43,038 bases of DNA from Flavonifractor sp. An92. GTDB lineage: Bacteria; Bacillota; Clostridia; Oscillospirales; Oscillospiraceae. Of the stretch, positions 1-43,038 are shown one piece after another. The stretch covers positions 1 to 43,038 of the forward strand of contig NZ_NFGZ01000025.1 in the NCBI RefSeq assembly GCF_002159175.1, read 5' to 3'. How positions within the stretch are numbered: position 1 is the stretch's first letter; every line of letters begins with the position of its first letter. Made by a program: the position numbers and the translations under genes. The notes beneath the pieces are model-generated. The model ran no database searches and was not told the origin of the DNA. It saw nothing but the letters and a program-made list of their open reading frames with translations.

Positions 1-107
1 TGGGGGAGTCCAGAGGGGGGTATCCCCCCTCTGGGCTTTCTTTCCCACCGCTTTCTTTGCAAAGAAAGCGGTGCTCCCGCCGAGCAGGCGGCCCGCGCGG
101 CGAGCGC
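1..107 (+). repeat. Truncated copy E of the 355-bp composite inverted-repeat element
   Basis: This is the right-hand part of the repeat family seen complete at 27618-27973, cut by the window start. It holds the GGGGGGTATCCCCCC palindrome (about 12-36), the CCGCTTTCTTTG/CAAAGAAAGCGG palindrome (about 49-72), a terminal hairpin of type CCGCC...GGCGG (about 77-91), and the terminal sequence ending GGCGAGCGC. It has the same orientation as copies A and C. Confidence 0.85.
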
Positions 108-130
108 ACAACCCCCGGGCTTCCCGGGCG

Positions 131-169
131 AAAAAAACCCCTGCCGGGCAGGCAATCTGTCCGGCAGGG
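131..169 (-). terminator. Intrinsic terminator of the dCMP-deaminase-like gene
   Basis: Read on the minus strand, a 9-bp GC-rich stem (CCCTGCCGG pairing with CCGGCAGGG) is followed directly by seven T residues. It lies just past the stop codon at 176, between the gene and the repeat element. Confidence 0.85.
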
Positions 170-175
170 ACATGT

Positions 176-667
176 TCAGCAACAGCTGACGGTGGGCGGC
201 AGGGAGTCATCCTCCCGGATCCAGTCCTCCACATGGACCACGCTGTACTCGGTCTTGGTACGCCGGATGACCACCCGGTCGATGCCGGCGTTGATGATGA
301 GCCGGCGGCACATGGAGCAGGAGGTGGCGTCGGAGAGAAGCTCCCCGGTCTTGGCGTCCCGCCCAGCCAGGTAGAGGGTGGCGCCGATGGTGGCGCTGCG
401 GGCGGCGGAAATGATGGCGTTGGCCTCGGCGTGGACGGAGCGGCACAGCTCGTACCGCTCCCCCGAGGGGATGTTCATGGCCTCCCGGGTGCAGTAGCCC
501 AGGTCGGCGCAGTTCTTGCGGCCCCGGGGGGCGCCGTTGTAGCCGGTGGAGAGGATCTCGTCATTCTTGACGATGATGGCCCCATAGGTCCGCCGCAGGC
601 AGGTGGAGCGCTCCAGCACGGTCTCCGCGATGTCCAAATAATAATTCTCCTTGTCGATGCGTCCCAC
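176..667 (-). CDS. dCMP deaminase-type cytidine/deoxycytidylate deaminase family protein
   Basis: A 163-residue zinc-dependent deaminase of the dCMP deaminase (ComEB-like) family, a cytoplasmic enzyme that would convert dCMP to dUMP for thymidylate synthesis. The zinc site is visible as HAEANAI near residue 78 and a later CSMC pair, which gives the H/C/C ligands and the catalytic Glu. The first Cys is preceded by Ser, where many relatives have Pro. I place the start at a GTG at 667, because AAGGAGG lies 7 nt upstream and a consensus promoter (697-725) sits between it and the farther in-frame ATG at 736, so that ATG cannot be on the transcript. The gene is followed by a strong terminator. A ComE competence role is family naming only; no com genes are nearby. 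Confidence 0.88.
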   Translation of the reverse strand: MGRIDKENYYLDIAETVLERSTCLRRTYGAIIVKNDEILSTGYNGAPRGRKNCADLGYCTREAMNIPSGERYELCRSVHAEANAIISAARSATIGATLYLAGRDAKTGELLSDATSCSMCRRLIINAGIDRVVIRRTKTEYSVVHVEDWIREDDSLPPTVSCC

Positions 668-696
668 AGGCCCGCCTCCTTGACACTTTTTCATCC

Positions 697-725
697 AGTA
701 TAACCCCGTTTCCGGGGATGCGCAA
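697..725 (-). promoter_or_regulatory. SigA-type promoter of the deaminase gene
   Basis: On the minus strand, TTGCGC is followed by a 17-nt spacer and TATACT. The spacer contains CCCCGGAAACGGGG. The predicted leader is about 22 nt and leads to the GTG start at 667. Confidence 0.75.
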
Positions 726-757
726 GGACAATTCACATTTTGTTTACGTTTGCTTTC

Positions 758-786
758 TTGACGTGTTCATTTGCAGGCGCTATATT
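758..786 (+). promoter_or_regulatory. SigA-type promoter for the zinc-ribbon membrane protein
   Basis: TTGACG, a 17-nt spacer and TATATT, about 85 nt upstream of the ATG at 874. It is divergent from the deaminase promoter. The leader contains GGGCC/GGCCC repeats. Confidence 0.8.
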
Positions 787-873
787 ATTTACTGTAAGAA
801 CAACAATGGGCCGCGGGGCCCATTTTGACCGCTTTCCGGCGTCAGCAATTTCTGAGTAAAGGAAGGGCATTCC

Positions 874-1263
874 ATGAATTGGCTGAGAAGAATGATGTAC
901 GGGCGCTATGGCGGTGATCAGCTCTCCTGGTTCCTTTTGGCGGTCTATGTGCTGCTGTCCCTGCTGTCGGGTCTCCCCTACCTGGGGATCCTGTCCTGGG
1001 CGGCGCTGGCCGTTCTGGTGTGGTCCTTTTATCGCATGTTCTCCCGCCGGTATGACCGCCGGCGTGCGGAGAACGCCCGGTTTTTATCGCTGGCCGGTCC
1101 GGCCATCCGCTGGGTCAAGATGCGCCGCACCATCCTGCGGGACCGGGAACACCGCTATTTCCGCTGTCCCAACTGCGGACAGTACCTCCGGGTGCCCCGG
1201 GGGAAGGGCCGCATCACCATCAACTGCCGCAGCTGCGGCGTGAGCTTCGAGGAAAAAAGCTAA
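874..1263 (+). CDS. Small membrane protein with C-terminal zinc ribbon
   Basis: A 129-residue protein of unknown function. Residues about 18-52 are hydrophobic and form two closely spaced membrane segments. A basic stretch follows (SRRYDRRRAE), and the C-terminus has two CxxC knuckles, CPNCGQ and CRSCGV, which should bind zinc. The basic linker and ribbon are probably cytoplasmic. AAGGAAGGG precedes the ATG. It is transcribed alone, with its own promoter and terminator. Similar small zinc-ribbon membrane proteins are common in Clostridia, but I know of no assigned role. Confidence 0.8.
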   Translation: MNWLRRMMYGRYGGDQLSWFLLAVYVLLSLLSGLPYLGILSWAALAVLVWSFYRMFSRRYDRRRAENARFLSLAGPAIRWVKMRRTILRDREHRYFRCPNCGQYLRVPRGKGRITINCRSCGVSFEEKS

Positions 1264-1264
1264 A

Positions 1265-1296
1265 AAAAGCGCCGCAGGCACATCCTGCGGCGCTTT
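1265..1296. terminator. Bidirectional intrinsic terminator
   Basis: A perfect stem AAAAGCGCCGCAGG / CCTGCGGCGCTTTT with a short loop. It is flanked by A on one side and T on the other, so it works for the gene ending at 1263 (+) and the gene ending at 1302 (-). Confidence 0.9.
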
Positions 1297-1301
1297 TCTG
1301 C

Positions 1302-2123
1302 TTACTCAGCCAGAGCGGCCACGCCGGCCTCAAAGGCCTCCACGGCGGCGTCGGGGTCCTCGCCGATGACGAAGAGGAGGTAGTCGCCGGAGGTGACGGT
1401 CTTGGCGTTTTCCACCTTGGGCAGGTTCTGGGACAGGTACCAGGAGAAGGTGTCGTACTGCTGCTGACGGTAGGCTTCCAGCTGCTCGGTGACGGCGTCC
1501 AGCTTGCCGTCGGCCACCTTGCCGATGATGACGGTGTCAGGGCTGGTGATCATGGGGAAGAAGCCGGTGACGGTCTCAAAGTTGGAGCCGTCGATGCCGT
1601 ACATGGACAGGGCCTCCTGGTCGGCCTTCATGCCGTAGGCCACGCCGGCGGCGTCCGCCACGGTGTAGACCAGCTGCACCAGGGGATCGTTGTTGGGGGT
1701 GGTGATGGTGAGGGAGCCCTCTGCCTCCTCCACGGTGATGCCCTCCAGGCCCTCCAGGACGGACACGGGCAGGAAGGTGATGCCGTCCACCACCTGGGCG
1801 GTAACGCCCTCCACCAGCTCGTCATTGACCTTCACAGAGCCGTCGGTGAAGGAGACCTGGATGCTCTGCTCGCTGAAGTAGAAGGAACCGGAGTTTTCCT
1901 CCTGGAACCAGGCGGCGGAGCCGTGGTCGGCCTCAGCCACCAGGCGCATGGGGATGCCCTCCGCGGCGGGCAGGGCGGCGGTATCCAGAGCGGTACCGTT
2001 GACGGTGATGGCAGTGGCGTAGGCGTTGGGGGCGGAGACCAGAGTGGGCTCCTCGGCCAGAGCGGTGCCGGTCAGGCTGCCGGCCAGGACCGTGGCCAGG
2101 GCGAGAGCGCCGATGCGTTTCAT
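1302..2123 (-). CDS. Exported protein with stalk-like (copper amine oxidase N-terminal-like) domain and DUF4358-like C-terminus
   Basis: A 273-residue protein with a clear Sec signal peptide (MKRIGALALATVLAG, cleavage near ALA-EE). Residues about 30-145 resemble the beta-rich stalk domain of Firmicute surface proteins, with the pattern of an intended residue list, a charged turn and DGITFLPVSVLE. Residues about 150-270 (VYTVADAAGVAYGM, PDTVIIGKV, VTSGDYLLFVIG) match my memory of DUF4358, a family often found as lipoproteins. No catalytic residues are recognised. AAGGAG is 8 nt upstream of the ATG. It is probably released or anchored outside the membrane; function unknown. The domain calls come from motif recall and need a profile search. 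Confidence 0.65.
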   Translation of the reverse strand: MKRIGALALATVLAGSLTGTALAEEPTLVSAPNAYATAITVNGTALDTAALPAAEGIPMRLVAEADHGSAAWFQEENSGSFYFSEQSIQVSFTDGSVKVNDELVEGVTAQVVDGITFLPVSVLEGLEGITVEEAEGSLTITTPNNDPLVQLVYTVADAAGVAYGMKADQEALSMYGIDGSNFETVTGFFPMITSPDTVIIGKVADGKLDAVTEQLEAYRQQQYDTFSWYLSQNLPKVENAKTVTSGDYLLFVIGEDPDAAVEAFEAGVAALAE

Positions 2124-2263
2124 AAATTCATTCTCCTTTTACGCCGCCGTGGGCGGCTTTTGGTATTCCCTGGTTTAGACGGCGGGCGGGGGGAAAAGTT
2201 CCCCCTCTCCCGCAAAATTTTCCGCGCCGACCGACACGCCTTTCTTTTTCCGGGGCGCTGTGG

Positions 2264-2269
2264 TACAAT
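2264..2269 (+). promoter_or_regulatory. Extended -10 promoter element for the ABC-transporter type IV-like gene
   Basis: TGGTACAAT forms an extended -10 (TGn plus TACAAT) 31 nt upstream of the ATG at 2301. The -35 region (TTTCTT at 17 nt) is weak. Confidence 0.5.
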
Positions 2270-2300
2270 GGCGAAACCGAAACGAACGGAGGAGCGTTGC

Positions 2301-3284
2301 ATGGATCTCTATCTCATCTTATGGTACTTTTTTGTCTACGCCGTGCTGGGCTGGTGCGCCGAGGTGTGCTATGCGGCCCTGCGCACGGGGCATTTCGTCA
2401 ACCGTGGCTTCCTCAACGGCCCCGTGTGCCCCATCTACGGCGTGGGCGTGGTGGTGGTCATCCTGCTGCTGACGCCGGTGCGGGAGAACGTGTTTCTCCT
2501 CTTCGTCTGCTCGGTGCTGCTGACCAGCGCCCTGGAGTGGCTCACCGGCTTTGTCTTGGAGAAGCTCTTTCACCAGAAGTGGTGGGACTACTCCGAGATG
2601 CCCTTTAATCTCAACGGGTACATCTGCCCCATGTTCTCGGTGCTGTGGGGCATCGCGTGCCTCCTGGTGATGGACGTGATCCACCCCATGGTGGCGGGTC
2701 TGGTGGATAACATCCCCCACATGGTGGGCGTGGTCCTGCTGAGCGTGTTCAGCGTGGTGCTGGTGGCCGACCTGGCGGCCACTGTGGCCACCATGGTGGG
2801 CCTGAACCGGCAGCTGCGGCAGCTGGAGGAGCTGGCGGGGAAGATCCGCGCCGCCTCCAACGAGCTGGGTGAGAACCTGTCGGCCGGCGTACTCACCATC
2901 TCTGAGAAGGGCGCCGAGGTACGGGAGGACCTGACCGAGCGGGGCGCGGAGCTCACCGAGCGCCTCACCGATCTGCGGGATGACCTGACCGAGCGGGGTG
3001 CCGAGCTCACGGAGCGTCTGACCGACCTGAGAGAGGATCTGAGCGACCGAAAGGCCGCCCGGGACCAGGAACAGGCCCAGCGCCGTCAGGCCCGTGAGGC
3101 GGCGCTCAAGCGCCGTGAGGCCGCTCTGGCCGAGCTGAAGGCCGCCAACGAGGAGCTGCTGTCCACCTACCGCTTCGGGCAGCGCCGCCTGCTGAAAGCC
3201 TTCCCCCACATGACCTCCACCCGCTACGCCGCCGCGCTGGAGGAGCTGCGCGGCCGGCTGGACCGCCGGGGCCGCCGCTCCTGA
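2301..3284 (+). CDS. Putative ABC transporter permease-like membrane protein (PF06541 type) with long coiled-coil tail
   Basis: A 327-residue protein. The first about 180 residues are polytopic (LYLILWYFFVYAVLGW, VVVVILLLTP, then further segments) and carry the hallmark FVNRGFLNGPVCPIYG and WWDYSEMPFNLNGYICP stretches of the family named ABC-transporter type IV, whose transport role is unproven. Residues about 185-320 form a charged coiled coil. It contains two near-identical 18-residue units (GAELTER core) encoded by a 54-bp tandem repeat at 2928-3035, followed by a decayed third. GGAGG is 7-8 nt upstream of the ATG. The in-frame extension back to 1923 is antisense to the preceding gene and is rejected. 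No ATPase partner is adjacent. Confidence 0.75.
   Translation: MDLYLILWYFFVYAVLGWCAEVCYAALRTGHFVNRGFLNGPVCPIYGVGVVVVILLLTPVRENVFLLFVCSVLLTSALEWLTGFVLEKLFHQKWWDYSEMPFNLNGYICPMFSVLWGIACLLVMDVIHPMVAGLVDNIPHMVGVVLLSVFSVVLVADLAATVATMVGLNRQLRQLEELAGKIRAASNELGENLSAGVLTISEKGAEVREDLTERGAELTERLTDLRDDLTERGAELTERLTDLREDLSDRKAARDQEQAQRRQAREAALKRREAALAELKAANEELLSTYRFGQRRLLKAFPHMTSTRYAAALEELRGRLDRRGRRS
2928..3035 (+). repeat. 54-bp tandem repeat, two units, inside the coiled-coil coding region
   Basis: Units 2928-2981 and 2982-3035 encode the same 18 residues with few changes. The next about 15 bases are a diverged third start (GATCTGAGCGACCGA). Leucine spacing within a unit is 7-4-3-4, a heptad plus hendecad pattern. 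Slippage or unequal exchange would change coiled-coil length in frame. Confidence 0.85.
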
Positions 3285-3290
3285 GAGAAG

Positions 3291-3351
3291 AAAACCGGGC
3301 GCCGTCCTTTCGCTCCCCCTCTGGGGAGGCAAGAGGTCGGCGCCCGGTTTT
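3291..3351. terminator. Bidirectional terminator with nested inner hairpin
   Basis: AAAACCGGGCGCCG pairs with CGGCGCCCGGTTTT. An inner CTCCCC/GGGGAG hairpin sits in the loop, and T-rich sequence follows on both strands. It separates the convergent genes ending at 3284 (+) and 3371 (-). Confidence 0.85.
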
Positions 3352-3370
3352 TGTTTTTGTGCGAGCAGAT

Positions 3371-3646
3371 TCATAGCCAGTCCAAAACGACGTCTCGGGC
3401 GGTGGCGGGAGAGACCCCGTTGCGCAGCATCAGCTGGGCCAGCTCGTCGATGCGGCTGACGCTGATGGTGATGTTGGGGATGGCTTCCTCCTCCTGCGTA
3501 TCAGGGGAGATCACTTTGATGCCGTAGCTCTCACAGAACAGGCCTTCCCGAAACTCCATCTGATCCACCAGGATGTAGTAGTCGAAGCGGTATGACGGTC
3601 CCTCCTCCCCCGCTTCTTCTGCACGCCCGATGTACAGTTCCCTCAT
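3371..3646 (-). CDS. DUF6514-like small protein
   Basis: A 91-residue cytoplasmic protein with no signal or membrane segment. The YYILVDQ beta strand, the ESYGIKVIS stretch, the IPNITISVSRIDEL segment and the hydrophobic C-terminus (ARDVVLDWL) fit the DUF6514 family of Clostridia, whose function is unknown to me. AAGGAGG lies about 12 nt upstream of the ATG, which is a long spacing. The upstream region has a TATAAT and two Spo0A-box matches, so a link to sporulation or stationary phase is plausible but unproven. Confidence 0.65.
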   Translation of the reverse strand: MRELYIGRAEEAGEEGPSYRFDYYILVDQMEFREGLFCESYGIKVISPDTQEEEAIPNITISVSRIDELAQLMLRNGVSPATARDVVLDWL

Positions 3647-3684
3647 GTTTGGTACTTCCCTCCTTACTTTTCTCGTCCATGGTC

Positions 3685-3713
3685 ATTATATTGGATTTTG
3701 TGCACCGGGGGAA
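3685..3713 (-). promoter_or_regulatory. Probable promoter of the DUF6514-like gene
   Basis: On the minus strand TATAAT (3685-3690) has a poor -35 (TTCCCC at 17 nt). A weak -35 next to upstream 0A-box-like sites is typical of an activator-dependent promoter. Confidence 0.45.
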
Positions 3714-3733
3714 GAAAAATCGGTCGCAGAAAA

Positions 3734-3776
3734 CGCCGCGCTTCGACATGCCCCAAAAGGATTCGACAGCGCGGCG
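3734..3776 (-). promoter_or_regulatory. Two Spo0A-box-like sites enclosed by an 8-bp inverted repeat
   Basis: TTCGACA occurs at 3742-3748 and again at 3762-3768. It is the complement of TGTCGAA, the 0A-box consensus. The two starts are exactly 20 bp apart, about two helical turns. CGCCGCGC (3734-3741) and GCGCGGCG (3769-3776) flank them as a perfect inverted repeat. The sites lie 30-60 bp upstream of the -35 region of the DUF6514-like gene. Confidence 0.5.
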
Positions 3777-3845
3777 GTACCATAATCAGGCCCTTTTGCC
3801 GAAGCAGGCCGACGGGGCGGGAAAAAAGTCGTACGAAAAGCAAAC

Positions 3846-3870
3846 AAAAACGGCCGCCCGAAGGCGGCCG
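3846..3870 (-). terminator. Terminator of the pilus operon
   Basis: On the minus strand CGGCCGCC and GGCGGCCG pair around a TTCG tetraloop, followed by TTTTTG. It lies just past the stop at 3887 and ends the long minus-strand operon that begins near 11090. Confidence 0.9.
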
Positions 3871-3886
3871 CGGAAGGCGGGTCAGA

Positions 3887-4324
3887 TCAGGTGCGGGCGG
3901 AGAGGCGGTGGTCGATGAGGCGCAGCAGCTCCAGGGCGCTGGAGTAGTCGTCCCGGGTGCCGTCCAGCCAGTCCACAAAGCCCTGCCAGGTGGTGTTGCG
4001 CCGGGTGATGACGTACAGCAGGAAGGTAGCCGCCTGTCCCTGGGCGGCGTCCACGTCCTCCTTGGACAGCCCGCTGTTCAGGTCCTCCGCCACCGGCAGG
4101 CGTCCGGGCGCGGCGGGGGCGAAGCTGCGGGTGCGCTCAAAGGCCTGGGGGAAGCACTGGCGGTTGAGGATCTCCTCGATCTGGAGGACCAGGCTGCCCA
4201 GGTCGGTGAAGGGCACGGGGGCGGTGAGGCGGCGGCTGGTGAGGAAACCGCTCACCCGCCCGTCCGTCATCTGGTCCACACAGACCCGGATGGCGGCGTC
4301 ATAGTGATTCATTTTGGCCGGCAT
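3887..4324 (-). CDS. Small protein of unknown function, last gene of the pilus operon
   Basis: A 145-residue soluble protein with no signal peptide, membrane segment or motif that I recognise. It is mostly helical by composition and contains a Pro/Ala-rich stretch (SFAPAAPGRLP) in the middle. A GGGGGGAG site lies 5 nt before the ATG at 4324; an internal ATG 12 bases downstream (MNHYDAA) is also possible. It starts 13 nt after the pilT stop, so it is probably cotranscribed and may serve the same machine. Function unknown. Confidence 0.7.
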   Translation of the reverse strand: MPAKMNHYDAAIRVCVDQMTDGRVSGFLTSRRLTAPVPFTDLGSLVLQIEEILNRQCFPQAFERTRSFAPAAPGRLPVAEDLNSGLSKEDVDAAQGQAATFLLYVITRRNTTWQGFVDWLDGTRDDYSSALELLRLIDHRLSART

Positions 4325-4337
4325 GGCAGCTCCCCCC

Positions 4338-5405
4338 TTATCCGCGCAGTGTGCTCAGGCGCTTTTGCATCCACTCGCTGTTGAGGCTGTGGCGCAGGGC
4401 GATGTCCGGGGTGATGCGCCCGGACTGGACCAGCTTCAGCAGGCTCTGGTCCATGGAGATCATGCCCTCCTGCGCCGACTGGGCGATGACGTTGTCCAGC
4501 TGATGGGCCTTGGACTCCCGCACCAGGTTGCGGATGGCGCTGTTGACCCGCATGACCTCAAAGGCGGGGACCAGCCCGCCCTCCCGGGTGGGGACCAGCT
4601 GCTGGGAGACCACGCCCTCCAGCACCATGGCCAGCTGGGTGCGGATCTGCTGCTGCTGCTCCGGCGGGAAGGAGTCCAGGATACGGTCGATGGTGTTGGC
4701 CGCCCCCACAGTGTGGAGGGTGGAGATGACCAGATGACCGGTCTCGGCGGCGGTGACGGCGGCCTTGATGGTGGCCGCGTCCCGCATCTCGCCCAGCAGG
4801 ATGATGTCGGGGGCCTCCCGCAGGGCGGCCCGGAGGGCCGCGTCATAGGAGTCGGTGTCGGTGGAGAGCTCCCGCTGGGTGACCACGCTCATCTTGTGGT
4901 GGTGGAGGTACTCGATGGGGTCCTCGATGGTGATGATGTGGCTGTTGCGGGTGGAATTCACCGCGTCCACCAGACAGGCCAGCGTGGTGGTCTTGCCGCT
5001 GCCGGCGGGGCCGGTGATGAGCACCATGCCCCGGGTGAACTCGGCGAAGGACATGACGTTGTCGGGGATGCCCAGGGCCTCCCGGTCGGGCAGGTGGAAG
5101 GACACCACCCGGATGACCAGACCCAGGGAGCCGCGCTGCTTCAGGGCGTTGACCCGGAAGCGGGACAGGCCCGACACGGCGAAGGAGAAGTCGTCGTCGC
5201 CGCAGGCCTGCAGGGTGTCCATGCTGCGATTCCCGGCCAGCTGGTAGATCTCCTCCACCAGCTTCTGGGTGTCGTCGGGCAGCAGGCGCTCGCCCTCACG
5301 CTGGAGGAGGCCGTGGATCTTATAGGCCGCCGGCATACCGGCGATGATGAGGATATCGGAGGCGGACTGCTGGACCGCCCGTTCCAGGATTTCCCGGATA
5401 TTCAT
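4338..5405 (-). CDS. PilT-type twitching motility ATPase
   Basis: A 355-residue type II/IV secretion ATPase at the normal length for PilT. Visible in order are an N-terminal PAS-like region with SASDILI, Walker A GPAGSGKT (132-139), an Asp box ITIEDPIEY (about 159-166), Walker B with the PilT-specific GEMRD (about 205-209) rather than the GEIRD of PilB, and a His box ETGHLVISTLHT (about 221-232). In type IV pili it powers retraction at the cytoplasmic side of PilC. The start is ATG at 5405. It lies in one operon with pilC and pilin-like genes, but no extension ATPase PilB is present in the window. Confidence 0.93.
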   Translation of the reverse strand: MNIREILERAVQQSASDILIIAGMPAAYKIHGLLQREGERLLPDDTQKLVEEIYQLAGNRSMDTLQACGDDDFSFAVSGLSRFRVNALKQRGSLGLVIRVVSFHLPDREALGIPDNVMSFAEFTRGMVLITGPAGSGKTTTLACLVDAVNSTRNSHIITIEDPIEYLHHHKMSVVTQRELSTDTDSYDAALRAALREAPDIILLGEMRDAATIKAAVTAAETGHLVISTLHTVGAANTIDRILDSFPPEQQQQIRTQLAMVLEGVVSQQLVPTREGGLVPAFEVMRVNSAIRNLVRESKAHQLDNVIAQSAQEGMISMDQSLLKLVQSGRITPDIALRHSLNSEWMQKRLSTLRG

Positions 5406-5441
5406 ACGTTGTTTCCCTCTTTCCGGTGGCGGCGGGGGGCC

Positions 5442-5849
5442 TTATTCCCCCGTTTCGCCGTCCCACAGGTTCCACTGGTTCTGGATCTCGTCCTCGTCGG
5501 GCTCGGCGGTGACGACCTCCCAGTGGTCAATGGCCACGCTGCCGGCCTGCTCCCCGCTGGTGATGCGGCGCAGGCTCAGGTAAAGGGACTGGCTCTCGTC
5601 GATGGGGATGTACTGCTCCAGCTGGGCCTCGGTCCCGGCGGCAAAGTCCACATAGAGCTGGGCCGCCTGGGCGTCCGCCTCATAGTAGGCGCTCACCGTG
5701 TCGGCGTTGATCTGGGACAGGGCCAGGTCGGCCTTGGCGCTGGTGAGGGTCAGGGCGGCGAAAATGGACAGGGTCAGCACCAGGAGCACGGTGATGATGG
5801 TGATGATGCCCACGCCGAAGGGAGAGGGAGCGCTGTTTTCCTGCTTCAA
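5442..5849 (-). CDS. Pilus-associated membrane-anchored protein (minor pilin/PilX-like)
   Basis: A 135-residue protein with one N-terminal hydrophobic helix (about residues 13-35) and an extracytoplasmic Ala/Gln/Glu-rich helix running into an acidic C-terminus. This layout is like that of minor pilins or PilX-type proteins, though there is no clear prepilin cleavage motif. The start is TTG at 5849, strongly supported by GAGGAGGTGA 7 nt upstream, and it overlaps the stop of the gene before it (TTGA). Translational coupling with that gene is likely. Confidence 0.75.
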   Translation of the reverse strand: MKQENSAPSPFGVGIITIITVLLVLTLSIFAALTLTSAKADLALSQINADTVSAYYEADAQAAQLYVDFAAGTEAQLEQYIPIDESQSLYLSLRRITSGEQAGSVAIDHWEVVTAEPDEDEIQNQWNLWDGETGE

Positions 5850-6199
5850 CGTGTGGTCACCTCCTCAAAGGAGCCGTCGTCCACCCAGGCCACGGACAGC
5901 GTGTACACGGACTGTCCCTCGTAGGCCACGGCGATCTCGCCGGAGACCAGCCCGCCGGAGGCGGACAGCGTGGGGACGATCTCATAGCCCTGGGGCACGT
6001 CGGGGCCGTGCTGGCCCAGGCGCATGGCCTCGGCGGTGGACTGGGCCAGATAGACGGCCTGGGTCAGGCGGGTGCTCTCCAGGCTCATACGCCGGGCGTG
6101 GACCAGCAGGCCCACGCACACTGCGGCGCACAGCGCAAAGATAAAGAGATTGAACAGCAGCTCGATCAGGAACAGATTGGCGCGTTTCGGCCCGTTCAT
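5846..6199 (-). CDS. Prepilin-like minor pilin with degenerate N-terminal motif
   Basis: A 117-residue protein. A short basic leader (MNGPKRAN) is followed by LFLIELLFNLFIFALC, which resembles the hydrophobic start of a prepilin with the conserved Glu at +5 if cleavage is before the first Leu. The usual Gly at -1 is replaced by Asn. The rest is a small soluble domain ending in beta-rich sequence. Its ATG overlaps the preceding stop (ATGA) and its stop overlaps the next start (TTGA), so it sits in a coupled run of three genes. No prepilin peptidase gene is in the window. Confidence 0.75.
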   Translation of the reverse strand: MNGPKRANLFLIELLFNLFIFALCAAVCVGLLVHARRMSLESTRLTQAVYLAQSTAEAMRLGQHGPDVPQGYEIVPTLSASGGLVSGEIAVAYEGQSVYTLSVAWVDDGSFEEVTTR

Positions 6200-6690
6200 C
6201 CTGTCACCTCCCCGCTGGAGACGGCGCCCACCCGGGGCGCCACGCTGGCGGAATAGGACTTCCCGTCCTCCGTCGTCACGGTGAGGGTGATGAGCCCGTT
6301 CTCCAGGGCCACCTGGAGGTCCTCCAGGGGCAGGATGGCGGTGCCGTCGGCGGGAGTCAGGCCGGAGTTCCGCTGGGTATAGAGCTCCCGCAGCTGCCCG
6401 TCATACACATAGAGCACGGTGTGGTAATCGGCCTCTTCGCCGGAGCCGCCCAGGTCCAGGGCGGGACAGAGCTCAAAGGAGCCCACGCCCACGCTGGGAG
6501 AGCGGCGGACCTGGTTGATCAGGTAGGACAGAGCGGTGCGCTGGGTGTAGTTACGGTCCGAGGCGGCCACGACCCCCCGGTACACGCTGCTGCCCAGCAG
6601 GGTGATCCCCATGGCCAGCACGAAAAACAGCGCGCAGAGCACCACCACCAGGGCGGTGCGCAGACTGCGGCCCGATTTGGATGGGTTCAT
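6196..6690 (-). CDS. DUF4860-like membrane-anchored pilus-operon protein
   Basis: A 164-residue protein with one N-terminal membrane helix (about 11-35). The conserved-looking region after it (VYRGVVAASDRNYTQRTALSYLINQVRR) matches what I recall of DUF4860, which is usually found in Firmicute pilus or secretion loci. The rest (about 65-150) is beta-rich and probably extracytoplasmic. It may be a pseudopilin-like assembly subunit. The stop overlaps the next start by 4 nt. Confidence 0.65.
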   Translation of the reverse strand: MNPSKSGRSLRTALVVVLCALFFVLAMGITLLGSSVYRGVVAASDRNYTQRTALSYLINQVRRSPSVGVGSFELCPALDLGGSGEEADYHTVLYVYDGQLRELYTQRNSGLTPADGTAILPLEDLQVALENGLITLTVTTEDGKSYSASVAPRVGAVSSGEVTG

Positions 6691-6711
6691 AAGCGGTCCT
6701 CCTTCACTGGA

Positions 6712-7038
6712 TCAGAATGTGGGCGATTCCCGCCCCTCCAGGGGGAGGACGGTGATGTCCGGCATCAGGTTGGACGCGATGTACTGGTAGTCCACAAAGT
6801 AGCGGCTCTCGTCCACGCTCACGCCGTAGACCTCCTTCAGGTGGTCCAGAGAGGTGGGATAGACCCCCTCCAGGGCGTAGCACTGCACGGCGGCCCGGCG
6901 GATGGACTGCTCGGCCAGCTCCAGCCCCTCGGCGTCGGCCTTGCCGCCCAGCTCCTGGGCGCTGAACCAGAGGATCAGGGGCAGCAGGATCAGCAGCAGG
7001 ATGGGCAGAGCGCGGAGGATATTTCTGCGTTGGAACAT
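6712..7038 (-). CDS. Pilin-like exported protein
   Basis: A 108-residue protein with an N-terminal hydrophobic helix (about 10-26). It then has AVQCYALEGVYPTSLDHL, which closely resembles the segment after the long N-terminal helix of Firmicute type IV pilins, where a residue pattern of ALEG-YP precedes a short loop. It lacks the GFxxxE prepilin signature: no Gly-Phe cleavage site and no +5 Glu. It could therefore be a divergent major or minor pilin kept in the membrane, or inserted without prepilin peptidase. It sits directly downstream of pilC (30 nt gap). Confidence 0.7.
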   Translation of the reverse strand: MFQRRNILRALPILLLILLPLILWFSAQELGGKADAEGLELAEQSIRRAAVQCYALEGVYPTSLDHLKEVYGVSVDESRYFVDYQYIASNLMPDITVLPLEGRESPTF

Positions 7039-7068
7039 AACGATCCCTCCCGGAGCAAATGAGGCGGG

Positions 7069-8112
7069 TTAACCGCCGATGGCGGAGAGCACGCCCAGCA
7101 GGGGCAGCATCACCGACAGGAGCACCAGGCCCACGGCGGTGCACAGCACGATGACCAGGGTGTACTCGAACCGGCCCAGCAGGACGGCCAGATGCTCATC
7201 GGCCTCGGCCTGGCAGCGACGGGAGAGCTCCTCCATGGCCTGCTCCGACGCGCCGGAGCGGAAACCGGCGGAGAGGAGGCTGGCCTGGAGCCCGGTAAAG
7301 ATGCCGCACTCCTCCACAGCCTTGGAGAAGGGAGAGCCGGCGTCCATCTGCTCCTGGCAGCGCTGCAGGGCGGGAGACAGGGCGGTCCCCTCCAGCAGCT
7401 CCCGGGCGCGGGTGACCGACTCGTCCAGCGGCAGGCCGCTGGAGAGCATGAGGGCCATGGCGGAGGCGAAGCGGCTGCGGTCCACCGACTTGGCGGAGGC
7501 GGTGGAGGAGAGCAGGCGGCTCATAGCGGCCTGGCCCTTGGACGTGCGGAACAGCCACAGCAGGTACACCGCCGCCAGCACCAGCACCACGGCAAAGACG
7601 CCGGCCACATACTGGCTCACGGTGCCAAAGCGCATCAAGCCCTGGGCCACCGGGGACAGGCTCACGCCCAGCTGGCTGAACACCTGCTGGAACACGGGCA
7701 GCACCCGGGACACCAAGGCGAGAAAGACCACCGCGATGAGCACGGCCATGGCGGCGGGGTAGGCGATGGCCCGGCGGAGGCTCTGCCGCAGGGCAGCCTC
7801 CCGCCGGTAGAAGGTGGACAGGGCGGTCAGGACCTGATCCAGCCGTCCGGAGATCTGACCGATCTCCACCATGCGCAGCATGTAGGGGGGAAACACTCCG
7901 GTCTGCTCCAAGGCGCTGGAGAGGGACTGCCCCTCCACCAGGACGTCGTGGACCTGCCGCAGCAGGGCCTGCTGCCGGGGCGCGCGGGCGTCATCGGCCA
8001 GGATGCCGATGCTCTCTTCCGAACCGATGCCCGCCCGGACCATCAGAGAGAGCTGATAACAGAATACCGACAGCTCATCCATGCCCAGGGGGGTGTGTTT
8101 GCTTGCCTTCAT
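7069..8112 (-). CDS. PilC/GspF-type inner-membrane platform protein
   Basis: A 347-residue polytopic protein of the type II secretion F family, at the usual length for PilC. It shows the two-copy domain arrangement: GMDELSVFCYQLSLMVRAGI with GQISGRLDQVL in the first half, and SRFASAMALMLSSGLPLDESV with a matching second repeat. Three membrane regions lie near residues 110-140, 165-190 and 320-345. It would form the platform on which PilT acts. I place the start at ATG 8112 (MKASKHT), because GGGAG is about 8 nt upstream; the in-frame ATG at 8127 has its AAAGGGA almost touching it. Confidence 0.92.
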   Translation of the reverse strand: MKASKHTPLGMDELSVFCYQLSLMVRAGIGSEESIGILADDARAPRQQALLRQVHDVLVEGQSLSSALEQTGVFPPYMLRMVEIGQISGRLDQVLTALSTFYRREAALRQSLRRAIAYPAAMAVLIAVVFLALVSRVLPVFQQVFSQLGVSLSPVAQGLMRFGTVSQYVAGVFAVVLVLAAVYLLWLFRTSKGQAAMSRLLSSTASAKSVDRSRFASAMALMLSSGLPLDESVTRARELLEGTALSPALQRCQEQMDAGSPFSKAVEECGIFTGLQASLLSAGFRSGASEQAMEELSRRCQAEADEHLAVLLGRFEYTLVIVLCTAVGLVLLSVMLPLLGVLSAIGG

Positions 8113-8132
8113 GGCGTCATCTCCCATTCCCT

Positions 8133-9047
8133 TTAATAGGCGTATTTCGCGGAGTAATTGCTGGAGGTGGTAACGTATTTCATGATAGAGGAACTGCCCT
8201 TACCGGTGGAGACGAAGGTGGGGTCCATCAGGGTCCAGTTCTTGCCGTCGAAGTAAATGGCGTTCTTGACCCAGCCCACACCCTGGATGTACACGTCGAT
8301 CCAGGCGTGGTAGATCTTGCCGGCGTAGCCGATGACCAGCTTGCAGGGGATACCCTGGGAGCGGAGCATGGCGGCCATGACGGCCGAGTAGTCAAAGCAG
8401 ATGCCCTTCTTGCTGGCCAGCACCTTGTCCACATCAGGCAGGTAGCCTGTGGGCGGGTTGGCGGCCAGATCGTAGTCGTAGGTGAAGTTGCTGGTCACCC
8501 AGTTGAAGATGGCCTCCACCTTGGCCAGATCGGTGGTCTTGCCCTTGGTGATCTCCTTGCCCTTGGCCACGGTGGCGCTGGTGTCGGTGAAGTTCACGTA
8601 CTGGTTGGAGTACAGGAAGGGCAGGAAGGGGTCCCGCAGCTTCATGGTGACACTGGTGCTGTAAGCGGTGGAGTACTTGGTACCGCTGGTGTTCTCGTAG
8701 ACCTTGATGGAGTAGGTGCCGTCGCCCTCGGTGAGGGGGAAGGTCTCGTAAGTACCGGTGTTGTTCAGGTTGTAGGTGTAGGTGGTGCCGCCGCTCTTGG
8801 TGATCTGCACCTTGATGCGCACATTCTTGCCGCCGGTGTACTTCACCATGACAAAGCCCTCGGACAGGTTGGAGGCATCCACGACGGCCTTGTTGTTGGA
8901 CAGGACCTTCACGCCGGTCTGGACCGTGGTCACGGTGGGGATGTTGGCAGCCTGGGCGTGGAGATAGGACGTGCCCACGGCGCTGGCGGCCAGCACGCCG
9001 GCCAGGGCCAGGACCACGACTCGCTTCTTCACAGAAATCAGTTTCAA
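8133..9047 (-). CDS. Exported transglutaminase-like cysteine protease domain protein
   Basis: A 304-residue protein with a signal peptide (VVVLALAGVLAASAVG, cleavage near AQA-AN). An Ig-like beta region of about 100 residues follows, then a transglutaminase core with the triad Cys217 (KGICFDYS), His247 (YHAWI) and Asp275 (LMDPTF). The family includes peptidases, amidases and cross-linkers acting outside the cell. Its place between a sortase and pilC suggests a role in cross-linking or processing surface proteins or pili; this is inferred. It starts at TTG 9047 with AGGAGGT upstream and overlaps the sortase stop (TTGA). Confidence 0.88.
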   Translation of the reverse strand: MKLISVKKRVVVLALAGVLAASAVGTSYLHAQAANIPTVTTVQTGVKVLSNNKAVVDASNLSEGFVMVKYTGGKNVRIKVQITKSGGTTYTYNLNNTGTYETFPLTEGDGTYSIKVYENTSGTKYSTAYSTSVTMKLRDPFLPFLYSNQYVNFTDTSATVAKGKEITKGKTTDLAKVEAIFNWVTSNFTYDYDLAANPPTGYLPDVDKVLASKKGICFDYSAVMAAMLRSQGIPCKLVIGYAGKIYHAWIDVYIQGVGWVKNAIYFDGKNWTLMDPTFVSTGKGSSSIMKYVTTSSNYSAKYAY

Positions 9048-9799
9048 GGTGTGACCTCCTCAGTGGGGATGGGGGACGGATCGGCCGTCCCGATGTTCAG
9101 ATAATCGGGGTAATCGTAATCCTTCGTGTAGGGGAAGGAATCCACCTGCCGGGCGCGGACCACATAGCGGTGGTCGGCCACGCCGATGGGGGTGCAGGTG
9201 GTGAGGGTCAGGCAGGAAAAGCCCTGACAGTAGATGACGCTCCAGTCGTCGGGCTCCACGATGCTGGTCTTATCCCAGACATACTGGTAGATGACGTCCT
9301 CGTAGACCAGGTACAGGGTGTCGCCCGGCCCCAGCAGGTGCAGGTAGTAGAAGGGCACGTCATCGGTGATCTGTCCGTTGCGGATCCAGTTGCGGTGGCC
9401 GGCAATGGACACGTTTCCGCCCACTTCCTGGGGCATCTGGGCATAGTCATAGAGCCCCTCGCCCTGGAGCAGGGTGGACTCGCTGGTGCCGTCCAGAATG
9501 GGGATGTCGATCTCCAGCTTGGGGACGATCAGGCGCATGGTACCGCTGACATAGGCCTCCCGGGCCTCGGTAATGAAAACCTTGTCCTGGGGGAAGCCGC
9601 CGTCGTCGGCGCTGGGCCAGGGCGTGGGCTCCGGCGAGGGGGTGGCGGAGGGCTCCGCCGTCGGCGTGGGCGACGGGGTAAGGCGCGGTGTGGGCAGGAC
9701 AGCGGCCTGCCGGCTCTGACCGTACAGCAGGATGGCGGCCGCCAGCGCGGCGGCGGCCACCAGGAAGCACAGCAGGCCCAAAAGCTTACGTTTGTTCAT
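9044..9799 (-). CDS. Sortase (class D-like)
   Basis: A 251-residue membrane-anchored transpeptidase: N-terminal membrane helix (about 6-26), a Pro/Thr/Ser-rich linker (about 35-65), then the sortase beta-barrel. Catalytic residues are visible as His135 (AGHRN), Cys202 (TLTTC) and Arg211 (HRYVV). TLTTC with that spacing points to class D or a related class; I am not certain of the class. Sortases join proteins bearing a C-terminal sorting signal to the wall or to each other. I see no protein with an LPxTG-like tail in the window, so the substrate is elsewhere or non-standard. The gene lies 21 nt downstream of the regulator. Confidence 0.9.
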   Translation of the reverse strand: MNKRKLLGLLCFLVAAAALAAAILLYGQSRQAAVLPTPRLTPSPTPTAEPSATPSPEPTPWPSADDGGFPQDKVFITEAREAYVSGTMRLIVPKLEIDIPILDGTSESTLLQGEGLYDYAQMPQEVGGNVSIAGHRNWIRNGQITDDVPFYYLHLLGPGDTLYLVYEDVIYQYVWDKTSIVEPDDWSVIYCQGFSCLTLTTCTPIGVADHRYVVRARQVDSFPYTKDYDYPDYLNIGTADPSPIPTEEVTP

Positions 9800-9820
9800 G
9801 GTGCGTATGTACCTCGAAAA

Positions 9821-11035
9821 TCAGGCCAGCTCCAGTTCCCGCACCCGGCAGGAGAGCTTGAGGAAATTGCGCCGGTGCTGGCGGTAGAAGGAGGAGACGA
9901 TCCGCTCCATGACCATGGTGGCGTCCTCGTAGTTGGCCGAGGGGAGCATCACCACATACTGGGCGCCGCTGTACCGGGCGACCACGTCGCCCCGGCGCAG
10001 ACCGTTGATGAGGATCTCCAGCAGCTGGTCCATGGTGGTGTTGAGCACCCCCAGCTCGGGCATGCCGCCGCCGGGGAGGGACACGGTGATGAGCGCCAGA
10101 TGGACGCAGGTGCCGTTGCGGGCGGCGCGCCTGGCCTCCAGCCGGTAGGCCTCCCGGAAAAAGCCGTACTCGCACACGAAAGCGCCGGGCCGGGTGGCGG
10201 TCTCCTTCAGGCTCTGCTGAATGACGGCCAGGTCGGTCTCCATGCTCTTTTCGGTGTCCATGATGGCGGCGTAGAGGGAGCGCAGCTCCTCCGACGGGCT
10301 GACGCCCAGACTCCGGTAGAGGATGTCGGTGGCCCGCTCATAGGCCTCCAGCGCGGCCTGCTCCTTGCCCTGGTGGATCAGGGAGCGCACCAGCAGGATG
10401 TGGACCTCCTCGTCCAGGGGGTCCAGCTCGGCGGTGCGGGTACACAGCTGGGTCATATCCTCAAAGCGGCCGTGCTGCTCCAGCAGGGCGGCGTATTTCT
10501 TCACATGCTCCAGGAAGGCGGCGTGGTAGTGGGCATTCAGCGGGACCACCCACAGATTTCCGCTCTGCTTGGGGAGAAAATCGCCCCGGTAGAGGCGGGT
10601 CATCTCCTGATAGCAGTCCATCAGCTCCTCATCCGACAGGCCGGGGGTCCGGGCCGTGGCCACCAGCGCGTCGAACCGGTCGGTGTCCAGCTGGCACTCA
10701 ATGGCGGGGTTCCAGGAGTAGGAACCGCGCTTGGAGAGGATGGGCGACTGTTCCTGGGGGAACATGGGCTCCAGCATGGAGCGCACCCGATAGAGCAGCG
10801 TTTTCAGGGCGTTGATGGGATTGGAGCTGTTCTCACCGGGCCACAGGAGCTCCACCAGCTCCGACTGGGACACGTCCCGGTCCCGGTGTACGATCAGATA
10901 ACAAAGCACGTTCCAAAGCTTCTGAGAGCGATTGATCTCATCGGTCAACACGTTTCCACCGACCTGCATGCTGAATCCGCCCAGCATGCTCACTGAAACG
11001 GTGACCGGCGCGGCGTTGGCCGTGTTCCGCTTCAT
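9821..11035 (-). CDS. BTAD-type transcriptional regulator with degenerate GGDEF-like C-terminus
   Basis: A 404-residue protein with three parts. Residues about 10-110 are a winged-helix DNA-binding domain of the OmpR/SARP type (SVSMLGGFSMQVGG, VELLWPG, NALKTLLYRVR). Residues about 115-265 are a bacterial transcriptional activation domain of TPR-like helices (PLDEEVHILLVRSLIHQG, ALEAYERATDIL). The last about 130 residues resemble a GGDEF fold: RRGDVVARYSGAQYVVMLP aligns with the active strand, but GGDEF is replaced by SGAQY, so it should not make c-di-GMP. It is the first gene of the pilus/sortase operon and probably controls it. ATG 11035 has its own promoter 60 nt upstream. Confidence 0.88.
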   Translation of the reverse strand: MKRNTANAAPVTVSVSMLGGFSMQVGGNVLTDEINRSQKLWNVLCYLIVHRDRDVSQSELVELLWPGENSSNPINALKTLLYRVRSMLEPMFPQEQSPILSKRGSYSWNPAIECQLDTDRFDALVATARTPGLSDEELMDCYQEMTRLYRGDFLPKQSGNLWVVPLNAHYHAAFLEHVKKYAALLEQHGRFEDMTQLCTRTAELDPLDEEVHILLVRSLIHQGKEQAALEAYERATDILYRSLGVSPSEELRSLYAAIMDTEKSMETDLAVIQQSLKETATRPGAFVCEYGFFREAYRLEARRAARNGTCVHLALITVSLPGGGMPELGVLNTTMDQLLEILINGLRRGDVVARYSGAQYVVMLPSANYEDATMVMERIVSSFYRQHRRNFLKLSCRVRELELA

Positions 11036-11097
11036 GGCGCACTCCCCCTCTGAATATGACCTGAGCCCGCCGGAGCAGACCGGGGGCTGTCAAGACA

Positions 11098-11127
11098 ATT
11101 ATAACATTATTAGCAAGCATTTGCCAA
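11098..11127 (-). promoter_or_regulatory. SigA-type promoter of the regulator-sortase-pilus operon
   Basis: On the minus strand TTGGCA, an 18-nt AT-rich spacer and TATAAT. The predicted leader is about 55 nt. No other strong promoter or terminator is seen between here and 3870, so one transcript of about 7.2 kb is likely. Confidence 0.75.
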
Positions 11128-11198
11128 GAAAAACGCAATTTATTACCAAACAATTTTACCCGGCTTTTTGGGCCGAAACGGGGTAAACTGCCCAAAGA

Positions 11199-11819
11199 TC
11201 AGTCCGGGATGTAGGCGCGGACCCGCAGAACGGCCCCCAGGCTCTCCGCCAGGGCCCGGCAGCGCTGGATGTCCTCCGGGGACTTGTCCTTGTCCACCAC
11301 GGTCATGACCACATGGGGGACCTGCGCGGCGGCCAGGCGGGTGAACTCCAGCATGGCGTCCCAACCCTTGGCCCCGTCCCGGGGCTGGGTGACGGCGCAG
11401 TACTCCTCGCAGGTGGAGCCGTTGAGGGAGATGGACACCGTGTCGAACCGGCCGTGGAGCTGAGGCGTCACGTCCCGGCCGTGGATCAGGTTGGCGTGGC
11501 CGTTGGTGTTGATGCGCACGGGGGGGAACTTCTCCCCCAGGCGCTCCTTGAGCTGGTCGATGAGCCAGCAGATGTCGTCAATGCGGTAGCTGGGCTCGCC
11601 AAAGCCGCAGAACACCAGCTCCTGGTAGGAGCCCAGATCCCGGGCCAGCAGATTGTCCAGGGCCTCCTGACGGCTGGGCTCGTGGTCCAGCCACAGGTCG
11701 TCGGCGTAGATGCTGCCCTTGTGGCCGTTGTGGCGCAGGCAGAACACACAGGCACAGTCACACTTGTTGGTGAGGTTGACGTACAGCGCACCCTCATATT
11801 CATAAGAGATGGTCATCAT
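11199..11819 (-). CDS. TatD family-linked radical SAM protein
   Basis: A 206-residue radical S-adenosylmethionine enzyme. The iron-sulfur motif CX3CX2C is at about residues 21-28 (C-DCA-C-VF-C), followed by a GFGEP motif (SAM binding) and an INTNGHAN strand. It is compact and has no extra cluster domain. A family of this size and arrangement is known to sit next to tatD in Firmicutes, and here the gene starts 15 nt after the tatD stop. The reaction is unknown. The start is ATG 11819, with GGAGGAG 8 nt upstream; a second in-frame ATG follows directly. Confidence 0.88.
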   Translation of the reverse strand: MMTISYEYEGALYVNLTNKCDCACVFCLRHNGHKGSIYADDLWLDHEPSRQEALDNLLARDLGSYQELVFCGFGEPSYRIDDICWLIDQLKERLGEKFPPVRINTNGHANLIHGRDVTPQLHGRFDTVSISLNGSTCEEYCAVTQPRDGAKGWDAMLEFTRLAAAQVPHVVMTVVDKDKSPEDIQRCRALAESLGAVLRVRAYIPD

Positions 11820-11834
11820 GATCCATGCTCCTCC

Positions 11835-12599
11835 TCAATCGATACAAAACAATTTTTTGCCGTTGGCGGTGGTGATCTCCGCCACCTCCTCGGGCGTGAT
11901 GCCCTTGGCCTGGGCGATGGTCTCGGCCACCCGGTAGACATAACCGGAATCGTTGCGCCGCCCCCGGAAGGGCTCGGGCGTCAGGTAGGGGGAGTCGGTC
12001 TCCACCAGCATCCGCTCCAGCGGCACAGCGGCCAGAACCTCGGGGGCCTTGCGGGCATTTTTATAGGTGATGGGGCCGTCAAAGCCCAGATACCACCCCA
12101 GCTCCACCAGCTCCCGGGCCATTTCGGCGCTGCCGGAGTAGCAGTGGAACACGCCGGTCACGTCAGGGTACTCCTTCACCACGGCCAGGCAGTCCCCATG
12201 GGCCTCCCGGTCGTGGACGATCACCGGGAGCCGCAGCTCCCGGGCCAGCTCCAGCTGCTGACGGAACACGTTCTGCTGGAACTCCTTGGGGGGGTTCTCC
12301 TTCCAGTAGTAGTCCAGGCCGATCTCCCCGATGGCTTTTACCTTGGGGTGGGCGGCCAGGGCGCGCACCTGGGCCAGCATGGCCTCGTCCCACCCGGCGC
12401 AGTCGCTGGGGTGGACTCCCACGGCGGCGTAGACGTGGGGGAAGCGCTCGGCCAGCTCCACACAGGCGCGGGAGGAGGGCAGGTCGCAGCCGGGACAGAG
12501 CACCAGGCCCACGCCCCGCTGGGGCAGGGCGGCCAGGAGCTCATCCCGGTCGGAATCAAAACGCCCGTCGTAGTAGTGGGCGTGGGTATCAAACAGCAT
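11835..12599 (-). CDS. TatD family metal-dependent hydrolase (DNase)
   Basis: A 254-residue amidohydrolase-fold nuclease. All metal ligands are visible: the HxH in FDTHAHYYD, Glu in GEIGLDYYW, His in VIVHDREAH, His in FHCYSG, and Asp in VETDSPYL. TatD proteins are cytoplasmic 3'-5' exonucleases or DNases linked to repair. I place the start at ATG 12599, because GCAGGAGG is 5 nt upstream and the promoter (12637-12665) gives a leader of about 30 nt. The farther in-frame ATG at 12665 lies inside the promoter. Confidence 0.94.
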   Translation of the reverse strand: MLFDTHAHYYDGRFDSDRDELLAALPQRGVGLVLCPGCDLPSSRACVELAERFPHVYAAVGVHPSDCAGWDEAMLAQVRALAAHPKVKAIGEIGLDYYWKENPPKEFQQNVFRQQLELARELRLPVIVHDREAHGDCLAVVKEYPDVTGVFHCYSGSAEMARELVELGWYLGFDGPITYKNARKAPEVLAAVPLERMLVETDSPYLTPEPFRGRRNDSGYVYRVAETIAQAKGITPEEVAEITTANGKKLFCID

Positions 12600-12636
12600 G
12601 GGGGCCTCCTGCGAAAAGTAACATAAATTCCTTCTT

Positions 12637-12665
12637 ATCATACGCCCTTTTACCACTATTTGCAA
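12637..12665 (-). promoter_or_regulatory. SigA-type promoter of the tatD-radical SAM operon
   Basis: TTGCAA, a 17-nt spacer and TATGAT on the minus strand, located between the dehydrogenase stop and the tatD start. Confidence 0.8.
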
Positions 12666-12691
12666 GATGCTGCCTGCGCATGAAACCGAAT

Positions 12692-13636
12692 TTATACCAC
12701 GTGAATGGGGTGGCCGTCCAGCCAGGCCTTCAGGTTCTCACACACCAGCACCGCCCGCTTCTCCATGGACTGCGCGGTGGCGAAGGCGGCGTGGGGGGTA
12801 GCCAGCACGTTTTTGGCGGTGAGGAGGGGGTGGTTGGGGTCGATGGGGGGCTCGGTCTCAAAGACGTCGATGCCCGCCCCGGCGATGCGCCCGGCGTTGA
12901 GGGCGTCGGCCAGGGCCGCGCTGTCCACCACGCCGCCCCGGGCGGTGTTGATGAGGAGGGCGGTGGGCTTCATCTTGGCGATGCGCGCGGCGTCAATGAG
13001 GTGGTGGGTGTCGGCGGTGGCGGGGACGTGGAGAGAGACGATGTCGCTCTGATCCAGCAGAGTATCCAAATCCACCTGCTCCACCCCGGGCAGGTGCTTC
13101 TCCGAGCGGTTGTAGCCCAGCACCTTGCACCCGAAGGCGTTTGCCAGGGCGGCCACCCGGCTGCCGATGGCGCCCAGGCCCACCACACCGAAGGTCTTGC
13201 CCTCCAGCTCGAAGCCAACCAGCCCGTTCTTGGTGCCGGAGCGGCGGACGGCCGCGTCACACTGGGGGATGTTCCGGGCCAGGGACAGCACCAGGCCGAA
13301 CACCAGGTCGGCCACCGCCACGGTGGAGTATCCGGCGCAGTTGGACACGGTGATGCCCTGCTCCCGGCAGCAGTCCAGGTCCACATGGTCCACGCCGGTA
13401 AAGGCCACGTCGATGTATTTCAGGTTGGGGCAGTGCTCCAGCACCTCCCGCCGGTAGGGGAAGTTGGACAGCACCACCGCGTCGGCCTCCCGGGAGCGGC
13501 GGATGAGTTCCTCCGGGTTCTCGCTGCGGGTATCCCAGGCGGTGACTTCCATCCGCCCGGCCACGGCCTCCTCCACCAGGGAGAGCAGTTTGTCCTGGGG
13601 GATGCCCAGGGGTTCCAGAATGACCAGCTTTTTCAT
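12692..13636 (-). CDS. D-isomer-specific 2-hydroxyacid dehydrogenase
   Basis: A 314-residue NAD-dependent dehydrogenase of the D-lactate/glycerate/phosphoglycerate family. The Rossmann motif GVVGLGAIGSRVAAL is near residues 147-161, and the catalytic set is visible as Arg in INTARGG, Glu in DVFETEPP and His in ATPHAAF. It would reduce a 2-keto acid to the D-2-hydroxy acid or the reverse; the substrate cannot be read from sequence, and no serine-pathway partner is adjacent. I place the start at ATG 13636 (AAAGGAG 6 nt upstream). The in-frame extension to 13756 overlaps the small gene at 13671-13790 and looks artefactual. Confidence 0.92.
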   Translation of the reverse strand: MKKLVILEPLGIPQDKLLSLVEEAVAGRMEVTAWDTRSENPEELIRRSREADAVVLSNFPYRREVLEHCPNLKYIDVAFTGVDHVDLDCCREQGITVSNCAGYSTVAVADLVFGLVLSLARNIPQCDAAVRRSGTKNGLVGFELEGKTFGVVGLGAIGSRVAALANAFGCKVLGYNRSEKHLPGVEQVDLDTLLDQSDIVSLHVPATADTHHLIDAARIAKMKPTALLINTARGGVVDSAALADALNAGRIAGAGIDVFETEPPIDPNHPLLTAKNVLATPHAAFATAQSMEKRAVLVCENLKAWLDGHPIHVV

Positions 13637-13670
13637 CGTACGCTCCTTTTCCTCCGCAATGCGCCGGGGC

Positions 13671-13790
13671 TCAGGCCGCGTCCGAGAGCTCGGAGAGCGC
13701 CTCGCTCTCGCTGTCGGCGGAAAAACAGAACCGCCCGGCGTTGTCGTATACTTCAATATGTCCGCAGACCCATCTCAACTCGTAATTCAT
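13671..13790 (-). CDS. 39-residue small protein upstream of the dehydrogenase
   Basis: A short gene with AAGGGAG 8 nt before its ATG, ending 34 nt before the dehydrogenase start. The peptide has a Trp/Cys-containing N-terminus (MNYELRWVCGHIEVY), then GRFCFSADSESEALSEL. The pattern of beta strand, Gly-Arg-Phe, SAD and an acidic helix looks like a folded mini-protein rather than noise. It resembles short unannotated proteins that I recall from related Clostridia, without a known role. It may instead act as a leader peptide for the dehydrogenase. Confidence 0.65.
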   Translation of the reverse strand: MNYELRWVCGHIEVYDNAGRFCFSADSESEALSELSDAA

Positions 13791-13869
13791 AAAAGACGCT
13801 CCCTTCTCTCGAGGTTGGGTCCAGTGTACCGCAAGAGAGGTCCCATAAACGGGACTTTAGGGCGCCCGG

Positions 13870-14538
13870 TCAGTCGGGTACGGGGGTGTTGCTCAGGTCG
13901 GTGAGGAACTGCTCCCAGGCCTCCGGGTTGCGCACATAGTAGAGGGGGCACTCCTTGCCGGTGACGTCGTAGTGGCGGATGACCTGGCTGTTGTCCAGGT
14001 GGAACTCCTCCTGGAGCCAGCGCACCAGGCGGAGGAGGGACTGATAGGTGGCGTCGGTGAACTTGCCCTCCTCATCGGGGTGGCAGCACTCGATGGCGAT
14101 GGTGTCCACGTTGCGCTGGCTGCTGGCATAGGCGATCTCGTCCAGGGGGATGCACTGGATGATCTCCCCGTCCAGGCCGATGACAAAGTGGCTGCTGGCG
14201 TAGGTCTCACCGCTCTGGGCCAGCCCGGCGAAGTAGCTGCGGTTCTGCTCAGCGGTGGTGCCGGGGTTGCCCACATAGTGGACCACCACGCCGTTGACCT
14301 CCTCCAGGGGAGTGCCGGGGCGGGAGTAGGGGTTCACGTCCAGCAGCTCCTGCTGCACCCAGTCGGGCACTTCGGAGGGGGTATCGTGGGACATGAGGAA
14401 GAGCTGGATGCCCTTCACGCCCAGTAAAAGGACCACCACCGCCGCCAGGATGAGGGGCAGACGGAAGGGGTGGCGGGCAGGGGCAGACCGGGAGGGCTTG
14501 GCCACCCGCTTACCGCCCCGGGAACGAGTCTGTGTCAT
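13870..14538 (-). CDS. N-acetylmuramoyl-L-alanine amidase (amidase_2/PGRP fold), membrane-anchored
   Basis: A 222-residue cell-wall hydrolase. A basic N-terminus and one membrane helix (about 27-48) anchor it outside the membrane. The catalytic domain has zinc ligands in VVVHYVGN, VIRHYDVTGKECP (His and Cys) and the supporting IAIECCHP strand, as in amidase_2/peptidoglycan-recognition folds. It would cleave the lactyl amide bond of peptidoglycan. It has its own extended -10 promoter. Given the nearby spore genes, a sporulation role is possible but not shown. Confidence 0.9.
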   Translation of the reverse strand: MTQTRSRGGKRVAKPSRSAPARHPFRLPLILAAVVVLLLGVKGIQLFLMSHDTPSEVPDWVQQELLDVNPYSRPGTPLEEVNGVVVHYVGNPGTTAEQNRSYFAGLAQSGETYASSHFVIGLDGEIIQCIPLDEIAYASSQRNVDTIAIECCHPDEEGKFTDATYQSLLRLVRWLQEEFHLDNSQVIRHYDVTGKECPLYYVRNPEAWEQFLTDLSNTPVPD

Positions 14539-14580
14539 AGGGGTACCTCCTGACGGCCAGAGGGGCCGCGTGATTTTATC

Positions 14581-14589
14581 ATTATATCA
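14581..14589 (-). promoter_or_regulatory. Extended -10 promoter of the amidase gene
   Basis: On the minus strand TGATATAAT (TGn plus TATAAT) about 43 nt upstream of the ATG at 14538. No good -35. Confidence 0.55.
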
Positions 14590-14635
14590 TTTTTTCGCCA
14601 CGCCGTCCCCCTTTTTCGGTGGAAAAACAAAAAAA

Positions 14636-14663
14636 CCGGAGGGGCGGAAGTCCGCCCCTCCGG
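14636..14663 (-). terminator. Terminator of the htrA gene
   Basis: On the minus strand CCGGAGGGGCGG pairs with its complement around a very short loop, then seven T residues, within 20 nt of the stop at 14681. Confidence 0.9.
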
Positions 14664-14680
14664 GGGAAATGGCGCTGGGA

Positions 14681-16072
14681 TCAATAGCCGAAGCCAAAGG
14701 GCCAGTTGAAGTAGGAGCCGCCGCTGCTGCCGCTGCCGCTCTGCTGCTCCTGCACGGCCTGCTGGCGCTGCTGGTTGAGCTCATCCTGCAGGTCGCTCAG
14801 GGCGTCCTGCCGGTCCTGATTGTCCTCGTCCAGGGTAAGGGTCAGGTCCTGCTTGGACCCGTCCCGGTAGATGGTGAAGGTGACATTGTCACCGGCCTTG
14901 CACTCCTTCACGGCGGCCTTCAGCTCGTCAATGGAGGTGATCTCGGTGCCGTCCACGGCGCAGATGATGTCGCCCTGCTGCAGGCCGCCCTTCTGGGCGC
15001 AGGACCCGTCCAGGACCGCCTCCACATAGGCACCGGCGGGGACGCCGTACTGGGTGGCGGCGGAGGACACGTCGGTCATCAGGATGCCCACGTTGGGCTT
15101 GCCGGTGACGTAGCCGTGCTCGATGATGTCGGTGATCATGCCCTTCACGTCATTGATGGGGATGGCGAAGCCCAGGCCCTCGATGCTGGCCTCGGAGGAG
15201 GAGCCGCTGCTGGAGAGCTTGGCGGAGGTGATGCCCACCACCTCGCCGTAGGCGTTGAACAGGGGGCCGCCGGAGTTGCCGGAGTTGATGGCGGTGTTGG
15301 TCTGCAGCATGTTCATGGTCTCACCCTCGCTGGTGGTGACGGTGCGGTCCTTGGCGGACACCAGGCCGTCGGTAAGGGACCAGGTCAGCTCGCCCAGGGG
15401 GTTGCCGATGGTGTACACGGCCTCGCCCACCACCAGGGAGTCGGAGTCGCCCAGGGTGACGGCGTGGAGGCCGGTGGCGTCGATCTTCAGCACAGCCACG
15501 TCGTTGTCGGCCTCGCCGCCCACCAGGGTGGCGTCATAGCTGGTGCCGTCCACAAAGGCCACCTTGATGGAGGTCGCGCCCTTGATGACGTGGTAGTTGG
15601 TGACGATGTAGCCGTCGGAGGAGATGACGAAGCCGGAGCCGGCGGCGGCGCCCTGAACGGGGAAACCGTAGGTGTTGGTGTCCACCAGCTCGGTGGTGAT
15701 GCCCACGCAGGCGTCCACATAGTTGGCGTAGATCTGGGAGGCGGTCATGGCCTCGCCGGACTTGACGCTGGTGGTGTCCACGTTCACCGGCTCGTGGGTG
15801 CCCTCATAAATGGTGGTGTTGCTGCCCAGGCGCTCGGTGACGAACCACACGCCGCCGCCGCCCACGATGCCGCCCACCAGGGCACAGCACAGGCTCAGGG
15901 CCACGATCCGGGCCGCGCCGGCCTTGCGCTTCTTCTTGGGGGGCTGGGGCACGCCGCCCTCAGAGACCTCCCAGGGATCGGTGTGAACGTGAAAATCCTG
16001 ACTCTCTATGGGATTGCCGGAGAGGTTGTTCTGATCCTCGTTCCGGTTGGGATCATAATTGCCGTAATACAT
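14681..16072 (-). CDS. HtrA/DegP-type serine protease
   Basis: A 463-residue membrane-anchored protease of the S1C family. A cytoplasmic Asn/Asp-rich tail ends in KKKRK (about 46-50), then a membrane helix (about 55-78). The protease domain carries His161 (TNYHVIKG), Asp191 (NDVAVLKID) and Ser267 (NSGNSGGPL). One PDZ domain (about 325-420) follows, then a Gln-rich coil and an aromatic C-terminus (NWPFGFGY). It would degrade misfolded proteins outside the membrane. AAGGAG precedes the ATG. I see no CtsR, CIRCE or other heat-shock operator in the 80 nt upstream, so it may be cotranscribed with ytvI. Confidence 0.95.
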   Translation of the reverse strand: MYYGNYDPNRNEDQNNLSGNPIESQDFHVHTDPWEVSEGGVPQPPKKKRKAGAARIVALSLCCALVGGIVGGGGVWFVTERLGSNTTIYEGTHEPVNVDTTSVKSGEAMTASQIYANYVDACVGITTELVDTNTYGFPVQGAAAGSGFVISSDGYIVTNYHVIKGATSIKVAFVDGTSYDATLVGGEADNDVAVLKIDATGLHAVTLGDSDSLVVGEAVYTIGNPLGELTWSLTDGLVSAKDRTVTTSEGETMNMLQTNTAINSGNSGGPLFNAYGEVVGITSAKLSSSGSSSEASIEGLGFAIPINDVKGMITDIIEHGYVTGKPNVGILMTDVSSAATQYGVPAGAYVEAVLDGSCAQKGGLQQGDIICAVDGTEITSIDELKAAVKECKAGDNVTFTIYRDGSKQDLTLTLDEDNQDRQDALSDLQDELNQQRQQAVQEQQSGSGSSGGSYFNWPFGFGY

Positions 16073-16152
16073 ACAAGTCGCTCCTTTTTCCTGTGTTCCT
16101 CTTGATGTGCCTTAAGGATAACCGGAAAATGTGTCTAAAGCGTGAAGAAACT

Positions 16153-17343
16153 TTACACGTTTTTTGAATTTGTTTCGTCGGCCGGACGATTCCGGAAAAA
16201 GGCCCACAGGTCCCCCGCGGCCAGGCGCAGGTCGGCGGCGGTGTTGTGGAAGACCCCCAGGCGGATGATGTTGATGACCACCATGAACACCACGGGGCCC
16301 AGCACCATGCCCAGCACGCCCCCCAGGCGCATGCCCACATAGATGCTGATGAGGGAGAGAATGGGGGAAAGACCGGTCTGATCGCCCACCACCTTGGGCT
16401 CGCCCACCCGGCGGAAGAGGGCCACCACGCCCCAGATGACCATGAGCTCCACGGCGTGGCGCACATCCCGGGTCACCAGGTCCACCACCGCCCAGGGCAC
16501 CATAACGGTGCCCGAGCCCAGGATGGGGATGAAGTCCAGCACCGCCAGCAGGAAGGCCAGCAGCAGGGCGTAGGGCTGCCCGATGAGGAGGAATCCGGCC
16601 AGCAGGATGAAGAACACCCCCACCGACAGGATGAATTCCGCCTTCACATACCCGCCGAAGGCGCTCACCGCGGCGGCGCGCACCTCCGAGAGGAGATTGC
16701 GCACCGGCCCGGGCAGCCGGTGGGTGGCGAGGTACCGCAGCCGGGGATAGTCCGCGGTGATGAAATAGGAGCCCATCAGGAACACCACCGCCGCCACGGC
16801 GAAGGAGGGCACCGAAGAGGCCAGCCCCGCCGCGCCGCCGGCCAGAGCGGTCACCAGATCGGGGAGGGTGTCCGAGGCCCAGGTCAGCAGATCCTCCCCC
16901 AGACCGTTGAGGGCCTCCTGGGCGGCCAGCCCCACCTGCTCGGGCAGGAGGGTGAACACGCCCTGGGAGAAGGTATTGATGGCGTCCAGGGTGGAGCTGA
17001 GCTCCCGCTCCAGGGAACTCCAGTCGGCGGCCAGGGCGGCGGTCTCCTGGGCGATGTTCCACACAAAGACCACGATCAGCCCGCCTGCCACCGCCAGGAT
17101 CAGCAGGATCAGCAGGATCGAGGTCAGCTTCCGGGACACGCCCAGCCGCTGGTGGAGGGTGCGCACCAGCGGGTTGAGCAGCCACGCTGCGCACAGGGCC
17201 AGCACGAAGGGCATCAGCAGGGACAGCAGCGGCAGGCCCACCCGCATCAGCAGCAGCCACGCCAGCGCCACCAGGGCCAGCCGGATGCCCAGGCGTGCCC
17301 ATAGTCTCCCACGTTCCCGCCAGGATAATTCCTGTGTTTCCAT
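16153..17343 (-). CDS. YtvI-like sporulation integral membrane protein (AI-2E transporter superfamily)
   Basis: A 396-residue polytopic membrane protein with about eight segments. Two closely packed hydrophobic segments lie near 20-60, then a long extracytoplasmic helix region (about 95-165), then the family core FIPILGSGTVMVPWAV and GLSPILSLISIYVGMRLGG. Family members include the AI-2 exporter TqsA, and in sporulating Firmicutes YtvI, which is expressed in the mother cell. Adjacent spoIIP favours the YtvI assignment. The transport substrate is unknown. Confidence 0.85.
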   Translation of the reverse strand: METQELSWRERGRLWARLGIRLALVALAWLLLMRVGLPLLSLLMPFVLALCAAWLLNPLVRTLHQRLGVSRKLTSILLILLILAVAGGLIVVFVWNIAQETAALAADWSSLERELSSTLDAINTFSQGVFTLLPEQVGLAAQEALNGLGEDLLTWASDTLPDLVTALAGGAAGLASSVPSFAVAAVVFLMGSYFITADYPRLRYLATHRLPGPVRNLLSEVRAAAVSAFGGYVKAEFILSVGVFFILLAGFLLIGQPYALLLAFLLAVLDFIPILGSGTVMVPWAVVDLVTRDVRHAVELMVIWGVVALFRRVGEPKVVGDQTGLSPILSLISIYVGMRLGGVLGMVLGPVVFMVVINIIRLGVFHNTAADLRLAAGDLWAFFRNRPADETNSKNV

Positions 17344-17386
17344 GCAGAGTTCCTCCTTATCATCGGTACAAAAGCCATGTGAGACC

Positions 17387-17395
17387 AGTATAGCA
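17387..17395 (-). promoter_or_regulatory. Extended -10 promoter element of ytvI
   Basis: TGCTATACT on the minus strand (TGn plus TATACT), about 44 nt upstream of the ATG at 17343. The -35 region is poor. Confidence 0.5.
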
Positions 17396-17431
17396 CGGTC
17401 GGTGGAAAGAATCGGGAATTTTTTATGAATT

Positions 17432-18604
17432 TTATTTTAAATTTAGAAATACCTGCCCCGCGGCCCGGGCGAAGCACCGGGCGGCCCGCAGGGCCTCCTG
17501 GAGGGTGTTGCCGTGGGTGCCCACCTCCACCAGCAGGGACCCGGGGGACAGGTCCTGGTTGTACACCGACCCGCGCAGGGTGATGGGCCGGGCCAGGGTG
17601 GGATAGAGGGTGTCCAGGCTCTTCTGCACCCGAAGGGCCAGGGCCAGGTTCTCCTGCCAGTTGGGGTGGCCGGAGCCGCTGCCCAGCACCAGCATGACCT
17701 GGGCGGTCTTTTCCCCGTCCACGGTGGTCACCGCCTTGTACACCGTCCCGTCGCTCCCCACCAGGGCGTCCCGGTGGATGTCCAGCACCAGGCGGATGGA
17801 GGGGTACTCCTCCAGATAGGACTGGATGGCCGCCCCCGAGCGGGAATAGGCCCCGTTGTACTCCGGGTAGTCGTAGAGGGTGCGGTCGTGGAGGACGGTG
17901 AGGCCCATTTCGGTAAACACCTCGGCCATTTCGTCTCCGACCCGCACCACATTGTACTTCTCGTCCAGGGTGCGGGAGTTGCCGTCGCTGGGGACGTAGA
18001 CGTCCTCCCCCTCGGGGGCGTAGGCCTCGGAGCCGTGGGTGTGGACCAGCAGGATCTGGGGCCCCGAGTCGTCCAGGGTGATGTCCACCCCGGCGTTCCA
18101 GGCGGCTTCCATGTCCACCGAGAGGTCGGTGCGGTTGTAGAGGTAGAGGCCCTCGGCCTCCTCATACCCCTCTCCCCCGCTGACCACCAGGGTGCGCTCC
18201 ACCGCCTGGACGCTCTCCCCCGCCGGCGCGGGCGTGGGGCTCCCGGTGGGGGCGGGCTCCGGCGTGGCGGCGGCGCTGGCCTGGGGCAGCAGGTCCAGGT
18301 TGGTGCCCTCCTCGGGCTCCTCCTCCCCCGCCCCGGACAGACCCCGCCGCAGCAGGGCCGACTGGTCCACCACCAGGCGCTCCCACAGGTCCAGCTCGTC
18401 CATCACGCCGCCCTGCCCGGCGGCGGCCCCCAGCTCGGAGCGCAGCAGGGCGGCGGCAAACTCCGGCTCGCCCCCCAGCGCCAGGAGGGCCTGTCCCAGC
18501 CCGCCGCCCGCCCCGGCCAGCAGGGCCACCACCGCCAGCGTGCCCAGGAAAAACGCGGCGCACCGCCGCAGGAGTCGTTTCCACAAAATCGGTCTCCGTC
18601 CCAT
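17432..18604 (-). CDS. Stage II sporulation protein P
   Basis: A 390-residue membrane-anchored cell-wall hydrolase: a basic N-terminus and membrane helix (about 12-32), a Pro/Ala/Thr-rich linker (about 105-135), then the SpoIIP amidase/endopeptidase domain with VHTHGSEAY (188-195) and DIHRDA, the expected zinc and catalytic motifs. With SpoIID and SpoIIM it thins septal peptidoglycan and drives engulfment. The partner spoIID is in the same window at 35346-36341, about 17 kb away. GGAAGGG precedes the ATG. The gene is on the same strand as ytvI but separated from it by the ytvI promoter. Confidence 0.94.
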   Translation of the reverse strand: MGRRPILWKRLLRRCAAFFLGTLAVVALLAGAGGGLGQALLALGGEPEFAAALLRSELGAAAGQGGVMDELDLWERLVVDQSALLRRGLSGAGEEEPEEGTNLDLLPQASAAATPEPAPTGSPTPAPAGESVQAVERTLVVSGGEGYEEAEGLYLYNRTDLSVDMEAAWNAGVDITLDDSGPQILLVHTHGSEAYAPEGEDVYVPSDGNSRTLDEKYNVVRVGDEMAEVFTEMGLTVLHDRTLYDYPEYNGAYSRSGAAIQSYLEEYPSIRLVLDIHRDALVGSDGTVYKAVTTVDGEKTAQVMLVLGSGSGHPNWQENLALALRVQKSLDTLYPTLARPITLRGSVYNQDLSPGSLLVEVGTHGNTLQEALRAARCFARAAGQVFLNLK

Positions 18605-18696
18605 ATCGGACCCTTCCTTTCTCTTGTACGTCTCAGCGCTATCCTATGCGCGCCGCCGCCGGAACAGAACCCATTCTGCCCGGGCTCGGGGGGTGC

Positions 18697-18724
18697 TTGA
18701 CATTTCTGCGGATTCCGATATAAT
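18697..18724 (+). promoter_or_regulatory. Consensus SigA promoter of the degV gene
   Basis: A perfect TTGACA and a perfect TATAAT separated by 16 nt, about 67 nt upstream of the ATG at 18792. The leader includes CGAAACG / GGCCGTTTCGGCC symmetry. Confidence 0.85.
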
Positions 18725-18791
18725 AGCGGCGAGTATAGCGTTTCGTTCGCCATGAACGGCCGTTTCGGCCAAGAAAGGATGAATTTCGCCT

Positions 18792-19634
18792 ATGATCCGT
18801 ATTGTGACTGACAGCACCAGCGATCTCTCGCCCCAGCGCGCCGCCGAGCTGGGGGTGGAGGTGGTGCCGCTGGCCGTCCACTTTGGGGAGGAGACCTTCC
18901 GGGACGGCGTGGACATCACCAAAGAGGAGTTCTATACCCGCCTGGCCCAGGTGGACACCCTGCCCACCACCTCCCAGGTGCCGCCGGAGACCTTTATCCA
19001 GGTCTTCCAACGCCTCACCGAGGGGGGCGACCAGGTGCTGGGCCTCTTCATCTCGGGGGCCATGTCGGGCACCAACCAGTCGGCCAACATCGCCCGCGGC
19101 ATCGTGGATGAGGACAACATCGCCATCGTGGAGACCGGCACCGTCACCTTCGGCCTGGGTCTGCTGGTGGAGACGGCCTGCCGTCTGCGGGACCAGGGCC
19201 TCTCGCTCTCCGAGCTGGAGCAGAAGCTGACCGAGCTGGCCGGGCGGGTGCGCCTGCTGGCGGTGGTGGACACCCTGAAGTACCTGAAGATGGGCGGGCG
19301 TATCTCCGGCGCCACCGCCGTGGTGGGCGGCATTCTGGGCATCACCCCCATCATCACCATCCAGGACGGCCTGGTGGTGTCGGTGGGCAAGACCCGGGGC
19401 CGCAAGGCGGGCTTCCAGTTCATCGACAAGTGGCTCCAGGAGAAGGAGGCCCCGGACACCTCCCTCCCCGTCACCTTCGGCCACTCCAACGCGCCCCAGG
19501 TCATGGAGGAGTGCATGGCCTACTTCGGTCCCAAGCTGGCCAGGGCGGACCTGCTGCCCAGCGACATCGGCGCGGTGGTGGGTACTCACGTGGGCCCCGG
19601 CGCCGGGGGCCTTGCCTTCTTCGTGAAGGAGTAA
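18792..19634 (+). CDS. DegV family fatty-acid-binding protein
   Basis: A 280-residue protein of the DegV/EDD fold. Characteristic segments are TDSTSDLSP at the N-terminus, PTTSQVPPETF (about 58-68), the ISGAMSGTNQSA loop, and TLKYLKMGGRIS with the glycine-rich helix start after it. Family members bind fatty acyl chains and, as FakB, present fatty acids to the kinase FakA. No fakA gene is adjacent. It is a single gene with a consensus promoter, so it is probably well expressed. Confidence 0.93.
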   Translation: MIRIVTDSTSDLSPQRAAELGVEVVPLAVHFGEETFRDGVDITKEEFYTRLAQVDTLPTTSQVPPETFIQVFQRLTEGGDQVLGLFISGAMSGTNQSANIARGIVDEDNIAIVETGTVTFGLGLLVETACRLRDQGLSLSELEQKLTELAGRVRLLAVVDTLKYLKMGGRISGATAVVGGILGITPIITIQDGLVVSVGKTRGRKAGFQFIDKWLQEKEAPDTSLPVTFGHSNAPQVMEECMAYFGPKLARADLLPSDIGAVVGTHVGPGAGGLAFFVKE

Positions 19635-19709
19635 CGCAGACTGCTGAAATGGGCAAAGGCTGGGCGGCAAGAAAGCAGCTTCCGGTACAGGAATCGCCCT
19701 CGGCAGAGT

Positions 19710-19733
19710 TTTGCCGCCCGGAGGCGGCAAAAT
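19710..19733 (+). terminator. Probable terminator downstream of degV
   Basis: TTTTGCCGCC and GGCGGCAAAA pair around CGGA. The T-run of the stem is on the 5' side for the plus strand, so termination efficiency is uncertain. It could instead be the first unit of the hairpin array that follows. Confidence 0.5.
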
Positions 19734-19747
19734 AAAATAGAAATCTG

Positions 19748-19882
19748 TTTTTCCCGGGGACATGCGCCTCGGGAAAAACACGTCTCAGCCCGCAAGCGTG
19801 CGCGTTCTGCGCGTGCGACGCAGCGGGCTGCGTCCCCTCGAAAACATGCTTGCATGTTTGAGAAGCGTGTCGAGGTGACTCG
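19748..19882. other. Array of closely packed hairpins in the degV-mntP gap
   Basis: Between degV and the mntP promoter lies a run of inverted repeats with no convincing reading frame. It includes GTTTTTCCCG/CGGGAAAAAC (19748-19780), CGCAGC/GCTGCG, AACATGC/GCATGTT, and CGTGTCGAG/CTCGACACG around a GTGA loop (about 19865-19886). It is followed by a strong terminator. It might be a structured RNA, an intergenic repeat, or a remnant of a mobile element. Confidence 0.5.
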
Positions 19883-19889
19883 ACACGCA

Positions 19890-19922
19890 AAAGACCCGCC
19901 GGGCCTGGCCCGGCGGGTCTTT
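19890..19922. terminator. Strong bidirectional terminator
   Basis: AAAGACCCGCCGGGCC and its complement form a 15-bp stem with almost no loop, flanked by A and T. It closes the hairpin array and isolates mntP from upstream transcription. Confidence 0.85.
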
Positions 19923-19936
19923 CTGCCCGCTTCGCG

Positions 19937-19965
19937 TTGCATAGACAGGACGATGGGTGTATACT
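19937..19965 (+). promoter_or_regulatory. SigA-type promoter of mntP
   Basis: TTGCAT, a 17-nt spacer and TATACT. The leader is about 42 nt and contains only a GCCCGG-AGGA-CCGGGC hairpin, too short for a yybP-ykoY manganese riboswitch. Confidence 0.75.
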
Positions 19966-20013
19966 GAAAGCCTGCTGTGCCCGGAGGACCGGGCAAAGGA
20001 AGGGAGAACGTAC

Positions 20014-20580
20014 ATGAATCTCTGGGAACTGTTTGTCATCGCCGTGGGACTGAGTATGGACGCCTTCGCAGTCTCCATCTGCAAGGGACTGTCCGCCGGG
20101 CGGGTGCGCCCCGGCCACGCCCTCACCGCTGGGGTGTGGTTCGGCGGCTTCCAGGCCCTGATGCCCCTGCTGGGCTGGGCGCTGGGCAAGCGCTTCCAGG
20201 CCCTCATCACCAACGTGGATCACTGGATCGCCTTTGTGCTGCTCTTCCTCATCGGCGCCAGCATGGTCTGGGAGTCCCGCAAGGGCGAGGAAGAGGAAGT
20301 GGACGCCTCCTTTACCCCCCGCGCTATGCTCCCCCTGGCGGTGGCCACCAGCATCGACGCCCTGGCCGTGGGCGTCACCTTCGCCTTCCTGAAGGTGGAC
20401 ATCGTCCCCGCCGTCAGCTTCATCGGCGTGATCACGTTCGTGCTCTCGGCGGTGGGCGTGTACCTGGGCGGCGTGGTCGGCGAGCGCTTCCAGGCCCGGG
20501 CCAAGCTCTTCGGCGGCCTGGTGCTCATCCTCATGGGCTGCAAAATTCTGCTGGAGCATCTGGGCTTCCTGCCCGGATAA
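20014..20580 (+). CDS. Manganese efflux pump MntP
   Basis: A 188-residue membrane protein with six predicted helices at the usual MntP length. The two conserved acidic signatures are visible: GLSMDAFAVSICKG near the N-terminus and ATSIDALAVGVTF after the charged cytoplasmic loop (RKGEEEEVD). It exports Mn2+ to prevent toxicity. ATG 20014 follows GGAAGGGAG. No manganese riboswitch and no MntR-like site is seen in the short leader, so control is unclear. Confidence 0.95.
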   Translation: MNLWELFVIAVGLSMDAFAVSICKGLSAGRVRPGHALTAGVWFGGFQALMPLLGWALGKRFQALITNVDHWIAFVLLFLIGASMVWESRKGEEEEVDASFTPRAMLPLAVATSIDALAVGVTFAFLKVDIVPAVSFIGVITFVLSAVGVYLGGVVGERFQARAKLFGGLVLILMGCKILLEHLGFLPG

Positions 20581-20619
20581 CGAAACGCCGCCGCCCCAAT
20601 TTGGGGCGGCGGCGTTTCG
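20581..20619. terminator. Bidirectional terminator between mntP and the esterase gene
   Basis: An 18-19 bp perfect GC-rich stem (CGAAACGCCGCCGCCCC with its complement) directly abuts the mntP stop and precedes the convergent stop at 20628. Confidence 0.85.
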
Positions 20620-20627
20620 TTGTCTCT

Positions 20628-21374
20628 TCATGGATTGCCCACCACATGGGGCAGGAAATAGCGGATCTGGCGCTTCCACCAGGGCCAGTCGTGGTCGGAG
20701 TCGGTGCCCCAGTAGTCCACCCAGGCGTGGATGCCCTTCTGCCGCAGCACCCCCTCCAGCCGCCGGGTGCCCGCCAGGAGCTGGTCCTCCCAGGCCCCCT
20801 GACCCACGCAGAAAATGAGGATGCGCTGGTTGAACATGGAGATATACGGGTGGTCCGGGGACATGCCGGAGAGGCTGGCGCAGGGGTCGTTGGCATACAC
20901 CACCTCATCCATATACCCGCCGTACATGTCCTGGGTGTCGTAGACGCCCGAGAGGGCGATGACGCTGTCGAAGAGGTCGGGGCGGCGGAAGAAGAAATTG
21001 GCCGCGTGGTAGGCGCCCATGGAGAAGCCGGTAGCCAGCAGGGGCTGGCCGCTGCGGTTGATCTCCCGGATGCGGGGGAGCAGCTCCTCGATGACATAGT
21101 TGTACCAAGCCTCATGCCGGCGGACCCGGTAATAGGGGTTGCCCCACTGGTCAGAGACGCTCTCGGCGTCGATGGTGTCCACGGTGAAGAGCTGGATTTT
21201 GCCGTTTTCCAGATAGTCCCCCAGAGTCTCCAGCATGCCGAAATTCTCCCAGTCGAAGAAGCGGCCGTTCTGGCAGGGCACCGCCAGCACGGGCTTTCCC
21301 CCGTGGCCGTAGACCTTGAATTCCATATCCCGGCCCAGGTGGAGGCTGTATTCCTTGTGGTACTCGATGTACAT
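20628..21374 (-). CDS. Alpha/beta-hydrolase esterase-like protein
   Basis: A 248-residue protein of the uncharacterised esterase group (COG4947-like). The nucleophile elbow GFSMGAYHA is about at residue 117, with aromatic-rich sequence before it (RRHEAWYNYVIEELLP). A late Asp/His pair (WGTDSDHDWPWW) probably completes the triad. There is no signal peptide, so it acts in the cytoplasm. I place the start at ATG 21374, preceded by GGGGAGGGG; the in-frame ATGs up to 21449 lie upstream of or within the promoter. Substrate unknown. Confidence 0.85.
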   Translation of the reverse strand: MYIEYHKEYSLHLGRDMEFKVYGHGGKPVLAVPCQNGRFFDWENFGMLETLGDYLENGKIQLFTVDTIDAESVSDQWGNPYYRVRRHEAWYNYVIEELLPRIREINRSGQPLLATGFSMGAYHAANFFFRRPDLFDSVIALSGVYDTQDMYGGYMDEVVYANDPCASLSGMSPDHPYISMFNQRILIFCVGQGAWEDQLLAGTRRLEGVLRQKGIHAWVDYWGTDSDHDWPWWKRQIRYFLPHVVGNP

Positions 21375-21420
21375 AGGCTTCCCCTCCCCGGTAACATGGC
21401 CCTTAGGGGCCTTTTTCGCT

Positions 21421-21449
21421 ATCCTACCATAAATTTTACCCCTCATCAA
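21421..21449 (-). promoter_or_regulatory. SigA-type promoter of the esterase gene
   Basis: TTGATG, a 17-nt spacer and TAGGAT on the minus strand. The leader contains a GGCCC/GGGCC hairpin (about 21400-21413). Confidence 0.65.
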
Positions 21450-21483
21450 GGGCGCGACTGGATGTTTTTGGCACTATTTACTC

Positions 21484-21512
21484 TTGCAGGCGGGGGGGCG
21501 CTCGACTATAAT
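21484..21512 (+). promoter_or_regulatory. SigA-type promoter of the ATP-grasp gene
   Basis: TTGCAG, a 17-nt G-rich spacer and TATAAT, about 58 nt upstream of the coding start. Confidence 0.75.
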
Positions 21513-21569
21513 GTGCGGATAGGAAGCGCTGAACAGCCGGTGCCGGGCCGTGAGGGCGCAGAAGAGAGG

Positions 21570-22769
21570 ATGAGTGTGTTGAATTTTGTCTTTGTATCGC
21601 CCAACTTCCCCGAGGCCTACCGTTGGTTCTGCATCCGTCTGAAGGAGAACGGCGTCAACGTCCTGGGCGTGGGGGATGCCCGGTATGAGGAGCTCCACCC
21701 CGACCTGCAGGAGGCCCTCACCGAGTACTACCGGGTGGACAGCCTGGAGGACTATGACGAGATGGTCCGGGCCCTGGGCCACTTCACCGGCCGGTACGGC
21801 AAGATCGACTGGGTGGAGAGCAACAACGAGTACTGGTTGGAGCTGGACGCCGCCCTGCGCACCGACTTCAACATCACCACCGGCCTGAAGGCCGATGAGA
21901 TCGTGAAATATAAGAGCAAGCAGCTCATGAAGGAGTATTTCCGGGCCGCCGGGGTGCCCAGCGCCCGCTGCACCGCCGTGACCTCCCTGGAGGCCGCCCT
22001 GGGCTTCACCGCGGAGGTGGGTTACCCGGTGGTGGTCAAGCCGGACAACGGCGTGGGCGCCACCGCCACCTACAAGCTCAAAAGCGACGACGATGTGCGG
22101 TATTTCTTTGACCACCTGCCGGAGGAGCCCTATCTCATGGAGGAGTTCGTCCCCGGTGTGGTGACCACCTACGACGGCGTGTGCAACTCCAAGGGAGAGG
22201 TCCTCTTTGCCGCCAGCCACATCTCCCCCGACTCCATCATGGACATGGTCAACGAGGGGGTCCCCTGCTGCTACTATGTGGACAAGGAGGTCCCGCCTGA
22301 GGTGGAGCAGGCCGGCCGCGCCGTGCTGAAGGCCTTCGGCGCCACCCGCCGCTTTTTCCACCTGGAGTTCTTCCGCCTCACCGCCGACAAGGAGGGCCTG
22401 GGCAAGACCGGGGACATCGTGGCCCTGGAGGTCAACATGCGCCCCGCCGGCGGCTTCACCCCCGATATGCTCAATTTCTCCCAGAGCGTGGACGTGTACC
22501 AGATCTGGGCCGACATGGTGGCCTTTGACGAGCGCCGCCACACCTACGAGGGCGGCCACAGCTACTGCGTCTACACCGGCCGCCGGGATAGGGTCCACTA
22601 TGCCCTGTCCACCGACGCCCTGCTGGAGTGCTACGGGGCGCACATCCGCCTCTTCACCCGCATGCCCGACGCCCTCTCCGGGGCCATGGGCAACCAGGTG
22701 GCCATCGCCTGCTTCGACACCGAGGCCGAGGTCAAGGACTTCGTTCAGACCACTTTCGCCCAGGCATAA
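21570..22769 (+). CDS. ATP-grasp domain carboxylate-amine ligase-like protein
   Basis: A 399-residue enzyme. The N-terminal pre-ATP-grasp part (about 1-110) begins NFVFVSPNFPEAY. The ATP-grasp core has YPVVVKPDNGVGATATYK (phosphate-binding loop, about 150-167), EPYLMEEFVPG (adenine hinge) and VALEVNMRPAGGFTPD (metal-binding Glu and Asn). Such enzymes join a carboxylate to an amine or other nucleophile using ATP; substrates are not evident. The start is uncertain: the ATG at 21570 has GAGAGG touching it, so the GTG at 21576 or TTG at 21579 (giving M-NFVFVSPNFP) may be the true start. It is a single-gene transcript. Confidence 0.88.
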   Translation: MSVLNFVFVSPNFPEAYRWFCIRLKENGVNVLGVGDARYEELHPDLQEALTEYYRVDSLEDYDEMVRALGHFTGRYGKIDWVESNNEYWLELDAALRTDFNITTGLKADEIVKYKSKQLMKEYFRAAGVPSARCTAVTSLEAALGFTAEVGYPVVVKPDNGVGATATYKLKSDDDVRYFFDHLPEEPYLMEEFVPGVVTTYDGVCNSKGEVLFAASHISPDSIMDMVNEGVPCCYYVDKEVPPEVEQAGRAVLKAFGATRRFFHLEFFRLTADKEGLGKTGDIVALEVNMRPAGGFTPDMLNFSQSVDVYQIWADMVAFDERRHTYEGGHSYCVYTGRRDRVHYALSTDALLECYGAHIRLFTRMPDALSGAMGNQVAIACFDTEAEVKDFVQTTFAQA

Positions 22770-22771
22770 AG

Positions 22772-22819
22772 AAAAAAGTGCGTGAGAGCCGCAGAATTGG
22801 CGGATCTCACGCACTTTTT
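22772..22819. terminator. Bidirectional terminator between ATP-grasp and methyltransferase genes
   Basis: AAAAAAGTGCGTGAGA pairs with TCTCACGCACTTTTT over a 16-nt loop, with T-rich sequence on both strands. It ends the gene at 22769 and the convergent operon ending at 22887. Confidence 0.9.
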
Positions 22820-22886
22820 CGATTTAAAAAATGTTCTATTTGGACCGGAAACCGGCATATTGCAGCAAGCCCGTCCCTGCGCCCGG

Positions 22887-23546
22887 TTAATCCCGGCGCA
22901 TGGTGACCCGATAGAGGATTCGGGGGAGGATATCCTCTTCAAATTCCTCACACTCCACCAGCGAAAAGCCCTGATCGGCCAGCAGCTGCACCAGCTGAGG
23001 GGAGAAGTAGTGGATCACCACGGCCCCCTTCTGGTACAGGCCGTCCCCCAGATGGCGCCCCTTGCCGAAGTGGGGGTCCCGCTGATTCCGGGCGGTGTAG
23101 ACGCAGTGGCCGCCGGGGCGCAGCACCCGGCGAATTTCCCGGCACAGGGCGGTCAGCTCGTCGGTGGTCAGCGCCATACAGAACAGCATGTGGGAGTAGC
23201 ACAGGTCAAAGGAGCCGTCGGCAAAGGGAAGGGGCTGGCGCAGATCCAGCTCCAGCAGGTCGGCCTGCCAGCCTGCCTGGTCCAGCTTGGCCTTCAGGTC
23301 GGCCAGGGCGGCGGAGGAGTAGTCCACGGCCGTGACCGCACACCCCTGCTGCAGGAAAAACAGGGTGTCCCGCCCCTGCCCGCTGCCCAGCTCCAGCACG
23401 CGCTGGCCGGGGGCCAGGCCGGGCTGCTCCAGCGTGCGGCGGGCGGGCAGGCTGGCCTCGGCGCCAAACAGGTCCTTGCGGTCGGAAAAGCAGTTGTTCC
23501 AGATCTGCTGCTGGCGGTTCAACAGCATGGCGGTCCTGTCATCCAT
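22887..23546 (-). CDS. Class I SAM-dependent methyltransferase
   Basis: A 219-residue Rossmann-fold methyltransferase. Motif I is VLELGSGQGRDTLFF (about 50-64), the acidic second strand is AVDYSSAAL, motif IV is DLCYSHMLFC, and post-motif is VLRPGGHCVYTARN. The substrate is unknown; the family covers tellurite-resistance-type and small-molecule methyltransferases. I place the start at ATG 23546 (AGGAGG 10 nt upstream). It lies 25 nt after the large transglutaminase-like gene and ends the operon. Confidence 0.88.
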   Translation of the reverse strand: MDDRTAMLLNRQQQIWNNCFSDRKDLFGAEASLPARRTLEQPGLAPGQRVLELGSGQGRDTLFFLQQGCAVTAVDYSSAALADLKAKLDQAGWQADLLELDLRQPLPFADGSFDLCYSHMLFCMALTTDELTALCREIRRVLRPGGHCVYTARNQRDPHFGKGRHLGDGLYQKGAVVIHYFSPQLVQLLADQGFSLVECEEFEEDILPRILYRVTMRRD

Positions 23547-23571
23547 AAAGATGCATCCTCCTGATTCCGGC

Positions 23572-26019
23572 TCAGGCCTCACCGGCCAGATGGGCGGCGA
23601 TGCGGGTCAGGAGCTCCACCGAGCCCACATGGTAGCCGCTGACGCCGTAGACGGCCTGGCCCTTCCGGTTGCAGGCCACCGCCAGCGGGGGCCGGTCGGG
23701 GTCGCAGGTCAGGTGCCGGGCCACGGTCTCCAGGTCGAAGGCCCAGTCGTCCTCCAGCACCCGGATGCCAGGCCACTTGGCCAGCACCCCGGCCAGAGTG
23801 CGCTGCTTCAGGCTCTCCTCGCCCCGCAGGAGGAACACCACGTTCACCGGCAGAGCCTCAATGGCCTCCTGTCCGGCGGCCAGCTCGTTGAGCACGTGCT
23901 CGGTGGGCTCGTTGCCCTCCTCCAGCCAGAACAGGAGGGTGGGCCGCCCGTCCTCGGGGATCACGGAGACGGTCTCCGGGGAGTCGGTGCACAGGGTGCG
24001 GCCGGTCATGTGGGGCAGGTCCTGGCAGCCCAGCAGGTCCTCCAGGGCGAAGGGCCGCAGCCGCAGGTCGGAGGAAGCTTCCTCCCCGGCACAGATCAGC
24101 AGCTCCCGCCCGGCGGCAAACTGGTTGCCGTTGGGGAGGCGCACCGAGGTCATCAGCCGGTACTGCCCGGCGGGGAGGGACAGGGTGCGGCGGCCGTCGC
24201 TCCAATCCTCGTCGGAGAGGGTCAGCAGCACCCAGCCGGTGGGCACCCGGCGGGAGAGGGACCAGTTCTGCCGGTAGAGGGGCGCGGGTCCCTCGGTGTG
24301 GGTGAGGACCAGGGTGCCCATCCCGGCCTCCTCCACGGGGTGGAAGGAGCCGTCCTGCCAGAACTCGGGCATGCCGTCCAGCTCCCGCAGCCGGGCGGGC
24401 ACCCCCAGGGTGCGCAGCAGGGCCACATAGAGGATGCGCAGGCTCCGCTCGTCACAGCGCAGGGCCTTCCAGGCCTCCACGGGGGTCCACACCAGGCCGG
24501 TGATGGCCCCGGCGTAGACGTGCTCCGGGGTGGTGTCCATCCGGGCCTGGAGGTCGGTCCACAGGGCGGCGGGGTGGGCGCGGTAGGTGTTCTGCTCCCC
24601 CTCGGAGAGGGCGGCGTTCAGCACGCTCCGCCAGGGGGTCAGCAGCTCGATCTGCACCCGGGGGCAGAGGACGTAAGAGATATACAGGTCCTCGGGGAGG
24701 TCTCCCTGGGGGACCGCATGCTGGAGGTGGTCCTCCAGCACGTCGTCGGTGACATCCCGCAGGTCCTTGGCGGTGAGGGAGCGGAGCAGGGCCTCCCGCC
24801 GGGGGTCCTCATCCCGCTGGAGGAAGGTCAGCAGCACCCGGGCGTTGCCCCGGGCGGCTTTGAGCAGGTCCTCCCACTCCGGCTTGCCCTGACCGGGCTG
24901 ATAGTGGGAGGCGATGCGCTCCTCCCGCAGCTCGGCGCCCCGCACCAGCTCGGCGGCACGGTCCTTCTTCTGCTCGTCGGTGAGGAGGGCGGGGTTCACC
25001 GGCTCATCCTTGGGGGCGTGGACGTCGAATTCGGTCCAGGCGGTATCCCCCACGCCTACGTGCTTCAGCTCCAGGGAAATGGCGCCGTCGGCGCAGTCCC
25101 CCTCGGCCCGCAGGCCGTCCAGGGTGCACAGCACATGCAGGTCGCCCAGACCCAGCTCCGCCGTGGCCTCGCCCTTCTCATCGGCGATGAGGGTGGCGAT
25201 GGTGTGGTAGCTGGCCTCGTTGAGGACCTGGAGCTGGAAGGCGGCCCCGGCGGCGGGAGCGCCGTCCTTGGTGGCCCGGAAGGTATAGGTGCGGGTGCGG
25301 GCGTAGCGGGCGGTCTGGTTGTACCAGGTCACCGCCCCGTCGGTGCCCAGCGGGGTCCCGTGGAGGGGGGAAGTGCCCTTCCCGAACAGCCGGGAGTGGA
25401 CCAGAATGGCCCGGGAGGCGGCGGTGTTGAACCAGCCCCGGTCCAGGATGGGCTCCGGCTCGCAGGCGCCCAGGAAGTGCCAGGTGTCGCCGCACAGGGC
25501 CTCCACCCAGGCGTGGTTGTCGTCGCAGTGGGCCCAGCGGGGGGAGTAGACCTGCCGGGCGGCGATGCCCACGCTGCGCAGGGCGGAGACCAGGAAGGCC
25601 GACTCCTCGCCGCAGCGGCCGCTGCCGCTCTGGAACACGGTGAGGGGGGAGGCGGTGCGGTCGTCCTGGAACTGGTAGGAGGCGTTCTCATGGCACCAGC
25701 GGTTGACCTCCAGCACCTTCTCCTCCACGGTGGGCAGGTCCTTCACCCGCGGCCACAGGGAGCGGTGGAAGAGGGCCCGGTGGAAGGACAGGTCCTCGTC
25801 GTTCACCCGGGGGAAGAGGACATAGTGATAGAAGATCTCCTCGTCCAGAGCGGCGCACCAGGGGGCCATCTCCCGCAGCATCATGGCGTGGCCGGCAAAC
25901 TCCAGAAAGAGATCAAAGGGGTAGCAGTCCAGGTCGCTCTCGGGCAGGTGGTCCCGGAGAAACTCCAGGGCGGGGCGGTGCTCCGGGGCGACGGTGCGCA
26001 GTTCATTGGTCCAATTCAT
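23572..26019 (-). CDS. Large transglutaminase-like domain protein
   Basis: An 815-residue protein without a signal peptide, so probably cytoplasmic. The transglutaminase core shows Cys136 (GSGRCGEES) and His169 (DDNHAWVE); the third position reads GACEPEP, with Glu where the classic triad has Asp. About 100 residues of helix precede the core. After it come beta-rich repeats (about 235-330), a linker, and a long helical and beta-rich C-terminal part that I do not recognise. The ATG at 26019 sits 2 nt past the aminopeptidase stop, with GGAGG inside that gene, so translation is coupled. It may process or bind peptides together with the aminopeptidase; this is inferred from order only. Confidence 0.82.
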   Translation of the reverse strand: MNWTNELRTVAPEHRPALEFLRDHLPESDLDCYPFDLFLEFAGHAMMLREMAPWCAALDEEIFYHYVLFPRVNDEDLSFHRALFHRSLWPRVKDLPTVEEKVLEVNRWCHENASYQFQDDRTASPLTVFQSGSGRCGEESAFLVSALRSVGIAARQVYSPRWAHCDDNHAWVEALCGDTWHFLGACEPEPILDRGWFNTAASRAILVHSRLFGKGTSPLHGTPLGTDGAVTWYNQTARYARTRTYTFRATKDGAPAAGAAFQLQVLNEASYHTIATLIADEKGEATAELGLGDLHVLCTLDGLRAEGDCADGAISLELKHVGVGDTAWTEFDVHAPKDEPVNPALLTDEQKKDRAAELVRGAELREERIASHYQPGQGKPEWEDLLKAARGNARVLLTFLQRDEDPRREALLRSLTAKDLRDVTDDVLEDHLQHAVPQGDLPEDLYISYVLCPRVQIELLTPWRSVLNAALSEGEQNTYRAHPAALWTDLQARMDTTPEHVYAGAITGLVWTPVEAWKALRCDERSLRILYVALLRTLGVPARLRELDGMPEFWQDGSFHPVEEAGMGTLVLTHTEGPAPLYRQNWSLSRRVPTGWVLLTLSDEDWSDGRRTLSLPAGQYRLMTSVRLPNGNQFAAGRELLICAGEEASSDLRLRPFALEDLLGCQDLPHMTGRTLCTDSPETVSVIPEDGRPTLLFWLEEGNEPTEHVLNELAAGQEAIEALPVNVVFLLRGEESLKQRTLAGVLAKWPGIRVLEDDWAFDLETVARHLTCDPDRPPLAVACNRKGQAVYGVSGYHVGSVELLTRIAAHLAGEA

Positions 26020-26021
26020 GT

Positions 26022-27383
26022 TTAGTCCTCCACGGCGTAGTGCTTGCACAGCTCATACAGGGTGGTGACGCCGGCGCCGGTGGCGCCCACAGTCTGGTAG
26101 TCCCGGCGGGGAGAGTCCACCCAGGCGGTACCGGCAATGTCCAGGTGGATCCAGGGCCGCTCCTCCACGAAGGAGCCGATGAACAGGCCCGCGGTGATGG
26201 TGCCGCAGCCGTCGCTGGATACGTTGGACACGTCGGCGATGGGGCTCTCGATCATCTTTCGGTACTCGGGGAAGGCGGGCAGACGCCAATACTGCTCGCC
26301 GCTGCGGTCGTAGGCGACCTGGAAGGCGGCGCAGAAGTCCTCGTCGTTGCACAGGAACCCGGCGGTGGTGAAGCCGAACATGCTCACGACCGCGCCGGTG
26401 AGGGTGGCGATGTCCACCACCTTGGCGGCGTGCTCCTTCTGGATGGCGTAGGTCACCGCGTCGGCCAGAATGAGGCGGCCCTCGGCGTCGGTGTTGCCGA
26501 TCTCAATGGTCTTGCCGGACATGGAGGAGATGACGTCGCCGGGGATGTAGCTGTCGGGGGCGATGCGGTTCTCCACCGAGGGGATGACCACGGTGGCATT
26601 GACCTTCACATGGTTGGCGGCCAGAGCCAGCAGAGCGCCGCACACCGCCGCCGCGCCGGCCATGTCGCCCTTGATGCCCTTCATGGAGGAGGCAGGCTTC
26701 AGGCAGTATCCGCCGGTGTCGCAGGTGACGCCCTTGCCCACCAGAGCGATGGGGGCGTCACCCTCCTTGCCGCCCTTGTAGCGCAGGACGATGAGGCGGG
26801 CGGGGTGGTTGGCACTGCTGCCCACGGTGAGGAAGGCGTCCATACCCAGAGCACGGGCCTGGTCCTCGTCCAGCACCTCGGTCTCGATGCCCAGGGCCTG
26901 GGCCTCCTTGACCATCCGGGCGGCCATGTCGCTGGGGGTCAGCTTGTTAGCCGGGCAGTTTACCAGGTCCCGGGCCAAGCAGATGGCGCGGGTGAGGGCG
27001 TCGGCCTCCTTCAGGGCGTCCTCACACTCCGCGGGGGCGTCCAGGTAAAAGACCGGGTCGGTGTTCTCGGTGTCCTTCCAGGACTCGGTGCGGTACAGGG
27101 CCAGTTCCACGCCCTGGGCGATGGCCGCCGCGCCCTGGGGGCCCAGGGCCTCCACCACGGCCGCCGCGTCCAGCACCACGGCCGCCGCGCCCAGGTCCCG
27201 GAGGGTCTTGGCCGCCTTGGCCGCCGCCACCCGGACTTGCTCGGCGGTCAGCTTCTCAACCTCGCCCAGCTCCACGGCCAGGATGCAGCCCTCGCCGCCG
27301 GGCTGGACCTTCTGGCCCTCCTTACCGCCGGTGGTGAAGCCGACGGTCCACTGTACCTTCTGACCCTGATACCGTTCCATCAT
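26022..27383 (-). CDS. Leucyl aminopeptidase family (M17) peptidase
   Basis: A 453-residue metalloaminopeptidase. The N-terminal domain (about 1-150) is variable. The catalytic domain has LVGKGVTCDTGGYCLKP (metal-binding Lys and Asp), SMKGIKGDMAGAAAV, and the M17 signature NTDAEGRLILADAV. It would release N-terminal residues from cytoplasmic peptides as a hexamer with two divalent metals. I place the start at ATG 27383, because AGGAGG is 8 nt upstream; the in-frame ATG at 27407 has no site. It is the first gene of a three-gene operon. Confidence 0.94.
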   Translation of the reverse strand: MMERYQGQKVQWTVGFTTGGKEGQKVQPGGEGCILAVELGEVEKLTAEQVRVAAAKAAKTLRDLGAAAVVLDAAAVVEALGPQGAAAIAQGVELALYRTESWKDTENTDPVFYLDAPAECEDALKEADALTRAICLARDLVNCPANKLTPSDMAARMVKEAQALGIETEVLDEDQARALGMDAFLTVGSSANHPARLIVLRYKGGKEGDAPIALVGKGVTCDTGGYCLKPASSMKGIKGDMAGAAAVCGALLALAANHVKVNATVVIPSVENRIAPDSYIPGDVISSMSGKTIEIGNTDAEGRLILADAVTYAIQKEHAAKVVDIATLTGAVVSMFGFTTAGFLCNDEDFCAAFQVAYDRSGEQYWRLPAFPEYRKMIESPIADVSNVSSDGCGTITAGLFIGSFVEERPWIHLDIAGTAWVDSPRRDYQTVGATGAGVTTLYELCKHYAVED

Positions 27384-27482
27384 AAGGGATCCCTCCTGAA
27401 CAATCATACTGCCCCCGGTGCGGGGGAAATTTCTAACATCAGCTTAAGAAATAGCGCGGAAATGGCCCGCTCCTTCTCCCCT

Positions 27483-27511
27483 ATCATACCAACTGCCCCG
27501 GGGAATTGCAA
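27483..27511 (-). promoter_or_regulatory. SigA-type promoter of the aminopeptidase operon
   Basis: TTGCAA, a 17-nt spacer containing CCCCGGGG, and TATGAT on the minus strand. The leader is about 90 nt and includes a CCCCCG...CGGGGG hairpin. Upstream (27512-27617) I see only an imperfect GGGATGTTTTT/AAAAAACGTCCC inverted repeat before the repeat element begins. Confidence 0.75.
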
Positions 27512-27617
27512 GAAGCAACCGGGGCGGGGGCGGGATGTTTTTGGAGGAAAAAACGGACCTTACAGGGCTGATATTAAGTTGATGAAAAAAACGTCCCAAT
27601 CGGGGCGTGGGGATCGT

Positions 27618-27973
27618 GTCCCCGCCGGGCGGGCGTCCTGCGCGGACAGCGCCCGATTTCTTTTCGCAGAAAAGAAACCGGGGAAAGAAAAGGCGGAGAG
27701 GGGAACTTCTCGTTCCCCTCTCCACTCCCCTCCAAAAGGGCGGCCTTTTTAGGGGGCCGCCCATATTGCCAGGGTACAACGCTCTCCGGATAGGCGGAAA
27801 GCCCGGAATTGGCCACGCCATACTAAGGAAATACCGCCGCAGCGGAATGAAAGCCGGGGAGCGCTTTGGGGGAGTCCAGAGGGGGGTATCCCCCCTCTGG
27901 GCTTTCTTTCCCGCCGCTTTCTTTGCAAAGAAAGCGGTGCCCTGTCCGCGCAGGACGCCCGCGCGGCGAGGGC
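27618..27973 (+). repeat. Complete copy A of the 355-bp composite inverted-repeat element
   Basis: A 356-bp copy. The left terminus is GTCCCCGCCGGGCGG and the right terminus CCGCGCGGCGAGGGC, near-perfect inverted repeats. Both subterminal hairpins are of type GTCC...GGAC. Inside are a TTTCTTTT/AAAAGAAA palindrome (27657-27677), a GAGAGGGGAA/TTCCCCTCTC palindrome, a GGGCGGCC/GGCCGCCC hairpin, a CTTTCCG/CGGAAAG hairpin, a GGGGGGTATCCCCCC palindrome and a CCGCTTTCTTTG/CAAAGAAAGCGG palindrome (27914-27937). No convincing gene is present. It lies between the aminopeptidase promoter and the 3' end of the SLH gene. Confidence 0.92.
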
Positions 27974-28004
27974 AAAACATCCCCGCCCGCCCCGGGCGAA
28001 CTTG

Positions 28005-29096
28005 TTACAGCGCCAGATCCAGAGTATAGGCAGTGGCCAGAAGCTGCTGATAGGCGGTGTCAGCGCTGGCTCCGGAGGCATGGGAGAGGGTCAGCTCCAC
28101 ATAGGAGCCGCTGTTCTCCACGCAGAACACGGTATAGACCGTGTTAACCACCTGATACCGCCAGGACACGGCGGGAAGGCCCCGGAACAACACCACGCCG
28201 GGCTGCTGGAGCAGCTCCACACCGCCCAGCTCATCCCGCAGAGCGGTGAGGCGGCCTACGGAGAAGGTCTCCAGGTCCTTGGCGCCGCCGTCCGCCTTGG
28301 CAAAGGACAGGGCCTGAATGGTGCCGCTCTGGTCAGTGAAGGTGAGGCCGGAAGCCCCGTCCTCGGTGATTTCCTTCCAGTCCCCCGCGCCGAAGGTCAG
28401 GCGGAAGGCCTTGTCCGGGCTCTCCACAGTGGTGCCGCTGGCGGGGGTGTCCATGTTCAGCTCCACCCGGCTCTCGGGCAGGGCGATGCGGTTGAGAATG
28501 GCGGCGGCGCTGGCGCGGTCGATGGTGGTGTCGGGGGCAAAGCTGCCGTTGCCGGTGCCGGCCAGCACGCCCGCATTATAGAGGAGGTAGATGGCCTCAG
28601 CGTAATCGGTGGAGGAGGTCACATCGGGCACATTGGCCACCCGGTTGATACGCTCCAGCTCACTGGTGGGCAGTGCGTAGGCAAAAATGCCCGCCATGTC
28701 GGCCCGTGTGGCGGGGGCGGTGTAATCGTTGTACTCCCCCTGGAGCACCAGACCGTTCTCCAGGGCGTAGTCCACGGCGTTCTGGTACCAGGTGGAGCCG
28801 CCGGGGGTGAAGCTCTCGCCGGTGTAGGTGGCGTGGACCTGGACGGCCATGGTGATGGCCTCGGCCAGGGACAGGGTGCCCTGGGGGTCAAAGCGGCCGT
28901 CGCCCTTGCCCTTCATGAGGCCCAGCTCCACCGCCTTTTCCACATCGGCGGCGTACCAGGCGTTGGCGTCCACGTCGGAGAAGGGGGTGTATTCCACCTT
29001 GGGGACAAAGGAACTCATGCCCGCGGCGGCGACGGGCAGAGTGAGGGCAAGCGCCAGACCCAGAGGGGCCAGAGCGCGGGGCAGCGTATGTTTCAT
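28005..29096 (-). CDS. S-layer homology domain surface protein
   Basis: A 363-residue exported protein. A signal peptide (LALALTLPVAAAG) is followed by three SLH-type repeats: FSDVDANAWYAADVEKAVELGLMKGKGDGRFDP begins the first (about 38-70), a second covers about 95-135, and YNAGVLAGTGNGSFAPDTTIDRA marks the third (about 170-200). SLH domains bind pyruvylated wall polysaccharide. The C-terminal about 150 residues are a beta-rich domain that I do not recognise. AGAGGAG precedes the ATG. The 3' end lies 32 nt from repeat copy A, with only a CGCCCG/CGGGCG hairpin between them. Confidence 0.9.
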   Translation of the reverse strand: MKHTLPRALAPLGLALALTLPVAAAGMSSFVPKVEYTPFSDVDANAWYAADVEKAVELGLMKGKGDGRFDPQGTLSLAEAITMAVQVHATYTGESFTPGGSTWYQNAVDYALENGLVLQGEYNDYTAPATRADMAGIFAYALPTSELERINRVANVPDVTSSTDYAEAIYLLYNAGVLAGTGNGSFAPDTTIDRASAAAILNRIALPESRVELNMDTPASGTTVESPDKAFRLTFGAGDWKEITEDGASGLTFTDQSGTIQALSFAKADGGAKDLETFSVGRLTALRDELGGVELLQQPGVVLFRGLPAVSWRYQVVNTVYTVFCVENSGSYVELTLSHASGASADTAYQQLLATAYTLDLAL

Positions 29097-29180
29097 GGAA
29101 TCTGCTCCTCTCAGTGAAATGGATATAGGGTTAGACGCAGGGCCGTGGAAAGAGTTCCCTCCCCGGCTGGTTTTCCACAG

Positions 29181-29189
29181 TATAGCACA
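29181..29189 (-). promoter_or_regulatory. Extended -10 promoter of the SLH gene
   Basis: On the minus strand TGCTATACT (TGn plus TATACT), about 85 nt upstream of the ATG at 29096. The -35 is weak. Confidence 0.5.
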
Positions 29190-29209
29190 AATTTGTGGAG
29201 AAATCAGCT

Positions 29210-29238
29210 TTGACCGCCGGGGAAAAACCTGTTATACT
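29210..29238 (+). promoter_or_regulatory. SigA-type promoter of the DUF1294 gene
   Basis: TTGACC, a 17-nt spacer and TATACT, 26 nt upstream of the start codon. It is divergent from the SLH promoter. Confidence 0.8.
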
Positions 29239-29263
29239 GGCCCGCAGGAAAGGAGGGATGGAC

Positions 29264-29557
29264 ATGCGCGACCTCATCTTGCAGTTCTGGCCGGTGGTTC
29301 TGGGCTGGCTGGCGGCAGTGAATGTGCTGGACTTCATCCTCATGGGCGTGGACAAACGCCGGGCCAAGCGGGACGCCTGGCGCATCCCGGAGCGGACCTT
29401 TTTCCTGGTGGCGCTTTTGGGAGGCACCCTGGGGGCCATCCTGGGCATGCGGCACTTCCGCCACAAGACAAAACACTGGTATTTTTGGTACGGCCTGCCC
29501 GCCCTGCTGGCGGTGCAGGTGATTCTGGTGGTTTTCCTCTGGATTCGCCTCCCGTAA
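29264..29557 (+). CDS. DUF1294 small membrane protein
   Basis: A 97-residue protein with three or four membrane segments. It shows the DUF1294 hallmark DFILMGVDKRRAKRDAWRIPERTFFLVALLGG split by the basic loop, followed by MRHFRHKTKHWYFWYG. Function unknown in this family. I choose ATG 29264 over 29258, because AAAGGAGG lies about 7 nt before 29264 but touches 29258. A separate promoter for the next gene follows, so it is probably monocistronic. Confidence 0.88.
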   Translation: MRDLILQFWPVVLGWLAAVNVLDFILMGVDKRRAKRDAWRIPERTFFLVALLGGTLGAILGMRHFRHKTKHWYFWYGLPALLAVQVILVVFLWIRLP

Positions 29558-29569
29558 GGGGGCGGGGAC

Positions 29570-29598
29570 TTGTGTTCCGGGGGGTTGTCCGTTATAAT
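29570..29598 (+). promoter_or_regulatory. SigA-type promoter of ychF
   Basis: TTGTGT, a 17-nt G-rich spacer and TATAAT, about 46 nt upstream of the ATG at 29645. Confidence 0.75.
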
Positions 29599-29644
29599 GT
29601 AAGGAAGCTAACCTGTATTTTCACACCGAAAGGACGTCTTTGAT

Positions 29645-30754
29645 ATGAAGCTCGGTATCGTGGGCCTGCCCAACGTGGGCAAATCCACCCTCTTCAACGC
29701 CATCACCAACGCCGGTGCGGAGAGCGCCAACTATCCCTTCTGCACCATCGACCCCAACGTGGGCGTGGTGGCCGTGCCCGACAGCCGCCTGGACTGGCTG
29801 AGCGACTTCTACAAGCCCAAAAAGACCACCCCCGCCGTGGTGGAGTTCGTGGACATCGCCGGTCTGGTCAAGGGCGCCAGCCAGGGCAACGGCCTGGGCA
29901 ACAAGTTCCTGGCCAACATCCGCGAGTGCGACGCCATTGTGCATGTGGTGCGCTGCTTTGACGACGAGAACATCATGCACGTGGTGGCCGACACCAGCAC
30001 CAACGTGCCCGTGGACCCCGCCGGAGACATCGCCGTCATCGACATCGAGCTCATTATGGCCGACGTGGAGATGGTGACCCGCCGCATCGACAAGGCCCAG
30101 AAGGCCGCCAAGGGCGACAAGAAGTACCTCCACGAGGTGGAGGTGTTCTCCGAGCTGCGGGACTGGCTGAACGACGGCAACTCTGCCCGCTCCTTCGAGT
30201 GCGACAAGGACGACGCCGCCCTCATCGCCACCAGCGAGCTGCTGAGCCTCAAGCCCATCATCTACGCCGCCAACCTGGACGAGGAGGGCTTCGCCAACAG
30301 CGCCGCCAACCCCTACTACCAGCAGGTCACCGAGCTGGCCGCCAAGGAGGGCGCCCAGGTCATCCCCGTGTGCGCCAAGCTGGAGGCTGAGATCGCCGAG
30401 CTGGAGGGCGAGGAGAAGGCCATGTTCCTGGAGGACCTGGGCATTCAGGAGTCCGGCCTGGACCGGCTCATCAAGGCCAGCTATGCCCTCCTGGGCCTCA
30501 TCTCCTTCCTCACCGCCGGTGAGGACGAGTGCCGGGCCTGGACCATCGTCAAGGGCACCAAGGCCCCCCAGGCCGCCGGCAAGATCCACACCGACTTCGA
30601 GCGGGGCTTCATCCGCGCCGAGGTGGTGTCCTTCGATGACCTGAAGGCCAACGGCACCATGGCCGCCGCCAAGGAAAAGGGCCTGGTGCGGTCTGAGGGC
30701 AAGGAGTATGTGATGAAGGACGGCGACATCGTCCTCTTCCGCTTCAACGTGTAA
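29645..30754 (+). CDS. Redox/ribosome-associated GTPase-ATPase YchF
   Basis: A 369-residue protein at the usual YchF length. Visible are G1 GLPNVGKST (about 7-15), the switch NYPFCTIDPN, G3 DIAGLVKGAS, and the modified specificity motif NLDEE in place of NKxD, which explains the ATP preference known for YchF/Ola1. A helical insert (about 130-200) and a C-terminal TGS domain (from about 280, ERGFIRAEVV) follow. It binds ribosomes and takes part in stress responses. It is a single gene with promoter and terminator. Confidence 0.96.
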   Translation: MKLGIVGLPNVGKSTLFNAITNAGAESANYPFCTIDPNVGVVAVPDSRLDWLSDFYKPKKTTPAVVEFVDIAGLVKGASQGNGLGNKFLANIRECDAIVHVVRCFDDENIMHVVADTSTNVPVDPAGDIAVIDIELIMADVEMVTRRIDKAQKAAKGDKKYLHEVEVFSELRDWLNDGNSARSFECDKDDAALIATSELLSLKPIIYAANLDEEGFANSAANPYYQQVTELAAKEGAQVIPVCAKLEAEIAELEGEEKAMFLEDLGIQESGLDRLIKASYALLGLISFLTAGEDECRAWTIVKGTKAPQAAGKIHTDFERGFIRAEVVSFDDLKANGTMAAAKEKGLVRSEGKEYVMKDGDIVLFRFNV

Positions 30755-30770
30755 GAAAAACGAAACAGCT

Positions 30771-30807
30771 GGGGCGTGGAAGGTATCTTCCGCGCCCCGG
30801 CCTTTTT
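30771..30807 (+). terminator. Terminator of ychF
   Basis: GGGGCG-T-GGAAG pairs with CTTCC-G-CGCCCC around GTAT, with a T-G wobble, followed by CTTTTTA. It partly overlaps the convergent stop at 30806. Confidence 0.85.
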
Positions 30808-31417
30808 ATAGCCGGAGGTCTGCCAGAGCGGCCAGCGGGCCGTCCAGCTTCCAGTTCCCGTCGCAGGAGATCAGCTCTTCCGGAATGGAGGCATAGCCCC
30901 ATCGCTCCGGGTCGGCCCCGTGTGCCTCACACCAGAGGGAGAAGGCGTCCCACAGGGCTGCTTCCCCGCCGCCGGAGTCGAAGGAGAGAAGTTCCCCGTC
31001 CGCAACGGTAATGGTCCCCTGCTCCCAGTCCACGGGAAAGACTGGGCCGTCCCGTACCGTATCAAAGGCCCGGCAGGTCTCCACTCCGGCGGGGCCGTGG
31101 AGGAAATGGCCCATGTATGGGGTCTCCTGCCGGGACTCCACATAGAGCAGTTCCACGTCGGGGAACTGCCGGTGGAGCTCTTCGGCCTCCTCGCTGGCGA
31201 GAAGAAGGTTACAGGGCCGCTCCTGGACCACGGCGATGTGGAATAAGGCCTCCGGCGGGGCGTCAAAAAAGGTCTCCGGGACCAGGAGGGCGGGGTCACA
31301 GGCCCGCAGTACGTCCGCGTCGCCCCAGGTCAGGTCGCAGCCCACGTCCATCGCGTCCAGAAGCTGTGCCAGCGCCGCCTTTGGTCCCAGGAGATAGAGC
31401 GTATAGGTGCCTTGCAT
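30806..31417 (-). CDS. Protein of unknown function
   Basis: A 203-residue soluble protein with no signal, membrane segment or recognised motif. The N-terminus (GTYTLYLLGPKAALAQLL) looks like an alpha/beta start. It is rich in aromatic and acidic residues; the C-terminal WCEAHGADPERWGYASIPEEL resembles single-domain proteins with a WG pair. AAGGAGG lies 7 nt before the ATG, so it is a well-formed gene. It starts 54 nt from repeat copy B and I see no strong promoter in that gap. Confidence 0.75.
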   Translation of the reverse strand: MQGTYTLYLLGPKAALAQLLDAMDVGCDLTWGDADVLRACDPALLVPETFFDAPPEALFHIAVVQERPCNLLLASEEAEELHRQFPDVELLYVESRQETPYMGHFLHGPAGVETCRAFDTVRDGPVFPVDWEQGTITVADGELLSFDSGGGEAALWDAFSLWCEAHGADPERWGYASIPEELISCDGNWKLDGPLAALADLRL

Positions 31418-31470
31418 GGGATGCCCTCCTTAGATCGTGTGATATGTCCCGGACATTCCGGGAGAATTTT

Positions 31471-31824
31471 GCCCTCGCCGGGCGGACGTCCTACCCGGAC
31501 AGGGCACCGCTTTCTTTGCAAAGAAAGCGGTGGGAAAGAAAGCCCAGAGGGGGGATACCCCCCTCTGGACTCCCCCAAGGCGCATCCCGGCTTTCATTCC
31601 GCTGCGGCGGTATTTCCAAAGCATGGCGTGGCCAATTCCGGGCTTTCCGCCTATCCGGAAAGCGTTGTACCCTGCTGCTTGGGGCGGCCCCCTAAAAGGC
31701 CGCCCTTTTGGAGGGGAGTGGAGAGGGGAACGAGAAGTTCCCCTCTCCTTCTTTTCTTTCCCCGGTTTCTTTTCGAGAAAAGAAACCGGGCCCCCGCTGG
31801 GTAAGCGGCCCGCCCGGCGAGGGC
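31471..31824 (-). repeat. Complete copy B of the 355-bp composite inverted-repeat element
   Basis: A 354-bp copy in the opposite orientation to A and C. The termini GCCCTCGCCGGGCGG and CCGCCCGGCGAGGGC are perfect 15-bp inverted repeats. The subterminal hairpin at the low-coordinate end is of type GTCC...GGAC and at the high-coordinate end CCGCT...AGCGG, so the two ends differ. The palindromes at about 31504-31529 (CCGCTTTCTTTG type) and 31764-31793 (GGTTTCTTTTC type, with CCCGG/CCGGG outer pairs) are intact. It lies between the unknown gene and the 3' end of the Crp/Fnr gene. Confidence 0.92.
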
Positions 31825-31849
31825 AATCACCCCCTCCCGGGGTGGCCCC

Positions 31850-32518
31850 CTACGGACGTCCCTCCAGCAGATGAAACCGGTTCTTGTGAAATTCCAATAG
31901 CCCATCCTTCCGCATTTTGCTCAGCTCCAGAGACAGGGCGCTCCGGTCTACCGCCAGATAGTCGGCCATGCCCTGCCGGTCAAAGGGGATGGTAAAGGTG
32001 TCGCTCCCCTGCTTGGCCGCCTCGGCGGACAGATAGGACAGCACCTTGGCCCGGGTGGAGCGCTGGGACAGGTGGTCGATCTTAGAGCTGAGCATCCGGT
32101 TTTTGCGAGCCAGGATGGCCACCAGATTCCCAATGAGCTGATTGTGAAAGGCGCACACCGACGTACAGGGGCTCAGGATGCGGGAGACATCCAGCAGCCA
32201 CACCTGGCTGTCCTCCACCGCCTCCACACTCACCCCCAGAGGTTCCCCGCCCCAGGCATAGGCCTCCCCGAAGAGGTCCCCCGGCTCGGCCAGGCTCAGA
32301 ATGGTCCGGTTGCCCCAGAAATCGTCCCGCAGGATGCGCAGGGCGCCCTGTGCCACGATCCCCAGGCTCCCCGTGCGCTCCCCCTCCTGCCAGAGGAGCT
32401 GTCCCTTCCGGCAGGGCACTGCCCTGGGCTCCAGGCACCCCACCAGAGCGGCGCGGTCCTCCATGGAGATGCCCGCAAAGAGAGGGCAGGGCAATTGGAT
32501 CAGATTTGTCTCGTTCAT
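31850..32518 (-). CDS. Crp/Fnr family transcriptional regulator
   Basis: A 222-residue regulator: a cyclic-nucleotide-binding-like beta roll (about 15-120, with GQLLWQEGERTGSLGIVAQGALRI) and a C-terminal winged helix (about 150-215, with DRQGMADYLAVDRSALSLELSKM as recognition helix region). Several cysteines occur, but no clear Fnr-type N-terminal iron-sulfur cluster is seen, so the ligand is unknown. GGAGG is close to the ATG. It is divergent from the ferredoxin-like gene, and the inverted repeat at 32532-32548 lies just upstream of its start. Confidence 0.92.
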   Translation of the reverse strand: MNETNLIQLPCPLFAGISMEDRAALVGCLEPRAVPCRKGQLLWQEGERTGSLGIVAQGALRILRDDFWGNRTILSLAEPGDLFGEAYAWGGEPLGVSVEAVEDSQVWLLDVSRILSPCTSVCAFHNQLIGNLVAILARKNRMLSSKIDHLSQRSTRAKVLSYLSAEAAKQGSDTFTIPFDRQGMADYLAVDRSALSLELSKMRKDGLLEFHKNRFHLLEGRP

Positions 32519-32531
32519 AGGCCCTCCGTTG

Positions 32532-32548
32532 GAAATACAACCGATTTC
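32532..32548. promoter_or_regulatory. Candidate Crp/Fnr operator between divergent genes
   Basis: GAAAT and ATTTC form an inverted repeat with 7 nt between them. It is centred about 37 nt upstream of the predicted start of the ferredoxin-like transcript and 14 nt from the regulator's ATG. It overlaps the weak -35 region of the plus-strand promoter, as expected for class II activation. Confidence 0.5.
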
Positions 32549-32564
32549 TTCATGCTCAACATAG

Positions 32565-32570
32565 TATAAT
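32565..32570 (+). promoter_or_regulatory. -10 element of the ferredoxin-like gene
   Basis: A perfect TATAAT 41 nt upstream of the ATG at 32611. The -35 hexamer at 17 nt (GATTTC) is poor, which suggests that an activator is needed. Confidence 0.6.
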
Positions 32571-32610
32571 CACCCCACAAAGTCAAGAGAAAATCAGGAG
32601 GAATTGTCCT

Positions 32611-33297
32611 ATGATCCGGAAAATCATCCACATCGACCAGGAGAAGTGCAACGGCTGCGGGGCCTGCGCCGCCGCCTGCCACGAGGGGGCCATCGGCATG
32701 ATCGGCGGCAAGGCCCACCTGCTGCGGGACGACTACTGCGACGGGCTGGGAGACTGCCTGCCCGCCTGTCCCACCGGGGCCATCACTTTTGTGGAGCGGG
32801 AGGCGAAACCCTATGACGCCGCCGCCGTGGAGCAGAAAAAGGCGGAGAAGGCCCAGGCGGCCTCCTGTCGCTGCCCGGGCAGCGCCGCCCGTACCCTCCG
32901 CACGCCCAAGGCTCCCGCTGCCGGAGGCCCTGAGGAGAGCCAGCTCATGCAGTGGCCGGTGCAGATCAAGCTGGTGCCCGTCCAGGCCCCCTGGTTCGAG
33001 GGCGCCCATGTACTGGTGGCCGCCGACTGTGCCGCCTACGCCTACGCCTCCTTCCACCGGGACTTCATGGCCGGGCGGATCACCCTGGTGGGCTGCCCCA
33101 AGCTGGACGGGGTGGATTATGCCGAAAAGCTGGGGGAGATCTTCCGCCGCAACGCCGTGGCGGACATTACCCTGGTGCGGATGGAGGTGCCCTGCTGCGG
33201 CGGTATGGAGCGGGCCGTGCGCCAGGCAGTGGAGCAGTCCGGCCAAGACATTCCCCTGCGGGTGGTCACCCTCTCCACCAGCGGCGAGATTTTATAA
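32611..33297 (+). CDS. 4Fe-4S ferredoxin-type protein
   Basis: A 228-residue iron-sulfur protein. The N-terminal part carries CNGCGACAAACHEGA (CX2CX2CX3C) and a second cluster motif CDGLGDCLPACPTGA with the wider CX5CX3C spacing. A linker with a CRC motif follows, then a domain (about 120-228) with further cysteines (AADCAAY, GCPKLDG, PCCGGM) that may bind another metal or cluster. A redox or electron-transfer role is likely; the partner is unknown. AGGAGG is 9 nt before the ATG. The Crp/Fnr neighbour suggests anaerobic or redox control. Confidence 0.87.
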   Translation: MIRKIIHIDQEKCNGCGACAAACHEGAIGMIGGKAHLLRDDYCDGLGDCLPACPTGAITFVEREAKPYDAAAVEQKKAEKAQAASCRCPGSAARTLRTPKAPAAGGPEESQLMQWPVQIKLVPVQAPWFEGAHVLVAADCAAYAYASFHRDFMAGRITLVGCPKLDGVDYAEKLGEIFRRNAVADITLVRMEVPCCGGMERAVRQAVEQSGQDIPLRVVTLSTSGEIL

Positions 33298-33332
33298 AAC
33301 TGGGCAGTTTTCCTAGAAAACGAAAACTTTAT

Positions 33333-33361
33333 TTGCAGAAAGCGCCGGAGCGAGCTATGAT
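33333..33361 (+). promoter_or_regulatory. SigA-type promoter of the phosphofructokinase operon
   Basis: TTGCAG, a 17-nt spacer and TATGAT, about 58 nt upstream of the ATG at 33426. A weak AAAACTG/CAGTTTT hairpin (33296-33312) before it may end the ferredoxin-like transcript. Confidence 0.75.
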
Positions 33362-33425
33362 ATAGACAAGCGTGTACATCCGGAAGCCCCCCGGTTTGGG
33401 GCCTGTCCGGAGAGAGGAGAATACC

Positions 33426-34349
33426 ATGATCTATACCGTGACTTTCAATCCGGCCATCGACTATGTGGTCCATATCCCCGATTTCAAGCCCGGCAGCATC
33501 CGCCGCTCCACCCAGGAGTCCCTCCAGTTCGGCGGCAAGGGAGTGAACGTGTCCATCGTCCTGGGCCGCCTGGGGGTGGAGAACGCCGCGCTGGGCTTTG
33601 TGGCGGGCTTCACCGGCCGGGCCCTGGAGGAGGGCCTCACCGCCGAGGGCGTGCGCACCGACTTCATCCGCCTCCACGAGGGGTTCACCCGCATCAATGT
33701 GAAGATCAAGACCGGCACCGAGAGCGAGATCAACGGCCAGGGGCCGGTCATCGACCCGGACGACCTGGAGATGCTGCTGTTCCAGTTGGGCCGCCTGAAG
33801 AAGGGGGACGTGCTGGTGCTGGCCGGCTCGGTGCCCGCCGGGGTGCCCAAGGACGTGTACCGCCGCATCCTCTCCCAGCTGGAGGGGAAGGGCGTGGACG
33901 CGGTGGTGGACGCCGAGCGGGACCTGCTGCTGGAGGCCCTCGCCTACCGCCCCTTCCTCATCAAGCCCAACCACCGGGAGCTGGGCGACATGGTGGGTCA
34001 GATCCTCCGTACCGAGGGGGAGCTGATGGACGCCGCCTGGGAGCTCCAGGGCAAGGGCGCCCGGAACGTGCTGGTTTCCATGGCGGGCGAGGGCGCTCTC
34101 CTGCTGGACGAGACCGGCCGGTTCCACCGCTCCGCCGCCCCCAAGGGGCAGGTCCGCAACTCGGTGGGCGCCGGGGATGCCATGGTGGCCGGATTCCTGG
34201 CCGGGTGGCAGCGTACCGGGAAATATGACGAGGCTCTCCGCCTGGCCGTGGCCACCGGAAGCGCCACTGCCTTCTCAGAGGAGCTGGCCCGCCGGGGCGA
34301 GGCTGAGGCCCTGCTGCCCCAGGTAAAGGTGGCCGACATGGAGGCCTGA
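33426..34349 (+). CDS. 1-phosphofructokinase family hexose kinase
   Basis: A 307-residue PfkB-family sugar kinase. The start TFNPAIDYVVHIPDF, the substrate segment FGGKGVNVSIVLGRLG (about 37-52), and the ATP/anion-hole signature NSVGAGDAMVAGF (about 245-257, catalytic Asp) are clear. It would phosphorylate fructose 1-phosphate or a related sugar phosphate; tagatose 6-phosphate is the main alternative. No fructose PTS or fruR gene is adjacent. AGAGGAG precedes the ATG. It is followed after 1 nt by a vanZ-like gene, so the two are cotranscribed and probably coupled. Confidence 0.92.
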   Translation: MIYTVTFNPAIDYVVHIPDFKPGSIRRSTQESLQFGGKGVNVSIVLGRLGVENAALGFVAGFTGRALEEGLTAEGVRTDFIRLHEGFTRINVKIKTGTESEINGQGPVIDPDDLEMLLFQLGRLKKGDVLVLAGSVPAGVPKDVYRRILSQLEGKGVDAVVDAERDLLLEALAYRPFLIKPNHRELGDMVGQILRTEGELMDAAWELQGKGARNVLVSMAGEGALLLDETGRFHRSAAPKGQVRNSVGAGDAMVAGFLAGWQRTGKYDEALRLAVATGSATAFSEELARRGEAEALLPQVKVADMEA

Positions 34350-34350
34350 G

Positions 34351-34908
34351 ATGGCCTATCTCACCGTGATGGTCCGCCAGAGCCGCCCCGATCTGGTGTT
34401 GGGGCTGGTTTTGCTGGTCCTGAGTACGCCCGTTCGCCGGGCCTCCCTGCGACGCCGGGGTGGGAGCACCACCTGGGCCCACGAAGTCTGGCTAGCGGTG
34501 TTCGTCCTGTGGCTGGCGGGGGTACTGTCCCTGACCCTGGAGCTGTCCACCTACTGGTGGTTTCCCCTGCGCTATGGGCTGACGCGGACGGTCTGGTGGT
34601 TTGGAGGCGGGGTCAATCTGTCTCCCTTTGTCCTCCCCACAGGGGTCTGGGAGTGGACCATGCTGGTGGGGAATGTCCTGCTGTTCCTGCCCCTGGGGCT
34701 GCTGATGCCCGTGCTGTGGCGGCGGGAGCGGCTGCGGGATGCCCTGCTAGCGGGCCTGGCCCTGTCGCTGGGAATCGAGGTGGTCCAGCTGGTGCTGGGA
34801 CGCTTTCTGGATGTGCAGGACCTGCTTCTGAATGTGCTGGGAGCAGGACTGGGCTGGGGTCTGTGGGCGGCGGTAGGCCGGCCCAAGGCCCGGGTGAGAA
34901 TCTCATAA
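34351..34908 (+). CDS. VanZ-like membrane protein
   Basis: A 185-residue protein with about five membrane segments. The VanZ-type core is seen as VNLSPFVLPTG, GNVLLFLPLGLLMP and LGIEVVQLVLGRFLDVQDLLLNVLGAGLG. Family members have been linked to low-level teicoplanin resistance, but most have no known role, and no van genes are present here. It begins 1 nt after the kinase stop. Repeat copy C lies 75 nt past its stop. Confidence 0.88.
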   Translation: MAYLTVMVRQSRPDLVLGLVLLVLSTPVRRASLRRRGGSTTWAHEVWLAVFVLWLAGVLSLTLELSTYWWFPLRYGLTRTVWWFGGGVNLSPFVLPTGVWEWTMLVGNVLLFLPLGLLMPVLWRRERLRDALLAGLALSLGIEVVQLVLGRFLDVQDLLLNVLGAGLGWGLWAAVGRPKARVRIS

Positions 34909-34916
34909 ATGAAAAA

Positions 34917-34954
34917 GAGAGCCGTTGCGGAGGGAGTTCCTTCTGCAACGGCTC
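34917..34954 (+). terminator. Hairpin after vanZ, weak terminator candidate
   Basis: AGAGCCGTTGC pairs with GCAACGGCTCT around a 15-nt loop that contains GGAGG and CCTTC. The sequence after it (GTCGCTTTCC) is only moderately T-rich. Confidence 0.5.
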
Positions 34955-34983
34955 TGTCGCTTTCCGGGGAGCCGGGAGGATTT

Positions 34984-35339
34984 GCCCTCGCCGGGCGGGC
35001 CGCCTGCTCGGCGGGAGCCCCACTTCTTTTCGCGAAAAGAAATGGGGGAAAGAAAAGGCGGAGAGGGGAACTTCTCGTTCCCCTCTCCACTCCCCTCCAA
35101 AAGGGCGGCCTTTTCGGGGGCCGCCCCAGATTGGCAGGGTACAACGCTTTCCGGATAGGCGGAAAGCCCGGAATTGGCCACGCCATGCTTTGGAAATACC
35201 GCCGCAGCGGAATGAAAGCCGGGATGCGCCTTGGGGAAGTCCAGAGGGGGGTATCCCCCCCTCTGGGCTTTCTTTCCCACCGCTTTCTTTGCAAAGAAAG
35301 CGGTGCCCCCGCTGGGTAAGCGGCCTGCGCGGCGAGCGC
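34984..35339 (+). repeat. Complete copy C of the 355-bp composite inverted-repeat element
   Basis: A 356-bp copy in the same orientation as A. The left terminus is GCCCTCGCCGGGCGG with a CCGCC...GGCGG hairpin. The right terminus ends GGCGAGCGC with a CCGCT...AGCGG hairpin. The subterminal palindrome (about 35028-35055) has outer pairs CCCCA/TGGGG where copy B has CCCGG/CCGGG, so both changed positions keep pairing. It fills most of the gap between the convergent vanZ and spoIID genes; the spoIID stop is 7 nt away. Confidence 0.92.
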
Positions 35340-35345
35340 ATCCAA

Positions 35346-36341
35346 TCAGGAATCGGAAATGGTATCCAGCGTGATCTCGGTGTAGTACCACTGCAAAATC
35401 TCCTGATACGTCTTGCCCTCCTTGGCCATGGCGTTGGCGCCGTACTGGCTCATGCCCACGCCGTGGCCGTAGCCGGTGACCGAGAAGGTGATCTCATCCC
35501 CGGAGACCGCTACGGTGAAATTCACCGAGCGCAGGGAGAAGAGGGCGCGCATCTCAGTCCCCTTCACCGTGACGCCCCCTACGGGGATGGTGCTGACGCC
35601 ACCGGCGGAGTTGTACTCGGGCGTGCCGAACCAGCCGGACGCTTCGCCGCTCAGGTCGGCCTCCAGGTGGGCGGCCAGGAAGGTGTCTTTGAACTCCTGG
35701 GCAGTGATGGTGACGGTGGAGTGCCAGTTGGGCACCTCCTCCCCCTCGGGGGAGTCCACGCCGGTGAGGTAGGGCACGGAGTTGCCCCACACCTCCACCG
35801 CGTCCACCGTCCGCCCGGCGGCGGAGGAGAAAAACACCGCGTCGATATACGCGCCGTTGTAGAGGGCCACCACGCCGTCGGTACCGGAGACGGCGTTCTT
35901 GATTTTTGCTGTATAGTATTCTGCCTTGTCACCCCAGTTGGAGGCGGCAGATTCCGGCGTGATGTAGGCCTGACAGCAGGTGTGGTCGGTACAGACCGCC
36001 GCGTCGGGGTGAGCGGCGGGGGGATTGGCCATGCGGCGCATGGCGTAGGTCCGGGCGGCCACGGTCTGGGCCTTCAGGGCCTCCTCCTCAAAGGAGGCGG
36101 GCATCTCGGCGGCCACCACCCGCCACAGATAGTCCCCCAGGGCCATGGTCTCCACCGTGCCGTCGGGCTGGGAGACGGTGATGGTGGTTTCGGTGTCCAG
36201 CGGCCCCGAGGGCGCGGGGGTGAGGACCGGGATCTCCTCTTCTTCCTCGCCTCCGAGCAGGGAGCCGCCCCGGAAAAACAGCAGGGGGATGAGGAAGAGA
36301 AGCAGGAGCAGGATGAGGGCGGTTGCCGCCACTTGTTTCAT
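35346..36341 (-). CDS. Stage II sporulation protein D
   Basis: A 331-residue membrane-anchored lytic transglycosylase. The N-terminal membrane helix is about 7-23. The catalytic Glu lies in VVAAEMPASFEEEALKA (about residue 79), followed by QTVAARTYAMRR. A CTDHTCCQAY segment matches the zinc-binding region known in SpoIID, and the C-terminal SpoIID signature GYGHGVGMSQYGANAMA is near 290-306. It digests denuded glycan at the septum together with SpoIIP (17432-18604) during engulfment. GGAGGTA precedes the ATG. It is divergent from citrate synthase. Confidence 0.95.
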   Translation of the reverse strand: MKQVAATALILLLLLFLIPLLFFRGGSLLGGEEEEEIPVLTPAPSGPLDTETTITVSQPDGTVETMALGDYLWRVVAAEMPASFEEEALKAQTVAARTYAMRRMANPPAAHPDAAVCTDHTCCQAYITPESAASNWGDKAEYYTAKIKNAVSGTDGVVALYNGAYIDAVFFSSAAGRTVDAVEVWGNSVPYLTGVDSPEGEEVPNWHSTVTITAQEFKDTFLAAHLEADLSGEASGWFGTPEYNSAGGVSTIPVGGVTVKGTEMRALFSLRSVNFTVAVSGDEITFSVTGYGHGVGMSQYGANAMAKEGKTYQEILQWYYTEITLDTISDS

Positions 36342-36403
36342 AAGTACCTCCGTTTTGCAAGCTGATGAGTGGAAACATGCAATTTATAATTCAGAAACGA
36401 CAG

Positions 36404-36448
36404 TGCATACAAATACAGGAGAGTGCATATAGCGCGGTTTTGTATGCA
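36404..36448. promoter_or_regulatory. Inverted TGCATA repeats between spoIID and citrate synthase
   Basis: TGCATACAAA (36404-36413) and TTTGTATGCA (36439-36448) are a perfect 10-bp inverted repeat, with a third TGCATA (36424-36429) in the middle. On the minus strand a possible promoter TTGTAT-17-TTATAA for spoIID uses one copy. CATACAAA also resembles a SigE -10. The regulator is unknown. Confidence 0.5.
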
Positions 36449-36455
36449 ATTGCGG

Positions 36456-36485
36456 TTGATGTCACAAACTTTTGTGTGTTAAAAT
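36456..36485 (+). promoter_or_regulatory. SigA-type promoter of citrate synthase
   Basis: TTGATG, an 18-nt spacer and TAAAAT, 35 nt upstream of the ATG at 36520. It begins 8 nt past the inverted TGCATA repeats. Confidence 0.7.
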
Positions 36486-36519
36486 GGAAAAACAAATCTG
36501 GAAGAAGGAGCGCGACACC

Positions 36520-37884
36520 ATGCAGACTACCCCCAACGACAACGCAGGCTTCTTTGAGAGTCTATGCGAGGAGTACCAGAAGCATAACCACATCGACCCG
36601 GAGTACTATGCCCGCTGGGGGGTCAAGCGGGGCCTGCGCAACGCCGACGGCACCGGCGTGCTGGCGGGGGTGACCCAGATCGGCAACGTCCTGGGCTACT
36701 ATGTGCAGGACGGTGAGCGCTACCCCATGGACGGCAAGCTCATCTACCGCGGCATCGACGTGGAGGAGCTCATCAACGGCTTCGTGGGCGAGGGCCGCTT
36801 TGGCTTTGAGGAGACGGCCTATCTGCTCCTCTTCGGCGTGCTGCCCACCCGGGAGCAGCTGGAGAACTTCAACCACATCCTGTCGGAGAACCACACCCTG
36901 CCCAAGATGTTCACCGAGGATATGATCATCAAGGCCCCCAGCCCCGACGTGATGAACAAGCTGGCCCGTTCGGTGCTGGCCCTCTACTCCTACGACGACA
37001 ACCCTGACGACCTGTCCCTGGCCAACCAGCTGCGCCAGGCGGTGCAGCTCATCGCCCGGGTGCCGGTGATCGTGGCCCACGCCTTCGCGGTGAAGCGCCA
37101 CTACTACGATGACGAGTCCCTCTACCTCCACCGGCCTCAGCCGGGGCTGAGCGTGGCCCAGAACTTCCTCTACTCGGTGCGCCACGACAACCAGTTCACC
37201 GAGCAGGAGGCCCGGCTGCTGGATCTGTGCCTGGTGCTCCACGCGGAGCACGGCGGCGGTAACAACTCCGCCTTCGCCTGCCGGGTGCTCTCCTCCTCCA
37301 ACACCGACATCTACTCCTCCATCGCCGCGGCCGTGGGCTCCCTGAAGGGTCCCCGTCACGGCGGCGCCAACAAGAAGGTGATGGAGATGTTTCACCACAT
37401 CGAGGACGAGGTGAAGGACTGGAAGGACGACGACGAGGTCCGCGCGTACCTGGGCAAGCTCCTGCGCAAGGAGGCGGGCGACCGCTCCGGCCTCATCTAC
37501 GGCATGGGCCACGCCATCTACACCCTGTCTGACCCCCGCGCGGTGCTCCTCAAGCGCTTTGCCCGCCAGCTGGCCGAGACCAAGGGCATTGTGGACCAGT
37601 TCGAGCTGCTGGAGTCGGTGGAGCGCCTGACCCCCGGCGTGCTGGTGGACGTAAAGGGCGAGAAGAAGGTGGTCTGCGCCAACATCGACCTGTACTCCGG
37701 CTTTGTCTATCAGATGATGGGCATCCCCGAGGAGCTGTACACCCCCCTCTTCGCCGTGGCCCGTATGGTGGGCTGGTGCGCCCACCGCATCGAGGAGGTC
37801 ACTTCCCCCGCCAACCGCATCATCCGTCCCGCCTACAAGGCGGTGGCCCCTATGCGCACCTTTGTGCCTCTGGACCAGCGCTAA
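36520..37884 (+). CDS. Citrate synthase
   Basis: A 454-residue enzyme that condenses acetyl-CoA and oxaloacetate to citrate. The catalytic residues are visible as His in LHAEHGGGNN, His in GPRHGGANKKVMEM, and Asp in the SDPRAVLLKRF segment. The N-terminal part (FESLCEEYQKHNHIDPEYY) is typical of the longer Firmicute/Clostridial type. AAGGAG is about 9 nt before the ATG. No aconitase or isocitrate dehydrogenase is adjacent, so it may serve an incomplete cycle for glutamate synthesis. The TGCATA repeats upstream could bind a metabolic regulator. Confidence 0.93.
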   Translation: MQTTPNDNAGFFESLCEEYQKHNHIDPEYYARWGVKRGLRNADGTGVLAGVTQIGNVLGYYVQDGERYPMDGKLIYRGIDVEELINGFVGEGRFGFEETAYLLLFGVLPTREQLENFNHILSENHTLPKMFTEDMIIKAPSPDVMNKLARSVLALYSYDDNPDDLSLANQLRQAVQLIARVPVIVAHAFAVKRHYYDDESLYLHRPQPGLSVAQNFLYSVRHDNQFTEQEARLLDLCLVLHAEHGGGNNSAFACRVLSSSNTDIYSSIAAAVGSLKGPRHGGANKKVMEMFHHIEDEVKDWKDDDEVRAYLGKLLRKEAGDRSGLIYGMGHAIYTLSDPRAVLLKRFARQLAETKGIVDQFELLESVERLTPGVLVDVKGEKKVVCANIDLYSGFVYQMMGIPEELYTPLFAVARMVGWCAHRIEEVTSPANRIIRPAYKAVAPMRTFVPLDQR

Positions 37885-37890
37885 CGCGCC

Positions 37891-37936
37891 AATACACGTG
37901 TATATTGCCGCCCCGGACCCATGGGTCCGGGGCGGC
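37891..37936 (+). terminator. Large palindromes after citrate synthase
   Basis: AATACACGTGTATATT (37891-37906) is followed by a 14-bp GC-rich stem GCCGCCCCGGACCC / GGGTCCGGGGCGGC (37907-37936). There is no T-run, so it is a weak candidate for an intrinsic terminator. It separates two convergent genes. Confidence 0.5.
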
Positions 37937-37943
37937 GTTCGTC

Positions 37944-39728
37944 TTACTGGGCGGCGATGCGCTCGGCCAGGTCGCTGAGATACTCCCAGCGCTCCATCTT
38001 CTCGTCCAGGGCGGCCTCCAGCTGCCCCTGTTCCTCCTGGAGCTTCTGGAGGGCCAGGTAGTCGCTGCCGCAGGCGGCCTGCTGGGCCTGATTGTCGGAG
38101 AGCTTCCCCTCCAGGGCGGCGATGTCGTCCTCGATGGTCTCGTACTCCCGCTGTTCCTTGTAGCTGAATTTCAGCTTCTGACTTCCCGAGGAGCGGGGCG
38201 CCTCCTTTTTCTCCGCCGGGCGCTGGGCCTTCTTCTCCTCTTTGCGCCGCTGGGCCAGGGTCTCCAGGTAGTCGGTGTAGCCCCCCACATAGGGGGTGAC
38301 CTGCCCGTTCCCCTCCACCAGGAAGATGCGGGAGGCCACTTTGTCGAGAAAATACCGGTCGTGGGACACCGCCACCACCGCCCCCTGGAAGGTCTCCAGA
38401 TAGTCCTCCAGGATGGTGAGGGTCTCGATGTCCAAATCGTTGGTGGGCTCGTCCAGCAGCAGCACGTTGGGGGCGGCGGCCAGGATGGACAGGAGGAAGA
38501 GCCGCCGCTTCTCGCCGCCGGAGAGCTTGCCGATGGGGCTCCACTGCACGTCGCCGGGGAAGAGGAACTGTTCCAGCAGCTGGCTGGCGGTGAGCACCCC
38601 TTCGGGGGTCTCGATGCGCTCGCCGATCTCCTTCACGTAGTCGATGACCCGCATGTCGGGGTCCATGGGCGGGTTTTCCTGGGAAAAGTACCCGATCTTT
38701 ACCGTCTCGCCGACCACCACCTGGCCGGAGTCGGGAGAGAGACGCCCGGCGATCAGATTCAGGAGGGTGGACTTGCCCGAGCCGTTCACGCCCACGATGC
38801 CGATGCGGTCGTCCCGCAGCAGCATGCAGCTGAAATCCTTCACTACGGTGCGGCCTTCAAAGGATTTGGAGACATTTTGTAGCTCGATGGTCTTTTTCCC
38901 CAGACGGCTGGAGATGGAACTGAGCTCCAGAGAGGCACGCTGGGCGGGGCCGGTCTGGTTTTTCAGGGCCTCGTACCGCTCCAGCCGCTCCCGGCTCTTG
39001 GTGCCCCGGGCCTTGGGCCCCTGCATGACCCACTGGTACTCTCGGCGGAGGATGGACTGCCGCTTGCGCTCGCTGGCCTTGGCGGACTCCTCCCGCTCGG
39101 CCTTGCGGCGGAGGAAGTCCTCATAGCTCCCCTCGTAGAAGTAGAGCTGGCCCCGGTCCACTTCCACCATGCGATTGGTGACCCGCTCCAGGAAGTAGCG
39201 GTCGTGGGTGATCATGATGAGCCCGCCGGCGAAGCGCTGGAGCCACTCCTCCAGCCAGGCGATCATTTCGCTGTCCAGGTGGTTGGTGGGCTCGTCCAGG
39301 ATGAGCACGTCGCAGGGCCGGGCTAGGGCGGCGGCCAGGGCCACCCGCTTGCGCTGTCCGCCGGAGAGCTCGTCCACCTTCTGGTCGAAGCGGTCCACCC
39401 CCAGGCGGGTGAGGATGGTCTTGGCCTCATACTCGGCCAGGGCCCGGGCGTCGGAGGAGAGGCCCAGCAGCACCTGCTCCAGCACGGTGATGCCGGGGGC
39501 AAAGTCGGGATTCTGGGGCAGGTATTCCAGGCGCACGTTGGGGAAGCGGGTGACCTCGCCGGTCTCGGGCTCCTCCACGCCCGCCAGCATCCGCAGCAGG
39601 GTGGACTTGCCCGCGCCGTTCACGCCCACCACGCCCACGCGCTCCCCCGCCTCCAGGAAGAGGGACACGTGGTCCAGCAGGACCCGGGTGCCGTAAGTTT
39701 TCGTAATGGATTGCGCCGATAACAGCAT
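37944..39728 (-). CDS. ABC-F family ATP-binding protein (Uup-like)
   Basis: A 594-residue protein with two ABC ATPase domains and no membrane domain. Domain one has Walker A GVNGAGKST (about 38-46), LSGGQRKR and Walker B VLILDEPTNHLD. A charged linker (about 225-300) follows. Domain two has GVNGSGKST, LSGGEKRRLF and LLLDEPTNDLD. A C-terminal coiled coil (about 500-594) points to the Uup/YdiF/EttA-type group, which acts on ribosomes; some members give antibiotic protection. AAAGGAG precedes the ATG at 39728. An in-frame extension to 40241 crosses the hxlR gene and is rejected. Confidence 0.94.
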   Translation of the reverse strand: MLLSAQSITKTYGTRVLLDHVSLFLEAGERVGVVGVNGAGKSTLLRMLAGVEEPETGEVTRFPNVRLEYLPQNPDFAPGITVLEQVLLGLSSDARALAEYEAKTILTRLGVDRFDQKVDELSGGQRKRVALAAALARPCDVLILDEPTNHLDSEMIAWLEEWLQRFAGGLIMITHDRYFLERVTNRMVEVDRGQLYFYEGSYEDFLRRKAEREESAKASERKRQSILRREYQWVMQGPKARGTKSRERLERYEALKNQTGPAQRASLELSSISSRLGKKTIELQNVSKSFEGRTVVKDFSCMLLRDDRIGIVGVNGSGKSTLLNLIAGRLSPDSGQVVVGETVKIGYFSQENPPMDPDMRVIDYVKEIGERIETPEGVLTASQLLEQFLFPGDVQWSPIGKLSGGEKRRLFLLSILAAAPNVLLLDEPTNDLDIETLTILEDYLETFQGAVVAVSHDRYFLDKVASRIFLVEGNGQVTPYVGGYTDYLETLAQRRKEEKKAQRPAEKKEAPRSSGSQKLKFSYKEQREYETIEDDIAALEGKLSDNQAQQAACGSDYLALQKLQEEQGQLEAALDEKMERWEYLSDLAERIAAQ

Positions 39729-39759
39729 ATAGATGCTCCTTTTTGTGGTGACTTCCCCC

Positions 39760-39788
39760 AGTATACACGAAGGGGCGAAAAAAGGCAA
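39760..39788 (-). promoter_or_regulatory. SigA-type promoter of the ABC-F gene
   Basis: TTGCCT, a 17-nt spacer and TATACT on the minus strand, about 32 nt upstream of the ATG at 39728 and downstream of the hxlR stop. Confidence 0.75.
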
Positions 39789-39805
39789 TCGGGGCGCCCG
39801 GCGGC

Positions 39806-40138
39806 CTAGGGCCGGTGCTCCTCGCCCCAGATGCACAGCTGGTCCAGCACCACCATCAGGGACCGGCCCCGCTCGGTGAGGCTGTACTCCACCTTCGGCG
39901 GGATCTGGGGGTACTCCTTGCGGCAGACCAGCCCGTCGGCCTCCAGTTCCTTCAGATTGGCGCTCAGCGTCCGGTCCGATACGGTTTTCAGATACCGCTT
40001 CATCTGGTTGAAGCGCACCGGCCCGAACTCCATCAGACAGTACAGGATCACCATTTTGTGCTTCCCGCTGATGAGGGAGAGGGTGTAGCTGAAGCCGGTA
40101 TCCTCGAAATTGGCCTGCTCGATGTACTTCTTGATCAT
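39806..40138 (-). CDS. HxlR family transcriptional regulator
   Basis: A 110-residue winged-helix regulator. The family core is visible as KHKMVILYCLMEFGPVRFNQMKRYL, the recognition helix TLSANLKELEADGLV and the wing PKVEYSLTERG. HxlR proteins often sense reactive electrophiles and control a divergent oxidoreductase, which fits the flavodoxin-type gene at 40268. I choose ATG 40138; an in-frame GTG at 40147 has its AAGGA only 2 nt away. Confidence 0.92.
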   Translation of the reverse strand: MIKKYIEQANFEDTGFSYTLSLISGKHKMVILYCLMEFGPVRFNQMKRYLKTVSDRTLSANLKELEADGLVCRKEYPQIPPKVEYSLTERGRSLMVVLDQLCIWGEEHRP

Positions 40139-40157
40139 GGCATACACTTTCCTTTGG

Positions 40158-40170
40158 GTTAGTATCTAAC
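40158..40170. promoter_or_regulatory. 13-bp palindrome in the hxlR-reductase gap
   Basis: GTTAGTATCTAAC is a perfect palindrome 20 nt upstream of the hxlR start. With the inverted repeat at 40185-40211 it is a candidate HxlR operator. Confidence 0.45.
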
Positions 40171-40184
40171 TTTAATGTCAGTAC

Positions 40185-40212
40185 TTGTATTCTTTTCGGT
40201 GGCTGATACAAT
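40185..40212 (+). promoter_or_regulatory. Promoter of the flavodoxin-type reductase, overlapped by an inverted repeat
   Basis: TTGTAT, a 16-nt spacer and TACAAT. TTGTAT (40185-40190) and ATACAA (40206-40211) are also a perfect inverted repeat that covers both promoter hexamers, so a dimer bound here would block polymerase. Confidence 0.6.
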
Positions 40213-40267
40213 GACACTATACCACACCGTGGGCATAACACAACGGTATTTTTAGGAGGAATGCGGT

Positions 40268-40813
40268 ATGGGAAAGCGGATCGTCATCCTCAACGGGAGT
40301 CCCCGTGCGGCGGGGAATACGGCGGCCCTGATCCGGGCCTTTACCCGGGGCGCGGAGGAGGCCGGCCATGAGGTACAGTGCTTTGACCTGCAAAAGCTGA
40401 ACATCCACCCCTGTCTGGGCTGCTGCGGCGGGGGTAAGGACCCGGAGAGCCCCTGCGTGCAGAAGGACGACATGGAGCGCATCTATCCGGCCTACAAAGC
40501 GGCGGACATGGTGTGTCTGGCCTCGCCGCTGTACTACTGGACCATCAGCGGACAGCTGAAATGCGCCTTTGACCGCCTGTTCGCCGTGGCCGAGTGCAAT
40601 GCGGACTACGCCAACCCCCGCAAGGAGTGCGCGCTGCTCATGGCGGCGGAGGGCTACGGCTTCGAGGAGAGCGTCTACTGGTACGACCGCCTGATGGAGC
40701 ACCTGAGCTGGACCGACCGGGGCAAGGTGCTGGCGGGCGGCGTGCTGGAGGCGGGGGCCATTCAGGGCAGTCCTGCGCTGGAGGAGGCCTATCAGCTGGG
40801 CAAACAGATCTGA
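40268..40813 (+). CDS. Flavodoxin-family NAD(P)H-dependent oxidoreductase
   Basis: A 181-residue FMN-binding fold. The start ILNGSPRAAGNTAAL is the FMN phosphate loop (about 8-22). A four-cysteine stretch (CLGCCGGG...PC, about 49-63) resembles the cluster region of iron-sulfur flavoproteins, though the spacing is not the standard CX2CX2CX4-7C. ASPLYYWTISGQLKCAFDRL is the flavin-contact segment. It would reduce quinones or other small electrophiles. It is divergent from an HxlR regulator. AGGAGG is 9 nt before the ATG. Confidence 0.9.
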   Translation: MGKRIVILNGSPRAAGNTAALIRAFTRGAEEAGHEVQCFDLQKLNIHPCLGCCGGGKDPESPCVQKDDMERIYPAYKAADMVCLASPLYYWTISGQLKCAFDRLFAVAECNADYANPRKECALLMAAEGYGFEESVYWYDRLMEHLSWTDRGKVLAGGVLEAGAIQGSPALEEAYQLGKQI

Positions 40814-40826
40814 GCGACTTGGAGCG

Positions 40827-40855
40827 GGGCGGCCATCCGGCCGCCCTGCCATTTT
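40827..40855 (+). terminator. Terminator of the flavodoxin-type reductase gene
   Basis: GGGCGGCC and GGCCGCCC pair around ATCC, then TGCCATTTTA. It overlaps the convergent LysR stop at 40854. Confidence 0.75.
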
Positions 40856-41717
40856 ACGGCGCCAGCCACCCGGCCCACTCCCGGGCGAAGAGGTTGTCCT
40901 TGAGGCAGACGAAGTGGAACGCGCCGCTGAGGGCTTCCCCCTCCAGGTCGAAGCGGGCCAGGGTCCCGTCCTTCAGCTCCCGCACCACCACCGGGGCGTA
41001 GAGGAAGGACACCCCCAGCCCATGGGCGGCCAGGGTCTTGATGGTGGCAAAGTCGCTGAGTTCCGTCACCCGGGCGAAGCTGTCCAGGCTGCGGTGGCGG
41101 CGCAGCAGGGCGGCCTCCAGGATGGCGCGGGTGCCCGAGCCCTTCTCCCGCAGCAGCAGCCGCTCCCCCATCAGCTCCTCCAGGGGGACCTGCCGCCCGG
41201 CCATGGGGTGGTCCGGGGCGCAGACCCCGAAAAATTCCTCCCGCCGGAGGAGGGTGGACTGGTACTTCTCCCGGTCAAAGAAGCCCTCCACCAGGGCGAA
41301 GTCCAGCGCGCCCTCCTCCAGCGCGCCCAGCAGGTGCTGGGTGTTCTCCACCGTCAGGGAGAGGGCGCCGTCGGGATTTTCCCGCAAAAAGCGCTCCACC
41401 AGCGGGGCGACCACAAATTCCCCGATGGTTTTCGTGGCTCCCACCCGCAGGGACACGGGGGCAGAGGCGGACAGGGCCTCCTCGATTTTCCGGCTGTTGT
41501 AGGCCAGGGAACGGGCCAGGTCCCGCAGCTGCTCCCCCTTGGGGGTGAGGGAGAGGGTCTTGCCCCGGTAGGAGAACAGACGGCAGCCGTAGTGCTCCTC
41601 CAGGGCGCGGATCTGGTGGGTGACGGCGGGCTGGGTGATGCACAGCCGCTCAGCGGCCCGGGTGTAGTTCATGGTCTGACATAACGTGAGAAAGGTCTCA
41701 AGACGGGGGTCCAGCAT
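40854..41717 (-). CDS. LysR family transcriptional regulator
   Basis: A 287-residue regulator. The N-terminal winged helix (about 1-60) has MNYTRAAERLCITQPAVTHQI. The substrate-binding part (about 85-285) includes LRVGATKTIGEFVVAPLVERF and ALDFALVEGFFDREKY. Divergent placement next to a YeiH-type exporter is the classic order for CysL/YeiE-like regulators, so it probably activates that gene. I choose ATG 41717, because AGGTGA lies about 5 nt upstream; an in-frame GTG at 41726 is less likely. Confidence 0.92.
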   Translation of the reverse strand: MLDPRLETFLTLCQTMNYTRAAERLCITQPAVTHQIRALEEHYGCRLFSYRGKTLSLTPKGEQLRDLARSLAYNSRKIEEALSASAPVSLRVGATKTIGEFVVAPLVERFLRENPDGALSLTVENTQHLLGALEEGALDFALVEGFFDREKYQSTLLRREEFFGVCAPDHPMAGRQVPLEELMGERLLLREKGSGTRAILEAALLRRHRSLDSFARVTELSDFATIKTLAAHGLGVSFLYAPVVVRELKDGTLARFDLEGEALSGAFHFVCLKDNLFAREWAGWLAP

Positions 41718-41744
41718 GGCACTCACCTATCAATTAAAATAATG

Positions 41745-41762
41745 GATAAATAAAAATTTATC
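41745..41762. promoter_or_regulatory. LysR operator candidate
   Basis: GATAAAT and ATTTATC form a perfect 7-bp inverted repeat around AAAA. It is centred about 46 nt upstream of the predicted exporter transcript start and covers the predicted start of the lysR transcript. Confidence 0.6.
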
Positions 41763-41767
41763 ATTTT

Positions 41768-41797
41768 ATTTTATCGTACTTGGCGGGTATAATACAA
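41768..41797 (-). promoter_or_regulatory. SigA-type promoter of lysR
   Basis: TTGTAT, an 18-nt spacer and TAAAAT on the minus strand. It overlaps the divergent exporter promoter face to face. Confidence 0.55.
41788..41793 (+). promoter_or_regulatory. -10 element of the YeiH-type exporter gene
   Basis: A perfect TATAAT with a poor -35 (TTTATT at 17 nt), 36 nt upstream of the ATG. This fits activation by the adjacent LysR protein. Confidence 0.65.
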
Positions 41798-41829
41798 GGT
41801 GAAATTTGGAATGAGAGAGGGATCTCAAC

Positions 41830-42861
41830 ATGCACTCGGTCAAAGCAAAGCTCCCCGGCCTGCTCCTGTGTCTGGTCATCGCCCTGCCCTGCTGGTTCCT
41901 GGGCAAGCTCGTCCCCGTGGTGGGCGGCCCGGTGTTCGCCATTCTGGCGGGCATGGTCATCACCCTGGTCCTCACCGACAAGACCCGCTTCCAGGCGGGC
42001 ATCGCTTACACCTCCAAAAAGATCCTCCAGTACGCCGTCATCCTCCTGGGCTTCGGCCTGAACCTGTCGGAGATCGCCAAGGTGGGCGCCCAGTCCCTGC
42101 CCATCATCTGCTCCACCATCGCCACTTCCCTGATCATCTCCTTCGTGCTCTATAAGCTGATGAAGATGCCCGCCAACATCTCCACCCTGGTGGGTGTGGG
42201 CTCCTCCATCTGCGGCGGCTCGGCCATCGCCGCCACTGCCCCGGTCATCGGGGCCGACGACGAGGAGATCGCCCAGGCCATCTCGGTCATCTTTCTCTTC
42301 AACGTCCTGGCCGCTCTCATCTTCCCCACCTTCGGCGGGGCCATCGGCCTGACCAATGAGGGCTTCGGCCTCTTCGCCGGCACTGCCGTCAACGACACCT
42401 CCTCCGTCACCGCCGCCGCCTCCACCTGGGACACCCTCCACGGCACCAACGGCGCGGTGCTGGAGTACGCCACCATCGTCAAGCTCACCCGCACCCTGGC
42501 CATCATCCCCATCACCCTGGTGCTGGCCTTCTGGCGTACCTGGCAGGTGAAGCGGGGCGGCAACACCTCCAACGGGTCCTTCTCCCTGAAAAAGGTGTTC
42601 CCCACCTTCATCCTCTTCTTCGTGCTGGCCTCCATCATCACCACTGTGGCCACATCCGCCGGGGTGAGCGCCGCCGTGTTCTCCCCCCTGAAGGAGCTGT
42701 CCAAGTTCTTCATCGTCCTGGCCATGGCGGCCATCGGCCTGAACACCAACATTGTCAAGCTGGTCAAGACCGGCGGCAAGCCCATCTTCATGGGCTTCTG
42801 CTGCTGGGTGGGCATCACCTGCGTGAGCCTGGGGATGCAGCACCTGCTGGGCCTGCTGTAA
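41830..42861 (+). CDS. YeiH family putative sulfate exporter
   Basis: A 343-residue membrane protein with about ten hydrophobic segments. The family marks are [37 protein letters not shown] and [16 protein letters not shown]. Members are called putative sulfate exporters (UPF0324); the substrate has rarely been tested. In E. coli and relatives a LysR protein next door controls the gene, as here. GAGAGGG precedes the ATG. Repeat copy D begins 11 nt past the stop. Confidence 0.92.
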
Positions 42862-42872
42862 AAGCTGATTCT

Positions 42873-43038
42873 GCCCTCGCCGCACAGGCGTCCTGCCCGG
42901 ACGGGGCACCGCTTTCTTTGCAAAGAAAGCGGTGGGAAAGAAAGCCCAGAGGGGGGATACCCCCCTCTGGACTCCCCCAAAACGCATCCCGGCTTTCATT
43001 CTTCTGCGGCGGTATTTCCAAAGCATGGCGTGGCCAAT
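42873..43038 (-). repeat. Truncated copy D of the 355-bp composite inverted-repeat element
   Basis: The first 166 bp of a copy in the same orientation as B, cut by the window end. The terminus GCCCTCGCC is followed by GCACAGG in place of GGGCGG, then a GTCC...GGAC hairpin, the CCGCTTTCTTTG palindrome and the GGGGGGATACCCCCC palindrome. It continues into the core sequence as far as GGCGTGGCCAAT. Confidence 0.9.

Follow-up and report, generated by a model that had tools for sequence, protein, structure and literature searches.

A family of non-coding, hairpin-ended interspersed repeats at gene ends in Flavonifractor sp. An92 and related genomes

The window analysed here is a stretch of 43,038 nucleotides that makes up the entire contig C18 of Flavonifractor sp. 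An92 (G000:C18:1-43038). The contig starts within one copy of a repeated element and ends within another, as an earlier note on this DNA had read it, and a similarity search bore out the five copies, in both orientations, that the note had described (89-91% mutual identity of the three complete ones, E-values 1e-129 to 1e-142). Copy A (1-108, plus strand) is truncated by the contig start and retains only its right end, which closes with ...GGCGAGCGCA. Copy B (27617-27974, plus strand) is complete and is flanked by tandem minus-strand genes at 28005-29096 and 26022-27407. Copy C (31470-31825, minus strand) is likewise complete and flanked by tandem minus-strand genes, and copy D (34983-35340, plus strand), the last complete copy, is flanked by convergent genes (VanZ-like and SpoIID-like). 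Copy E (42872-43038, minus strand) lies directly after the plus-strand gene 41830-42861 and is truncated by the contig end. The GC content of the copies is 63-64%, compared with 64.8% for the window, and they are not AT-rich. Another recurring hairpin with terminator-like features (GAGCCGTTGCAGAAGG... type) is found beside several copies, at 34920-34955 and at the An92 loci L005, L023 and L044, and 54-nt tandem repeats occur within a predicted gene at 2914-3054.

The boundaries of the element were set at 5'-TG and CA-3'. These boundaries give 358, 356 and 358 bp for copies B, C and D in place of the 356, 354 and 356 bp first reported. The terminal inverted repeats of these copies are perfect for 2-16 bp from the tip and longer if imperfect, as in the short, non-coding elements classed as MITEs. 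The perfect 15-bp repeat once ascribed to copy B was not found: its ends mismatch at positions 3, 6 and 12 of 24, and among the three complete window copies a long perfect repeat (16 bp) is present in copy C only. No coding version of the element was found in the An92 genome, and none of our home-made gene calls overlaps any of 44 An92 copies.

A complete copy is built from two hairpin chains, inverted relative to each other, on either side of a variable core. From the outside to the inside, an end consists of HP4, which is very variable and lies beyond the terminal inverted repeat, HP3, HP2, HP1, which is a long palindrome, then a linker resembling GGGAAAGAAA, and finally HP0. The opposite end mirrors this order with stems of its own, and the ends enclose a species-specific core. 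HP3 has a 4-bp stem and the loop GGCGA, HP2 has a 5-bp stem and the loop GNGYA, and both 5-nt loops are near-fixed. An HP4 stem of at least five pairs was found at 52 of 75 An92 ends, compared with 9 and 10 of 75 control stretches, and at 57 of 119 ends of the relative Candidatus Flavonifractor merdigallinarum, compared with 14 and 9 of 119 controls. On the left side of copy B, HP1 (27655-27679) is a large hairpin with the arms TTTCTTTT and AAAAGAAA, and HP0 (27693-27725) is a 14-bp hairpin followed by CTTTTCTTTC that is terminator-like and outward-facing on the minus strand. On the right side, HP0 (27880-27898) is followed by GGGCTTTCTT and is terminator-like and outward-facing on the plus strand, HP1 (27917-27934) is the palindrome CTTTCTTTGCAAAGAAAG, HP2 (27943-27957, plus strand) reads TGTCC-GCGCA-GGACG and HP3 (27961-27973, plus strand) reads GCGC-GGCGA-GGGC. 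This is among the few mismatched HP3s, and the left HP3 of copy B is irregular too. The region of copy B folded as DNA gave a z of -13.3. A proposed resemblance of the linker to the HP1 arm was not retained; the mean match was 7.47 compared with 6.50 when swapped (0 of 20,000 shuffles as high), as measured on 19 hand-picked, non-independent ends.

The covariation of HP2 and HP3 was examined in 216 ends collected with a pattern that had the loop consensus built in and the stems free. The main paired forms of HP3 were GCGC/GCGC (79 ends), GTCC/GGAC (47), GTGC/GCAC (39) and GCCC/GGGC (25). The five variable pairs of the two hairpins were Watson-Crick in 200-209 of the 216 ends, compared with 88-127 expected under independence; the outermost pair of HP2 had no Watson-Crick excess (148 compared with 141 expected, plus 58 G-T pairs). 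In alignment A1, which comprises 56 hand-picked sequences of the 97 distinct 31-mers, 96% of the cells were paired and 115 cells carried double changes, compared with 44 when shuffled (0 of 500 shuffles) and 0-8 when slid. Twelve of the 216 ends, those with fewer than seven of nine pairs, had been set aside beforehand, so A1 was pre-filtered for pairing and the unfiltered count over 216 ends is the fairer figure. Because the stems of HP2 and HP3 covary, the folded form has been kept while the letters change. The two ends of one copy share an identical hairpin type less often than expected (22 compared with 35.4, p=0.002; 34 An92 and 42 Ca. F. merdigallinarum copies with two hairpins each, one copy of the latter left out). 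The idea that one copy's ends tend not to carry matching hairpins was not retained, as it arose post hoc on the same data and one of its four parts, that for HP2 in Ca. F. merdigallinarum, is null (5 compared with 4.7); a version based on energy is weak (p=0.08 for An92 and 0.14 for the relative).

A search of the An92 genome (3.49 Mb in 60 contigs, 99.14% complete) and of its relatives found copies far beyond the five in the window. The number in An92 is ~53 loci by hand tally, with fragments and contig-end halves counted, and not the hundreds per genome that had been projected. With copy C as the query, forms of the element were matched in all nine relatives from Flavonifractor/Pseudoflavonifractor (G001-G009) and in 0 of 30 genomes of other genera. 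These relatives include Pseudoflavonifractor gallinarum DSM 107456 (G006), Ca. F. merdigallinarum (G007, a MAG that is 81% complete), the Oscillospiraceae MAG E12__bin334 (G008) and Ca. F. intestinipullorum (G009, 81% complete). A covariance model of the ends, R1, matched eight of the ten genus genomes, with at least 90 ends in An92, at least 149 in G007, 16 in G004, 13 in G005, 12 in G002, 5 each in G009 and G008, 2 in G006 and 0 in G001 and G003; scoring covered up to 150 candidates in each genome, so the larger counts may be minimum values. G001 and G003 were matched through inner segments only. In a scan of the order with stricter filters, R1 matched 2 of 394 genomes, An92 and G005, among the best 18 candidates per genome, a setting that a weak relative could escape. 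A short internal pattern with one mismatch allowed matched 3 of 300 family genomes (An92, G006 and G008). In a scan of named genomes all of the at least 80 loci among the matches listed belong to G006-G009, at least 77 of them to G007.

Plasmid and phage collections searched with the element gave no match, nor did viral contigs match one exact pattern of it. Rfam gave 0 matches to the window and, for the region of copy B at E up to 1, six matches that were all below the gathering score. No published description of the hairpin element was found in the open-licence literature. At least 4 of the 60 contig starts lie inside a copy (C18, C19, C29 and C42). The proposal that contigs mostly break in the element was rejected on this count of 4 in 60, at least 4 further starts being read as N and therefore not judgeable. 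By eye, the An92 loci L046, L049-L052 and L056 form a minority subtype with a core nearer to that of G007 and G009 than the main An92 subtype is. In P. gallinarum the XRE-mutS spacer holds a half element with a single hairpin arm (L035), and whole elements fill this site in An92 (L003) and G009 (L032). At L039 and L037, GTAGGGGCG-type palindromes, which we take to be typical RAYT-associated REPs, adjoin the related element of G001, and a similar GGGGCG palindrome is present in a G005 copy.

The copies are extragenic, near gene 3' ends and rarely between divergent genes, which is the placement of REPs and REPINs. The gaps that hold the 44 An92 copies are convergent in 22 cases, tandem in 21 and divergent in 1, and 43 of the 44 copies adjoin a gene 3' end. 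The 31 gaps of at least 40 bp in the window served as the baseline (7 convergent, 15 tandem and 9 divergent); compared with these, divergent gaps are rarer (Fisher p=0.001) and convergent gaps commoner (p=0.018).

Many sites are common to An92 and Ca. F. merdigallinarum, and at these sites content and orientation differ without site memory. By flanking gene, 33 element ends are shared. The tests of spacing and memory used 27 of the 33 ends, after six with differences of more than 100 nt had been removed, the orientation test used 28 ends and the haplotype test used 29 ends that were not oriented. The spacing to the flanking gene is correlated between the species (Spearman 0.69, n=27 ends), with a difference of at most 5 nt at 10 ends compared with 4.0 expected (p=0.0012; p=0.059 for the median difference). 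Orientation is the same at 14 ends, opposite at 13 and uncalled at 1, and with the ends grouped by hand it is the same at 11 of 22 sites and opposite at 11. Identical hairpin types are no commoner than expected at shared ends (HP3 6 of 29 compared with 6.4; HP2 5 of 29 compared with 6.9). Nowhere in the last 110 nt inside the element are orthologous ends more similar than random (p 0.53-0.95, 27 ends); over the first 12 nt outside it, the similarity is above random (p=0.006, 27 ends) and rises outward. Site memory begins beyond the last base of the element. The flank excess is clearest at opposite-orientation sites (5-30 nt, p=0.00025). For same-orientation sites taken by themselves the tests within 50 nt give no significant excess (p 0.23-0.31), and significance is reached only at distances of more than about 40 nt. 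Their inner segment, 110-80 nt from the end, does exceed random (p=0.001); this is expected, since these pairs were selected for a common arm type.

Six orthologous copy pairs are no more alike (0.775-0.846) than copies of the two species are on average (0.802), compared with 0.88 and 0.87 within the species. In the 18.8-43 kb region of the window, with site A not included, three of four An92 sites and three of four Ca. F. merdigallinarum sites coincide (p=0.027, 16 eligible gaps). Position is inherited between these two genomes; content and direction are not. A copy of the relative, L110, is a recombinant junction that joins the flanks of two different An92 sites. Near the window, its contig C57 has three order changes, of which one carries a copy, one abuts the place of the An92 copy C and one does neither, and both ends of C57 fall at site B. 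At 20580-20628 the relative has copies that adjoin the gene ends on either side of a convergent gap and An92 has none, which makes this a site specific to Ca. F. merdigallinarum.

We think it probable, with no great confidence, that the element is a non-coding interspersed repeat family defined by structure and belonging to one genus, REPIN/BIME- or BOX-like, that sits in long-lived slots. In each genome, copies would be exchanged, or inverted where they stand, with the boundary of exchange at or close to the terminal TG...CA. The route may be ectopic recombination together with gene conversion, or else an enzyme able to recognise the ends in their folded form. Exchange is favoured because of the coincidence of three of four sites in both genomes in the 18.8-43 kb region and because target duplications were not detected. 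Independent insertion at the same preferred spots could also produce shared positions with random orientation. The outermost hairpins, which lie at the edge of the homology and have no site memory, are not easily explained by plain arm-anchored gene conversion.

The retention of the slots would be explained by a role as a two-way terminator or 3'-UTR element. Read outward, HP0 on each side is followed by a pyrimidine tract and is terminator-like in copies B, C and D on both strands, with T tracts interrupted by C, and the 9-kb region of these copies holds 22 terminator-like sites compared with 7.1 in shuffles. A terminator role is plausible from these pattern matches, and the opposed, outward-facing hairpins may make each copy a two-way stop for transcription and a 3'-UTR structure, a step we put forward more tentatively than that of the slots. 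It is possible, though not probable, that this role is the whole of the matter: a bidirectional terminator or 3'-UTR module that benefits the host would be maintained by selection, with gene conversion keeping its copies alike and its mobility long extinct. The location at 3' ends, the opposed hairpins, the compensatory stem changes and the conservation of sites all agree with such a module. However, the element is missing from the orthologues of the C, D and E gene ends in close relatives, the number of ends varies widely (from at least 149 in G007 to 0-5 in G001, G003, G006, G008 and G009) and several genes carry their own terminator before the element.

A second alternative, which we regard as unlikely, is an active MITE-like element that an unrecognised transposase, with a strong preference for terminator-proximal sites, mobilises in trans; the shared sites would then be repeated independent insertions. 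The TG...CA ends with inverted repeats, the random orientation at shared sites and the species-specific cores would suit it. So would the empty sites that were sought in relatives and found (C, D and E in both G008 and G009; E also in G006), where at such distance no footprint could be recognised. Against it, no signal of target site duplication was detected in 37 copies at k=2-14 (all p>0.1), in line with the earlier note, which had seen no obvious duplication. Nor did a list of 73 end-pattern sites in the An92 genome (9 control hits), read by eye, contain a widely spaced, gene-sized pair, and in the own assembly, which has gaps, neither an autonomous relative nor a larger repeat with the same ends was seen. 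The coincidence of sites in the 18.8-43 kb region also speaks against repeated insertion.

The transposase or tyrosine recombinase with matching ends that had been proposed as a target did not emerge. For transposases the family covered was Y1_Tnp (Y1/RAYT), with 0 candidates in An92 at its 99.14% completeness and 0 matches in G005, G007, G008 and G009 (G007 and G009 being only 81% complete); matches are present in G001-G004 and G006. The integrase (PF00589) and resolvase (PF00239) families are present in all ten genus genomes, including 2 integrase and 11 resolvase matches in G007, which has the most ends of all, and no candidate dedicated to the element stands out among them. A new kind of cassette is rather doubtful in our judgement; in it, dozens of long-lived slots would carry ends coded by hairpins, and an enzyme recognising these ends when folded would invert and swap the contents of the slots precisely at TG...CA. 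Invertons are segments between inverted repeats that are flipped by a recombinase. The element resembles them in that its inverted repeats enclose a short segment that occurs in either orientation at shared sites, here in a between-species comparison of An92 and Ca. F. merdigallinarum, but no dedicated recombinase was found and dozens of copies share one kind of ends.

It is improbable that the covariation of the stems reflects the correction of quasi-palindromes by template switching and not selection for folding. Whole stems do change together with few intermediates, as template switching would have it, but hairpin order and loop length, judged by eye, stay the same in species whose stems differ, and identical HP3 stem types recur in several genomes. 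Ordinary REP/RAYT-type repeats are very improbable: the niche, the hairpins and their inverted pairing are alike and G001-G004 and G006 have Y1_Tnp matches, but An92, G005, G007, G008 and G009, which include both genomes richest in ends, have none, and no GTAG was seen at the feet of HP2 and HP3, whose stems do not look like the 8-9-bp CGTC type of PMC3733652.

The preferred reading, a repeat family in long-lived slots, finds its nearest parallels in described repeats. REPINs and BIMEs are, according to PMC3116915, inverted hairpin pairs that are non-coding and intergenic and have compensatory stem changes, and REPs are described in PMC3733652 as mostly near the 3' ends of convergent or tandem genes with 8-9-bp CGTC-type hairpins. 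Compared with what these papers and PMC8049555 report, the element behaves in a REPIN-like way: it shares the inverted hairpin pairs, the non-coding and intergenic nature, the compensatory changes and the placement at 3' ends. Unlike a REP, which is a single 20-40 bp unit, the element measures ~360 bp and has hairpins of several kinds at each end, and its genome lacks Y1/RAYT. The feet of HP2 and HP3 are without GTAG, CGTC occurs in some HP2 types in stems of 4-5 bp, unlike the described type, and content and orientation turn over at shared sites.

The BOX, RUP and SPRITE repeats of Streptococcus pneumoniae are, according to PMC3049150, structured repeats confined to few species and enriched between convergent genes, with about half of the sites common to all strains, terminator-like SPRITEs, and target duplications reported for BOX and RUP. 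The element is likewise structured and taxon-limited, with enrichment in convergent gaps, shared sites and a likeness to the terminator-like SPRITE; it differs in sequence and architecture and in having no target duplication in 37 copies. Prokaryotic MITEs, as described in PMC10969869, are short and non-coding with terminal inverted repeats and stem-loop folding. The element has all of these features, but has no target duplication signal, no parent IS in its own assembly and no AT-richness. It therefore fails one defining test of a REP (RAYT) and two of a MITE (target duplication and an autonomous relative). Of the earlier suggestion of a MITE- or REP-like, perhaps domesticated element, the non-autonomous, REP-like and perhaps domesticated character fits and the MITE part falls, given the missing target duplication signal, the GC content close to that of the window and the failure to see a larger element with the same ends in this assembly; the likeness to REPs is one of resemblance and does not extend to formal membership, for want of a Y1/RAYT gene in An92, G005 and G007-G009.

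The copies contribute to breaks in the assembly and adjoin some rearrangement junctions. How structured repeats with no transposase spread and stay alike, and whether they are functional, is a long-standing puzzle. With slots but not contents in common between two species, the family allows a direct test in gut commensals.
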